Notes under the pieces: generated by a model
Told to the model about the DNA's origin: nothing
Databases searched by the model: none
Seen by the model: only the letters and a program-made list of their open reading frames with translations
Assembly (NCBI GenBank): GCA_947629025.1
Contig: CANRCC010000002.1
Location: 1-64,000 of the forward strand
Source: an uncultured Bacilli bacterium
GTDB taxonomy: Bacteria; Bacillota_I; Bacilli_A; RF39; UBA660
DNA length: 64,000 bases
Direction: 5' to 3'
Shown here: positions 1 to 64,000 of the stretch, one piece after another
Numbering within the stretch: the first letter of the stretch is position 1
Layout: every line of letters begins with the position of its first letter
Program-made: the position numbers and the translations under genes

Positions 1-68
1 ACTTAGATATAAATCTAATCTCAAAATATACAGGCTTATCAATAGATGAAATTGAATCATTAAAATGA
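1..68 (+). CDS. C-terminal end of an Rpn/PD-(D/E)XK family (transposase-like) nuclease, truncated by window start
   Basis: Frame 3 reads ...LDINLISKYTGLSIDEIESLK*, matching the C-termini of the proteins at 18961-19896 and 51139-51999 (LDINLISKYTGLSKSEIELVK / LNINLISEYTGLSIKEIESLKLM). Confidence 0.8.
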   Translation, partial: LDINLISKYTGLSIDEIESLK

Positions 69-75
69 TTCTTTT

Positions 76-825
76 TTAAAAGATAAAATGGTTAATACTC
101 ATAAATATAATACCTATTATAAAGAATATTGAAGATAATTTATTCTGATTATAACTTTTTGCTTCTGGAAGTAATTCATAAAATGATATATGCGTCATTA
201 TACCTGCAATAAAGGCAAAAAGCATACCCATAAATGAATCAGTTATTAAATTTTTTAAGAATAAAAATGCTATTAAAGCTCCAAAAGGTTCAGATAATGC
301 ACTTACAAATGTATATAAAAATGATTTCTTTTTACTTTTTGTAGAATAATATATAGGTACTGATATACTTATTCCCTCTGGAATATTATGCATCGCAATT
401 GCAAGTGCAAGAGAAATACCTAATTTTTTATCTATACTTGATGCCATAAATGTTGCAATTCCCTCTGGAATATTATGTAATACTATCGCAAGCATAGATA
501 TTATACCTACTCTAAATAATTTACTATGATTTTTATTATTATCTGGCATTTTTTTATCTATAAACATTGATGTTAAAACTCCTATACTTAAAAATATACC
601 AAAGAATAATATACTTGCTAAATTACTATAATTTTTAGTTAATAATAAAACAGATTCTGGAACTAAATCTAAAAGAGAAACACAAAGCATAACACCTGCT
701 GCAAATGACAAAGATGAAACAATTATTTTATTTGAGTCTTTTTTAGAAATAAATATTATAAGCATACCAAGCATAGTTGATAATCCAGCTAATGAAGTAA
801 TTAAAAAACTATAACTAACACTCAT
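76..825 (-). CDS. ZIP family metal (zinc) transporter
   Basis: Multi-TM protein with HNIPEG motifs repeated (LHNIPEGIATF, MHNIPEGISIS) typical of ZIP/ZupT. Confidence 0.88.
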   Translation of the reverse strand: MSVSYSFLITSLAGLSTMLGMLIIFISKKDSNKIIVSSLSFAAGVMLCVSLLDLVPESVLLLTKNYSNLASILFFGIFLSIGVLTSMFIDKKMPDNNKNHSKLFRVGIISMLAIVLHNIPEGIATFMASSIDKKLGISLALAIAMHNIPEGISISVPIYYSTKSKKKSFLYTFVSALSEPFGALIAFLFLKNLITDSFMGMLFAFIAGIMTHISFYELLPEAKSYNQNKLSSIFFIIGIIFMSINHFIF

Positions 826-888
826 ATTATCACCTATTATAATAAAATGAGTTTTATATTCATATTAGAACTATCTTATATAATAAAA

Positions 889-1524
889 TTAATTTTCTTT
901 TTTTATTATATAAATATCACTTCCAGTATAAAATGCATAAAATATTTCATCTAAATTTATGTTTTTAGATTTAATTATTGATTTTAGCCATTTTCTATTT
1001 TTATTTATATAAACTAGATTTTTTTCTTCTATAATTCCATCTAATACTATTGGCAGTGGAAATACATTATTATTATCATCCTTTTTTTGAAATACAGATA
1101 ATTTACCATTTGTTTCTAGTACTGCATAATCTACCTCTTCTATTGATCTTATTCCTTTATCTCTTAGTTGAAGTAATAAATCACTTAAATTATATTTTTG
1201 TTTTGTCATCTCTAAAAAATTTAATTTACCATTTGAAATAATAACACTTTCTTTGCCATCTAATATATCTCTAAATTTATTACTTTTTAAAGATATTTTT
1301 GCAAATAATACTTGAAATAAAACAAGTATACAAGCAGGTACTAATACAAACCATATTGGTTCTTTATAATTTTCTATACTAATTGCAATTAATTGTGAAA
1401 TAAGCATAGATATTATAAGATCAAAAACACCAAGCTCCCCTACTTCTCTTTTTCCCATTATCTTATATGATATTACGACTACCATATAAAAAAATATTGT
1501 TCTAAATATTATAGTAAATATCAT
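889..1524 (-). CDS. DUF421 / YetF-like membrane protein
   Basis: N-terminal TM region with YKIMGKREVGELGVFDLIISMLIS, typical of the YetF/DUF421 family. Confidence 0.85.
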   Translation of the reverse strand: MIFTIIFRTIFFYMVVVISYKIMGKREVGELGVFDLIISMLISQLIAISIENYKEPIWFVLVPACILVLFQVLFAKISLKSNKFRDILDGKESVIISNGKLNFLEMTKQKYNLSDLLLQLRDKGIRSIEEVDYAVLETNGKLSVFQKKDDNNNVFPLPIVLDGIIEEKNLVYINKNRKWLKSIIKSKNINLDEIFYAFYTGSDIYIIKKEN

Positions 1525-1599
1525 TTTATCACCTATTTTATTTTGTTTTAATTCATACTTTTTTATACATTAGAATAAATTTAATTAGGAAGTGATTAA

Positions 1600-1959
1600 A
1601 TGAAATATATAAAAACTATTATATTATTCTTTTCTCTATTAATAATATTAAATTTAATATCTACAATTTTATATTATTTTAATATTACTAGTAGTTCATT
1701 TAATAATATTTTAAAAATAATAATATATATTATTACATTCTTAGTATCTGGTATATATATTGGAAGAAATTCAAATAAAAAAGGATGGTTTGAAGGATTA
1801 AAAGTATCATTAATATTTATTTTAATATTTGTTATATTATCATTAATTACTAGATATGATTTTAATATTAAACAAATTATTTACTATTTAATTAGTATAG
1901 TTACAATAGTATTTGGAAGTATGATTGGAATAAATTTTAAAAAAAGAAATAAAAGTTAG
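1600..1959 (+). CDS. TIGR04086-like small membrane protein
   Basis: Four-TM 119-aa protein with KKGWFEGLKVSLIF motif; located beside tgt. Confidence 0.6.
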   Translation: MKYIKTIILFFSLLIILNLISTILYYFNITSSSFNNILKIIIYIITFLVSGIYIGRNSNKKGWFEGLKVSLIFILIFVILSLITRYDFNIKQIIYYLISIVTIVFGSMIGINFKKRNKS

Positions 1960-1962
1960 TTT

Positions 1963-3144
<1,182 letters not shown>

Positions 3145-3203
3145 TTAAACTTATGTAAAATATTATTTGAATTTATTAAATTTAAAATATATAATTAAAG
3201 CAG

Positions 3204-3653
3204 GTGATTTTTATGTATAGATATCAATATAATGAAAGTTTAAAATATATTATTAATGATAATATTAATCAAATTAAAAATTTTAATAATCTAACAAATG
3301 AAGATAAAGTTTTTATAGAAGAAAAAGCAAAAGAATTAAGAGAAAGATTTAATAGAGATAATTTTAATAATGAATATTATAATAAATTACTTTATTTTAT
3401 TTATAAAACTAATTATTCATTATTATATAAATTATCAAGAGAAAAAAAGCTTGCACTTATTATTGAAACTATAGATCCGAATATGGATATGTATAGAATA
3501 TATGAAGATAATTGTAATGTAAAATATATTGAAGAAGATATAAGAAAAGAATTTGGTTTTTATGATAAAGATTTAATTAGGGCTGAAAAATTATATATAG
3601 AAAGATTTTATGATAATAGTGAATTTTCATTTACAAAAAAATTAGAACCATAG
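3204..3653 (+). CDS. hypothetical protein
   Basis: ORF with an upstream aggtg ribosome-binding-like sequence and a following hairpin; no recognised domain. Confidence 0.55.
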   Translation: MIFMYRYQYNESLKYIINDNINQIKNFNNLTNEDKVFIEEKAKELRERFNRDNFNNEYYNKLLYFIYKTNYSLLYKLSREKKLALIIETIDPNMDMYRIYEDNCNVKYIEEDIRKEFGFYDKDLIRAEKLYIERFYDNSEFSFTKKLEP

Positions 3654-3661
3654 GTTCTAAT
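3641..3661. terminator. bidirectional hairpin terminator between convergent genes
   Basis: Perfect inverted repeat ATTAGAACC-N3-GGTTCTAAT flanked by A and T/A runs. Confidence 0.7.
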
Positions 3662-4118
3662 TAAAATACTTATATACGTATTTATTATTGCTTTCAGATG
3701 ATACAGTATATCCATTATCTTCTGCACATTTTATACTATGTATATTACTTTTATCTATTACTAGTTTAATATCCTTTGCATTTGTATATTCCATAATATA
3801 CTGAGTTATTAAACCTAAAGTTTTACTACCATACCCTTTATTTCTGTAATGTTTTCTTATAATATACCATAACTCTAAAATACCCTCTTTATCAATATCT
3901 TTAGTGCCAATTATACCAACTTTTTTCTTTTCTGCATTAATTATATATGTTTTCCCATATTCAAATTCATCTTCACTTGTAGGTTCTTGCAAAAATGAAT
4001 CAAGATTTGATGAAATATTTAATATTCCTGGTGTTTTTTTAAGTTCATCAATAAGAGAGATATGTGAAGATTCATATTTTCTTAGTGCTTCTAATTCTTC
4101 ACTTCTTAATTTTATCAT
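3657..4118 (-). CDS. GNAT family N-acetyltransferase
   Basis: RKHYRNKGYGSKTLGLITQYIMEY plus DKSNIHSIKCAEDNGY; start set at the internal Met MIKLRSEE, which has an RBS. Confidence 0.8.
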   Translation of the reverse strand: MIKLRSEELEALRKYESSHISLIDELKKTPGILNISSNLDSFLQEPTSEDEFEYGKTYIINAEKKKVGIIGTKDIDKEGILELWYIIRKHYRNKGYGSKTLGLITQYIMEYTNAKDIKLVIDKSNIHSIKCAEDNGYTVSSESNNKYVYKYFN

Positions 4119-4172
4119 AATACCACCTCTTTTTTTGTGCATACTATATCACAAAAAGCAAAAAAAAGCAAA

Positions 4173-5195
4173 TTATTTGATAAACATAGAATCTCCAAAT
4201 GAGAAAAATCTATATTTATTATCAACTGCTTTTTTATATGCATTCATTATATTATCTTTACCTGCAAATGCGCAAACAAGCATTACAAGTGTTGATTTTG
4301 GAAGATGAAAATTAGTAATTAATGAATCTATTGCTTTAAATTTATATCCTGGATATATAAATATATCAGTCCAACCAGAACATTCTTTAAATTTACCATA
4401 TAAATTCATAATAGTTTCAAGTGTTCTTGTAGTAGTTGTACCTACTGATATAATTCTTCTATTTTCTTTTTTAGCTAAATTAAGTATATCTGCTGTTTCT
4501 TCACTCATTTGATAATATTCACTATGCATTTTATGATTAGTAATATCATCTTCTGAAACAGGTCTAAATGTTCCAAGTCCTACATGAAGTGTTACTTCTG
4601 TTATAATAATTTCTTTTTCTTTTATTTTTGTAAGTAATTCTTCAGTAAAATGAAATCCTGCGGTAGGCGCTGCTGCACTACCATTAATTTTTGCATATAC
4701 TGTTTGATATCTTGACTTATCATTTAATTTTTCATGTATATATGGAGGAAGTGGCATTTCTCCTAATTTATCTAATATTTCTAAAAATATTCCATCATAT
4801 ATAAACTTAAAATTTCTAATACCATCTTCACCTTCTGATACACACTTTGCCTTTAATATATTTTCAAAATTAATAATAGTACCAACTTTTACTCTTCTAG
4901 CTGGCTTACATAAACATTGCCAAATATCATCACCTAAATCTTTAAGCATAAGTATTTCAATAGTAGCATTTGTTTCTTCCTTTATTCCGATAAGTCTTGC
5001 AGGTATAACTTTAGAATTATTTATAACAAGTACATCACCTTTATTTAGATAATTAATAATATTATCAAATCTTTCATGCGATATATCTCCTGTGTTTTTA
5101 TCTAAAACAAGTAATTTAGAATGATCTCTTTCTTTTAGGGGTGTTTGCGCAATTAATTCTTCTGGTAAATAGTAGTCAAAATCACTTGTTTTCAT
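4173..5195 (-). CDS. queA: S-adenosylmethionine:tRNA ribosyltransferase-isomerase
   Basis: [51 protein letters not shown]. Confidence 0.97.
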
Positions 5196-6130
5196 AATTT
5201 CATACCTCCATTATTTTCATCTTTCTTATATATTTTTTCTAAATCATCTATATCTATATTATTAATATTTTTAAATAATAACATAGATTCCATAGTTTCT
5301 TTATCAATTTTTTCTAAATCATCAGAAAAAGAAAAAATTATATCTACTAAATCTGATAACAATGATATTTCTTTAATTAATGTATTACTTATACTTCTTA
5401 TTTTTATAACTAATTGTATAAATTTGTATTTTATATCATCACTATATGTTTTTATTAGTAAAATTGAATCAATATTATCAACTATATGTTGATCAATCTT
5501 ATCAAAAAAGAATGCGATTTGATTTAAATAATAATTATGAATATTATCTATTGTATAAATTGATAACTCCATATCATCTTTATTATCATCATTATATATT
5601 AAATATATATCAAGTATATTTTTACCATTATTTAATGCATCTATTATATCAACCATTAAAACTTTCTTATCTTTTTTTTCATTATTAATTATTTTTTTAA
5701 TTCCAGTATTTGATAAAGTATTAGCTATATCTAAATATGATTTTGGATTTATTTCATCCATTTCACAAAAAGATTTTAGTATAACTGATAAATATTCATC
5801 ATCATTTATAAATATCTTTCCTTTTGATTTAAATGCTAAGTAAAAATATTCAAGCATCAAATAATATTTATTTGAATCATCTTCATCATATGTTACTTTA
5901 TCAAAATTACTAATAAATCTATCAATTAATTTACTAGATAATAATCTTTTATTTTCATTCAAATATAATTCTTTTAAAAAGTCATATAATATTTTAAAAT
6001 TATCATCAAGTAATTCTTTATTTTTAGTTTCAAACTTTTTTATGTCATTATATGATTTTTTTATTAATTCATCTAATTTTTCATTTTTACTATTCTTTTT
6101 AAGTTCATTAAAATCAACTATATTACCCAT
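5192..6130 (-). CDS. hypothetical protein
   Basis: Long ORF, overlaps the queA start by 4 nt (operon-like); no recognised domain. Confidence 0.6.
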
Positions 6131-6151
6131 AACAACACTTCCAATATATAT

Positions 6152-7156
6152 TTAATCAAATAATCCCTCTTGATGTACAATACCTAAATGTTCATATGCT
6201 TTTTTAGTAACAACTCTACCTCTATTAGTTCTTTTTAAATATCCATTTTGAAGAAGATAAGGTTCATATACATCTTCAATTGTACTTGCTTCTTCTCCTA
6301 TTGATGATGCAAGTGCATCAATACCAACAGGTCCACCATTAAATTTATATATTATAGCTTTAAGCAAATTATGATCTGTATCATCAAGTCCCTCTGAATC
6401 AACTTTTAATCTATCAAGAGATGTTTTAGTTATATCTATATCAATAATTCCATTACCATTAACAAGAGCAAAATCTCTTACTCTTTTTAATAAACGATTA
6501 GCAATTCTAGGAGTACCTCTTGCTCTTTTAGCAAGTTCAAGTGCTGCTTCTTCTTCTATTTCTACATCAAATACATTAGCAGTTCTCTTTATAATTGTTG
6601 TTAAATCTTTAATTGTATAATATTCAAGTTTTGATATTATTCCAAATCTATCTCTTAACGGTGATGTTAAATCACCTACTCTTGTAGTTGCACCAACAAG
6701 TGTAAAAGGAGGTAAATCTATTTTAATACTTCTACTTGATCCATCATTTCCAATTATTATATCTAAAGTAAAATCTTCCATAGCAGAATAAAGTACTTCT
6801 TCTATTACCCTAGGCATTCTATGTATTTCATCAATAAAAAGTACATCCCCCTCTTCTAAGGATGATAAAATTGCTGCTAAATCACCTGTTTTTTCTATTG
6901 CTGGACCACTAGATGTTTTAATATTTTTACCAAGTTCATTTGAAATTATATAAGCAAGTGTTGTTTTTCCAAGTCCAGGTGGACCATATAACAATGTATG
7001 ATCTAATGGTTCATCTCTTAATTTAGCTGCTTCAATAAATATTTTCATATTTTCTTTAACATCATCTTGACCAATATATTCTTTTAAATATTGTGGTCTT
7101 AATGAAAGCTCATAATCATCTTCAATTTGTTTTTCTTCATCTAATAATCTTTCCAT
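6152..7156 (-). CDS. ruvB: Holliday junction DNA helicase RuvB
   Basis: [38 protein letters not shown]. Confidence 0.98.
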
Positions 7157-7164
7157 ACTGCCTC

Positions 7165-7716
7165 CTATTTTAACATTAATTTTAATGCTTCTTTTATTTT
7201 TTGTTCAATTGGAATATCTTTTGGTACATTTTTAATAACTTTATTTATATCATTAGTCTTATATCCAAGAGCCTTTAGGGCACCAACAAGTTCATCATCT
7301 ACTATATTAACATCATCTTTCTTACTAACTAATTTTCCTTTTAAATCTAGTATTATTTGTCTTGCTACTTTATCTCCAATTTTAGGAAATTTTTTTAAAT
7401 ATAAAATATTTTCTCTTTCAATTGCATCTATAATTGATGAAAAAGATGATGTTGCAAACATAGGTATAGCCATTTTAGGACCTAGACCTTTAACACTAAT
7501 TAATTTTAAAAATAAGTCTCTTTCTTCTTTAGTTTTAAATCCAAATAATGAATCTTCATCTTCTCTTATATTTTCATATACATATACTTTATATTCTTCA
7601 CCAATTTCAAAAGAATATGGATTTGCTACATATATCTTATAACCTATATTTGAAACATTTACTACTATATATCCTGCATCTACATCATCTATAATACCTT
7701 TTATAAATTCGAACAT
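7165..7716 (-). CDS. ruvA: Holliday junction DNA helicase RuvA
   Basis: [29 protein letters not shown], adjacent to ruvB. Confidence 0.95.
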
Positions 7717-7787
7717 ATGTTATCACTCCTAAACTAATTATAACATAAAAAAACTATAATTTGTTAATTATAGTTAATATTTTTAAT

Positions 7788-7979
7788 TTAATTATTAACG
7801 CAAGTACCCTCACCTGGTTTAATACCATCTTTATATACTTTATCTACTGCTTTACATGATGCTTTTGTTACAAAATCTGTTAAATAACCACCAAACATTT
7901 TAATAATAAATATTGAAAAAATAGTTATTAAAGTTATTATTAAAATATACTCAACAAATGTTTTTGTCTTTTTATTCAT
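7788..7979 (-). CDS. small membrane-anchored protein, weakly Flp-pilin-like
   Basis: KKTKTFVEYILIITLITIFSIFII: short basic N-terminus, E-Y, then a hydrophobic helix; RBS upstream. Confidence 0.5.
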   Translation of the reverse strand: MNKKTKTFVEYILIITLITIFSIFIIKMFGGYLTDFVTKASCKAVDKVYKDGIKPGEGTCVNN

Positions 7980-8065
7980 TTAATCAGCTCCATTATCAAA
8001 GAAAAGTATACATTCTTTTTTTATATTTGTCAATTTATAAATCAACTTAAATCTTTGATAATGTT

Positions 8066-8878
8066 TTAAATATTATGTTTCTTATTTATATTATCATTAT
8101 ATTCAAAATCTATTCTATCTTTATTAACTCCAAATCTAGCACGAAGATATTTTTCCATACCAGGTGTATTCATCATACTTTTATATTCTTCTATTGATGG
8201 TTTTTCAATAGGTTTAACAAAATAATCTATATTAGAGAAATCAGTACCTATATTAAAACCTGGCAAATTTCTTTCATTATTTTTGTATGGAATACTTATA
8301 TATACATATAAATCTGGATATATATTTGAATTATTTGTAACTTTCATAACATCTGGATAAACTCTTTCTTTAACGATTTTATCAGTATTCTCACTACCAT
8401 CTTCCCATTTTTCTTGTTTTTCATAATATTCAATACCATTTAAGTCATATTTTTTTAATATTCTAATATATTCTGTTTTACTATAATTATCATTAGATTT
8501 TGTAGTAACATTACTTAATCCCTCATAATAAGAACTAAAATCAATACCAAGATCTGTCATTTTTATACTAGTAGTTATAGTATTTTTCTTACTATCTTTA
8601 CTAATATCATCTACAATTTTATCTAAAGTATCAGTTATTTGTATTTTCTTACTATCTTCTAATGTTAGTTTATAATAAATTTTATCTGAAGATTCTTTAT
8701 TACTACTAACAATAATACTATTTTTATCTATATTTAAAGAGCAATCTTTAAAACTATTTATTCTAGATATAATATCATTAATAATTTCTTTAAAACTATT
8801 ATTTTCTAACATACTCCTATCAATATTATTTTTAATAAAAAACCCTATTAATTGTTCGCTTTTAATTGACATAACCAC
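8066..8878 (-). CDS. hypothetical protein
   Basis: 270-aa ORF; no recognised domain. Confidence 0.55.
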   Translation of the reverse strand: MVMSIKSEQLIGFFIKNNIDRSMLENNSFKEIINDIISRINSFKDCSLNIDKNSIIVSSNKESSDKIYYKLTLEDSKKIQITDTLDKIVDDISKDSKKNTITTSIKMTDLGIDFSSYYEGLSNVTTKSNDNYSKTEYIRILKKYDLNGIEYYEKQEKWEDGSENTDKIVKERVYPDVMKVTNNSNIYPDLYVYISIPYKNNERNLPGFNIGTDFSNIDYFVKPIEKPSIEEYKSMMNTPGMEKYLRARFGVNKDRIDFEYNDNINKKHNI

Positions 8879-8968
8879 TTCTCCTTATTATCTATATTTA
8901 AAATAGCATTTAATTTATATATTGTCAATGTTTTTGTAAACTAGTATGTAAATAAAAAGAATAGATAA

Positions 8969-10237
8969 CTATTCTTTAAACTCAAATTCAAAATCAAGGA
9001 TTCTAACAATATCTCCCTCTTTAATTCCCATTTCTTTTAACTTATCATCTATTCCCATTTTTCTTAATTTATTAGAAAATCTTCTTACACCCTCATCAGT
9101 AAATTTAGTCATTCTTAATAATTTTTCTACTTTTTCTCCCTTAACTACATAAATATTATTTTCTTTTGTAATTTCAAATGGTTTTTCTTCTTTAAATTTA
9201 TATAGAACATGACTTTCAAACTGATCTTCTTCATATATAGGATAACTTTCTTCTTCATCTAATTTATCTGCAATTGCACATAATACATCAGGTATACCAT
9301 CACCGTTTATAGCAGATATTTCATATACTTTATCAGATACTTTTTCTTTAAATTTCTTTAAATTTTCTTTTGCTGATTCCATATCCATTTTATTTGCAAT
9401 TATTATTTGTGGTTTTTTTAATATTTTTGGATTAAATTCTTCAAGTTCTTTATTAATTTTAACGTAATCTTCATAAGGATCTCTACCCTCAATAGCACTC
9501 ATATCTATAATATGCGCAATTACTCTTGTTCTTTCAATGTGTTTTAAAAATTGATCTCCAAGTCCATCTCCTTTTGATGCACCCTCAATAAGTCCAGGAA
9601 GATCTGCTGCGACAAAAACACGATTATCTTTAGTCTTAACAACACCTAAATTAGGTGATAATGTTGTAAAATGATAAGCAGCTATTTTAGGTTTTGCTCT
9701 TGATATTTTTGATATTAATGTTGATTTACCTACACTTGGCATTCCAACAAATCCAACATCTGCAAGTAATTTTAATTCTACTTTTAATTTTCTTTCTTCA
9801 CCAGGTTCTCCATTTTCTGAAAAATTAGGTGCAGGATTAGTTGCAGTTGCAAATGCAGTATTTCCTCTTCCACCTCTTCCACCTTTAGCTACTACTACTT
9901 CATCATTTTCTTTTGTTAAATCTGCTAATATTAAGCCTGTATCCATATCGGTTACTGTTGTTCCTTGAGGTACTTTAATTATTATGTTTTCTGCATTTTT
10001 TCCATTTTTATTACTACCAAGACCATTTGCGCCTTTATTTCCTTTTATTAATTTTTTATATCTTAAATCAAGTAGTGTCTTAAGTCCTAAATCAACTTTA
10101 AAAATAATATCTGCACCCTTTCCTCCATTACCTCCAAAAGGGCCACCCATAGGAATATATTTTTCTCTTCTAAATGCAGTACAGCCATCTCCACCATTAC
10201 CTGCTTTTACATCTACTATTACCTCATCTACAAACAT
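8969..10237 (-). CDS. obgE: GTPase ObgE/CgtA
   Basis: FVDEVIVDVKAGNGGDGCTAFRREKYIP glycine-rich Obg fold, GMPSVGKSTL, DLPGLIEGA, C-terminal OCT domain. Confidence 0.98.
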   Translation of the reverse strand: MFVDEVIVDVKAGNGGDGCTAFRREKYIPMGGPFGGNGGKGADIIFKVDLGLKTLLDLRYKKLIKGNKGANGLGSNKNGKNAENIIIKVPQGTTVTDMDTGLILADLTKENDEVVVAKGGRGGRGNTAFATATNPAPNFSENGEPGEERKLKVELKLLADVGFVGMPSVGKSTLISKISRAKPKIAAYHFTTLSPNLGVVKTKDNRVFVAADLPGLIEGASKGDGLGDQFLKHIERTRVIAHIIDMSAIEGRDPYEDYVKINKELEEFNPKILKKPQIIIANKMDMESAKENLKKFKEKVSDKVYEISAINGDGIPDVLCAIADKLDEEESYPIYEEDQFESHVLYKFKEEKPFEITKENNIYVVKGEKVEKLLRMTKFTDEGVRRFSNKLRKMGIDDKLKEMGIKEGDIVRILDFEFEFKE

Positions 10238-10261
10238 ATAATTCACCTCCCTTTAGATAAA

Positions 10262-10900
10262 TTAATTTTTAAAGAATGCATCTACATAATATACTGGTCT
10301 ATGTTCTTTAAAATATTGTTTTTCAAAATCAGTCATAACATTTTCTATTTTTCTTTCATCTTTATGTAAATCTAAACTAACTTTATTAAAAGAATACCAA
10401 TAATTACTTAAACTTTCAAGTGAAGATGCAAATAATATTTTATTATCAGTCTTTAAAATTATGTGCTTATCTTTTTTAAATATTCTATCATATAATTTTA
10501 GATAACTTTCATGAGTAAATCTTTTCTTTTCATCTTGTTTTTTAGGCCAAGGTTCTGAAAATGTTAGATATATAGTATCAATTTCTTTACCAAAATAATT
10601 AATAATATTTCTAGCATCTGCACAAATAATCTTTAAATTTTTTAAATTTTGACCTTTAATATTATTAATTGCAGTAGCAGTTTGTGACTTATCTAATTCT
10701 AGACCAATATAATTAATATTTGGATTATTTTTAGCCATTTGAATTATAAAACTACCTCTTCCCATACCAAGTTCTAAACATATCTTATTATTATTATTAA
10801 ATAAACTAGACCATTTTCCTTTATAACTTTCAGGATTTTTAACAAGATAAGAACTATTTTCTATAATTTTTTCAGCATTTTTTACAACATTATAACGCAT
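10262..10900 (-). CDS. trmB: tRNA (guanine-N7)-methyltransferase
   Basis: LELGMGRGSFIIQMA, FSEPWPKKQDEKKRFTHESYL; start set at internal Met (MRYNVVKN). Confidence 0.95.
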   Translation of the reverse strand: MRYNVVKNAEKIIENSSYLVKNPESYKGKWSSLFNNNNKICLELGMGRGSFIIQMAKNNPNINYIGLELDKSQTATAINNIKGQNLKNLKIICADARNIINYFGKEIDTIYLTFSEPWPKKQDEKKRFTHESYLKLYDRIFKKDKHIILKTDNKILFASSLESLSNYWYSFNKVSLDLHKDERKIENVMTDFEKQYFKEHRPVYYVDAFFKN

Positions 10901-10950
10901 AATTTCACACTCCAATTTATATATAAAAAATATCATCACATAGATGATAT

Positions 10951-11238
10951 TTAAATTTCTTCATATACACTAACTTGTTTTTTATCTCTACCTTTACGTT
11001 CAAATTTAACATAACCATCAATTTTAGCAAATAAAGTGTGATCTACACCCATACCAACATTTTTACCAGGATAAATTCTTGTTCCTCTTTGACGATATAT
11101 AATTGAACCAGCTTGGATAAATTGTCCATCAGCTGCTTTTGCACCTAATCTTCTACCTGCTGAATCACGACCATTATGTGTTGATCCTTGTGCCTTAACG
11201 TGGGCAAATTTTTGTATATTTAAAATCAATTTAATCAT
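10951..11238 (-). CDS. rpmA: 50S ribosomal protein L27 with N-terminal Prp-type cleavable extension
   Basis: [53 protein letters not shown]. Confidence 0.98.
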
Positions 11239-11243
11239 ATAGT

Positions 11244-11537
11244 TTACCTCCTTAATATTTTAATATTTTTAGGATAATCTTTTTCAAGACTTTCTAACAT
11301 GAATACCATATTATTTATAAGTTTCTTGACAATTTCATTTTCATTTAATAATTCAACTATTATTTTATTATCTAAATCTTCATAATTAATTGAATCACTA
11401 TCAATTTCTAATATAGCATTAATTGTAGTTATTACTATCGAACTAACTGATGCACACACAATATCTTTTCCAATTTCATCATAATAAGCATGCCCAGATA
11501 TCTCTATTTTATTATTATCTAACTTTACTTTAATCAT
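11244..11537 (-). CDS. prp: ribosomal-processing cysteine protease Prp
   Basis: [22 protein letters not shown] (His/Cys motif), located between rpmA and rplU. Confidence 0.93.
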
Positions 11538-11543
11538 AACTAA

Positions 11544-11840
11544 TTATTTTATTGATTTGATAACTACCTTAGTATATGGTTGTCTATGACCTTGTGTTTT
11601 ATGATAGTTTTTCTTTTGATTATATTTAAATATAACTACTTTTCTTTGCTTTCCTTGCTTAACAATTTCACCAACAACTTTTGCATCACTAACATAAGGG
11701 TTACCAACTTTACCATCTAAGTAAACAACTTTATCAAATGTTACTTTATCTTTAGGCATTCCAGGAACTTTTTCAATATAAATCTCCATTCCTTCTTCTA
11801 CAGAATATTGTTTACCACCAGTTTCAATAATTGCTTTCAC
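11544..11840 (-). CDS. rplU: 50S ribosomal protein L21
   Basis: [38 protein letters not shown]. Confidence 0.97.
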
Positions 11841-11854
11841 TAAGTATACCTCCT

Positions 11855-11965
11855 TTATTAATTATTCTAAGACTCGCCATTAAGGTGCATATAAATGCTT
11901 ATAACCTTTTCAGTGCGGTTGTAGAGCCAAACTAAGAAGGCTTTACAAACATTAAGATTTTACCA
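11855..11965 (-). ncRNA. putative L21 ribosomal-protein leader (5' UTR autoregulatory RNA)
   Basis: Structured, relatively GC-rich 5' UTR before rplU containing 'gcatttatatgcaccttaatggcgagtctta'; position matches the L21 leader of Firmicutes. Needs a covariance-model check. Confidence 0.6.
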
Positions 11966-12175
11966 TAAATTACATATAAATGTCAATTGCTTTTGCATTA
12001 TTTAACAAAATAAATAAAAAAATCAAATTATTGATTTTTTTTATTATCTTTAAGTATATATTTTGGTACATATGTATTTTGATTTACTTTTCCAATACTT
12101 AATTTTTTATTAAAATATTTTCATTGCTATTATCTAATATAAATTATAACATACATAATAAAGAATATAAATTAC

Positions 12176-12784
12176 CTATAAATATTTGATTATCTCACTA
12201 ATTTTCTTATAATCATTATATATAGGATCTTCAAAATACTGATCTAATGTATTACTTGGAATATCATTATTTATTTTAACTACTCTTGCTGGTATTCCAA
12301 CAACAGTTGCATTTTTTGGTACCTCATTTAAAACTACTGCACCTGCGCCTATTTTTGCATTTTCATTTACAGTAAATGAACCAAGTACTTTAGCACCTGC
12401 TGATATCATAACATTATCTTTAATAGTTGGATGTCTTTTTCCTTTTTCTTTTAATGTTCCGCCAAGTGTTACTCCTTGATATATAACAACGTTATTCCCT
12501 ATTTGAGCAGTCTCTCCAATTACAACGCCAATACCATGATCTATAAATAATCTTTTACCTATTTGTGCTCCTGGATGTATTTCAATTCCAGTTTTTCTTT
12601 TTGATTTTTCTGATATTAATCTTGCTAAAAAATAATGTTTTTTTATATATAAATAATGAGATATCTTATAATAAATCATTGCTTTAAAACTAGGATATAA
12701 TATTGCTTCAAAACTAGATTTTATAGATGGATCTTTTTCTTTAATAACATCTATTTGTTCTTTTATAAATTTTATTACTTTCAT
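12176..12784 (-). CDS. cysE: serine O-acetyltransferase
   Basis: GIEIHPGAQIGKRLFIDHGIGVVIGETAQIGNNVVIYQGVTLGGT; start at internal Met with RBS aaggggaat. Confidence 0.93.
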   Translation of the reverse strand: MKVIKFIKEQIDVIKEKDPSIKSSFEAILYPSFKAMIYYKISHYLYIKKHYFLARLISEKSKRKTGIEIHPGAQIGKRLFIDHGIGVVIGETAQIGNNVVIYQGVTLGGTLKEKGKRHPTIKDNVMISAGAKVLGSFTVNENAKIGAGAVVLNEVPKNATVVGIPARVVKINNDIPSNTLDQYFEDPIYNDYKKISEIIKYL

Positions 12785-12852
12785 AAATAATTCCCCTTTA
12801 TTTATATATATTCTTAAAATAAATATATTCATAATAAAAAGGACTACTAGTC

Positions 12853-13788
12853 CTAAAGTAATTTTTTCTTTTTTAAATAAATTGCAACTAAAAGTGATAA
12901 TAGGCCTGAGAATGCTAATATTATTATAAATGCAGAACTCATAGTAGATAATTTACCTAATTTTACATTCATTCCCATAAAAGATGCTATCATAGTTGGA
13001 ACAGAAAATACAATTGTTATACTAGTTAATATTTTCATAGCTTGGTTTAAATTATTAGATATAATTGTTGCATATGCATCAGATACACTACTTAATATTT
13101 CTCTATATATATTAGCCATTTCTTGAGCTTGTTTATTTTCTATTTGGGCATCTTCTAGTAAATCTAAATCATCTTCATACATAGAAATAACATTACCTTT
13201 TGATATTTTTTCTATTAAAATATCATTTTCTTTTAGTGATGTTATAAAGTATACTAAACTTTTTTCTATATTAAGTACACTTACAAGTTCATGATTCTCA
13301 GTAGAATTATATAATTTTTTTTCGCTTTTATCTATATTGTGATTAATCATTTTTAAGTATTTTAAATATAATTTTGCATTTTGATATAATATTTGTATTA
13401 TAAATCTAGTTTTTAATTGTGTATTTACATCTTTTACAATTCCTCTTTTAAAAAGTCTTAATACTTCTTGTTTTTTAGATGATATAGTTACTAAATAATT
13501 ATTTTTACTAACTATAATACCAAGTGGTAAAGTAGCATATCTATTATCTTTACCTTCAATATAAGGACAATCAACTACTATTAATGTTGAATTATCTTCA
13601 AATTCAACCCTTGGTATTTCTTCTTCATCTAGTAATTTTAAAATTAGATTTTTTTCTATTTTAGTATTTTCTACAACCTCTTCTATTTCTTCCATTGTAG
13701 GAGATACTAAATCTATCCAACAATTTTTTTCTATTTTATCTATTCTTACAATATTTTTTTCTTCATTAGTCTTATATATTTTAATCAC
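12853..13788 (-). CDS. corA: CorA family magnesium transporter
   Basis: C-terminal two TM helices with a GMNVK motif after the first (SFMGMNVKLG). Confidence 0.88.
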   Translation of the reverse strand: MIKIYKTNEEKNIVRIDKIEKNCWIDLVSPTMEEIEEVVENTKIEKNLILKLLDEEEIPRVEFEDNSTLIVVDCPYIEGKDNRYATLPLGIIVSKNNYLVTISSKKQEVLRLFKRGIVKDVNTQLKTRFIIQILYQNAKLYLKYLKMINHNIDKSEKKLYNSTENHELVSVLNIEKSLVYFITSLKENDILIEKISKGNVISMYEDDLDLLEDAQIENKQAQEMANIYREILSSVSDAYATIISNNLNQAMKILTSITIVFSVPTMIASFMGMNVKLGKLSTMSSAFIIILAFSGLLSLLVAIYLKKKKLL

Positions 13789-13922
13789 AATATCATCTCC
13801 AATACCCGTATTATAAATTTATTATAATACTTAATTTTAAAAATTGATACAAAAACCTTTAGATATATTACATATTTTTTATATAATGTCAAGTAAAAAT
13901 TAGAAAAAGGACTAATATAGTC

Positions 13923-14903
13923 CTAATTCTCTGCTTCTTCTAGCATATTAGTTATAAATATACCATATCCTTTTGTGCAGTCATTTACTATTACATGAGT
14001 TACTGCACCAATTATTTTACCATTTTGAAGAATTGGTGAACCACTCATACCTTGAATAATTCCACCTGCTTTTTCTAATAATTTTTCATCTGTTATAGTA
14101 AATACTATATTCTTAGTTGGATCTTTTTCATTTATATCATCAATATTAATAGAATAAGATGTGATTTCTTCACCATCTAATACTGTAAATATATTTGCAG
14201 GTCCTCTTTTTATTTCACTAGGACTTGAAACTTCATATAAATTACTATCATCTAAATTATTTGTATATGTACCAAATATTCCTCTAATTGTATTTTCATC
14301 TATTGTTCCATAATTTTTACTAGAATCTATTGTTGCTTGTTTTTCTCCAGGAGTACCATTGATTGATTTTGTTATTCCTGTTATATATGAATAATATATC
14401 GAACCATCCTCAGAGTTTAAAATATCACCTGTATTTTTATCTAGTATTTCATGACCTAGCGCACCAAATTTTTTAGTTTCAGGATCAATAAAAGTTAAGG
14501 TTCCAATACCATTAATTGAATCTTTAACATATAGTCCGGTCTTAAGTTCACCATCTACTTGTGAAATATTTAATGTTGAATTATAAGTTTTATTTTTTCT
14601 AGTATATACTATATCAACACTTACCTTATCATCATCATTATTTATTTCTTTTGTAAAATCTTCAACATTTCTTACAAAATCACCATTTACTTTTGTTATA
14701 TAATCACCTGGTTTTAATCCTGATGATTCACCTATTAATTCATTGTTAACTTTATATAGTCCTACAACTAATATTCCGTTTGTTTTTACTTCTATACCTA
14801 TATTTTGACCACCTACAATTAATTTGTTTGAATAAGCTAGTGTATTTATTGGTATAATAAGTAATGAAAGTAGAAGCATTAAAAAAATTTTTTTAAATTT
14901 CAT
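13923..14903 (-). CDS. spoIVB: SpoIVB-like S55 peptidase (PDZ + serine protease)
   Basis: PDZ segment GLKPGDYITKVNGDFV, FGALGHEILD, GGIIQGMSGSPILQNGKIIGAVTHV; start at internal Met with signal anchor and RBS. Confidence 0.9.
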   Translation of the reverse strand: MKFKKIFLMLLLSLLIIPINTLAYSNKLIVGGQNIGIEVKTNGILVVGLYKVNNELIGESSGLKPGDYITKVNGDFVRNVEDFTKEINNDDDKVSVDIVYTRKNKTYNSTLNISQVDGELKTGLYVKDSINGIGTLTFIDPETKKFGALGHEILDKNTGDILNSEDGSIYYSYITGITKSINGTPGEKQATIDSSKNYGTIDENTIRGIFGTYTNNLDDSNLYEVSSPSEIKRGPANIFTVLDGEEITSYSINIDDINEKDPTKNIVFTITDEKLLEKAGGIIQGMSGSPILQNGKIIGAVTHVIVNDCTKGYGIFITNMLEEAEN

Positions 14904-15011
14904 AATACTCTCCTTTGTAATTCGAATTACATTATTATTATAAGTAAATATAACAAATATATAGCAATAAAAAAATACCAATTTTTTTACCATTTTATGG
15001 AATTTAAAAAA

Positions 15012-15557
15012 TTACTTTAATTGTAATTTTTTAATCATTCCAAATTTATCAAATGATCTTTTTTTAGTATTACTTAAATAATTATATACACACTCTATGC
15101 ATGTTTGATAATTACAACATTCACTATTTACACAAATATGTTCTCTTAATATTTCATCAGCTTTTTCATCTATTGTTAACTTATTGTTAGAATGTATCTC
15201 ATCTATTTCTTCATCAGTATATTTATAACCATATAATTTTTTACATTTTTCTTTTATCATTTTTCTTATTTGTAAATCACATCTATATGATATTTCACTA
15301 TAATCTAAATTTTTATCTGTATTATAAAATGATGATAATGATACTAATGATGATTTATTTAAATAAATTTCTACATTTGTTTTTGCAGATTTACCATCAT
15401 TTTTTAAAGGATAAAAATTATTATTATTAAATACATAATAAGTATTATTATCTTTATTATAATAAATCTTTTTATATTCTACCTTTTTACCAACTATTTT
15501 ACCATTTTTTCTATAAATTTTACTTATTTCTCCAACATATACATTTTTTACATCCAT
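15012..15557 (-). CDS. hypothetical protein with C-terminal Cys cluster
   Basis: ORF between spoIVB and xseB; CVNSECCNYQTCIECVYNYL. Confidence 0.55.
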   Translation of the reverse strand: MDVKNVYVGEISKIYRKNGKIVGKKVEYKKIYYNKDNNTYYVFNNNNFYPLKNDGKSAKTNVEIYLNKSSLVSLSSFYNTDKNLDYSEISYRCDLQIRKMIKEKCKKLYGYKYTDEEIDEIHSNNKLTIDEKADEILREHICVNSECCNYQTCIECVYNYLSNTKKRSFDKFGMIKKLQLK

Positions 15558-15582
15558 ACTACTACAAAACCTCCATATTTTT

Positions 15583-15807
15583 TTAATCTTCTGATTTAAA
15601 ATCTTCTAAAGTTCCATCTTCATTTAATACTTTATTAACTGCTTTTTGTGCATCATCTAGTTTCTTTGAACATTCTTTAGCTAATTTCATTGCTTCAGTA
15701 TATTTATTAATTGCATTATCTAAATCTACATTACCTGTTTCTAATTCCTTTACTATATTTTCTAATTCATTTAATTTTTCTTCAAAATTTTTTTCAGTTT
15801 TTGCCAT
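15583..15807 (-). CDS. xseB: exodeoxyribonuclease VII small subunit
   Basis: FEEKLNELENIVKELETGNVDLDNAINKYTEAMKL. Confidence 0.95.
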   Translation of the reverse strand: MAKTEKNFEEKLNELENIVKELETGNVDLDNAINKYTEAMKLAKECSKKLDDAQKAVNKVLNEDGTLEDFKSED

Positions 15808-15808
15808 A

Positions 15809-17077
15809 TTAATTCTCCTTTACATCTATTACCTTTGTTTTTATTAAACCATCTTTAAATGTTATATCTAAATTTTCATTTATTTTAGTATCTTTTACTG
15901 AGTTTAATACTTTATTATCTTTTTTAGTTATTGTATAACCTCTTTTTAAAGTATTAAGTGGATTTAATACATCTAATTTATTTATAAGATTATTATAACT
16001 ATTTATTTTATTTTCAAATATTTTTGATGGATTTATAAATACAAAGCTATTTATTACATTTTCATATTTTATCTTATTAGAATTTATTATATTAAAGCAT
16101 ACATTTTTTAATCTTTCTATATAATTAGATAATTTTTCTTCTTTTACTTCATATATATTCATAGGGCTTTTTAATATATAACTATCTAGTACTTTTTTTA
16201 AATAACTTTTATTATTTTCTACTTTAGTTAGTATATTTTTGCTTAATCGTATTTTATATTGATTAATCATCTTTTTAAGTTCTATCTTAGACGGCACTGC
16301 AATTTCTGCTGCACCTGTTGGAGTAGCTGCTCTAAGATCAGAAACAAAATCAGATATTGTAAAATCTATTTCATGTCCAACTGCACTTATAATAGGAGTT
16401 TTACAATCATAAATAGCTCTTGCGACAACCTCTTCATTAAATGCCCATAAATCCTCAATTGATCCACCACCTCTTCCTACAATAATTGTATCTAGATTAT
16501 ATGAATCAGCAAGTTTTATATTTTTAACTATATCATCTTTTGCTTCAATTCCTTGTACTAAAGATGGAAATAATATAACCTCACATAATGGATATCTTCT
16601 ATTTATTGTAGATATAATATCTTTAATAGCGGCACCTGTTTTTGCAGTTACAACACCTATTTTTTTAGGTATTTTAGGTATTGGTTTTTTATGACTTTCA
16701 TCAAATAATCCTTCATTAGATAATTTTTGTTTTAGTTTTTCATATAATGCATATAAATTACCTATTCCATCTTCTTGCATTTCAGTAACATATATTTGAT
16801 AATTACCAGTACTTTCAAATACACTTATTCTACCTTTTACTAAAACTTTCATTCCATCTTGTGGTTCAAAATTTATATTTTTTGTATTAGATGCAAACAT
16901 TATTGCATTTATTCTTGATTCTTCATCTTTAATAGTAAAATAAAAGTGTCCTCTTGTATGATGCTTAAAATTGGATATTTCTCCCTTTATATATACATCT
17001 TGCAAATTAGAATCATTATCTAATTTATACTTTATATACCTTGTTAATGCTGCGACAGTTATATAATTATTATTCAT
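15809..17077 (-). CDS. xseA: exodeoxyribonuclease VII large subunit
   Basis: N-terminal OB fold, GRGGGSIEDLWAFNEE, ISAVGHEIDFTISDFVSDLRAATPTGAAE. Confidence 0.97.
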   Translation of the reverse strand: MNNNYITVAALTRYIKYKLDNDSNLQDVYIKGEISNFKHHTRGHFYFTIKDEESRINAIMFASNTKNINFEPQDGMKVLVKGRISVFESTGNYQIYVTEMQEDGIGNLYALYEKLKQKLSNEGLFDESHKKPIPKIPKKIGVVTAKTGAAIKDIISTINRRYPLCEVILFPSLVQGIEAKDDIVKNIKLADSYNLDTIIVGRGGGSIEDLWAFNEEVVARAIYDCKTPIISAVGHEIDFTISDFVSDLRAATPTGAAEIAVPSKIELKKMINQYKIRLSKNILTKVENNKSYLKKVLDSYILKSPMNIYEVKEEKLSNYIERLKNVCFNIINSNKIKYENVINSFVFINPSKIFENKINSYNNLINKLDVLNPLNTLKRGYTITKKDNKVLNSVKDTKINENLDITFKDGLIKTKVIDVKEN

Positions 17078-17471
17078 TCATCTCACCATGATAAATACTA
17101 TCTAATACTGCATTTATCATATTTTTAACTTTTTCATCAGAATATTCTTTAGCAAGTTCTACTGATTCATTAATCGCAACTATTTCTGGTGTATCTGTAT
17201 ATACAAGTTCATATATTCCCATTCTAAGTATTGCTTGATCTGTTTTACTAAATCTATCTATTGTCCAATCTTTTAAATGTTTATTAGCAATCTTGTCGAT
17301 ATCATTTTTATATTCAATGACACCATTAACAATAGTATTTACAAATTCATTTTCAATTGGAACTGACTCTTTAATAACATCTTTTACATCATAATCAATA
17401 TTATTTGATTCATATAAAAAGATCTGATATAAAATAGTCATAATCTTTTTTCTTAACTCTGCCCTATTCAT
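17070..17471 (-). CDS. nusB: transcription antitermination protein NusB
   Basis: WTIDRFSKTDQAILRMGIYELVYTDTPEIVAINESVELAKEYSDEK. Confidence 0.95.
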   Translation of the reverse strand: MNRAELRKKIMTILYQIFLYESNNIDYDVKDVIKESVPIENEFVNTIVNGVIEYKNDIDKIANKHLKDWTIDRFSKTDQAILRMGIYELVYTDTPEIVAINESVELAKEYSDEKVKNMINAVLDSIYHGEMNE

Positions 17472-17524
17472 ATTCTATCACCTAAAAATATTTTATCATA
17501 TAATAAATAAAAAAGCCATTTGTA

Positions 17525-18112
17525 TTATGCTTTTTTCTTCTTTTTTATATGTTTTTTATATTTTCTAGTTCTCTTAGGACTTATAAAATAAATTATATCT
17601 AATATAGAAAATACAAATAATAATGTAATTAATATTATAGATACCATTAATTTTGATTTAATATATATTTCATCTATTATATAATCTACATTAGAAAAAC
17701 AAATATCAATTATTTTTCTTTCTGATTCATTTTTTAACGTTTCTTTTATTTCTAATTCTTCATTAACAGGTTTTATAAGTTTACCTTTTACTTTATTTGT
17801 AAGCGCTGTATTTTCACTTAAAAATATAATAACATCATAATTATCATACGTAACTTTATATGTATTTATTTTTGATTTTTCATTTTCAATAGATAAACGC
17901 ATTAATTTAGCATTTGTTAAATCAAGAGTAACAAACCTTTTATCATTATCTATCGCATCATTCATCATTTCTTCATTTGTAATTACTTTATCCATTAAAA
18001 ATATTTGTTTATAATCATCAGAATTTATTATAATTGTTATTGAAAGTATTATTATAATAAGTACATTTAATATTAAACTCTCCATCTTTTTATTCTTTAT
18101 AATTTCAATCAT
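17525..18112 (-). CDS. hypothetical membrane protein
   Basis: Two predicted TM segments, basic C-terminus; no recognised family. Confidence 0.55.
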   Translation of the reverse strand: MIEIIKNKKMESLILNVLIIIILSITIIINSDDYKQIFLMDKVITNEEMMNDAIDNDKRFVTLDLTNAKLMRLSIENEKSKINTYKVTYDNYDVIIFLSENTALTNKVKGKLIKPVNEELEIKETLKNESERKIIDICFSNVDYIIDEIYIKSKLMVSIILITLLFVFSILDIIYFISPKRTRKYKKHIKKKKKA

Positions 18113-18261
18113 AATACTATTCTCCTACTAAAATTATACCATTTAAAACTTAATAAGTAAATGATATAAATAAGATGCAAGTTAAAATTAGTTAACTTAT
18201 CTTTAAATATTGTATTTTTAAGTATTACCATTGATATCTTTACTTAATTATGATATATTAG

Positions 18262-18322
18262 TGCTAGAAGAACCAGTAGGTCGATTCGGTGAAACATCCG
18301 ATATACCGCTGGTTTTTCTAAT
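18262..18322 (+). ncRNA. unassigned structured hairpin element (ncRNA, regulatory element or terminator)
   Basis: TAGAAGAACCAG...CTGGTTTTTCTA outer stem (one G-U on the + strand) enclosing GGT/ACC and ATTCGG/CCGAT inner pairings with GUGAAACA loop; relatively GC-rich island in an AT-rich intergene. Confidence 0.4.
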
Positions 18323-18441
18323 TAAATTAATTTTATATAAAAAACAACTATTATTTAGTTCTTCCTCTCATACATTATAATTAATATTTTTTCATTTTCA
18401 AGTATTTTATTAGAAAGAATCTAAGCTACTTGTTATAAATA

Positions 18442-18932
18442 AAAAAGAATTATTTAACTAATTCTATTTCGCTTTTACTTAAACCTGTATATTTTGATAT
18501 TAAATTTATATCTAAATTATCTTTAAGCATATTCCTTATTATTTCATTTTCTTTTCTGCTAATTCCTATTTGTATTCCTTCTTGTCTTCCCTCTTCTAAT
18601 CCTTGAATTCTCCCTTTTTTAATACCCTCATTTTCTCCTTCTTCTTTCGCACACATCAAATATAACTCTTCTTTACTATATGATGATAAATTTCTTTTTT
18701 CTTTGCTCAATTTTATTAACTCATCATATATTCTTTCCATTAATTCATCACCCCTTGATAAATTATATAATTCTTTCTTGTTTACTAACTTTAACATTAA
18801 AAATATTTTTTCCATCCTTGTTAACTTTTCTTTATTATAATACTTTTTATAAATTACTTCAAGGTTAACATGATATTTTTTTATAAAACTTTTATCTATT
18901 ATTCCTTTTTCACTTTTTAATTCAAATTATAT
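18442..18932 (-). pseudogene. truncated tandem copy of the Rpn-type nuclease gene downstream (only the C-terminal part retained)
   Basis: Near-identical to 18953-19465, including the shared 'aaaaaagaattatttaactaattctatttcgctttta' 3' end; homology stops upstream and the N-terminal domain is missing. Confidence 0.75.
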
Positions 18933-18960
18933 TATTTTTACCTAAGAAACAAAAAAAGAA

Positions 18961-19896
18961 TTATTTAACTAATTCTATTTCGCTTTTACTTAAACCTGTA
19001 TATTTTGATATTAAATTTATATCTAAATTATCTTTAAGCATATTTCTTATTATTTCATTTTCTTTTCTTGCGATTCCAATTTCTATTCCTTCTTTTATTC
19101 CTTCATGTATTCCTTCTTGTCTTCCCTCTTCTAATCCTTGAATTCTTCCTTTTTTAATACCCTCATTTTCTCCCTCTTCTTTTGCACACATCAAATATAA
19201 TTCTTCTTTACTATATGATAGTAAATTTCTTTTATCATTGCTTAATTTTATTAACTCATCATATATTCTTTCCATTAATTCATCACCCCTTGATAAATTA
19301 TATAATTCTTTCTTATTGACTAACTTTAACATTAAAAATATTTTCTCCATCCTTGTTAACTTTTCTTTATTATAATACTTTTTATAAATTACTTCAAGGT
19401 TAACATGGTATTTTTTTATAAAACTTTTATCTATTATTCCTTTTTCACTTCTTAATTCAAATTTTACTATCTCTCCCTCTTCTTTATACAATGTATAATT
19501 ATCTATATTTATTTGTATTACTATTTTATCTTCATATAAACTTTGTATCTTTGTTATATATGAATTATTTTTCTTTATTATCTTTTTATAATACTTTTTA
19601 TTCATTTCTATATTTATTATTTTATTTTCTATTTCTATTACTAAATCACTTATTTTTCCTTTTTCTTCTATATTTTCTTTGGGCAATTCATTTGATATTA
19701 TTTTCATCTCTCTTAAATCTTCCATTTTTATATCTTCTACTACATACACTATTACCTCTTTTACTAATTTATCTATAGTGGTGAATAATTTTTTAAATAT
19801 TGTATCTGACGTTCCTGGAATTATTTCTCTTTTTCTTCTTTCCAAATCGTCAATATATGTTTTTAACAATCTACCACCTCCTATAATATATTTCAC
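18961..19896 (-). CDS. Rpn family recombination-promoting nuclease / PD-(D/E)XK transposase-like protein
   Basis: PGTSDTIFKKLFTT N-terminus, D-x-VIEIENKIINIEMNKK nuclease core, C-terminal EGI/KGR repeats and INLISKYTGLSKSEIE. Confidence 0.78.
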   Translation of the reverse strand: MKYIIGGGRLLKTYIDDLERRKREIIPGTSDTIFKKLFTTIDKLVKEVIVYVVEDIKMEDLREMKIISNELPKENIEEKGKISDLVIEIENKIINIEMNKKYYKKIIKKNNSYITKIQSLYEDKIVIQINIDNYTLYKEEGEIVKFELRSEKGIIDKSFIKKYHVNLEVIYKKYYNKEKLTRMEKIFLMLKLVNKKELYNLSRGDELMERIYDELIKLSNDKRNLLSYSKEELYLMCAKEEGENEGIKKGRIQGLEEGRQEGIHEGIKEGIEIGIARKENEIIRNMLKDNLDINLISKYTGLSKSEIELVK

Positions 19897-20006
19897 TACT
19901 TACTTATTATTTTCCCCTAAAAAAATAAAAAAAGTACTAAATTAGTACTTATAAACTATTACACAAATAAAACATTTACATACTATAATATGAAAGGAGT
20001 ATTTTT

Positions 20007-20270
20007 ATGAATTCAAACTATAGACCATATACATATACTAGTTACTCTACAAACAATTTACCATCAAATTTAAATTCACAATATAAAATAACAAATCAAA
20101 ATGATGAAAGACTTGTTGGTGGATTCCTTGGACCATTTATATTAGGTGGAATTACTGGAGGATTAGTATCACCATTCTTTTATGGAGGATACAATAATAG
20201 ACCACCAGTATATTATTATCAACCAGGACCTTATAGACCACCATATTATGGACCAGGCGGTATATATTAA
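20007..20270 (+). CDS. small Tyr/Pro/Gly-rich protein (spore-coat-like composition)
   Basis: Strong RBS (gaaaggag), YNNRPPVYYYQPGPYRPPYYGPGGIY tail, followed by a terminator. Confidence 0.65.
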   Translation: MNSNYRPYTYTSYSTNNLPSNLNSQYKITNQNDERLVGGFLGPFILGGITGGLVSPFFYGGYNNRPPVYYYQPGPYRPPYYGPGGIY

Positions 20271-20298
20271 AAAATTCTTATTTTTTTAAGAATTTTTT
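20270..20298. terminator. bidirectional hairpin terminator
   Basis: AAAAAATTCTT...AAGAATTTTTT between convergent genes. Confidence 0.7.
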
Positions 20299-20980
20299 AA
20301 TTTAAAATTAAATCTATTTCTTCATCACTTAAATATTTTTTAAATTTACTAATTGACTTATTAATAAATGAATAATCACTTTTATTACGGTGAATATCAC
20401 TGCCTACAAAATCAACTAATTTACTTTTCAATATTTTTTTAACTGTCTTTTGTGGTTTCTTTCCATATTTACCTAAAATACTTTCTAAATTAATTTGAAA
20501 TAAAACTCCACTATTATGAATTTCAACTAATTCGTCAAAATGATCATGGAAATAAATATATCTTTCAGGATGCGCTAATACAACTTTATAATCTTTCTGA
20601 ATTAACTCATAAAATATATCCATGTAACCATTAAATATACCACTCATAGGAAGCTCTATAAGTAAGTAATTAGATTTACCAAGAGTACTTATTTCTTTCT
20701 TTTCTAATAAATCAAGAATATTTTCACTTATATAAATCTCATTACCTAAAAATATTTTTATATTAATATTATTCTCTTTTAATTTTTTTTCAATTTGTTT
20801 TATCTTAGATAAATTATTCTTTCTATTACTTGTATAAGAACTATATTCAATATAATGTGGAGTTAAAAATACATCAGTAACACCATTTTTACTCATATTT
20901 TTTAATATTTCTATGCTTTCATCTATATTTTTAACACCATCATCAACATCATAAAGAATATGGGTATGAAGATCAACCAT
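20297..20980 (-). CDS. CpsB/YwqE-type PHP-domain tyrosine-protein phosphatase
   Basis: MVDLHTHILYDVDDGVKNIDESIEILK, VLAHPERY, DFVGSDIHR; start at the Met of MVDLHTH. Confidence 0.92.
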   Translation of the reverse strand: MVDLHTHILYDVDDGVKNIDESIEILKNMSKNGVTDVFLTPHYIEYSSYTSNRKNNLSKIKQIEKKLKENNINIKIFLGNEIYISENILDLLEKKEISTLGKSNYLLIELPMSGIFNGYMDIFYELIQKDYKVVLAHPERYIYFHDHFDELVEIHNSGVLFQINLESILGKYGKKPQKTVKKILKSKLVDFVGSDIHRNKSDYSFINKSISKFKKYLSDEEIDLILN

Positions 20981-22349
20981 TTTTCTTATCTCCATAATAA
21001 GAATAATATTTACCATAAACTCTTCCAGCATTCATATCAATTTTATTTAATACATCACCTGCTATATTAGCATTAACACTTTCTAATGCTTTTTTAGTGC
21101 TATCAAGAAGAGCTTTTGTAGTTTTACCTTCAGCACTAACTATTAAAGTTTTATCAACTAATCTAGACATTATAATTGAATCAGATAAACCATTACATGG
21201 AACACCATCAAATATAACTAAATCATATTTTACTTTTAATTTTGTTATTAATTCTTTATTTTTTTCTGAATTAAGTAATTCACTAGGATTAGGAGGTATA
21301 GTTCCGCAAGTTAATAAATATAAATTTTTGACACTTGTTTTCTTTATATACCCTGAATTTAAGTTGTTTAAATCATCTATAAGTAAATTAGATAATCCCT
21401 CTTTATTAGACACATTAAATATCTTATGTTGTCTTCCCTTTCTCATATCACAATCAACTACAAGAACCTTTATACCTGTTTGAGCAAAAGCTATTGCTAA
21501 ATTAGCAGATATAAAACTTTTACCTTCACCAGGAATGGAACTAGTAATTAAAAGTGTATCTAGTTTTTTATCTACTGAAGAAAATTGTAAATTAGTTCTT
21601 AAAGTTTTAATACCCTCACTTATAAGTGATTTAGGATATTTACTAACAATAAGTTCAGTATGAGCAATATTATCTCTTCTTTTTATATCATTAAGTCCTA
21701 TTTTACCAACAATAGGTATTTTTAATTCTTCTTCTAAATTATCAGTATATTTAATAGTATCATCAAAATAATAAATTATAAATAATATTGATATAATAAT
21801 AATAAGACCTAACATAAATGAAATCATTGCGTCCTTTTGAGTAGTATTATTAGCTACTGTTTTTGGGGTTATTGCTTCATCAACTATCTTAATATTATTT
21901 ATTCCATATATTTCAGATACTGCAATGCTAAATGATTCAGCAGTTTTATTTGCAATACTTTTAGATAACTCTGCATCTGGATTTCTAACAGATATTTTTA
22001 ACATTTCAGTATTAGATACTAACTGAATATTTATATTTTTAGCCAAATCTGAAACACTATAGTTTATATCTAAACTTTCAATTACATCATTTAAAACTCT
22101 TCTGCTTTTAATAAGTTCACTATAAGTTGATACTAAACTTTTATTTAAATTTATATCATTAGAATTTATTGATGTTTCATCAGTTGTAACTTTAGTTAAA
22201 AGAAGTGTTGTATTTGCTTCATATAATGGTTCTTTTATATACTTTGAATATATAAATGATATCATTAAAAAAGCAAAAGATACAATTAAAATTGCAGCAA
22301 TATTTTCAAGTAAGAACTTAAAGAAATCCTTTATATTTATTTCTTCCAT
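20973..22349 (-). CDS. Wzz-type chain-length determinant fused to CpsD-like bacterial tyrosine kinase
   Basis: N-terminal Wzz TM region and ITSSIPGEGKSFISANLAIAFAQTG (Walker A), VLVVDCDMRKGRQHKIF, Tyr-rich C-terminus YGKYYSYYGDKK. Confidence 0.92.
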   Translation of the reverse strand: MEEINIKDFFKFLLENIAAILIVSFAFLMISFIYSKYIKEPLYEANTTLLLTKVTTDETSINSNDINLNKSLVSTYSELIKSRRVLNDVIESLDINYSVSDLAKNINIQLVSNTEMLKISVRNPDAELSKSIANKTAESFSIAVSEIYGINNIKIVDEAITPKTVANNTTQKDAMISFMLGLIIIISILFIIYYFDDTIKYTDNLEEELKIPIVGKIGLNDIKRRDNIAHTELIVSKYPKSLISEGIKTLRTNLQFSSVDKKLDTLLITSSIPGEGKSFISANLAIAFAQTGIKVLVVDCDMRKGRQHKIFNVSNKEGLSNLLIDDLNNLNSGYIKKTSVKNLYLLTCGTIPPNPSELLNSEKNKELITKLKVKYDLVIFDGVPCNGLSDSIIMSRLVDKTLIVSAEGKTTKALLDSTKKALESVNANIAGDVLNKIDMNAGRVYGKYYSYYGDKKNG

Positions 22350-22429
22350 TATAAAGCCCCTTTCACCTATTTTTATTATATCATATCAATGTGTATTTTT
22401 TTTACAAATAATGAGCATTTTACACATTA

Positions 22430-23866
22430 TTAGTCATATAAAACAGCATTAATCTTATCTTTTGCATTTTCTATAGTTTCTTCATTTGGATATGTAACAT
22501 AAAGTTTAATATTACCCATACTATATGTATAATCATTTCCAGCAGTTCCACCAACTGATGTAGATTCAATATTCCAATTACTAACACTTGATAATTGTGA
22601 TTTAACTAATGAAGTTATTTCATCATAAGTCATATTTGTTTCAAATGAACCATCAATAGCATTCAATATATCATTATATTTGGTTAACACAGATGGATTG
22701 CTTAATTTATTTATCATAGCAGTTATAACTTTTTGTTGGTTTTCTCCTCTTGAATAATCTCCAGCTGCTAATGACTTTCTTTCTCTTGCAAATGCAAGTG
22801 CACAGTTACCATTTAGATGCTGAGTTTCCCTTTTTATATAACATTTTTCTTTATTTATAGTCATACTGAATGATGCATCTGATGTAATATCTATTCCACC
22901 CATTACATCAACACTATTAACTAGTGTTGGAAAACTAACTTTTGCATAATAATTAATATTTGTATCAAATAAATCTTCTAAAGTTCCTACACTCATATTA
23001 ACACCATATATACCAGCATGAGTAAGTTTATCTTTAGTACCTGTTGTACCATGTAATTGAACATAATAATCTCTTGGAATATTTACAAGTTGTATCTTAT
23101 GATTTTTTGGATTAACAGCAGCAAGTATATTAACGTCACTTCTATCATTGTCAGATAACTCATCTCTTGTATCTGAACCACTTATATAAAATACAAATGG
23201 ATCTTTAGTTACGTCAACTTTTTTACTCTTATTTCTATTAGTTATATATACTGTATATGTATAAATAACCTTTGTATTTTCAATAAATTCTTTTTGATTA
23301 TCTTCTATCAACTTAATAACAGAACTATCTAACATAATCGCATCAAGAGATTTACTATTTAAATCAACAATAAGATTAGTTATATCCTCATCTTTTTCAT
23401 TATAAGTTAAATTAGTTATTTTATTAAATCTTTCTTTTGCTTTTTGTAAATTCGGATTAGTTACTAAAAATCCAATATTTTTATTATTTAAATCATTTAT
23501 TTTAGTATAAGCACTATCTTTTAATACAAGAACTGAATAAGTCTGTTTTTCTTTTGAATCACCAGTCATATTTTCAACAAATTTAATAGTAGTATAAAGA
23601 TAATTGATAGCAAAGAAATATACAACTATTAATACTATTGATAACATATAAAAGAATATTTTTGAAAATTTCCTAGTTTTCTTTCTAAACAATTTAAATA
23701 ATATGAATGCATATATTAATATTAATATTGCACCCACAATAGTTAATAAATTTGTATCTAAAACATTTAGTTTATTTATAAAATAAAATAATAATAAAGA
23801 TGATAATACTAAAAGTATACTTATTATTATTTTAAAAGCCTTATTTTCTTTTTTTTTCTTTCTCAC
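22430..23866 (-). CDS. LytR-CpsA-Psr (LCP) family ligase with additional N-terminal extracytoplasmic region
   Basis: FYISGSDTRDELSDNDRSDVNILAAVNPKNHKIQLVNIPRDYYV, LTHAGIYG, CALAFARERKSLAAGDYSRGENQQKVI. Confidence 0.93.
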   Translation of the reverse strand: MRKKKKENKAFKIIISILLVLSSLLLFYFINKLNVLDTNLLTIVGAILILIYAFILFKLFRKKTRKFSKIFFYMLSIVLIVVYFFAINYLYTTIKFVENMTGDSKEKQTYSVLVLKDSAYTKINDLNNKNIGFLVTNPNLQKAKERFNKITNLTYNEKDEDITNLIVDLNSKSLDAIMLDSSVIKLIEDNQKEFIENTKVIYTYTVYITNRNKSKKVDVTKDPFVFYISGSDTRDELSDNDRSDVNILAAVNPKNHKIQLVNIPRDYYVQLHGTTGTKDKLTHAGIYGVNMSVGTLEDLFDTNINYYAKVSFPTLVNSVDVMGGIDITSDASFSMTINKEKCYIKRETQHLNGNCALAFARERKSLAAGDYSRGENQQKVITAMINKLSNPSVLTKYNDILNAIDGSFETNMTYDEITSLVKSQLSSVSNWNIESTSVGGTAGNDYTYSMGNIKLYVTYPNEETIENAKDKINAVLYD

Positions 23867-23988
23867 ATTTATCCCTCTTTCACTACTATACCATTATATA
23901 TTTTTTTTTAAACTTTTGCAATAGTAGTTAACAATTTATGTATATATTAAATAACTGATATATTATATAAGTAATTAAGAATTTTCAT

Positions 23989-25002
23989 CTAAATTGTGTA
24001 ATTTATTTTTTCTATTTTATCATCTATTATTCTTTTCATAAACATTCTTCTTATCTGTTCTATAACTACACAAATAATATATATACAAATACAAGTAATA
24101 ATCAAATGTAAAACTAAATATTTATTATTCCAATAATAATTTGTATGAAAGATATTTTGATATATTGTTTTGGTAATTAAAGGATTCTCATGAATAATAT
24201 ATGTACTAAATGTAAATGACGCCAAATTATTTATATATTTATTATTTTTAATATTAATTGATTTAAAAGTTTTAAACAATGCAATAGAACTTATAAGATT
24301 AAAAATGGAATTATAAGCAATAGCTCGTGTTGAAAACAAATAAAATATAGTAGTTATAATTGTGCATAAAAAATATGTTAATATACTTTGTTTTATGGAT
24401 TTTTTATTATCACAATAAATTTTAATATATGAACCTATTAAGTACAATGTTACAAAATTAATTATTCCATAACCACTATCCTTAATTGTTGTTTTTGACC
24501 AAAAAGTTGGCCATATATAAAAGAAAATAATAAGAATTAATAATAATATTTTATATTGTTTTTTATTTATATTATTAATTATTTTATTTATAAATGGTAT
24601 AAGTAAATATAAAATAATATATATAATTACAAACCACCTATCTATAATTGAAAATATAATTGATTTCAATAAATGTATATTTATATTATTAAAATTAAAT
24701 ATAATATAAAATAGACTTATAATTATTCCATAAAACATCATTAAATATGCTAAATGTATTACCTTAGCTATTCTTATTTTTTCCTTGTTATTCATAAAAT
24801 AACCTGTAATTAATACAAATACATTGCATGATATTATACATGCACTTTCAATAAAGCGAATAAAATAGTAATTTGCATTATCTTTTGAAACAAAAGATAA
24901 TGCTCCACCCATACCGCCATTATTGTAATGCAACACAATTATCATAAATATAGCTAAAATTCTTAATAATTCAAAATTAGAATTTCTTTCTTTAATTTCC
25001 AT
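23989..25002 (-). CDS. acyltransferase 3 family membrane protein
   Basis: RNSNFELLRILAIFMIIVLHYNN, multi-TM. Confidence 0.88.
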   Translation of the reverse strand: MEIKERNSNFELLRILAIFMIIVLHYNNGGMGGALSFVSKDNANYYFIRFIESACIISCNVFVLITGYFMNNKEKIRIAKVIHLAYLMMFYGIIISLFYIIFNFNNINIHLLKSIIFSIIDRWFVIIYIILYLLIPFINKIINNINKKQYKILLLILIIFFYIWPTFWSKTTIKDSGYGIINFVTLYLIGSYIKIYCDNKKSIKQSILTYFLCTIITTIFYLFSTRAIAYNSIFNLISSIALFKTFKSINIKNNKYINNLASFTFSTYIIHENPLITKTIYQNIFHTNYYWNNKYLVLHLIITCICIYIICVVIEQIRRMFMKRIIDDKIEKINYTI

Positions 25003-25109
25003 TGTTTTTTCTCCCTCAAACTATAATATTTAAATGACTTATTTTAAATACAATAATAAACCGTAATATCAAATTTATAAAGTATAATTACTTAATAATT
25101 ATTAATTTA

Positions 25110-26150
25110 TTAATTATTCATATTATTTTCCAATAATGAATCAAAATTTTTCCCGGATAATTTTTTAAAATTTACTTTAAGTTGATTATATTCTTCTTCC
25201 CATGATAAATAGTTTTTATCTTTTCTATGATCTGGTAATTCATAATTTTTACTTAAATAATCAGAAAAATACAGAGTAAACTTGGTTGCACCATATACAT
25301 TTAAGTGAGCAAAATCTAAAAAATCTTTAGAATAATCAACATCAAAATCGTTAACCAAATTAAAATTCAATACATTATATTTATTATCTTCAATAATTGA
25401 AATTGCATCATTTATTTTTTTATTTTCTTCTAATTTATATAATCTTTTTGGTACTATGAACAATACATTTAAATTTTCTTTTTTTATATAATTAAGTAAT
25501 TTCTGAAGTACTATTTTATTTTCTTCAGGTAATTCTATTATATCATTTGAATAGTCACTCTTTATTTGTTTTTGTCTAACAAGATTATCATATGACATTT
25601 TGTAACCCTTGTAATAACTTTTATCTAATCCTAAATTAAACGAAATTACCCATGGTTGTTTCCAAATATCATGATATAAAAATTGACTAAAATAATAATT
25701 TATATAATCTTCTTTTTTTATGTTTGAATAGTTTAAATGAGCATTTATTGCATCAAGCTTATTTTTTGAAAATTTCATAGTATCTGTAACTTTTCTTATT
25801 GCTCCTTCTTCTATTTTTGAATATGAATCTGCAACCCTAGATATATCTATGATATATAAATTAGGTGTTTGTCTTTTTTCTGATTCTTTTATTAAATATT
25901 GAACAGCAATAAAAGGTTGTGCACTAGAAGATAGACATCCAGTTGTAAAACCATATTTATTATAAGCGAGTACAGTATTAAAATGTGAATGAACATTGCT
26001 ACCACCTATATAAATAACATCTAAAGAATCTTTTGGTTCATCGTAAAAATATGATATAGGATTTTTTTCTATCCATAATATTTTAAAAACAAAACAATAT
26101 AAAATTATAAAAATAATTATAAAAATAATAAATTTGAAAAAATTTTTCAA
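25110..26150 (-). CDS. SGNH/DltD-like membrane-anchored protein
   Basis: N-terminal anchor, DVIYIGGSNVHSHFNTVLAY block I, and DFAHLNVYGATKFTLYFSDYL (D-x-x-H-L-N block V). Confidence 0.75.
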   Translation of the reverse strand: MKNFFKFIIFIIIFIILYCFVFKILWIEKNPISYFYDEPKDSLDVIYIGGSNVHSHFNTVLAYNKYGFTTGCLSSSAQPFIAVQYLIKESEKRQTPNLYIIDISRVADSYSKIEEGAIRKVTDTMKFSKNKLDAINAHLNYSNIKKEDYINYYFSQFLYHDIWKQPWVISFNLGLDKSYYKGYKMSYDNLVRQKQIKSDYSNDIIELPEENKIVLQKLLNYIKKENLNVLFIVPKRLYKLEENKKINDAISIIEDNKYNVLNFNLVNDFDVDYSKDFLDFAHLNVYGATKFTLYFSDYLSKNYELPDHRKDKNYLSWEEEYNQLKVNFKKLSGKNFDSLLENNMNN

Positions 26151-26162
26151 GATATCACCTTC

Positions 26163-27710
26163 TTAAAATTGTCTATATATAAATGTAGCTGGATCATAAC
26201 CTGGACCATAACAACCAAAAATTATTATTAAAAATAATATAGCATAAATAATAAACCAACGAACAACAATATTTTGTTTTAAAATTTTTTCCCTAACATT
26301 TCCCTTTTTTTCTAATACTTCTATTATAAATACTAGAAATATAGCAATTATGAAAATTAGAAATTCTAACATTCCACCCTTACTGGCTAAGTCGAACAAT
26401 TTATTTCCAGTTGTTACATGATTTTTAAAAATACTCTTTATTATTTGAATAGCATTAGAAACAGAACTAGCTCTAAAGAAAATCATTGAAAATGAAAATA
26501 AAAGATAAGTTCTTATATTCTGATATAATCTATATATAAAAGAATTAGTATTGATTTTTAATTTATTATTAATTTTTAATGCTACTGGTTGCAATATATC
26601 TTCAAGGAAAATATAGATAAATTGCAGTAATCCAGTACCAATTATAAATGTATATGCACCTCCATGCCAAATACCTATCAAAATCCACATGATGAACATT
26701 GATAAATATAGAGGTATTTTCTTACCTATCTTCTTTCCAAATATTTTTTTACATCTTACATTCAAAGATTGCATAAAATTAGACTTTAATAGTGGATAAA
26801 ATATATAATCTTTAAGCCATGCTCCTAATGTTATATGCCAATTTCTCCAAAATTCTGTTATAGTTTTTGAAAGTAGTGGTGATGTAAAGTTTTCTGGTAA
26901 TTTTATTCCTATTATTTCTGATATTCCCATTATTATATCTATTGAACCAGAAAAATTGGAATACAACTGTAAAGTAAATAACAATACTGCTATTAATATG
27001 TATATTCCACTATATGATGATAAATTTCCATAAATTGTATCGACGATTACCGCAAATCGTTGCGAAATTACCATTATTTTAACAAATCCAAAGCATATTC
27101 TAAGTAATCCACTACAAAATGAATAGTAATTAAATTTATGACCTTCATATAGATCATTTTTAGTATCATTATATCTAATAAAAGGACCAGAATTTAAAAT
27201 TGGAAAATATGACATAAATAACATACATTTAAAAATATTTTTTTGTGCTTTGCATGTACCTCTTTTAATATCTACTAAATAACTAATCATTATTAAGGAA
27301 TAATAGCTAATTCCTATGAGTGAATTTCTATAAACTAAATTAAATGTATAATTAATATTAAATAAATTACAAAAATGATTTAATGTAGTTAAAAATAGAT
27401 TAGTATATTTTAAATATAATAAAAGACACAAAATTATCCCAATTCCAAGCAAAAAAAATAAATTACCCTTTTTTGTAGTCTTATATTTATCTATTAAAAG
27501 ACCAAAAATATATGATGACAAAAGAACTACTAAGGCCTGTATTATAGTATATAATGAAAAATTATCATAAAACAAGAAAAAAATACTTGATATTAGTAAA
27601 ACCATCCACTTAAATCTCTTAGGTGTAATAAAGTAAATTACTATAACAATTATGCTAAATAATGCAAAAATTATTGACGTTAAACCCATATTACTTCTCC
27701 TTAACTTCAT
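26163..27710 (-). CDS. MBOAT family O-acyltransferase (AlgI/DltB-like)
   Basis: PILNSGPFIRY, ITEFWRNWHITLGAWLKDYIFYPL, MWILIGIWHGGAYTFI. Confidence 0.93.
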   Translation of the reverse strand: MKLRRSNMGLTSIIFALFSIIVIVIYFITPKRFKWMVLLISSIFFLFYDNFSLYTIIQALVVLLSSYIFGLLIDKYKTTKKGNLFFLLGIGIILCLLLYLKYTNLFLTTLNHFCNLFNINYTFNLVYRNSLIGISYYSLIMISYLVDIKRGTCKAQKNIFKCMLFMSYFPILNSGPFIRYNDTKNDLYEGHKFNYYSFCSGLLRICFGFVKIMVISQRFAVIVDTIYGNLSSYSGIYILIAVLLFTLQLYSNFSGSIDIIMGISEIIGIKLPENFTSPLLSKTITEFWRNWHITLGAWLKDYIFYPLLKSNFMQSLNVRCKKIFGKKIGKKIPLYLSMFIMWILIGIWHGGAYTFIIGTGLLQFIYIFLEDILQPVALKINNKLKINTNSFIYRLYQNIRTYLLFSFSMIFFRASSVSNAIQIIKSIFKNHVTTGNKLFDLASKGGMLEFLIFIIAIFLVFIIEVLEKKGNVREKILKQNIVVRWFIIYAILFLIIIFGCYGPGYDPATFIYRQF

Positions 27711-27792
27711 ATATGACTAATAAACAAATTCAGTATTTAGTAAAATACTGAATAAAATTATAATATATAAAAATAAATTGGTCAAATATTTT

Positions 27793-28527
27793 TTAAATCA
27801 AATTTCCATTTGTAATAGCAATATTTTGTCCTGTAATACTATTTGATTTGTCAGATAATAAAAATTCAAACATTGGTATTACATCTTCTATTTTTAAATT
27901 TTCTCCGGTTGTACTATTCATTGCATTTTGTTTTACAATTAATTCTGGAATATTTTCTAAAAATTTTGTTTCTATCATTGTTGGTGAAATTCCATTTATC
28001 CTAATTCCCTTATCAGAATATTCTGCAGATATTGCTTTAACAAAACCCAATAAAGCATATTTTGAAGTTACATAACTAGCTAAATATTTTGGAGGAATAT
28101 TTGTTGTGCATGATGTTAGCATCACAATAATTTTTCCAAATTTATTTTTAGACATTATTGGTATAATTCCATTTAATATTATTACAAGTGAACGAAGTGC
28201 TATATTTATGTCTGTTTGAAATTTTTCCCAAGTAATTTTATTGAATTTAATGTTTTCAAATTTTCCAGCTGGAAGATGTACAATATGTGTAGGAATCTTA
28301 TTCATATTTTTGATTTCTTCTACAAATTTATAAGTATCTTCTTCATCTAAAAAGTTCCCTTTTAATAAAATTAGTTTATCTCCTATTTCATTTTTTAATT
28401 CTTGTAATTTACTATCGTCACCGATATGATGAGCAATAATATAATCATAATCTTTATAGATTTTTTTTATTAAATTTGTTCCTATATCACTTGATGCACC
28501 TGTCACTAATAATATTTTCTCATTCAT
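27793..28527 (-). CDS. short-chain dehydrogenase/reductase (FabG-like)
   Basis: LVTGASSDIGTNL, catalytic YVTSKYALLGF, INGISPTMIET. Confidence 0.92.
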   Translation of the reverse strand: MNEKILLVTGASSDIGTNLIKKIYKDYDYIIAHHIGDDSKLQELKNEIGDKLILLKGNFLDEEDTYKFVEEIKNMNKIPTHIVHLPAGKFENIKFNKITWEKFQTDINIALRSLVIILNGIIPIMSKNKFGKIIVMLTSCTTNIPPKYLASYVTSKYALLGFVKAISAEYSDKGIRINGISPTMIETKFLENIPELIVKQNAMNSTTGENLKIEDVIPMFEFLLSDKSNSITGQNIAITNGNLI

Positions 28528-28951
28528 CTAGAACACCTACTTTCATTGTTCCTCTTACTACTTTTTTATTTTCTTTGTTTAATATATCAAATTTTATTGT
28601 AAATTGTTTAAATAAATCATTTTTTTCTACAACTTCACCTCTAATAGTTAAAGGACTATCAGAGATAAAGACAGGTTTTTTATATAATATATCTACCTCA
28701 TGAATCAAACTATACTTTCCAGGAAGATATACACCTGCTAATGTAGATAAAAAGGATGACGTTAACATTCCATACACTACCTTTTCTTTAAAACCTTTAG
28801 ATTTAGCATAAGCTAAATCAATATGTAATGGATTTATATCACCTGTAATTTTACAAAAATCATCTACCATATTTTCAGTTAAATTAACATTAAATTGTTC
28901 AATCATCCCAATTTTAATATCTTCATATTTGTAATTATTCATATTGACCAA
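28520..28951 (-). CDS. MaoC-like (R)-specific enoyl hydratase/dehydratase
   Basis: FCKITGDINPLHIDLAYAKSKGFKEKVVYGMLTSSFLS hydratase motif. Confidence 0.9.
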   Translation of the reverse strand: MVNMNNYKYEDIKIGMIEQFNVNLTENMVDDFCKITGDINPLHIDLAYAKSKGFKEKVVYGMLTSSFLSTLAGVYLPGKYSLIHEVDILYKKPVFISDSPLTIRGEVVEKNDLFKQFTIKFDILNKENKKVVRGTMKVGVLDE

Positions 28952-28980
28952 TCACCTACATATAATAATATTTAACAAAG

Positions 28981-29220
28981 TTAAATTCTTGATTTAATTA
29001 TATCAACCATTTCACCAACATTTTTCATTGTAGTAACCTCATTCATATTAAATTTCATACCAAACTCTTGTTCAACAGCTACCACTAAATTGATATGTTC
29101 TAGACTATCCCAATCTTCTATATCATCTGATGTTGTGTTTTCATTAACAGTTATACTCTCATCATCAAACACATCTCTAAATACATTATTTAATCTTTCA
29201 TATATTTCTTTATTTTCCAT
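28981..29220 (-). CDS. acyl carrier protein
   Basis: DDIEDWDSLEHINLVVAVEQEFGMKF (DSLEHI phosphopantetheine site). Confidence 0.93.
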   Translation of the reverse strand: MENKEIYERLNNVFRDVFDDESITVNENTTSDDIEDWDSLEHINLVVAVEQEFGMKFNMNEVTTMKNVGEMVDIIKSRI

Positions 29221-31001
29221 TATTCACTCACCTCTATAACATTATTTTTATTTATATATTCTTTTGATATATCTAATTTATATATTTTATTTCCTTTTTC
29301 ATCACAAGAAATTTCTTCAAATCCCTGTAAATCATAGAAATCACTAACCATTTTATTTTTCATTGTTGGATAATAATATCCATATATTTCTTTTATATTC
29401 TTTTCTTTAGCTTTTTTGACTAACATATCCATCATTGCAAATTCCATATTTCTTTTTAAGACTCTGCAACTCATAATCCATAAATCTATGTGCAATTCAT
29501 TTTTGTTTTTTATATTTCCTATTACTACAGTGATGACACCATTATCACCAAAAATATCTTCTAATTTACCATATAATTTTATATAATTATCATCTTTACT
29601 TACTTTTTCTATATCCGCTAATGAATATCTTTTTGTTGTAAGATTAAATTGATTACTTTTATTAGTTAACTGAGAAATTCTCTCTAAATAAATTGGTTTA
29701 AAGTTAGTTATTTCAGCTTTCATATTTAGTGACTTTAGATAATCATCATAATCATCAAATGTTGCCATCATTTGACTTCTCTTAGCATTATCTTTATACA
29801 TTTCACTTTTCTTTAAATCTTCTTTTGATAAATTAGTAACTTCAAAATATCCATTTCTATCAATTATTCTTATATAATTTTCTGGAACATCTATTTCTGG
29901 AACTGCAATTCCATCAATATAACTTTCAACGATTTTACGTTCAGCAGGATTATCATCTATAAAAACGAAACTATCTGCTCCCAAATTTAATTCTTCTGAT
30001 ATATCTTTCATATTCATATTTTTTGGATTCCAATTAGCTTTAATTATAATAAAATCGTCAGGTTTTAAAGCCCCACCCGGATGATTTAAACCAGCAATTG
30101 CATTTTCATAATCATTTTTAGAATTAACATTTAATATAATTCCTAGACTTTTTTGCTCCTTTAAATAATTTTGAAATTCATAATAAACTTGTCCACTAGG
30201 TACTTCTGGTCCTATTGATAAATTTTCTACACCATCATCACCAACTATTCCACCCCATAATGTGTTATCTAAATCTAAAACAATTGCTTTTTTATTTTTA
30301 CCATAAATAGACTTAATTATCTTCGCTATATTAAATGATAAATATGGTATAGCTGGAACTTCCATAGCATATTTATACATATGCCAGTAAAATCCACTTT
30401 CCCATTTATCTAATCCATAACAAGCAGAAACATAATTAATATCATTTATAAAGAAATTATTTGTCTTATTTTGATAATCATAAAACATCTGGTTAAGTCT
30501 TGTTATATAATTTATTTTTCCATGAATATCAGAAGCATCACGATTTCCAAATAATCTATACGCTGGATACTCAAAATTGTTTTGAATTATTGTTGCATTA
30601 TATTTTTTAAATAAACTTTCCCATATTTTTTCAAATTTCAAATATTCATTATCTAATAATTTTGATATATCTTCATCACTATCATAAATAGTAGGATAAT
30701 TTATTATATTTCTATTAGTCGTATGAATATATATAATATCTGGATTAAATTCATCTAATTCTTTGTTGTCAAATACAGCATCTTCATAAAATTTGTTATA
30801 TTCAGATTCATAGAATGTTGGCTTTATTCCGTAATTTAATAAAAATATTTCTAACATATTTTTAATTTCACTAGTTGTAGAACCACCTAATATTGCTATC
30901 TTTTTTTCTAACAAATTTTCTTTATTAAGTAATTCTCGTTTTATCTTCTTTTTATTTTTAATCAAATACTCAACATTAAAAGGATATTCTAACTCTTTCA
31001 T
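29220..31001 (-). CDS. FkbH-like HAD-IIIC phosphatase / acyl-ACP loading enzyme with GNAT-like C-terminus
   Basis: KAIVLDLDNTLWGGIVGDDGVENL, QLTNKSNQFNLTTKRY. Confidence 0.93.
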   Translation of the reverse strand: MKELEYPFNVEYLIKNKKKIKRELLNKENLLEKKIAILGGSTTSEIKNMLEIFLLNYGIKPTFYESEYNKFYEDAVFDNKELDEFNPDIIYIHTTNRNIINYPTIYDSDEDISKLLDNEYLKFEKIWESLFKKYNATIIQNNFEYPAYRLFGNRDASDIHGKINYITRLNQMFYDYQNKTNNFFINDINYVSACYGLDKWESGFYWHMYKYAMEVPAIPYLSFNIAKIIKSIYGKNKKAIVLDLDNTLWGGIVGDDGVENLSIGPEVPSGQVYYEFQNYLKEQKSLGIILNVNSKNDYENAIAGLNHPGGALKPDDFIIIKANWNPKNMNMKDISEELNLGADSFVFIDDNPAERKIVESYIDGIAVPEIDVPENYIRIIDRNGYFEVTNLSKEDLKKSEMYKDNAKRSQMMATFDDYDDYLKSLNMKAEITNFKPIYLERISQLTNKSNQFNLTTKRYSLADIEKVSKDDNYIKLYGKLEDIFGDNGVITVVIGNIKNKNELHIDLWIMSCRVLKRNMEFAMMDMLVKKAKEKNIKEIYGYYYPTMKNKMVSDFYDLQGFEEISCDEKGNKIYKLDISKEYINKNNVIEVSE

Positions 31002-31084
31002 ACTTTATCTCCTTCAATAAAATTATATCATTTATTTGTTTTTATTTCAATAAAATTATTGTATAATAAATCTAGGTGAAAAAA

Positions 31085-31408
31085 ATGAATATTGGAATAG
31101 ATATAGTTGAAAATAAAAGACTCAAAAATAAGAAAAAAGAATTTATTGATTACGTTTTAACAAAAAAGGAACAAGATGAATTTAATAAAAAAGGATATTT
31201 ATATCTTTGTGGTAGATTTGCAGTTAAAGAAGCAATTATGAAAGCACTACCAAACACAAAAGAATATAATTTTTTAGATTTTGAAATATTGACAAAGGAT
31301 GATGGTAGTCCATACGTTGTAAAAAACGATAATATTAAAATTTCAATATCACATGAAAAAAACTATACAGTAGCTACTGCACTATTATTATCAAAAAAAC
31401 AGAAGTAA
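31085..31408 (+). CDS. acpS: holo-[acyl-carrier-protein] synthase
   Basis: NIGIDIVENKRL, LCGRFAVKEAIMKAL, ISISHEKNYTVATAL; start set at the ATG after aggtg. Confidence 0.88.
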   Translation: MNIGIDIVENKRLKNKKKEFIDYVLTKKEQDEFNKKGYLYLCGRFAVKEAIMKALPNTKEYNFLDFEILTKDDGSPYVVKNDNIKISISHEKNYTVATALLLSKKQK

Positions 31409-31411
31409 AAT

Positions 31412-31965
31412 TTATACTTTATTATTAATATAAAATTTAGTAGCTTCTTCGTTATGTATAACCTTGGCTGGATTTCCTATTACTATAGAGTTATTTTCAA
31501 CATCAAAATTAACATACGAATTTGGGGCTATTAGTACATTATTCCCAATTTTTATGTTTCCAACAATAACTGCATTTGTACCTATCCAAACTTCATTTCC
31601 TATTTTTGGAGTACCAGCTTTTTTTCCTCTACTCTCCTGTCCTATCGTTACACCGGTTGCAATATTACAATTTTTTCCTATAGAAACATTTTCATTTATA
31701 ATTATTCTTCCAAAATGTCCTATGTAAAAACCTTCACCAATTTTTGTATTAATTCCAATTTGAAAATGATATTTATGTGAAAAAAATCGTAATTTAATTT
31801 TATATAAGATAATAAATATCTTTTTATTATTTTTAATATAGTATTGTAATTTTCTAAAATTTATAAAATATCTAACTTGGGGATAAAATATATTTTTAGA
31901 GATTACCCCCCCCTACAATATCTAAATAAATCTTTTTTTATTATTTTTTTTAATTCATTTTTCAT
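31412..31965 (-). pseudogene. hexapeptide-repeat O-acetyltransferase (CysE/CapG-like) with frame broken at a G8 tract; putative phase-variable gene, OFF in this sequence
   Basis: aaaggagt RBS then MKNELKKIIKKDLFRYCRGG* in frame 1. The other frame continues VISKNIFYPQVRYFINFRKLQYY...IGINTKIGEGFYIGHFGRIIINENVSIGKNCNIATGVTIGQESRGKKAGTPKIGNEVWIGTNAVIVGNIKIGNNVLIAPNSYVNFDV...GNPAKVIHN...KV*. One extra G (G9) or G6 restores one continuous ORF. Confidence 0.85.
31906..31913. repeat. C8/G8 mononucleotide tract inside the acetyltransferase coding region
   Basis: gattaCCCCCCCCtacaata read directly. Confidence 0.95.
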
Positions 31966-31995
31966 TTTTTACTCCTTTTTTTATAATTCAATAAT

Positions 31996-33549
31996 TTATA
32001 TTTTAGTTTTTTTCTTTTTCATCATTGTTTTAAATTTACATATAATATTTTTTAACATATCCAAATAATAATTAAATTCTTCTTTATTATGAAAAATTAA
32101 TACTACAATAATATTTGGAATTATTAATGTTAATAATACATTAAATAAAATTTGAACTAAATCGTTTCTAAATACTATATTAATACTAGTAATATATGTT
32201 ATAAAACAAGCAATTACTGTAGTAAATAAATATATATATATATCTTTAAAATATTGAATATATTTTTTGTCAAATATTTTCTTATATACTATTTTAGGAT
32301 AAGTATATATGTGTGTTATTAGATATGTCATGATTGTACCCATAAAAACACCTGCAAGACCAAATAATTTTAAAAATATAATTGAAAATGATATATTTAC
32401 AACTGATTCAATAATTGGAACTATTCTATCTTCATAAAATATTCCTGCTGCCTCTTTAAAACTACTTATACATAATTTTGTTATATAAACATAATTATTG
32501 ATTGTTAACGCTAATAATACATATTTTGATAAAATATATTGTTCTCCTACCCAAACTTTAATAAAACTTTCCATAACAACAAATATTCCTACTGAGGATA
32601 TCATTGCTAACCAAAAATTCAAAAACTGCATTTTTTTATATATATCATATACTTTGTCTTTGGACGAAGTTACTATCAAATTACCAACACTTGACTTGAA
32701 TGAAGCAAAAATTTGACCGATTAATGTATTTAATGAATTAATTATCATAAAATAATTTGAATATAAACCAACGTAATTAACTCCTAAAAAAGTAGATATT
32801 ATTAAATTATCAGTCCCTGCAACTAAAAATACTCCTATTTTATGAATGAACAAACCTTTAACTTTTTTTATTATATTATTTACTAAATCTTTTTCTATTT
32901 TACAAACTTGTTTATCCATTAAATATGGATATTTCTTATTAGCAATAAATGTTAATATCAAATTTTCAAGTAATCTCATTAATATTTTAAAACTTAAATA
33001 AAGTAAGTAATTTTTTGAATTTAATAAAATAACTATTTGGATTGAATTTAAAAATACTAGATAAAAAATATGTACTATATCTATTATATAATTTTTTTGA
33101 TTTGCATATAAAATTGATCTCTTATATGTCAACAAATAAGAACAAACAATGTCTATCATAAATAACAAATAAATTATTATAATTATCTTATTAGATATTG
33201 TAGTTTTTCCAACTATTACTGTTAAGAAAGGTATAAGTATTAAACTAAGTAAAAAAATTATTATAGCAATTGCTCTATAGCATTTTTTATAGAATTGCAT
33301 TAATGACTTTATTTGTTCGTTGTCATTTTTTGCAACTGGTTTATACAAATTATATATTATGGCAGAACCAATACCAAGTTCAACTACAGAAAGCATTGAA
33401 AATATATTATTGAATAAACCATTTATTCCAAGATATTCAGTTCCTAAAGTTCGAACAAATATCGCTTGTGATATAAATCCCAAACCCATACTTAAAAAAT
33501 GAACTATCAAAGCGCTTATCATATTTTTAAATGCATTATTTTTTCTCAC
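31996..33549 (-). CDS. polysaccharide flippase / oligosaccharide exporter (Wzx-like)
   Basis: 14-TM-like protein, FVRTLGTEYLGINGLFNNIFSMLSVVELGIGSAIIYNLYKP. Confidence 0.92.
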   Translation of the reverse strand: MRKNNAFKNMISALIVHFLSMGLGFISQAIFVRTLGTEYLGINGLFNNIFSMLSVVELGIGSAIIYNLYKPVAKNDNEQIKSLMQFYKKCYRAIAIIIFLLSLILIPFLTVIVGKTTISNKIIIIIYLLFMIDIVCSYLLTYKRSILYANQKNYIIDIVHIFYLVFLNSIQIVILLNSKNYLLYLSFKILMRLLENLILTFIANKKYPYLMDKQVCKIEKDLVNNIIKKVKGLFIHKIGVFLVAGTDNLIISTFLGVNYVGLYSNYFMIINSLNTLIGQIFASFKSSVGNLIVTSSKDKVYDIYKKMQFLNFWLAMISSVGIFVVMESFIKVWVGEQYILSKYVLLALTINNYVYITKLCISSFKEAAGIFYEDRIVPIIESVVNISFSIIFLKLFGLAGVFMGTIMTYLITHIYTYPKIVYKKIFDKKYIQYFKDIYIYLFTTVIACFITYITSINIVFRNDLVQILFNVLLTLIIPNIIVVLIFHNKEEFNYYLDMLKNIICKFKTMMKKKKTKI

Positions 33550-34441
33550 TATTAATCTCTCCTAAATTACATATAATAGATTTATCATATTCATAATCTT
33601 CTACATCCATTTTACTAGTTTTTTCTGCTTCATTAACATACTTACCATCTATAGGAATTTTTCTAGTTGCTTTTTGAAGATACCATTCATATTCAATATC
33701 TATATGACCTACATCTATTGCTTGATAACCAAGTTTTGCAAGATCTGCTGCCAAAACCGTTGCAGTTGGACCAATTGCCAATAGTATCAATTTATCTTTA
33801 TCAATTTTTTTAGCTTCTTGTAAAATTTTTGTATATATATCAAAAGCATTTATAGCGGGAACTAAAATTCTTTCTATATTTTTACAATTATCAAATAAAT
33901 CATTACCAACACCCATTCTTGTTAGTTGACCTTCAATTATAACAATATTTCTATCATTCCAAATTTCTTTAATTTTATCTAATCTTCCACGTGCATTTGT
34001 CTTATCTTTATATTCAATATACCATCTAGTAAAATTTGTATCACCATATTCATAATTACTATCTATTAATTTTTTTATTTTTTTGCCATACCATCTAACA
34101 AAATTTTTCCAAAATCGTTTTGAACTTTTTGTATATTCACTAACATTATTAAGACCTCTTGGTATACAAATAAGTAAATTATCATTTCTATTTTTTAGTG
34201 TCTTTAACAATTTTTCAGATAATTCTGTACTATTTTTTTGAAAAGAGTGTTGTTCTATATTTAATATCCATTTAAATTCACCATCACCAAACCTTGAAAC
34301 AGATTTCTTTTCGCTTATTATTTTATCTATTGTATCATTTTCAGATAAAATATTAAATTTATTTTTTTTTGTAAAATTATAATAAAAATAATTATTATAA
34401 ATATCTTTTATAAATTGTGGAATTTTATTCTTTATATTCAT
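33536..34441 (-). CDS. GT-D fold (DUF1792-type) glycosyltransferase
   Basis: SVSRFGDGEFKWIL, CIPRGLNNV, GPTATVLAADLAKLGYQAIDVGHIDIEYEW. Confidence 0.88.
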   Translation of the reverse strand: MNIKNKIPQFIKDIYNNYFYYNFTKKNKFNILSENDTIDKIISEKKSVSRFGDGEFKWILNIEQHSFQKNSTELSEKLLKTLKNRNDNLLICIPRGLNNVSEYTKSSKRFWKNFVRWYGKKIKKLIDSNYEYGDTNFTRWYIEYKDKTNARGRLDKIKEIWNDRNIVIIEGQLTRMGVGNDLFDNCKNIERILVPAINAFDIYTKILQEAKKIDKDKLILLAIGPTATVLAADLAKLGYQAIDVGHIDIEYEWYLQKATRKIPIDGKYVNEAEKTSKMDVEDYEYDKSIICNLGEINSEKK

Positions 34442-35331
34442 AGTTCATTTCTCCCATTTAACCATTTAAAGTAAATTTTAGTAAATAAAAGTTTAAGAAA
34501 AGAAAGATATGATATTTTTGAAAATGGTTTTCTAATTAAAATATTTTTATACTCTATATATGCTTTTTTCTTCATATTATTTATTAAATACAAAGATATC
34601 AATTGTTTACTAAAATTACATTCAACATCATCAATTTGTTTTTTTGAATCTAGTCTATCATAATTATTTCTACACCAATCGCGATAAACTAATATACCTC
34701 TAATATTGCTTAACTTTGTTCCACTAATCCCACTTTCACTATTGTGCGAATTAAATATTACAAGTTTTTCTGGAACTTTAATTACATTGTACCCTTGAAG
34801 AAGAATTTTTAAGACAACTATTGAATCTTGCTTTGATGGTGAATCTTCAAAATAGTTTATTTCTTCAAAAACTTTTTTTGGAACTAACCAAAATGATGTT
34901 GGTGCAATACAACCAAGCATTTGTTGATATATTAAATTTTGATTATAATCAACACTTTTCTCATTGCAAAATACAAGTCCAATATTTTCCTTTTCATGTT
35001 GTTTATACAACTTATATTGTTTTTCTATTTTATCATTTGTATATTCATCATCGTCATCCAAAAATGCAATAAATTTTCCCTTTGCTCTTTTTATTCCTTC
35101 ATTTCTAGCAAGTGCACCACCAAGATTTTTTTTATTTTTTATATAAATAATATTATTGTATTTTTTTACTATACTTTCTGTTTTTCTTCTCTCATCAACA
35201 TTATCAGCATTATCATCTACAACTATTATTTCAATATTCTTATATGTTTGATTTATAATACTTTTAATAGCATTTTCTATAAGATTTGATCTCTTATACG
35301 TTGTTATAATAATTGTAATTAAATCATTCAA
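34438..35331 (-). CDS. glycosyltransferase family 2
   Basis: ITIIITTYKRSNLIENAIKSIINQTYKNIEIIVVDDNA, AFLDDDDEY. Confidence 0.94.
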   Translation of the reverse strand: MNDLITIIITTYKRSNLIENAIKSIINQTYKNIEIIVVDDNADNVDERRKTESIVKKYNNIIYIKNKKNLGGALARNEGIKRAKGKFIAFLDDDDEYTNDKIEKQYKLYKQHEKENIGLVFCNEKSVDYNQNLIYQQMLGCIAPTSFWLVPKKVFEEINYFEDSPSKQDSIVVLKILLQGYNVIKVPEKLVIFNSHNSESGISGTKLSNIRGILVYRDWCRNNYDRLDSKKQIDDVECNFSKQLISLYLINNMKKKAYIEYKNILIRKPFSKISYLSFLKLLFTKIYFKWLNGRNEL

Positions 35332-35362
35332 ATTTCATCCCACCTTATTTTTTTCATTATAA

Positions 35363-36250
35363 TTATTTAAATATATTAAAGAAAAACTTTGGTATTTTCA
35401 TTATATAAAATATAAGTGCGATTGGTGATAAAATAATATATAAAATCTTATTTTTATAACACTTAAACTTATTATGTATGTGCATTTTATTGCACCAAAT
35501 TATATATAATATTGTCCATCCAACTTTCTTTTTAATATTTATTGCAGTTTCTGAAGCAGATTTTAGTGATAATGAATATCCAATTGGATTATTTAATTTA
35601 AGAGTATTTGAATTATTACTATAACCATTTTTCTGATACTCACAGTAATAAAGTTTTTCCTTAATTAATAAAAATTTATATTTTTGGTCTATTTTATCAA
35701 AAACAACATTTTCATAAATAAATTTTTCATTTAGAATTTCTGGAAAAAGGTATTCCTTTAAAATTTTTGTTTTATATAATCTTAATGTATCACCTTTGAA
35801 ATTGTATTTTTGATATAATTCAATTCCACTACAATATTTAATGTTAGGTAAATTATTCCCTATAACCCTAGAAGTCTTCATATCAAATTTATTTCCTATA
35901 ATTCCACATACAGTGTCTAAATTATCGATTTGTTTAATATATTTTTCTAAAGTAGATATAGTCTCATTTGATAAACAATCATCAGAATCTAGTATAAAAA
36001 AATAATCAGTTGTACATAACTTTACTGCTGCATTATAAGCACGATGTTTTCCTCCATTTTGTTGATAATGATAAATGATTTCAAATGGCGATATATCCTT
36101 AATTTTATTAATCCATTTTTTTGTTGTATCTGTTGATCCATCATCTACAACAAGCCACTTGAATTTTTTATTTGTTTGATTGCACAATGACTCATAAAGT
36201 CTTTTCAATAATTTTTCTCTATTATATGTCGGGGTAAAAATTGTTATCAT
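35363..36250 (-). CDS. glycosyltransferase family 2
   Basis: MITIFTPTYNREKLLKRLYESLCNQTNKKFKWLVVDDGSTD; start at Met after the aaaggagg RBS. Confidence 0.93.
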   Translation of the reverse strand: MITIFTPTYNREKLLKRLYESLCNQTNKKFKWLVVDDGSTDTTKKWINKIKDISPFEIIYHYQQNGGKHRAYNAAVKLCTTDYFFILDSDDCLSNETISTLEKYIKQIDNLDTVCGIIGNKFDMKTSRVIGNNLPNIKYCSGIELYQKYNFKGDTLRLYKTKILKEYLFPEILNEKFIYENVVFDKIDQKYKFLLIKEKLYYCEYQKNGYSNNSNTLKLNNPIGYSLSLKSASETAINIKKKVGWTILYIIWCNKMHIHNKFKCYKNKILYIILSPIALIFYIMKIPKFFFNIFK

Positions 36251-37347
36251 GTTATTTTTTCCTCCTTTATATATCGACCCATTATCATAAATATATATAT
36301 ATATATTTGCGTTTCTGCCCATAAACCAATATTTTCAAAAAATCCAATTGTAAAAACTGCCATTAATCCATATACTATTTCTTTTCGATTTAACACTATA
36401 ATATTGTTTATTAAATATTTAAAATATAATATAAATGTTATAATACCAAAATTATAATAGATTCCCATAAACCAATTATGGCAATTATTAATTAATCCTA
36501 TATTAGTTGCATAATTTGTCCCTAAGCCAAACAAATAGCCAGATTTTGTAGTTTTAAATGCCTCTAAAATTGAATACCATAATTTTTCTCTTCCAGTATA
36601 TAATCTTTTTTCCATAAATGGTATTGTAAAATTAATGTTATTAATATACATATATACAATAATTAAAGGAACAAGTGCACCAATTATAGTCAATATATAC
36701 AATATACTTTTTCTATATCTAAAAATTAATTTGCTAATGATAGGAATATAACATAAAATTATATAAATTAGCATAGCTATCAATGCAGATCTACAATTAG
36801 TCATGTTTATACCATATATTGTTATAATAATTAAAATTACTGATAAAATTCTCTTCTTATTGTCTTTCAACCAACTATGAATTACTACAAAGTTTATAAA
36901 CAAAAATATTCCAACAGAATTTGGATTTACCTTAAACGTCATATCTAAATATTGATTCCAAACATCAAAAGATAGCCAAAAATTATATAGATATATAATT
37001 GTACAAATAAGATATATAAATTTTATATGTTGCTTATTTGGTATTAATGTAGTAAATATAAGTATTCCCATTATAAAATTAAGAGAATTAATTAAACTTC
37101 CTAAACCACCTTTTGCAAAAATAATTGACAAAAGTAATAATGATGATATGATAATTGAAAATGTAAAATTTTTAGAATTCAGTTTTAAATCTTTATAATT
37201 ATTAAAAAATAAAATTAAAAACACGATAAAACTTACCAATATATTTAATAATAAACTAGAAATTGTAGGAATAATTATTGAAAATAATAACAATAAAAAA
37301 TATAAATAAAACAAAACACTATTTATTTTTTCTTTTTTTAAACTCAT
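36247..37347 (-). CDS. O-antigen polymerase/ligase-like (Wzy-like) membrane protein
   Basis: Multi-TM with long loop and LFGLGTNYATNIGLINNCHNWFMGIYYNFG. Confidence 0.82.
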   Translation of the reverse strand: MSLKKEKINSVLFYLYFLLLLFSIIIPTISSLLLNILVSFIVFLILFFNNYKDLKLNSKNFTFSIIISSLLLLSIIFAKGGLGSLINSLNFIMGILIFTTLIPNKQHIKFIYLICTIIYLYNFWLSFDVWNQYLDMTFKVNPNSVGIFLFINFVVIHSWLKDNKKRILSVILIIITIYGINMTNCRSALIAMLIYIILCYIPIISKLIFRYRKSILYILTIIGALVPLIIVYMYINNINFTIPFMEKRLYTGREKLWYSILEAFKTTKSGYLFGLGTNYATNIGLINNCHNWFMGIYYNFGIITFILYFKYLINNIIVLNRKEIVYGLMAVFTIGFFENIGLWAETQIYIYIFMIMGRYIKEEKIT

Positions 37348-37351
37348 ATAA

Positions 37352-38317
37352 TCAGTCCCTTTCTATTTTTTTTAATAGTTGTAAGCTTCTATTTTCCCAT
37401 GAACATATTGATTTATCATATGTAATATTGCTTTTATTTTTTATTTTTAGTTTTATTTTGTTAGCAATCTCATCTACATCTTCAACGTTTTTTATTATAT
37501 CATTATAACCCACATTTTTCAAAATACTTAAAGCTCCAATATTTTTTGATATTAATATATCGCAGCCACAACTCAAAGCTTCAACAACTGAAAGTCCAAA
37601 TGTTTCAAAAAAACTATTTTGAATATATAAATCTGACTGGCACATTTTACTTAGTACTTCATCATGGGATAATGATTCATAATAATCAACAAACGAATAA
37701 TTTCTTATTTTATTACCATATTCCTCATCTTTTCCAATAACAATAAATTTTAAATTTTTCTTATTTATTTTTTTTATTGCTTCACATAATATCAAATTAT
37801 TTTTATTTTTAGAACCCCCACCTATAGAAATAATTGTAAAATAATTAGAATCTTTTAGTATCTTGTTTGATATATTTCCAATTTGAACACCATTATTAAC
37901 ATATTCAAATTTTAATTTCAAATCAGGTAATTTAACTTTCATGTATTTACAAAACATTTTTGAAACACATATTACTTTATTTACTTTACTTAATAGTTTA
38001 TATTCAATTACTGATTTTTCAGTTGAATTGATTCCTTTTTTTTCTAATTCTTCTTTAACATATCCATGCATTATATAAATAGTCTTTTTATGAAAAATAT
38101 TTGAAATTTTAATCATATAATAGTTTAATTTTGAAAAACCTGATACAACAATTATATTTCTAAATGGTAAATTTAAAATAAAATTGATTATTCTAGGAAT
38201 TTTTTTATTATTAAAATAAAATACAGCTTTATCTTTTAAATAAGGATAATATGACTTATTAACAATTGCTGGTCCAGTATTATTTATCATATCACCTATC
38301 CAATATATTTTTTTCAT
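37352..38317 (-). CDS. glycosyltransferase (GT4-like)
   Basis: ISIGGGSKNKNNLILCEAI, IQNSFFETFGLSVVEALSCGCDILISKN. Confidence 0.9.
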   Translation of the reverse strand: MKKIYWIGDMINNTGPAIVNKSYYPYLKDKAVFYFNNKKIPRIINFILNLPFRNIIVVSGFSKLNYYMIKISNIFHKKTIYIMHGYVKEELEKKGINSTEKSVIEYKLLSKVNKVICVSKMFCKYMKVKLPDLKLKFEYVNNGVQIGNISNKILKDSNYFTIISIGGGSKNKNNLILCEAIKKINKKNLKFIVIGKDEEYGNKIRNYSFVDYYESLSHDEVLSKMCQSDLYIQNSFFETFGLSVVEALSCGCDILISKNIGALSILKNVGYNDIIKNVEDVDEIANKIKLKIKNKSNITYDKSICSWENRSLQLLKKIERD

Positions 38318-39101
38318 TTTTTATATACTCCTTATAATCCTTAACACCATTAAACATATATTTAATAGCATTTAAAGTTGTAACATTATTAATATACAAT
38401 GATTTTTTTCTAAAAGCAAATAGCAAAATTAATAATGGATATATTAAATTTGATATTCGATAAAAAACAGCTCCTTTTGAAAGAAAATATTCATAATTAT
38501 AACCCTTAAACCATTTGGAATTATTCAGAAAATGTAGTTCTCCAATCTCGATAGGGACAAAATAAATTTTCATTTTTTTACGTAAGCAATCAGATAAAAA
38601 TATATTTTCTTCTCCCATAAAATACTTACTACCAGAGCCAAAATTTTCATCAAATAATATGTTATTATTCTTTATGCTAGATGACTTTACTGTTAATTGA
38701 ACAGATGATATTTTTAATGATTGAAAAAAATTAATTTTAGATACTTTATATTTAATTTTCCTATTAATGTTTTTTACTATAAATGCAATTGCATCTGCAT
38801 CATCATATTTTTCATATGCTGATATTATTTTACTTTCCAAATCATCAACATATGACATATCATCATCTGAAAATAATAAAATTTCATCTGTACTATTTTT
38901 TAATGCTAAATTTCTACTTTTGCTTAAACCTCTGTCATTTACAGAAATAATCTTGGAATTTTTATAAGAATCATTAGTAAGTTTTATTTTTTTATTTAAT
39001 ACCTGATTAACAATGACATAATTACATTTAATATTCATTTTTTCAATTTTTTTTATTGGATTAGAATCATTCATTATTGAAAGCAAAACTTGTAATCTCA
39101 T
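38292..39101 (-). CDS. glycosyltransferase family 2-like
   Basis: DRGLSKSRNLALKNSTDEILLFSDDDMSYVDD. Confidence 0.85.
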   Translation of the reverse strand: MRLQVLLSIMNDSNPIKKIEKMNIKCNYVIVNQVLNKKIKLTNDSYKNSKIISVNDRGLSKSRNLALKNSTDEILLFSDDDMSYVDDLESKIISAYEKYDDADAIAFIVKNINRKIKYKVSKINFFQSLKISSVQLTVKSSSIKNNNILFDENFGSGSKYFMGEENIFLSDCLRKKMKIYFVPIEIGELHFLNNSKWFKGYNYEYFLSKGAVFYRISNLIYPLLILLFAFRKKSLYINNVTTLNAIKYMFNGVKDYKEYIKNEKNILDR

Positions 39102-39132
39102 ATTATCACTTTCCTTTATAATTTTAAAATTA

Positions 39133-40074
39133 TTAAATTAAATCTCTTAAATTTATCAAATTTCCTAATTCAAGAGCAAAATCATCTGGTGTGATTTTTT
39201 GATAACCTGAAGCATGATAAAATGTTATTTCTCCAAAATAAATTTTGTTATCAAAACAATAAAAATCAATCCTTGCATGTGGATAACCTGCTGATAATTT
39301 TTCTGCATATTTTATCATTTTTGATATATTTTTTCCTCTTTCCTCAGTAATTGATTTCTTAATTGGATAATTAATTTGTACATTTCTTCTATAACCATCT
39401 CGTGTATATATATTTCTTTTATAACTTGAATTTTTTATACCATTAACAACAGAATCATAGTCTACTGAAAAGCAGTGTACTTTTCCATTAAAGCAAAAAA
39501 ATCTATAATCTACAGGTGGCACACCATTTGATGGTTTCAATAATTCTTCACAAATTATCCTATTTTTTACTCCCTTGTATGCCCATTCTTTACCATATTT
39601 ATAATAATCTGTCTTCATCCATAATTTAAATCTTCTTTTCATTTTTCTTATTTCTTTTTTAGTTTTTGAAGTACATATATAATTAAAAGAACTACCATTT
39701 GTCAATTTTAAGATGAATTCGTTTGGCAATTTTGAAAAATCAATATCATCAAAATTTTCCCATACACCATAATTTTTAGTTAATATATTATTTCCTATTT
39801 TTTGTTCAACAGTTTTTCTTACTTCATATTTATCAACATCTTTATGCATTTGATCATTATGATAATACAATTTAAGCCATTGAATCTTTTCATTAAATGT
39901 CTTTGGATTTTCAATATTTAACGATTTTCCAGTTCTTTTCTTATATTGTTTTTTTATATATTCCTCATCTGAATAAAAATTTGATACAAATGCATCAATG
40001 CGCATATGAAGAACTTTTAATTTTATACCTAGCCAATCCCATTTTTTTATTATTTTTTTAATTTTTTTTATCAT
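39133..40074 (-). CDS. TupA-like ATP-grasp family protein in polysaccharide locus
   Basis: PKTFNEKIQWLKLYYHNDQMHKDVDKYEVRKTVEQKIG, ARIDFYCFDNKIYFGEITFYHASGYQKITP. Confidence 0.88.
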   Translation of the reverse strand: MIKKIKKIIKKWDWLGIKLKVLHMRIDAFVSNFYSDEEYIKKQYKKRTGKSLNIENPKTFNEKIQWLKLYYHNDQMHKDVDKYEVRKTVEQKIGNNILTKNYGVWENFDDIDFSKLPNEFILKLTNGSSFNYICTSKTKKEIRKMKRRFKLWMKTDYYKYGKEWAYKGVKNRIICEELLKPSNGVPPVDYRFFCFNGKVHCFSVDYDSVVNGIKNSSYKRNIYTRDGYRRNVQINYPIKKSITEERGKNISKMIKYAEKLSAGYPHARIDFYCFDNKIYFGEITFYHASGYQKITPDDFALELGNLINLRDLI

Positions 40075-40075
40075 T

Positions 40076-40849
40076 TTATATCCTCCTTCTTAAAGCATTT
40101 ATACAATAAAAGCAAAAATTATAAAAACTATAAAAAATATTTAAATTTTCTACATTTCTATACAAATTCCATGTTCTTTTTAATGCTATTAATTTGTTAG
40201 ATGATAGTGTTTTTTCTGATCTTCGATAAAAAGAAAGTATTTCATTTATTCCATAAGCATAATCCACCTTTTTTAATACTTTCCACCAAGTTGCCGTGTC
40301 CTGACCTCGTCTTATATTGGGCATATAAATGTCTTTTTTTTCTATTTTATTCATATCAAACATAACAGTACTTGTCCAAATAGTTGTATTTTTTAAAGCT
40401 TGCTTATAATTAATCTTTTGTGGAACATAGACTTTTTTACCTTTAGGGATTCCATTTTCGTCTGTAAACTCATAACCTGTAAATGAGAAAATACAATTAT
40501 TTTTTTTCATAAAACTAAATTGTTTTTTTAATTTTTCTTTATCCCATAAATCATCTGCATCTAAAAAACATATATATCTGCCATTAGCATTTTTTATTCC
40601 ATTATTTCTAGTAATCGCAGCTCCTGAATTTTCTTTATTTAATAATAACTTAATCCTATCATCTTTACTTGCATATTTTTTTATAATATTGACACTATTA
40701 TCATCCGAACAATCATCAATTAATAATAATTCCCAATTTTTGTATGTTTGGTTAACTACAGTTTTTATTGTATCTAATATATATTTTTCTGCATTATACA
40801 CTGGAACAATTATGCTTATTAAATCCTTTTCTATAAATCTTTTCTCCAT
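40076..40849 (-). CDS. glycosyltransferase family 2
   Basis: ISIIVPVYNAEKYILDTIKTVVNQTYKNWELLLIDDCSDDNS, CFLDADDLWD. Confidence 0.95.
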   Translation of the reverse strand: MEKRFIEKDLISIIVPVYNAEKYILDTIKTVVNQTYKNWELLLIDDCSDDNSVNIIKKYASKDDRIKLLLNKENSGAAITRNNGIKNANGRYICFLDADDLWDKEKLKKQFSFMKKNNCIFSFTGYEFTDENGIPKGKKVYVPQKINYKQALKNTTIWTSTVMFDMNKIEKKDIYMPNIRRGQDTATWWKVLKKVDYAYGINEILSFYRRSEKTLSSNKLIALKRTWNLYRNVENLNIFYSFYNFCFYCINALRRRI

Positions 40850-40928
40850 AATTTTTCTCCCACAAAAAAAATAAAATCTATCTTCAGATTTTATTTTATC
40901 ATATATTGTGACATTTTTCTACATTAAT

Positions 40929-41642
40929 TCATTTATTTTGTTTTTTTAATGCCTCTATTTCTTCTTTGATACCCATTTTATTTATATAGGCATGTTCTTT
41001 TCTAAATACTGTTTTAATCGTTCTATATATTATTTTCATATCAAGTATTAATGATATATCTCTAACATACATTAAATCAATATTTATTTTATCAATTATT
41101 GATATACCATTTCTTCCATTTACTTGAGCTAATCCAGTAACACCAGGAAGAACATCACATCTATGTTTTTGAATTTCATTCATATTTTCATAATACTCTG
41201 GTATCCAAGGTCTTGGACCAACAAATGTCATCTCACCTTTAAATATATTTATTAATTGTGGTAATTCATCTAATGAAGTTTTTCTTAAAAATTTACCTAC
41301 TTTAGTAAATTCATCTTCTTTACTAAAATCTCTAACATCATTATTTATTTTCATTGATCTAAATTTAATCAATTTAAAGTTTTTACCATTTTTACCCGTT
41401 CTCTCTTGTTTAAAAAATATTGTATCCTTATCTCCTGATAATATAAATAAAATTTTAATAATTATTGAAATTGGTAATAATAATATAAGCCCAATTGCAC
41501 TTATTATAATATCGCAAAATCTTTTAAATATATTATAAATACTTTTTGATAACTTTTTTAAACTAACACCCTTAGAGTAACCTTTGTTATATAAATCTAC
41601 ATATGTATTATCATTAACTAATACTGCTTCATTATTATCCAT
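40929..41642 (-). CDS. undecaprenyl-phosphate sugar-1-phosphate transferase (priming glycosyltransferase)
   Basis: FFKQERTGKNGKNFKLIKFRSMK, TSLDELPQLINIFKGEMTFVGPRPWIPEY, GVTGLAQVNGRN. Confidence 0.95.
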   Translation of the reverse strand: MDNNEAVLVNDNTYVDLYNKGYSKGVSLKKLSKSIYNIFKRFCDIIISAIGLILLLPISIIIKILFILSGDKDTIFFKQERTGKNGKNFKLIKFRSMKINNDVRDFSKEDEFTKVGKFLRKTSLDELPQLINIFKGEMTFVGPRPWIPEYYENMNEIQKHRCDVLPGVTGLAQVNGRNGISIIDKINIDLMYVRDISLILDMKIIYRTIKTVFRKEHAYINKMGIKEEIEALKKQNK

Positions 41643-41822
41643 ATTTATAACTCCCCTCAAATTCGAGTTCATATTATAACATTAAAAATTATATTTTGCA
41701 AATATTTATATATAGAAAAAAATTCCAGTATGCACATAAAACTATTTTTCTATCATATACACTAATAGTATATACTTTTTATAGGCAAAATGTCAATAAA
41801 AAATAATAATCAGTTTACACTA

Positions 41823-42989
41823 TTAATCCCTAACAAAAATATCTCTAGTGTATATTTTATCAATACTATCTTTTATTTCATCTTCTATTCTATTTGCAAC
41901 AATTACATCACTCATCATTTTAAATTTTTCTAGATCATTTACGATTTCAAAATTTTTATATGTATTTGAATTTAAAGTTGGTTCATATATTATTACTTTA
42001 AAATTCTTTTCATAAAGTATATTCATTATATCTTGTATTGCGCTTGCTCTAAAATTATCTGAATCTGATTTCATAGTTAATCTATATATTCCTATAGTAT
42101 TAGGATTATTTTTAATAATCATATTAGCAATATGTTTTTTTCTAGTATCATTTGAACTAACAATAGCACTTATTATATCATTTGGTATATCTTTATAGTT
42201 TGCTAATAATTGTTTTGTATCTTTTGGTAAACAATATCCTCCATAACCAAAAGATGGATTATTATAATAATTACCTATTCTTGGATCTAAACAAATACCA
42301 TCAATTATATCTTTAGTATTTAAATTATTAACTTCTGCATATGTATCTAATTCATTAAAAAATGCTACTCTAAGTGCAAGAAAAGTATTAGCAAATAATT
42401 TTATTGCTTCTGCTTCAGTAGAATCAGTAAACTTAATTTCAATATCTTTTTTTATTGCTCCTTCTTTAAGTAAATTTGCAAATTCTATTGCTCTATCACT
42501 TTTTTCTCCTACTATTATTCTAGATGGATATAAATTATCATATAATGCTTTTCCTTCTCTTAAAAATTCTGGAGAAAACATTATATTATCAATATTATAT
42601 TTTTCTTTTATATTTTTGATAAATCCAACAGGTATTGTTGATTTTATAACAATTGTAGTATCTATTTTCATATCAATTATGTTTTTTATAACTTCTTCAA
42701 CACTAGATGTGTCAAAAGAATTAGTAACATCATCATAATTAGTTGGTGTACTTACTATGATATATTTTGCATTAGTAAAAGCTTCCTTATAATCTAATGT
42801 TGCTCTTAAATTTAATTTTTTATTTTTAAGATAATCTTCTATTTCTTTGTCCTTTATTGGTGAAATGTGATTATTAATCATATTTATTTTTTCTTCTACT
42901 ATATCAAAGGCAACTACTTCATTATTTTGTGCTAATAATGTTGCTATCGATAATCCGACATATCCTGTTCCAGCTACTGCTACTTTCAT
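41823..42989 (-). CDS. UDP-glucose 6-dehydrogenase-like nucleotide sugar dehydrogenase
   Basis: [59 protein letters not shown]. Confidence 0.95.
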
Positions 42990-43046
42990 AAAAAAACACC
43001 TCACAGTAGTTTATTATAGCATTAAATATTAACTGTATCAATAAAA

Positions 43047-43655
43047 TTAATTACTTATTTTACAAGCATCAATAAATGCTTCTATTATTTTTTTACTATT
43101 TATATCATCTTGTATATCTTCTGGGTGCCATTGTAATCCTATAAAAAATGTTTTTGATTTATCTTCAACTGATTCAATTATATTATCCTCGCTTAATGAA
43201 CTTATACTTAAATTAGTATTTAAAACTTTATATCTATGCTTACTATTTACTAAAATACTATCTTTTTTTAATATATCTTTTAACTTTGTATTACTAATTA
43301 TATTTATTTTATGTACATATTTCATTACACTTTTATGATTATCATTTTCTATTTTTTCTATATTACCTGATATCATAGACATTTGCTGCATACCTAAACA
43401 TATTCCTAGTGTTGGTTTATTTATATCTCTTAAATATTTTAATATATCTATATCATATTCATTTTCTATTTCTCCTCCTTGAAATATAAATCCATCTATA
43501 TCATCAATAATATATTTTATATTATCAACTTTATCTGGCATTATTCCAAGTATTAATACATTATATTTTTTTATATAATTTATTATATCTTCATCTATTT
43601 TATAAAAATCTTTATATTTTCTTAATATTATTCCTATTTTTAACACATTAATCAC
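43047..43655 (-). CDS. class I glutamine amidotransferase-like (peptidase C26/PuuD-like)
   Basis: IFQGGEIENEYDIDIL, PTLGICLGMQQMSMISG, FIGLQWHPEDI. Confidence 0.88.
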   Translation of the reverse strand: MINVLKIGIILRKYKDFYKIDEDIINYIKKYNVLILGIMPDKVDNIKYIIDDIDGFIFQGGEIENEYDIDILKYLRDINKPTLGICLGMQQMSMISGNIEKIENDNHKSVMKYVHKINIISNTKLKDILKKDSILVNSKHRYKVLNTNLSISSLSEDNIIESVEDKSKTFFIGLQWHPEDIQDDINSKKIIEAFIDACKISN

Positions 43656-43718
43656 CAGTATAATATATACTTACTTCATATTTTTTATTATTTTTAATAT
43701 ATTTTAATAGTGATTAGA

Positions 43719-44621
43719 ATGAAAAAATATATTAATTTAATATTAGTATTATTATTTTTAACTCTTGAAATTTATTTACTTTGTGATTCTACTAAAGTAA
43801 TTGATAGTTTTAATAAAACTCTTAATATATGTTTATATACTCTTCTTCCTACTATGTTTGCATCTATTATATTTACTAGTATGCTTATTGAACTTGAGTT
43901 TGATAAATATATTCCTAAAGTAATAATTAATTTCTTTTCTAGAATATTTAATATATCTAATAAAGATGTAATTATATTTATATTATCTATTTTTAGTGGA
44001 TACCCTAATAATTCTAGAATGCTTAATGGTAATAAAAACTTAAATAATTTAATTAATTTTACTTGTTTTATTAATCCTATATTTTTAATATGTACAATTG
44101 GTTATGTTTATCTAAAAGATATTAAGGTTACAATTATTATAATGTTATGTCATTATATATCTTCTATTATAGTAGGTATTTTAATTAGGGATAAAGAAAT
44201 AAAAAGTGATGATAATGTAGTAAATGACATAAAGAATACTAATTATTTAGATTCATATTTTAATATATTAAGAAATTCTATTAAGGCATTATGTAATATT
44301 TTTTCTAATATATTATTTTTCTCTTTATTATCTTCTCTTATTTCTAATATAACTAACTTTAATAGTATTATAAATAGTATTGTTTTAGGTATATTAGAGT
44401 TTTCTAATGGTACTTATTTAATATCTTCTTTAGATTTAGATATTTTTTATAGAGGTATGCTTATACTTATTATTATAACTTTTGGTAGTTTTAGTATACA
44501 TATGCAGATGATTAGTGTTAATGAAAAAATAAAATACACTAGATTCTTAAAATATAGAATTCTTAGTGTATTTATATCTATTAGTTTTTATTTACTTTTT
44601 AGTGTACTATATATTCAATAA
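43719..44621 (+). CDS. YlbJ/SpoVV-like sporulation integral membrane protein
   Basis: Nucleoside-recognition-type membrane protein with IFSGYPNNSRML and CFINPIFLICTIGYVYL, resembling YlbJ. Confidence 0.7.
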   Translation: MKKYINLILVLLFLTLEIYLLCDSTKVIDSFNKTLNICLYTLLPTMFASIIFTSMLIELEFDKYIPKVIINFFSRIFNISNKDVIIFILSIFSGYPNNSRMLNGNKNLNNLINFTCFINPIFLICTIGYVYLKDIKVTIIIMLCHYISSIIVGILIRDKEIKSDDNVVNDIKNTNYLDSYFNILRNSIKALCNIFSNILFFSLLSSLISNITNFNSIINSIVLGILEFSNGTYLISSLDLDIFYRGMLILIIITFGSFSIHMQMISVNEKIKYTRFLKYRILSVFISISFYLLFSVLYIQ

Positions 44622-45420
44622 TAGTATTAAAGTCTATTTGGGTTAAATATATAATCATTGTTGATAGTGCTAAATATGGTGCGAACGCTAATAGATTTGT
44701 TTTTTTAGTATGCATATTTATTATTGATAATGGAAGTGATATAAATGAAGATACAAATACAATTACTATTGATAATTTATATCCTACTATCATTGATACA
44801 TAAAACATCATTTTTATGTCTCCTCCACCCATTGTATCTTCTTTAAATATTAAATTACCTATTAATCTTATAACATACATTATTGCAAACATAATTAAAC
44901 CATCTAATACCATAAATAATAATTCATATCCTAAATCCATATATGTAAGAGATGTATCTAATTTATATGTTATATATATTTTTAATGGAATAAGTATTAT
45001 AGAAAATAATATAAGTATTTCATTTGGAATAATCATATATTTTATATCACATAACATTATTATTAATAAAGATGATATAAATAAACAAGAAAATATAATA
45101 TTTAATAATTCTGGATATTTATCTTTAAATATTAAATAACAAAGTACAAATAATATTGCAGTAAATATTTCAAATACTGGATATATAATAGATATTTTTT
45201 CCTTACAATATTTACATTTTCCTTTATTAATAATATAAAATAATATTGGTGTTGTATCTATAATACCAAGTTCATGACCACAATTAGTACATTTTGATTT
45301 ACTAAAAAATAATTCTTCTTTTTTAACAAGTCTATTTCCTATTTTTGTAAAAAAAGAACCTAAATATAAACCTAGTATAAATAAAAATATTATATAAAAT
45401 ATATCAATCACTTTAATCAC
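44599..45420 (-). CDS. type IV prepilin peptidase (A24 family)
   Basis: GSFFTKIGNRLV, CTNCGHELG...CKYCKEKIS zinc-binding pairs, DIKYMIIPNE, MGGGDIKMMFYVSMIVG. Confidence 0.93.
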   Translation of the reverse strand: MIKVIDIFYIIFLFILGLYLGSFFTKIGNRLVKKEELFFSKSKCTNCGHELGIIDTTPILFYIINKGKCKYCKEKISIIYPVFEIFTAILFVLCYLIFKDKYPELLNIIFSCLFISSLLIIMLCDIKYMIIPNEILILFSIILIPLKIYITYKLDTSLTYMDLGYELLFMVLDGLIMFAIMYVIRLIGNLIFKEDTMGGGDIKMMFYVSMIVGYKLSIVIVFVSSFISLPLSIINMHTKKTNLLAFAPYLALSTMIIYLTQIDFNTIIEYIVH

Positions 45421-45521
45421 CTAAAACTTCTGTATTATTATCAAATAAATTATAACATATTTATATCATTTTATAAACTTTTTTTTGGTATTTCATATAA
45501 TATCAACAAGGAGGTATACCT

Positions 45522-45854
45522 ATGTTTAATCCAAATGCTGCATTTATACCACTTAGAACTTTAGCACCTGTCGCTAAAAAAACTTTTGACTGGGCAGCAC
45601 TACTTACAAATACTCAAAAAACACTTAATATTGTTAATCAAGCAATACCAATTGTATACCAAGCAAAACCTATTATTAAAAATGCAAGAACTATGTTTAG
45701 AATTGCTAGTGAATTTACAAAGAGTAGTAATTCAAATAATAGTTCTATTAATCAAAATACTACTAATAATAGTAATATTAACACTAATATATCTAATACT
45801 AATAGTAACTATAATTATGAATATGAAGATAATCAACCTAGTTTCTTTATATAA
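45522..45854 (+). CDS. YqfQ/VrrA-like small protein with Asn/Ser-rich tail
   Basis: Strong aaggagg RBS; DWAALLTNTQKTLNIVNQAIPIVYQAKPIIKNARTMFRIASEF resembles the YqfQ core; polar SNSNNSSINQNTTNNSN tail. Confidence 0.55.
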   Translation: MFNPNAAFIPLRTLAPVAKKTFDWAALLTNTQKTLNIVNQAIPIVYQAKPIIKNARTMFRIASEFTKSSNSNNSSINQNTTNNSNINTNISNTNSNYNYEYEDNQPSFFI

Positions 45855-45875
45855 AAAAAACACATAGTGTTTTTT
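45855..45875. terminator. hairpin terminator
   Basis: AAAAAACAC-ATA-GTGTTTTTT. Confidence 0.7.
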
Positions 45876-45895
45876 AATTTTTAATTATTATATTT

Positions 45896-47200
45896 TTAAT
45901 CTATATTCAAATTATTTATATATTCGATAAAATATAATGGTATATTTATAATTTTTCCATCTTTACTTAAATTTTTTAGTGAAAATCTAAATGATATTTC
46001 ATTATCGTTATTAGAATTATATTTTGTTAAGCTATTATGATTTATGTTTTTATCTGATTTTACTTCAACTGGAATAATTTTATTTTTTCTTTGAATAACA
46101 AAATCAATCTCATTTCTATCAAATGTATAATAATTTGGAGATTCATCTAATAAGTAGTTTAAAACATTTGCTACATAGTTTTCTGTAAATGATCCTTTAA
46201 ATTCTTCTAATAATTTATTACCTTCTAATATTATACTACTATCTAAATTAGACATTCTTCTAAGTAATCCTACATCCATCATATAAATTTTATATGCTGA
46301 TAAATCTACATATGCTTTTAATGGAAATGAACATTTACTTACTAAAAAACATTTTGAAATTAAATTAGCATCTTTTAACCAGTTTAATGCATTTTCATAT
46401 TCTCTTGCTCTTGCACCTTCTTTAACAACTTGATAAACAAATTTTTTATTTTCTCTAGACAATTGAGATGGAATACCATTCCAAATTAGAGAAATTTTGT
46501 TTGCTTCACTAGCATCAACATGTTTTGAAAAATCTTCTTCATAAGAGTTTAATATATTTTTTTGAATTTTATTAACTTTTTCTATATTCTTATCATTAAT
46601 CCAACTATATACAGCTTCTGGCATTCCACCAATAATATAGTATGTTTTTAGTTTTTCAATAAGTTCTGATTCAAACAATTTTGGTATTTCTTTTATTTCT
46701 TTTGTTTGTCTCATTACTTCAACTAAATTTTCTTTATTATCAGCAATTAAAAATTCACTAAAAGTCATAGGATATAAATTTAAGAAATCCACTTTTCCTA
46801 CTGGAAATGAGGTTTTAGATAGACGAATTCCTAATAATGAACCTGCGCATGCAATATGATAATCATTAGCTTCTTCACAAAAATATTTTAATGAATTTAA
46901 TGCATCAGAACATTCTTGGATTTCATCAAATATAATTAATGTTGATATTGGACTTATTTTTTTACCACTTGCAAGAGATAATTGTTCTATTATTCTTTTT
47001 GGATCTTTTGTATTTAAAAATAATTCAGATAATCCTTTATCATAGTCAAAGTTAAAATATGCAACATTATCATAATACTTTTCACCAAATTCTTGTAATA
47101 TATATGTTTTTCCTACCTGTCTTGCACCTTTTAAAATCAAAGGTTTTCTATCTTTACTATTTTTCCATTCTATAAGTTTTTCAGTTATAAATCTTTTCAT
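45896..47200 (-). CDS. AAA family ATPase with C-terminal DUF4143 domain
   Basis: LILKGARQVGKTYILQEFGE, LIIFDEIQEC, FTENYVANVL, DRNEIDFVIQRKNKIIPVEVKSDKN. Confidence 0.92.
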   Translation of the reverse strand: MKRFITEKLIEWKNSKDRKPLILKGARQVGKTYILQEFGEKYYDNVAYFNFDYDKGLSELFLNTKDPKRIIEQLSLASGKKISPISTLIIFDEIQECSDALNSLKYFCEEANDYHIACAGSLLGIRLSKTSFPVGKVDFLNLYPMTFSEFLIADNKENLVEVMRQTKEIKEIPKLFESELIEKLKTYYIIGGMPEAVYSWINDKNIEKVNKIQKNILNSYEEDFSKHVDASEANKISLIWNGIPSQLSRENKKFVYQVVKEGARAREYENALNWLKDANLISKCFLVSKCSFPLKAYVDLSAYKIYMMDVGLLRRMSNLDSSIILEGNKLLEEFKGSFTENYVANVLNYLLDESPNYYTFDRNEIDFVIQRKNKIIPVEVKSDKNINHNSLTKYNSNNDNEISFRFSLKNLSKDGKIINIPLYFIEYINNLNID

Positions 47201-47251
47201 CTTTATCACCTCTAATGACATTATATCACATTTTTGTATGGAATATTCACA

Positions 47252-47304
47252 TTTTAATCACACTTTTGCGCATTTTTTTGTATTTTTAATCACACTTTTG
47301 CATA
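47252..47304. repeat. pair of direct repeats upstream of the AAA/DUF4143 gene (candidate operator)
   Basis: ttttaatcacacttttgc at 47252 and again at 47284 (32-bp spacing); a looser third copy (tatcacatttttg) nearer the gene. Confidence 0.6.
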
Positions 47305-47311
47305 AATAATA

Positions 47312-48406
47312 CTATTTATACTCATACCATAAGCCACTTGATTTTAATTCATTTATTATTTTATTATGTTCTGAATCTGTTTTTGTAAAATATACTTTCA
47401 TATTTTTATCTGCTACAAAATATAAATAATCATTACTCGTATAATTAATTACTGCCTCTATTGCTTCACTACTTGGATTACAAATAGGTCCTATTGGTAA
47501 TTTACCAATATTATTTTGTGATCTTGTATTATATGGATTATCACTATTTATTTCTGATTTATATAAATCTCTTTCTCCAAGTTCTATTTTAGCTGCATAA
47601 TATGTAGTTACATCACTTCCAAGACTCATACCATTATTTAATCTATTTATAAATACTCCAGCAATATTCTTTCTATCATCAAGAGTTACTCCCTCTCCTT
47701 CTACCATTGATGCAAGTGTTATTATTTGATGAATAGTAAATGTAGTATTTTGAATTTGATCTTTAAATTTACTAAGTACTATATCTGTTTGATCAAGTAG
47801 TTTTTCAAATATATCTTTTACATTAGCATCTGCTTTAAATTCATAAGTATTAGGTGATAAATATCCCTCAAGTGGATAATATATATTTTCATTTAATATA
47901 GTTTCATCTAAAAACCAATATTTATTTATTAATGATTGTATATATTCTTTATCACTTAATGTATTAAATACATCATCATAGGTATTTAGTGTATTTTTTT
48001 CTATTATTTTTGCCATACCTCTCATTGTTTTTCCCTCATTAAAGGTTATAGTAATAGTTTCTTCTTTAATATTTGAACCATCTTTTAAAATAGATAATAT
48101 TTGTTTTAAACTCATATTTTTATTTAATGAATAATTACCTGCTTTTAATCCATTTATATTATTTATTTTAATATAAGCAAGCATAAATAATCTATTTCTT
48201 ATAAGTTTTTTTTCTTTTAGTATATCTGATACATCTCTAATTGTACTTCCCTCTTTTATTTTTAAAATTACTTTACTATCTTTATTTGAAATAGGCATAG
48301 TATTAACAAAACAAAATACAATTCCTATAATCATAATAATTGATATGAATATTGGAACTATATATATTAATTTTTTCTTTTTATTCTTTTTTTTATTTTT
48401 TTTCAT
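47312..48406 (-). CDS. mltG: endolytic transglycosylase MltG
   Basis: YKSEINSDNPYNTRSQNNIGKLPIGPICNPSSEAIEAVINY, ITLASMVEGEG. Confidence 0.95.
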   Translation of the reverse strand: MKKNKKKNKKKKLIYIVPIFISIIMIIGIVFCFVNTMPISNKDSKVILKIKEGSTIRDVSDILKEKKLIRNRLFMLAYIKINNINGLKAGNYSLNKNMSLKQILSILKDGSNIKEETITITFNEGKTMRGMAKIIEKNTLNTYDDVFNTLSDKEYIQSLINKYWFLDETILNENIYYPLEGYLSPNTYEFKADANVKDIFEKLLDQTDIVLSKFKDQIQNTTFTIHQIITLASMVEGEGVTLDDRKNIAGVFINRLNNGMSLGSDVTTYYAAKIELGERDLYKSEINSDNPYNTRSQNNIGKLPIGPICNPSSEAIEAVINYTSNDYLYFVADKNMKVYFTKTDSEHNKIINELKSSGLWYEYK

Positions 48407-48415
48407 ATTTATCTC

Positions 48416-50167
48416 CTATTCTAATATTGCCTTTATTCTTCTTACTCCTGATGATGATGCTTCTTCTTTTATTATTTTAAATGTACCAAGTTCACTAGTA
48501 TTTTTAACATGTGGTCCACCACATAATTCTTTAGATACATCTCCTATACTATAAACTGTAACTATATCTGGATATTTTTCTATAAACATACATTCAGCAC
48601 CTGATTTAATTGCATCTTCTTTTTTCATTTCTGTTTTTGTTACATCTAATTTTTCTTTAATCCATTTATTTACTAAATCTTCTGTTTTCTTTTTTTCTTC
48701 TTCTGTTAATTTATGATCACAAGAAAAATCAAATCTCATTCTTTCACTTGTTATATTTGAACCTTTTTGATGAACATCTTTATTAATAACTTGTTTTAAT
48801 GCTGCATTTAATAAATGTGTTGCTGTATGATATTTTACTTCCATTTCTCCAGTTGCTGCTAATCCTCCTTTAAATTTACCAGATGAAGCACTTCTAGATA
48901 ATTCTTGATGTGCCTTAAATTTTTCATAAAAACCATTTATATCTACACTAAATCCTTGTTCTTTTGCTAATTCTTCTGTTAATTCTATTGGAAATCCATA
49001 AGTATCGTAAAGTTTAAATGCTAAATCTTTATTTATTTTATTATCAGTAATATTTTTTGTAATCTTTTCAAATTTTCTTAATCCTTTTTCTAGTGTTTTA
49101 TTAAATTTTATTTTTTCATTTTTTAATACTTCATAAACTACATTTTCATTTTCACTTAATTCACTATAATATTTTTTATACTGATTTATTACTACTCTAG
49201 CTATTTTTTCTTCAAAATTACTATTTATATCTATATCTAATTTTCTAGCATGTCTAATTGCTCTTCTTATTAATCTTCTAAGTATATATCCTTGATCAGT
49301 ATTAGATGGTTTTATTAATGATTTATCAGCTGCTATAAATACTGCAGTTCTTATATGGTCTGCAATTATCCTCATACTTCTTTCATTACCATCATATTTT
49401 TTATTTGATACATCTTCTATTGTACTAATTATGTCTTTAAATAAACTAGACTGATAATTATCATCTTTATTTTCAAGTAGTGCTACTACTCTTTCAACTC
49501 CCATTCCTGTATCTACATTTTTAACAGGTAATTTTGTATAAGTACCATCTTCATTTTTATAATATTCCATAAATACATTATTCCATATTTCTACCCATCT
49601 ATCATCATCTTTATCATATACTTTTGGAATTTCATCATTGCTTCTAAAGTAAAATATTTCTGTATCACATCCGCAAGGACCACTTTCTCCTGCTATCCAA
49701 AAATTATCATCTTTTCCTAGATATGCAATTTTTTCTTTTTTTATTCCAAGACTTTCCCATATACCTGCACTTATTTCATCTTTAGGTATATTCTCATCTC
49801 CCTTAAATACTGTTACTGCTAATTTTTCTACTGGAATATTTAAAACTTTAGTTAAAAATTCAAAACTATAGTTTATACTTTCTTCTTTAAAATAATCTCC
49901 TAAAGACCAATTTCCAAGCATTTCAAAAAATGTATGATGTGTTTTATCTCCAACCTCATCTAAATCATTAGTTCTAATACATTTTTGATAATCACATAAT
50001 CTTTTTCCATAAGGATGTTTTTCTCCCATTAAATATGGAATAAGAGGTTGCATACCTGCAGTATTAAATAGTACTGATGGATCATTTTCTGGTACTACAG
50101 GAGCACTAGGTATTTGTTTATGTCCTTTACTTACAAAATAATTTATATATAAATCTTTTAAATTCAT
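48416..50167 (-). CDS. alaS: alanyl-tRNA synthetase, short form lacking C-terminal (C-Ala) domain
   Basis: PSAPVVPENDPSVLFNTAGMQPLIPYLMG, HTATHLLNAALKQV, CGGPHVKNTSELG; protein ends at SGVRRIKAILE. Confidence 0.94.
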   Translation of the reverse strand: MNLKDLYINYFVSKGHKQIPSAPVVPENDPSVLFNTAGMQPLIPYLMGEKHPYGKRLCDYQKCIRTNDLDEVGDKTHHTFFEMLGNWSLGDYFKEESINYSFEFLTKVLNIPVEKLAVTVFKGDENIPKDEISAGIWESLGIKKEKIAYLGKDDNFWIAGESGPCGCDTEIFYFRSNDEIPKVYDKDDDRWVEIWNNVFMEYYKNEDGTYTKLPVKNVDTGMGVERVVALLENKDDNYQSSLFKDIISTIEDVSNKKYDGNERSMRIIADHIRTAVFIAADKSLIKPSNTDQGYILRRLIRRAIRHARKLDIDINSNFEEKIARVVINQYKKYYSELSENENVVYEVLKNEKIKFNKTLEKGLRKFEKITKNITDNKINKDLAFKLYDTYGFPIELTEELAKEQGFSVDINGFYEKFKAHQELSRSASSGKFKGGLAATGEMEVKYHTATHLLNAALKQVINKDVHQKGSNITSERMRFDFSCDHKLTEEEKKKTEDLVNKWIKEKLDVTKTEMKKEDAIKSGAECMFIEKYPDIVTVYSIGDVSKELCGGPHVKNTSELGTFKIIKEEASSSGVRRIKAILE

Positions 50168-50171
50168 AATT

Positions 50172-50825
50172 TTAATTCCTTTCTATAATATCTTTTATTT
50201 TATTAACAACATCATCTATATGCATATTAGTAGTATCTATATATATTTGATCATCAGTTCTTATTAGTGCCCCTACTTTTTTATGCATATCATTATAATC
50301 TCTTTTTTTTATGTTTTCATAAACCTCTTCATATGTCATATCAATATTTTTTTCTTTATTTTGCTTAATTCTTCTTTTTACTCTTTCATCTAATGATGCA
50401 TCTAGATAAAACTTATAAGTTGCATTTTTAAATACTACTGTTGTTATATCTCTACCTTCCATTACTACATCATGATTTTCTGCCATTTTTCTTTGAATAT
50501 TTACCATATTTTCTCTAACTTTTTCAATACTAGATACTTCAGATACTATATTACTTACTTCTTTTCCTCTAATTATATTAGTTACATCTTCATTATCTAA
50601 ATATACTTTACCATCTGTAGATAATTTAATATCTATATTTTTAGATAATTCTATTATTTTTTCTTCATCATCTAGTGGAATATTGTTTTTTAATACACTA
50701 AGTGCAACACATCTATAAGTTGCTCCTGTATCAATATTTACTAAATTAAATATTTTTGCTAGCTTTTCAGCTACTGTACCTTTACCACTTCCACAAGGTC
50801 CATCAATTGCGATTATCTTATTCAT
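50172..50825 (-). CDS. cmk: cytidylate kinase
   Basis: IAIDGPCGSGKGTVAEKLAK, VMEGRDITTVVF; start after the ggagg RBS. Confidence 0.96.
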   Translation of the reverse strand: MNKIIAIDGPCGSGKGTVAEKLAKIFNLVNIDTGATYRCVALSVLKNNIPLDDEEKIIELSKNIDIKLSTDGKVYLDNEDVTNIIRGKEVSNIVSEVSSIEKVRENMVNIQRKMAENHDVVMEGRDITTVVFKNATYKFYLDASLDERVKRRIKQNKEKNIDMTYEEVYENIKKRDYNDMHKKVGALIRTDDQIYIDTTNMHIDDVVNKIKDIIERN

Positions 50826-50844
50826 AATATTATCCTCCAAAATA

Positions 50845-51015
50845 ACAAAAGGATAGTACGTTAAGGAGCCTATAACAAGGCGGTACCATCCTTTTATTTA
50901 CTTAATTTGATAACGGTTTTTATATTCCGGCTTATTATAAGCAACTTCAGGCACTAGCATTTTCATTAAAATTTATTATCAGTTTTCACCAAATACTGAC
51001 TCTCTACTAATAAAT
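50845..51015 (-). promoter_or_regulatory. T-box riboswitch leader (probably alanine-specific) upstream of cmk-alaS-mltG
   Basis: Minus strand carries AGTAGAGAGTCAG (stem I 5' side), the T-box core AAAAGGATGGTACCGCC, and terminator GGATGGTACCGCCTTG..GTACTATCCTTTTGTTATTTT; Ala codons GCU/GCC lie in the likely specifier region. Confidence 0.88.
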
Positions 51016-51138
51016 AATTAATTACTTTTTGCCATCATTAGTCTTTAATATATAATTTGATAATTTTAAATAATTATCAAAAATATCAAGTTTATTATAT
51101 CAAAACTCATATTAAATATCAATTGAAATTAATATTAT

Positions 51139-51999
51139 TTACATTAATTTTAATGATTCAATTTCCTTTATTGATAAGCCAGTATATTCACTAATTAAAT
51201 TTATATTAAGACCCTTTTTAAGCATATTTTGTACTATTTGTAATCTTTCTTTTTCAGTACCCTCTTTAATTCCTTCATTGATGCCTTCTTTTATTCCTTT
51301 TTCAATTCCATCTTCTTCTGCTTTCTTTAATCTTGAGTTTAATATCTTTCTTTGGTCTTCTTCATAGCTCATATATTCTCTAAATTCTGGATCTTCATTT
51401 AATCTATCTAACTCTTTCATATATTTTTCGACCGCCTTATCTTTCTTTGATAGAATTTGTAAGTCTTCTTTCTCTAAGTTTAACATCACTAATGCTTTGT
51501 TTCTTCTTATTAATTCTTCTTTTTTATTATCCCATATTTTCTTATAAAAATCCATATTATATTCATATATTTTTAAATTTTCTATAAATTTCTTTCCTTC
51601 TTCATCTTGTACATAATATACTCTATATGCTTTATTATCTTTTATTCCATATGATAAGTTTATTTGTATATGCATTATATCTTCTGTATATATTTCTCCT
51701 ACTAATGTATTATGTGAATATATATCTGATATATATGCCATATTCCTTGGATGTACATAATATTCATTACTTGTATTTACTTCTATTTGTACTTTTCCTA
51801 TATCTGTTTCTAATAAGGCATCTACTGTCTTTCCTTTTACATTTATATTTCCTACATTTCTTTCTTGTCTTTTTATTTGTATATTATTTATCTTTATTTC
51901 TAATATACTTTCTAATAAGAATTTTAATATATCTTTATTTTTTTCATTAAGCATTATTTCTTTAAATGCTCTATCATATTTGCCGGTATAATATTTCAT
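51139..51999 (-). CDS. Rpn family recombination-promoting nuclease / PD-(D/E)XK transposase-like protein
   Basis: YDRAFKEIMLNEKNKDILKFLLESIL, VDALLETDIGKVQIEVNTS nuclease core, C-terminal EKGIKEGINEGIKEG repeats. Confidence 0.82.
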   Translation of the reverse strand: MKYYTGKYDRAFKEIMLNEKNKDILKFLLESILEIKINNIQIKRQERNVGNINVKGKTVDALLETDIGKVQIEVNTSNEYYVHPRNMAYISDIYSHNTLVGEIYTEDIMHIQINLSYGIKDNKAYRVYYVQDEEGKKFIENLKIYEYNMDFYKKIWDNKKEELIRRNKALVMLNLEKEDLQILSKKDKAVEKYMKELDRLNEDPEFREYMSYEEDQRKILNSRLKKAEEDGIEKGIKEGINEGIKEGTEKERLQIVQNMLKKGLNINLISEYTGLSIKEIESLKLM

Positions 52000-52080
52000 A
52001 ACTTATACCTCCTTTCACTAATTATTTTCTCTTTTTATTTTCTAAATCCCCTAAAAATAAAAAAAACAACTTTTTAGTTG

Positions 52081-52830
52081 TTATTCAAGATTACTTCTAA
52101 ACTCTTTTAAAGAGGTTAAAAATTCTAAATTTTTTGTTTCTTCTATCTCATCATTTTTCTTATCAAACTTAAATTCTTCTAAATCTATAAAAGACTCTAA
52201 TACTTCATCTTTCTCTTCTTTTTCTTTTTGAATACCAAATATTGGTGAAATAACTTTTGATGCTTTAAACTTTTTTGGTTCTTCTTCAATTTTTTCTATT
52301 TGCTCTATTTGTTCTTCTTTTTCTGGTTCTAATTCATTTAATACTTCTACTTCTTCACATTTATAAACAATTTTTTGACTTCCTGCTCTTTTAACAAGTT
52401 CATCATAGCTAATAATTGCATTTTCTTCTTGATCTTCTTCAAATTCAGTTAAATTTATTGGTTCTTTTTCTAAAGTATCTTCTATTAATTTTGTTATATC
52501 ATCAATTGAAGTTTTTTTAGGAACAACTTTTACAACTTCTTCTACTTCTTGTTTTTTTACTTCCTTTATTGGGACTTCTTTATTTTCTTTCTTTAGATTT
52601 ACTAATGGTTTTATATCTTTATTAGCAGTATCTATTTTTTGACTTATAGTAGATATTTTCTTTTTTACACTTATTCCTTTAAGTATTTTATCATTTTTCT
52701 TTTTTGTAATATAATTAATAACCAAAATACTAATAAGCATAAGTGATACTAATATAATTAAAAATAATAACACTTGACTACTACTATCCATATTTGAAAA
52801 CATATATAAAATTGAATTAAAATTTATCAT
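52081..52830 (-). CDS. membrane-anchored acidic hypothetical protein
   Basis: N-terminal TM helix followed by a Glu/Lys-rich low-complexity region. Confidence 0.55.
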   Translation of the reverse strand: MINFNSILYMFSNMDSSSQVLLFLIILVSLMLISILVINYITKKKNDKILKGISVKKKISTISQKIDTANKDIKPLVNLKKENKEVPIKEVKKQEVEEVVKVVPKKTSIDDITKLIEDTLEKEPINLTEFEEDQEENAIISYDELVKRAGSQKIVYKCEEVEVLNELEPEKEEQIEQIEKIEEEPKKFKASKVISPIFGIQKEKEEKDEVLESFIDLEEFKFDKKNDEIEETKNLEFLTSLKEFRSNLE

Positions 52831-52834
52831 TACT

Positions 52835-53542
52835 TCACCTCATTAACTCATACTTTAAAATGCTCATTGCAAATATGGGAGCAGTTTCTGTTCTTAATAT
52901 TGTATTACCAAATGATGTACCTATAAACCCACTTTCAATAAACAATTTTTCTTCTTCACTATCAAATCCACCCTCGGGACCGACGACTATAATAATTCTA
53001 TCACAAATATTAGCATTTTGTAATACATTTTTTATAGATTTTTGATTTTCTTTTGTACTTGCTAAAATTTTTAAATCATAATCCAATTTACATATGTCAT
53101 TTATATTCATAACATTACTAACATTTGGGCATATATTTCTATATGATTGCTCTGCTGCTTCCTTTGTTATCATATTCCATCTATCTATTTTTTTCTTTTC
53201 TTTTTTATCTATTTTTACTTTACATCTATTTGCACAATATGGAATAAAATTATATGCTCCAAGCTCTGTACATTTTTGAAGGATGAAATCTGTTTTTGTT
53301 TCATTTACTAATGAGAATACTATAGTTATCTTCTTATCTAATTCATTATTTATATCTAACTTTTTTTCCTTTTTAATTAATACATCGTTATTTTTTATAC
53401 TTTGTATTTTACATAAATATACATTTTTATCATAAACTACTTCTATTAAATCATTTTCTTTCATTCTCATAACCTTTGATATATGAAACTTATCTTGACT
53501 AGTTAAATTTAATTTTTCATCTACAGCAAAATATCTTTGCAT
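52835..53542 (-). CDS. rsmE: 16S rRNA (uracil(1498)-N(3))-methyltransferase
   Basis: MQRYFAVDEK, FILQKCTELGAYNFIPYCANRC, IIVVGPEGGFDSEEE, LGNTILRTETA-like (FGNTILRTETAPIFAMSIL). Confidence 0.95.
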   Translation of the reverse strand: MQRYFAVDEKLNLTSQDKFHISKVMRMKENDLIEVVYDKNVYLCKIQSIKNNDVLIKKEKKLDINNELDKKITIVFSLVNETKTDFILQKCTELGAYNFIPYCANRCKVKIDKKEKKKIDRWNMITKEAAEQSYRNICPNVSNVMNINDICKLDYDLKILASTKENQKSIKNVLQNANICDRIIIVVGPEGGFDSEEEKLFIESGFIGTSFGNTILRTETAPIFAMSILKYELMR

Positions 53543-53678
53543 TTTAATCACCAAGTATATTATAAAATATTAATATTCCTATTACAACAAATTTCTACTA
53601 AATAAATAAATTTTAACAATACATTACTAGTAAAATTGTTTATTTTTTGGTATACTAACTATAGTAAGGAGAATTATT

Positions 53679-54656
53679 ATGGATATGGATAATGATATAA
53701 TTAAATATACACCAAATGAAGATAGTAATAATAATGCTTTAGATAATAAATTTAGTGTTCTTAAAAACTATGCAGAAGATTTAACAAATAAGACTTATAT
53801 AACAAATCCTGCGATAGAAAGAGATGAAGAAATAAAAAATTTAATACTTATACTACTTAGCCCAGAAAAGTCTGCAGTACTTACTGGTAAAGCTGGTATT
53901 GGTAAAACATCTATTGTTGAAGGACTTAGTTATAGAATTCAAAGAAAAGAAGTACCAAACGCTTTACTTGATAGTAAAATATATAAAATTGCTACTTCAT
54001 CTTTACTTGGTAGTTATGAAAGTAATGGAAATGAAGAATCAAAACTTCAACTTCTTATTAATGAAGTTTTAGGTAAAAAAAATATTATCTTATTTATAGA
54101 TGAAATACATACATTAGTAACTGCATCAAGAACTGGAGATATTGACTTTTTAAATATGCTTAAACCTGGACTTGATCGTGGTGATATTAAGATTATTGGT
54201 GCGACTACAACTGCTGAATACGAACAGTATTTACTTAAAGATAAAGCTTTCTTAAGACGTTTTGAAAAAATTGAAGTTGAAGAACCAGATCAAGAAACAA
54301 CAGTTAAAATACTAATGGGAACTGTTAAAAAAATAGAAGCTGCTACTAATGTTAAGTGGCCTTATACAAATTGGGTTCTTGAACTTGTTTGCAAATTCAT
54401 TGTTAATATGACTAGTGAATATAAAAGAATATATGAAACTGGTTCTAGATATCCTGATGTATCACTTGCACTTTTATCAAAATGTTTTACATATGCAAGA
54501 TTTGAAAACTCAGAATATGTTACATTTAAACATATATATCAAGCAATAATCAATTGTAATAGCGTTTATGATGATGTTATAATAAAAGAACTTGCAGTAT
54601 TTAAAGAAACATTTAATGAATTTCTTGTAAAAGAAAATGTAGAGATGTCTATCTAA
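53679..54656 (+). CDS. stand-alone ClpA/B D1-like AAA ATPase
   Basis: NPAIERDEEIKNLILILL, LTGKAGIGKTSIVEGL Walker A, IILFIDEIHTLV Walker B, KIIGATTTAEYEQYLLKDKAFLRRFEKIEVEEP; no Clp N-domain or second AAA module. Confidence 0.85.
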   Translation: MDMDNDIIKYTPNEDSNNNALDNKFSVLKNYAEDLTNKTYITNPAIERDEEIKNLILILLSPEKSAVLTGKAGIGKTSIVEGLSYRIQRKEVPNALLDSKIYKIATSSLLGSYESNGNEESKLQLLINEVLGKKNIILFIDEIHTLVTASRTGDIDFLNMLKPGLDRGDIKIIGATTTAEYEQYLLKDKAFLRRFEKIEVEEPDQETTVKILMGTVKKIEAATNVKWPYTNWVLELVCKFIVNMTSEYKRIYETGSRYPDVSLALLSKCFTYARFENSEYVTFKHIYQAIINCNSVYDDVIIKELAVFKETFNEFLVKENVEMSI

Positions 54657-54670
54657 TATCTCTACATTTT
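54634..54670. terminator. bidirectional hairpin terminator
   Basis: AAAATGTAGAGAT...ATCTCTACATTTT between convergent genes. Confidence 0.8.
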
Positions 54671-55806
54671 TATTTTCTAAAAAATTTTTTAAATCTATTT
54701 ATAAAGTCATCGTTATCATCTAAATTAGTTTTTCCTAATTCTTTAAATAATTCTTTTTGCTTTTTATCTAGTTTGGTTGGAATAACTACATTAATTACTA
54801 TATATAAATCTCCTACTTTACTTGAGTTAAGATATGGCACACCTTTTCCTTTAATTTTATGTTTTTCTCCATTTTGGGTTCCTTCTGGTATATTTAATAT
54901 AATACTTTCTTTCATAAGAGGTACTTCTTTTTTACATCCAAGTGTAGCTTCTATTATATTAATTGGAATGGTCATATAAATATCATTACCTTCTCTTTTA
55001 AATATTTCATGTTCACGTACATTAAACTCTACATATAAATCTCCACTAGGTCCGCCATTTATTCCAGCTTCACCTTTTTCTTTTAATCTTATTTGGTTAC
55101 CTGTATCTACACCTGCTGGAATTGTAACTGATAGAGTTTTTCTTTTTCTTACTCTACCTGTTCCTTTACAATTACTACATACTTCTTTATATGTCACTCC
55201 ACTTCCATTACATTCTGGACAAGTTGTTTTTGACATAAATGATCCAAACATAGTTCTTGATTCTTCAGTTACTGTACCACTTCCATGGCATCTTTGACAA
55301 GTTGCCTGTTTATGTCCACCTTTTCCTTTACATTCACTACATGTTTCATATACATCAATAGTTAAATCTTTTGTGCATCCATATACTGCTTCCATAAAAG
55401 ACAAATCCATTTTATATAAAACATCATTTCCTTTTCTTGCTCTATTACCTCTTGATGATGAAGATGAAAATCCAAATCCACTTCCAAAAACACCAGATAA
55501 TATATCAGATAAATCTATATCGTCAAAACCAAATGAAGATGAGAATCCTCCAAATCCACCATATCCTTGACCACCAGCATTATTTTCAAATGCAGCATGA
55601 CCAAATTGATCATATGTTTTTCTCTTATTTGGATCAGATAATACTTCATATGCTTCTTGTACTTCTTTAAATTTTTCTGGTGCATCTTTGTCTTTATTTA
55701 TATCTGGATGATACATTTTAGCTAATTTTCTAAAAGCACTTTTAATTTCTTTTTCATCGGCAGTTTTAGAAACACCTAAAACCTCATAATAATCTCTTTT
55801 TGCCAT
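54670..55806 (-). CDS. dnaJ: molecular chaperone DnaJ
   Basis: J domain [30 protein letters not shown] and four CxxCxGxG zinc repeats. Confidence 0.98.
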
Positions 55807-55821
55807 ATACTTCACCTTCCA

Positions 55822-57630
55822 TTATTTTATACTATTATATGTTTTTTCTAATTCATCTAATAGTTTATTAAAAAACTCTATTGTATTTAATATAAAATCA
55901 TTTTTATTTACATCAATATCAACTAGCAATAATGCTTCATTAGGATATTTACTAGATCCTACTTTTAAAAAATCTATATATTTAGATATAAACTTTTTAT
56001 CTTTGCTTAGTATTTTTGTTGCACAATATGTTGCACATGATATACCAATAGCGTATTTATATAAATAAAAATCTGTATATAAATGTGAATAAATTTCCCA
56101 TCTATATTTTATTTGCTTATCAACTACTACATCTTTTCCATAATATTCTTTATATAAATCAAGGCATAAGTTTGAAAAATATTCTCCATTTACTGGATTA
56201 TTATTTTCTACCATATTATGAACATCTAACTCAAATTTTGCAAATAATGTTGAATCAAAGAAATTTGATATATATAATCTTAATAAATCATTTATTAAGT
56301 ATAATTTAGTATTCAAATCCTTTTCTTTTTCTATCATAGTAACATTAAATATAATTTCATTTGTAAGTGATGCGACCTCTGCTAAAACAAGTGGGTAATC
56401 ATAATATTGATATGGATTACTATTTTTAGATAAATATGTATTAACAGAATGTCCAAGTTCATGGGCTAATGCACTTATATCATTAATTTTACCTTCAAAG
56501 TTAATAAGCACATATGGATTAGAATCATATACACCTGAAGAAAATGCTCCACTATACTTACCAACATTATTATATACATCTATCCATCTTTCATCAAAAG
56601 CTCTTTTTAAGATATCTGTATATTCACTTGAATATACATCATTAAATGTATCTAATATAATATCTTTTGCCTCAGAAAACGAATATGTTTTATCACTATC
56701 TGATACAATTGGTGCATTTACATCATATATATGAAATTCATCATAATTTAACATTTCTTTTTTTATTTTATAATATCTATGTAATGAAGATATATTTGAA
56801 TATACAGTATTTATCAAATTATCATATAAATCTTTAGATAAATTATCACTTATTAAATCTGATTCAAGCATACTATTATACTTTCTAATACTAGTTATAG
56901 TATTATTTATCTGAAGATGTGCTTCATATAAAGTTCCAATTGTATTACTATATTTTCCATATTCACCAAAGTATTTTTTAAATGCTTTTTCTCTAACTTT
57001 TCTATTTTTTGATTTTATAAAAATAGAATAATTTGAATCAGTAAGTTCTACCATATTTTGATTTTCATCTTTTATATTACCAAATTTCATATCAGAGTTA
57101 ACTAACATATCATATGCATCTGATGGTAATAAAATTGCTTTTGATAGATTAGATAATAATTTTTCTTCTGAATCACTAAGTGAATGTTTTTTATCTTTAA
57201 ACATAACTTCAAACATAAATTCATACTCTTTTAATTTTTCATTTTTACTTATGAATTTTTTTATTTTCTCATAATCTAATCTTAGTATTTTATTATTTAC
57301 AAAAGATGTTTGCGCTACAATACTTTGAATAGTATTTAAAACTCTATTATATAATAATTGATTAGAAGAATTTGTTTGATCTTCTGATACTTTTAAATTA
57401 ATATAAACCATTAATTTATCTAATAATCTACTTAATGATAAATCTAAATTAACAAGTTCATATAAAGTATTTTCATCTAATTCTTTATCCTTATATTCAA
57501 CTATTTGTTTTTCTTTATCTTTTGCAAGTTTTATATCATTATCTAATTCATTAGCATCTTTATATAAATTTTCTAAATCCCATTTATACTTACTTTCTAC
57601 TTCTTCTCTTTTTCTTTGATTGATTTTCAT
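55822..57630 (-). CDS. pepF: oligoendopeptidase F (M3 family)
   Basis: SALAHELGHSVNTYL zinc site, FASEVAS-like LVLAEVASLTNEI. Confidence 0.93.
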   Translation of the reverse strand: MKINQRKREEVESKYKWDLENLYKDANELDNDIKLAKDKEKQIVEYKDKELDENTLYELVNLDLSLSRLLDKLMVYINLKVSEDQTNSSNQLLYNRVLNTIQSIVAQTSFVNNKILRLDYEKIKKFISKNEKLKEYEFMFEVMFKDKKHSLSDSEEKLLSNLSKAILLPSDAYDMLVNSDMKFGNIKDENQNMVELTDSNYSIFIKSKNRKVREKAFKKYFGEYGKYSNTIGTLYEAHLQINNTITSIRKYNSMLESDLISDNLSKDLYDNLINTVYSNISSLHRYYKIKKEMLNYDEFHIYDVNAPIVSDSDKTYSFSEAKDIILDTFNDVYSSEYTDILKRAFDERWIDVYNNVGKYSGAFSSGVYDSNPYVLINFEGKINDISALAHELGHSVNTYLSKNSNPYQYYDYPLVLAEVASLTNEIIFNVTMIEKEKDLNTKLYLINDLLRLYISNFFDSTLFAKFELDVHNMVENNNPVNGEYFSNLCLDLYKEYYGKDVVVDKQIKYRWEIYSHLYTDFYLYKYAIGISCATYCATKILSKDKKFISKYIDFLKVGSSKYPNEALLLVDIDVNKNDFILNTIEFFNKLLDELEKTYNSIK

Positions 57631-57688
57631 AAAATAGCCCTTTCATATAAACAAGATAGAAAGTTCTAGTTACCTAGAACTTCTAATA

Positions 57689-60072
<2,384 letters not shown>

Positions 60073-60073
60073 A

Positions 60074-61072
60074 CTACTCCCTTTCTATGCAAGATTTTAA
60101 GACCTCAAGAAGACTTACAACTTTATCATATTCCATTCTTTTTGGTCCTATAATTGCAAGAGTTCCTTCTTCATTATCTGCATTATATTTTGTTTTTATT
60201 ATAGTAAGGTCATCATCTATATTATTTTCTGCACCAATATATATATTTATTCCATTTGAATCTTCTTTAATAGATGATACTAAATTTTCATCATCAAGTT
60301 TATTTACTAAATCTTTTATTTTTTTAGCATTTGATGAAAACTCTTCAAATTCAAGCATATTATTTTTACCTTTAACAGTCATCTCTGATGAATTTTTTAA
60401 ATCACTAAATGCTGAGTAAAATGCATTATATATAACTTCATGATTTGTTACATATTGTCCAATAATAGGCTTAATTTCAAATTCTAGTTTTTCTGATACT
60501 TCACTAATTGGAGTACCTACTATAAGTTTATTAATAAGTTCAACAATTTTTGCTATTTCTTCTAAATTAGTATCTTTTATATCAATTTTTTTATTTTCTA
60601 CATGTCCATTATCTGTAATAACAATTGCAATTACACTATCTTTATTTATTGGAATTGTTTCAACTTTTTTTAATCTGCTATCATCATTATTACCAAGTAC
60701 AACAGCAGTATAATGAGTCATTTCTGAAATAATTTCCAAACTTTTTGATATTGCATCTGATAATATTAGTGATTTATTTTGAAATACTCGTTGAAGATTT
60801 AAAACCTCTTCGCCTGTCATATTTTTTGGTTTCATTAAATTATCAACGTAATATCTATAACCATTCTCACTAGGTATCCTACCAGATGAAATATGTGTTT
60901 TTTCTAAGTATCCCATCTCTTCTAATTTTGCCATTTCACTTCTTACAGTTGCAGGTGATACTCCTAAAGTATTACAAATTGCTGTAGATCCAACTGGAAC
61001 TGGTGCTTTACCATACTCTTCAATTATCAGTTTTAATATCTCATTTTGTCTTGTACTTAACAAAATTATCAC
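60074..61072 (-). CDS. hrcA: heat-inducible transcription repressor HrcA
   Basis: LSTRQNEILKLIIEEYGKAPVPVGSTAIC, VSPATVRSEMAKLEEMGYLEKTHISSGRIPSENGYRYYVD. Confidence 0.97.
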   Translation of the reverse strand: MIILLSTRQNEILKLIIEEYGKAPVPVGSTAICNTLGVSPATVRSEMAKLEEMGYLEKTHISSGRIPSENGYRYYVDNLMKPKNMTGEEVLNLQRVFQNKSLILSDAISKSLEIISEMTHYTAVVLGNNDDSRLKKVETIPINKDSVIAIVITDNGHVENKKIDIKDTNLEEIAKIVELINKLIVGTPISEVSEKLEFEIKPIIGQYVTNHEVIYNAFYSAFSDLKNSSEMTVKGKNNMLEFEEFSSNAKKIKDLVNKLDDENLVSSIKEDSNGINIYIGAENNIDDDLTIIKTKYNADNEEGTLAIIGPKRMEYDKVVSLLEVLKSCIERE

Positions 61073-61111
61073 CTCTAATCCAAGTATTCGAATAATATTA
61101 TACCATTTATT

Positions 61112-61138
61112 TTAGCAATGTCAATACGTGAGTGCTAA
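61112..61138 (-). promoter_or_regulatory. CIRCE operator (one degenerate half-site) upstream of hrcA
   Basis: TTAGCAATG-N9-GAGTGCTAA versus consensus TTAGCACTC-N9-GAGTGCTAA. Confidence 0.88.
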
Positions 61139-61143
61139 AAAAT

Positions 61144-61173
61144 AAAATAAACGTATTTTACAACGTTTATTTT
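61144..61173 (-). terminator. terminator of the tandem-HTH gene
   Basis: AAAATAAACGT-N8-ACGTTTATTTT then T-run on the minus strand. Confidence 0.75.
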
Positions 61174-61177
61174 ACAC

Positions 61178-64000
61178 TTAAAATGAACTGTTTTTATATT
61201 CATATTTATATTTTGACTCAAATGAGCTTTTATATACATGCAAAGATTTTTTAAATATACTAAGTATTTCACTTTTTGATAAAGAAGTTATTTTATGTAT
61301 TTCATCAACTGAATAATATTTCTTATTTATCTTTCCAAATAAAAGTTGGATTACAGAAAATTCAAGTTCATTAATATTATAATTTTTTAATAATTCATTT
61401 AATGTATTTATATTTACTAATTTACTTATTTTAAATATTTTTTCTTGAATATCATCTGATGATTCATATTTTTCTTCTTTCTTTTCTTTATCACTTTCAA
61501 CGATTTCTTTTTCATTCTCAATGATTTCTTTATCACTTTTCATGATTTCTTTAACATTTTTCATGATTTCTTTTTCACATAATTCTTTTAATTCTTCATA
61601 ACTATTTACATTAAAATAATTTAATATTCTAATTAATAATTTAAGTGATATTCCATAGTTTAACCATTTATTTAGTGTTGATTTTGAAACTCCTAATTCT
61701 TCTGCAAATTTTGTTTGTGGTATACCTTTTATTTTTAAATAATCACTTAAAAACGATATATCATATATTTTACATATATTAGATGAAATTTTTTCTATTT
61801 CTTTTTCGCATAATTCTTTTAATTCTTCATAACTATTTATATTAAAATAATTTAATATTTTAGGTAATTGTCTAAATGGTATTCCATGGTTTAACCATCT
61901 ACCTAGTGTTGCTTCTGTAATTTCTAGTTCTTTTGCTAATTCTTTTTGTGTTATACCTATTTTTTTTAAATAATATTTTAAAAATGATATATTATAGGTC
62001 TCATCTATACTAGGTGAATTTTCTTTTATCTCTTCTTCACATAATTCTTTTAATTCTTCATAACTATCTACATTAAAATAATTTAATATTTTAGGTAAGT
62101 CTTTAAATGATATTCCATGGTTTAACCATCTACCTAGTGTTGATTTTGTAATTTCTAGTTCTTCTGCTAATTTTTCTTGTGTTATACCTTTTATTTTTAA
62201 ATAGTCAATTAAAAATGATATATCATATTTTTCATCTATATTATATGGATTTTTTTCTATCTCTTTTTCACATAATTCTTTTAACTCTTCATAACTATTT
62301 ACATTAAAATAATTTAATATTTTAGCTAAGTATTTAAATGGTATTCCATCTCTTATCCATTTGCCTAGTGTTGATGGTGAAAATCCTAGTTCTTTTGCTA
62401 ATTTTGCTTGTGATGGACCTTTTATTTTTAAATAATCAATTAAAAACGATATATCATATTTTTCATCTATATTGTATGAATTTTCTTCTATCTCCTTTTC
62501 GCATAATTCTTTTAATTCTTCATAACTATTTACATTAAAATAATTTAATATCATAGGTAATTTTTTAAATGGTACTCCATCTTTTGACCATTTTCTTAGT
62601 GTTGATTCTGAAATTCCTAGTTCTTTTGCTAATTTTGCTTGTGATGGACCTTTTATTTTTAAATAATCAATTAAAAACGATATATCATATTTTTCACTTG
62701 TATTAGATAAATTTTCTTCTATCTCCTTTTCGCATAATTCTTTTAATTCTTCATAACTATTTACATTAAAATACTTTAATATTTTAGGTAAGTTGATAAA
62801 TAAAATTCCATATTTTAACCATCTACCTAATGTTGATTCTGTAATTTCTAGTTGTTGTGCAAATTCTTTTTGTGATATACGTTTTATTTTTAAATAATAT
62901 TTTAAAAATGATATATCATATTTTTCACTTATGTTATATGAAATTTTTCCTATCTCTTTTTCACATAATTCTTTTAACTCTTCATAACTATCTACATTAA
63001 AATAATTTAATATTCTAGGTAATTCATAAGATGATACTCCGCATTTTAACCATTTACTTAGTGTTGATTCTGAAATTCCTATTTCTTTTGCAAATTCTCT
63101 TTGTAATATATTTTTTGTTTTTAAATAATATTTTAAAAATGATATATCATATATTTTACCTATATTAGATAAAACATTTTCTTTCTCTTCTTTGCAAAAT
63201 TCTTTTAATTCTTCATAACTATTTACATTAAACCAATTTAATATTCTATATAATTGTTTAAATGGTATTCCATTTTTTAACCAATTTCTTAATGTTTGAG
63301 CTGTAACTCCTATTTCTTTTGCAAATTCTATTTGTGGTATACGTTTTATTTTTAAATAATATTTTAAAAACGATATATCATATATTTCACTTATGTTAGA
63401 TGAAATTTTTTCTATTTCTTTTTCACATAATTCTTTTAACTCTTCATAACTATTTACATTAAAATAATTTAATATTTTAGGTAATTGTTTAAATGGTATT
63501 CCATCTTTTAACCAAGTTACTAATGTTTGTTTTGAAATTCCTATTTCTTTTACAAAGTCTTTTTGTAATATACCTTTTATTTTTAAATAGTCATTTAAAA
63601 ACGATATATCATATTTTTTGTGTATATTAGATGTTTTTTGCTTTATTTCTTTTTCGCATAATTCTTTTAACTCTTCATAACTATTTACATTAAAATAATT
63701 TAGTATTTTAGTTAATTGTCTAAATAGTACCCCATCATTCAACCATGAATTTAATGTTGAAAATGAAATTCCTATTTCTCTTGCAAATTCTTTTTGAAAT
63801 ATACCTTTTATTTTTAAATAATCTCTCAAAAATGATATATCATATTTTTCTCTTATGTTATATGAAATTTTTTTTAGATCTTTTTTGCATAATTCTTTTA
63901 ATTCTTCATAACTATTTACATTAAAATACTTTAATATTCTAGGTAATTGGTTAAATGGTACTCCATTTTTTAACCAATTACTTAATGTTGGTTTTGCAAT
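61178..64000 (-). CDS. giant tandem XRE-like helix-turn-helix repeat protein with C-terminal sigma-70 region 4-like domain; N-terminus outside the window
   Basis: At least 11 units of the form DISFLxxYLKIKGxxQxxxAKExGISxSTLxxWLxxGIPFxxLPKILNYFNVNSYEELKELCEKEI. C-terminus LEFSVIQLLFGKINKKYYSVDEIHKITSLSKSEILSIFKKSL. Frame stays open to base 64000 (IAKPTLSNWLKNGVPFNQLPRILKYFNV...), so the listed Met at 63829 is not the true start. Confidence 0.9.
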   Translation of the reverse strand: MAKPTLSNWLKNGVPFNQLPRILKYFNVNSYEELKELCKKDLKKISYNIREKYDISFLRDYLKIKGIFQKEFAREIGISFSTLNSWLNDGVLFRQLTKILNYFNVNSYEELKELCEKEIKQKTSNIHKKYDISFLNDYLKIKGILQKDFVKEIGISKQTLVTWLKDGIPFKQLPKILNYFNVNSYEELKELCEKEIEKISSNISEIYDISFLKYYLKIKRIPQIEFAKEIGVTAQTLRNWLKNGIPFKQLYRILNWFNVNSYEELKEFCKEEKENVLSNIGKIYDISFLKYYLKTKNILQREFAKEIGISESTLSKWLKCGVSSYELPRILNYFNVDSYEELKELCEKEIGKISYNISEKYDISFLKYYLKIKRISQKEFAQQLEITESTLGRWLKYGILFINLPKILKYFNVNSYEELKELCEKEIEENLSNTSEKYDISFLIDYLKIKGPSQAKLAKELGISESTLRKWSKDGVPFKKLPMILNYFNVNSYEELKELCEKEIEENSYNIDEKYDISFLIDYLKIKGPSQAKLAKELGFSPSTLGKWIRDGIPFKYLAKILNYFNVNSYEELKELCEKEIEKNPYNIDEKYDISFLIDYLKIKGITQEKLAEELEITKSTLGRWLNHGISFKDLPKILNYFNVDSYEELKELCEEEIKENSPSIDETYNISFLKYYLKKIGITQKELAKELEITEATLGRWLNHGIPFRQLPKILNYFNINSYEELKELCEKEIEKISSNICKIYDISFLSDYLKIKGIPQTKFAEELGVSKSTLNKWLNYGISLKLLIRILNYFNVNSYEELKELCEKEIMKNVKEIMKSDKEIIENEKEIVESDKEKKEEKYESSDDIQEKIFKISKLVNINTLNELLKNYNINELEFSVIQLLFGKINKKYYSVDEIHKITSLSKSEILSIFKKSLHVYKSSFESKYKYEYKNSSF
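61581..64000. repeat. 231-bp tandem coding repeat, at least 11 units, constant period
   Basis: Anchor 'aattctttta' recurs at 61581, 61812, 62043, 62274, 62505, 62736, 62967, 63198, 63429, 63660, 63891, each exactly 231 bp apart. Confidence 0.93.

Follow-up and report, generated by a model that had tools for sequence, protein, structure and literature searches.

A putative poly-G frame switch in an acetyltransferase gene of a surface-polysaccharide locus from an uncultured gut Bacilli bacterium

Repeat-based phase variation is best known from cultured pathogens. The nearest working analogue of the gene described here is NeuO, the phase-variable O-acetyltransferase of the Escherichia coli K1 capsule (PMC3046976). 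Both are left-handed β-helix O-acetyltransferases with a 5′ coding repeat at which slippage switches the frame, known in one case and predicted in the other. The NeuO repeat is a heptanucleotide that adds an N-terminal repeat extension and is prophage-borne, whereas the present gene has a homopolymer and lies in a chromosomal polysaccharide locus. NeuO acts on a surface polysaccharide, while the glycan role of the new enzyme is predicted from its locus; its nearest solved structures, unlike those of NeuO, are serine acetyltransferases.

Poly-G frame switches have been described from Campylobacter (PMC4965091), Neisseria lgtG (PMC3639595) and Bifidobacterium pili (PMC9187656), and the present gene adds to this known type. 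There, too, a G-run (about 8–12) lies in the reading frame of surface-structure genes, but the genes and the phyla are different; the case reported here comes from an uncultured, AT-rich family of Bacilli. It would place a predicted polysaccharide-modifying enzyme under a repeat switch in an uncultured, small-genome gut lineage. The gene is very probably a translational phase-variation (contingency) locus operating by G-run slippage, with an enzyme that, when ON, most likely O-acetylates the surface glycan.

The window, i.e. the whole 64,000-nucleotide stretch analysed, contains the following features at the switch gene:

31412–31965, minus strand: out-of-frame left-handed β-helix (hexapeptide) acetyltransferase gene, 184 aa with the tract in frame; the L095 orthologue is intact
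31906–31913, minus strand: G8 homopolymer, putative slippage switch; L095 and L114 have G9 here
31903–31965, minus strand: truncated 20-aa frame readable with G8; TAA directly after the tract
31972–31976, minus strand: AGGAG ribosome-binding site
31412–31906, minus strand: intact downstream frame, 164 codons; no internal ATG, GTG or TTG

The G8 length is exact in the window sequence, where it is one consensus call from a metagenome-assembled genome (MAG). An AGGAG ribosome-binding site (31976–31972) stands 5′ of the ATG (31965–31963), and the run starts 52 nt further on. With G8 the gene reads MKNELKKIIKKDLFRYCRGG*, a product of 20 aa closed by the TAA. When the frame was computed for lengths 5–13, tracts of 6, 9 or 12 G gave 183, 184 or 185 aa, and all remaining lengths gave products of 19–24 aa. 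The 164 open codons 3′ of the tract (31906–31412) contain no ATG, GTG or TTG, so rescue by an internal start is impossible. Out-of-frame tracts of this kind explain why gene callers miss such genes.

The tract is improbably long for its surroundings. The window is 77% A+T (G 8.4% and C 14.6% on the plus strand), its longest other G/C run is 5, and Markov models of order 1–3 predict 0.003–0.03 runs of at least eight per window and 0.06–0.5 per genome. In the whole genome (a 1.12 Mb MAG of 36 contigs) there are three runs of at least seven G in all, and the two besides G8 both lie between promoter boxes. A preliminary description, made from the letters alone, had proposed that a G8 tract breaks the frame behind an RBS-preceded ATG at 31965, that one extra G gives 184 residues and that such a run is striking in AT-rich DNA; each of these points holds. 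A contingency locus is recognized by a repeat of improbable length close to the promoter or to the 5′ end of the gene, by one length class modulo 3 that yields the full protein from an otherwise intact gene, and by differing lengths or phases in relatives. The window gene shows the first two, and it shows the third between genera rather than isolates.

The relatives come from a homologue scan across GTDB in which each species was represented by one genome. The orthologue L095 (CANQXT010000033.1, uncultured Bacilli bacterium Lapin-016 bin44, a rabbit-gut MAG) is 95% identical in protein and has nine G at the site of the window tract; it is in frame, encodes 183 aa and reads MKKELKKIIKKDLFRYGGGYISKN.... 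The DNA of the two loci is 93.7% identical across 3.9 kb. The tract flanks differ, with TGTA inserted before the tract and one T lost after it in the window-to-L095 comparison, and the alleles thus differ by more than a single G. Past the tract there are 20 synonymous and 5 non-synonymous changes, giving a dN/dS of 0.06; the neighbouring flippase, taken as a control, gives 0.12. These values indicate that purifying selection acts on the acetyltransferase coding sequence, even though the window has it out of frame.

A pseudogene, newly frameshifted and beginning to decay, would also explain why the sole genome of the species has the gene out of frame, and the gene is patchy in the family (1/390 sampled genomes at E ≤ 1e-35). 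Yet the window copy is not decaying by the dN/dS of 0.06, its 164 codons are free of stops in DNA of 77% A+T, and the site of the frameshift is precisely the G8 run, which is retained as G9 in relatives; this is the least probable of the alternatives considered here. The earlier argument that an intact coding region speaks against decay is thereby strengthened. The same description had called for tract lengths to be compared across isolates or metagenomic reads and had named as counter-evidence uniformly G9 reads (an assembly error) or invariant G8 with accumulating downstream stops. What the comparison with relatives gave was G9 in frame in another genus, with differing flanks, beside a stop-free window copy.

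The L095 genome (G251; tract coordinates the same as G266) is placed in another genus of the window's family. Its Smc protein is 46% identical to that of the window genome, against 70–72% within the window's genus. Vertical inheritance within one genus is ruled out by the contrast between this 46% and the 93.7% DNA identity of the locus, which implies that the locus moved horizontally between genera; by the sequences, both recipient genera kept a G-run at the acetyltransferase site. The otherwise 92–94% identical L095 locus (L095:3942–5522) lacks 5.4 kb present in the window at 25548–31022. This window-specific stretch encodes MBOAT and its partner, a short-chain reductase, MaoC and FkbH, and looks like a swapped acyl-modification module.

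More distant homologues carry a G-run, another repeat or none. L114 (Clostridia bacterium MAG.400, 54% identical) shares the tract position, with an in-frame G9 (...FFRYYGEGGGYHF...). L096 (Clostridia bacterium Lapin-018 bin14, 60% identical) is without a G-run but has an in-frame (AC)20 right after the start (MARSIETVHTHTHTH...); the array, at L096:2946–3000 (CANRPR010000025.1), gives the protein start MARSIETVHTHTHT... and is the sole (AC)≥9 array in its genome. A more distant homologue (L061:1800–1809, genome G234) has an in-frame G10 mid-gene, where the run covers glycine codons just before the catalytic-histidine coil. In most of the other homologues among the 80 loci, neither a G nor a dinucleotide repeat is present at that place. 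The different repeats in related copies (G-runs at two positions, a dinucleotide array) point to repeated selection for switching this chemical step.

The closest intact member in the window's own genus (G004, locus L010; 60–61% identical, 190 aa in its longest ORF) is tract-free; every other homologue in that genus was either CysE or a more distantly related hexapeptide protein. The N-termini of tract-free homologues can be aligned with the 20 residues encoded ahead of the tract and share with them the motif D-L/F/I-x-R-Y-x-G (D-L-x-R-Y in the window), and hence the two parts flanking the run form a single protein. A pattern scan of viral contigs for the tract plus flanks gave no match. Acetyltransferase homologues on viral contigs are at most 55% identical and the best seven have no G or AC repeat, so that a phage origin, as for NeuO, is not supported. 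Four IMG/VR loci (L272–L275) carry a 50% identical acetyltransferase with no repeat tract.

The product was earlier taken for a hexapeptide acetyltransferase, and profile and model agree. The window product scores 52.7 bits against Pfam Hexapep (cut-off 27), and the model of the intact L095 protein (mean pLDDT 93.9) has three N-terminal helices followed by a left-handed β-helix, i.e. both the repeats and the fold of a left-handed β-helix acyltransferase. In this model helix 1 gives way to a loop at the tract-coded glycines 17–19, where a length change should be tolerated.

The best Foldseek matches of the model are serine acetyltransferases (TM about 0.75, 22–30% identity). A phase-variable enzyme acting elsewhere than on the surface glycan, e.g. 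a serine acetyltransferase for cysteine synthesis, would account for these structure matches and for the best profile matches; this is unlikely. All scores fall far below the family cut-offs (NCBIfam EpsC 93.5 vs 150; CysE 75.9 vs 210.65). The fold and the catalytic histidine, invariant in 33 sequences, are common to the window enzyme and CysE/EpsC. The serine-binding residues are Asp157 and Arg192-His193 in E. coli numbering (PMC9547175). These are not conserved in the window enzyme, which has GH in place of DH and no RHP. The eight CysE paralogues of the genus, among them the separate canonical CysE that the window genome encodes at 12275–12703, have both motifs. By its sequence the enzyme is thus related to serine acetyltransferase but is not one, and it is best read as an O-acetyltransferase acting on a sugar.

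The gene neighbourhood also argues against a role away from the glycan, because the gene adjoins a flippase inside a polysaccharide locus:

20297–43004, minus strand: polysaccharide biosynthesis locus, by gene content
31996–33549, minus strand: polysaccharide flippase (Wzx-like, Polysacc_synt), directly upstream of the switch gene
31076–31408, plus strand: 4′-phosphopantetheinyl transferase (AcpS-like), a convergent neighbour that is not part of the switch

The products of 20297–43004 include a Wzz/tyrosine-kinase type protein, LytR-CpsA-Psr, acyltransferase-3, MBOAT, FkbH, several glycosyltransferases, a Wzy-type polymerase, the flippase, an initiating sugar transferase and a UDP-sugar dehydrogenase, a content that marks this region as a complete surface-polysaccharide locus. 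The acetyltransferase gene is encoded within it, as would be expected of a surface-polysaccharide O-acetyltransferase. The flippase precedes the acetyltransferase gene also in L095 and in the tract-free G004 locus. The polysaccharide locus named in the preliminary description is therefore confirmed by its genes.

Coding tracts of this type recur in the family. The pattern RBS-ATG-19..49 nt-G8+ is found in 31/246 family genomes; its reversed-pattern control is imperfect, with matches in 15/246, and a frame test was therefore relied on instead. Fifteen family coding tracts, the window's included, are followed by an ORF of at least about 130 aa that is open in one phase only. Five of these are ON and ten OFF, as expected for random phase. 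Given these one-phase ORFs, the window gene would belong to a type of switch that is common in its family.

The random-phase fraction bears on the possibility that the window call is an assembly or sequencing error, the true tract being G9 and the gene simply on. Homopolymers are error-prone in amplification and assembly, true G-tract lengths in Bifidobacterium breve were unlike the database sequence (PMC9187656), and L095 and L114 both have G9. Against this, the related coding tracts come from genomes assembled independently of one another, and about two thirds of them are OFF, the share that real random phase would give. Such an error is quite unlikely, and it would not remove the switch, since a G9 tract would still be a slippage site of the same kind.

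Poly-G tracts are also found in promoters. In porA of Neisseria meningitidis a poly-G tract between −10 and −35 alters expression (PMC3639595). The same layout is seen in the promoter tracts of the window's family, where up to 38 such promoters occur in one genome as against the single gene porA; the mechanism differs from that of the window gene itself, whose tract is coding. The two other G-runs of the window genome have this form, TTGACA-AAAAGCGT-G10-TATACT (C6:63873–63902, at the end of L007) and TTGACA-AAAGGCAT-G9-TATACT (C26:111–139, at the start of L008). Both spacers lie within 140 bp of a contig end, 5′ of short, cut-off membrane-anchor ORF starts, and poly-G tracts may explain assembly breaks nearby.

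A search for TTGACA-N-G7+-N-TATAMT, i.e. at least seven G between −35 and −10, with the reversed pattern as control, found the promoter in 41/246 family genomes (control 0). In a sample of the order it occurred in 51/289 genomes, all 51 of the same family, and the control never; in other families of the class it occurred in 3/131 sampled genomes. The genes behind these promoters mostly start with a membrane anchor; some encode leucine-rich-repeat or DUF285 proteins, and most are unknown to Pfam. G251, the genome of L095, has 38 near-identical promoters (loci L205–L244; TTGACAcc-Gn-tattaTATAAT and variants, with G8–G10 in the spacer), which precede paralogous membrane-anchored proteins. The spacers measure 15 bp in 30 cases, 16 bp in seven and 17 bp in one; this distribution, with one promoter at the optimal 17 bp, suggests few-of-many expression.

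Near-identical promoters within one genome vary in tract length (G140, G247), and no ribosome is involved there. This bears on programmed frameshifting, in which the ribosome or RNA polymerase would slip on G8 before the TAA and deliver a fixed share of full enzyme from unchanged DNA. A −1 shift on the run does restore the frame, and a stop codon follows directly. Relatives with G9 need no such shift, however, and one relative has (AC)20, a repeat of the DNA-slippage type, so that this explanation is very improbable. Some low-level full protein could still arise from G8 via −1 ribosomal frameshifting or transcriptional slippage.

The preferred reading, a DNA-slippage switch, is built on what was observed: the tract, the frame logic, a coding sequence that is intact and conserved, relatives with G9 in frame, and switches of the same type in the family. 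Slipped-strand replication would alter the length of the G-run, and only lengths divisible by three (6, 9 or 12 G) would yield full enzyme; the assembled cells with G8 would be OFF. The ON enzyme would be a cytoplasmic, acetyl-CoA-dependent left-handed β-helix acetyltransferase, most likely O-acetylating a sugar of the capsule or exopolysaccharide made by the surrounding locus. A population would then show acetylated and unacetylated glycan side by side. We infer slippage in living cells, its reversibility, the acceptor sugar and a benefit (phage or immune evasion). A slipped-strand contingency locus had been proposed at the outset, and the G9 tracts of L095 and L114, the (AC)20 homologue, the dN/dS of 0.06 and the common poly-G switches of the family all favour it.

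On a wider scale, the window gene probably, though with somewhat less assurance, belongs to a contingency system that spans its lineage, an order of uncultured gut Bacilli. Each genome would drive paralogous surface proteins from poly-G spacer promoters, up to tens of them, together with 5′-coding poly-G switches, and polysaccharide loci with their own repeat switch would be exchanged between genera. The survey thus suggests a whole order of gut Bacilli diversifying its surface by poly-G switches. The literature searched, with incomplete coverage, contained no description of phase variation in RF39/Mollicutes-type gut bacteria, and within it the family-wide poly-G repertoire appears undescribed.

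The genome of L114 (G253, Clostridia MAG.400) contains further tracts. At loci L255 and L250, G9 runs occur in frame close to the start of an acyltransferase-like gene and ahead of a glycosyltransferase-like ORF; the latter run shares a contig with the acetyltransferase tract and is about 4 kb away from it. A G10 promoter spacer is also present (L254).
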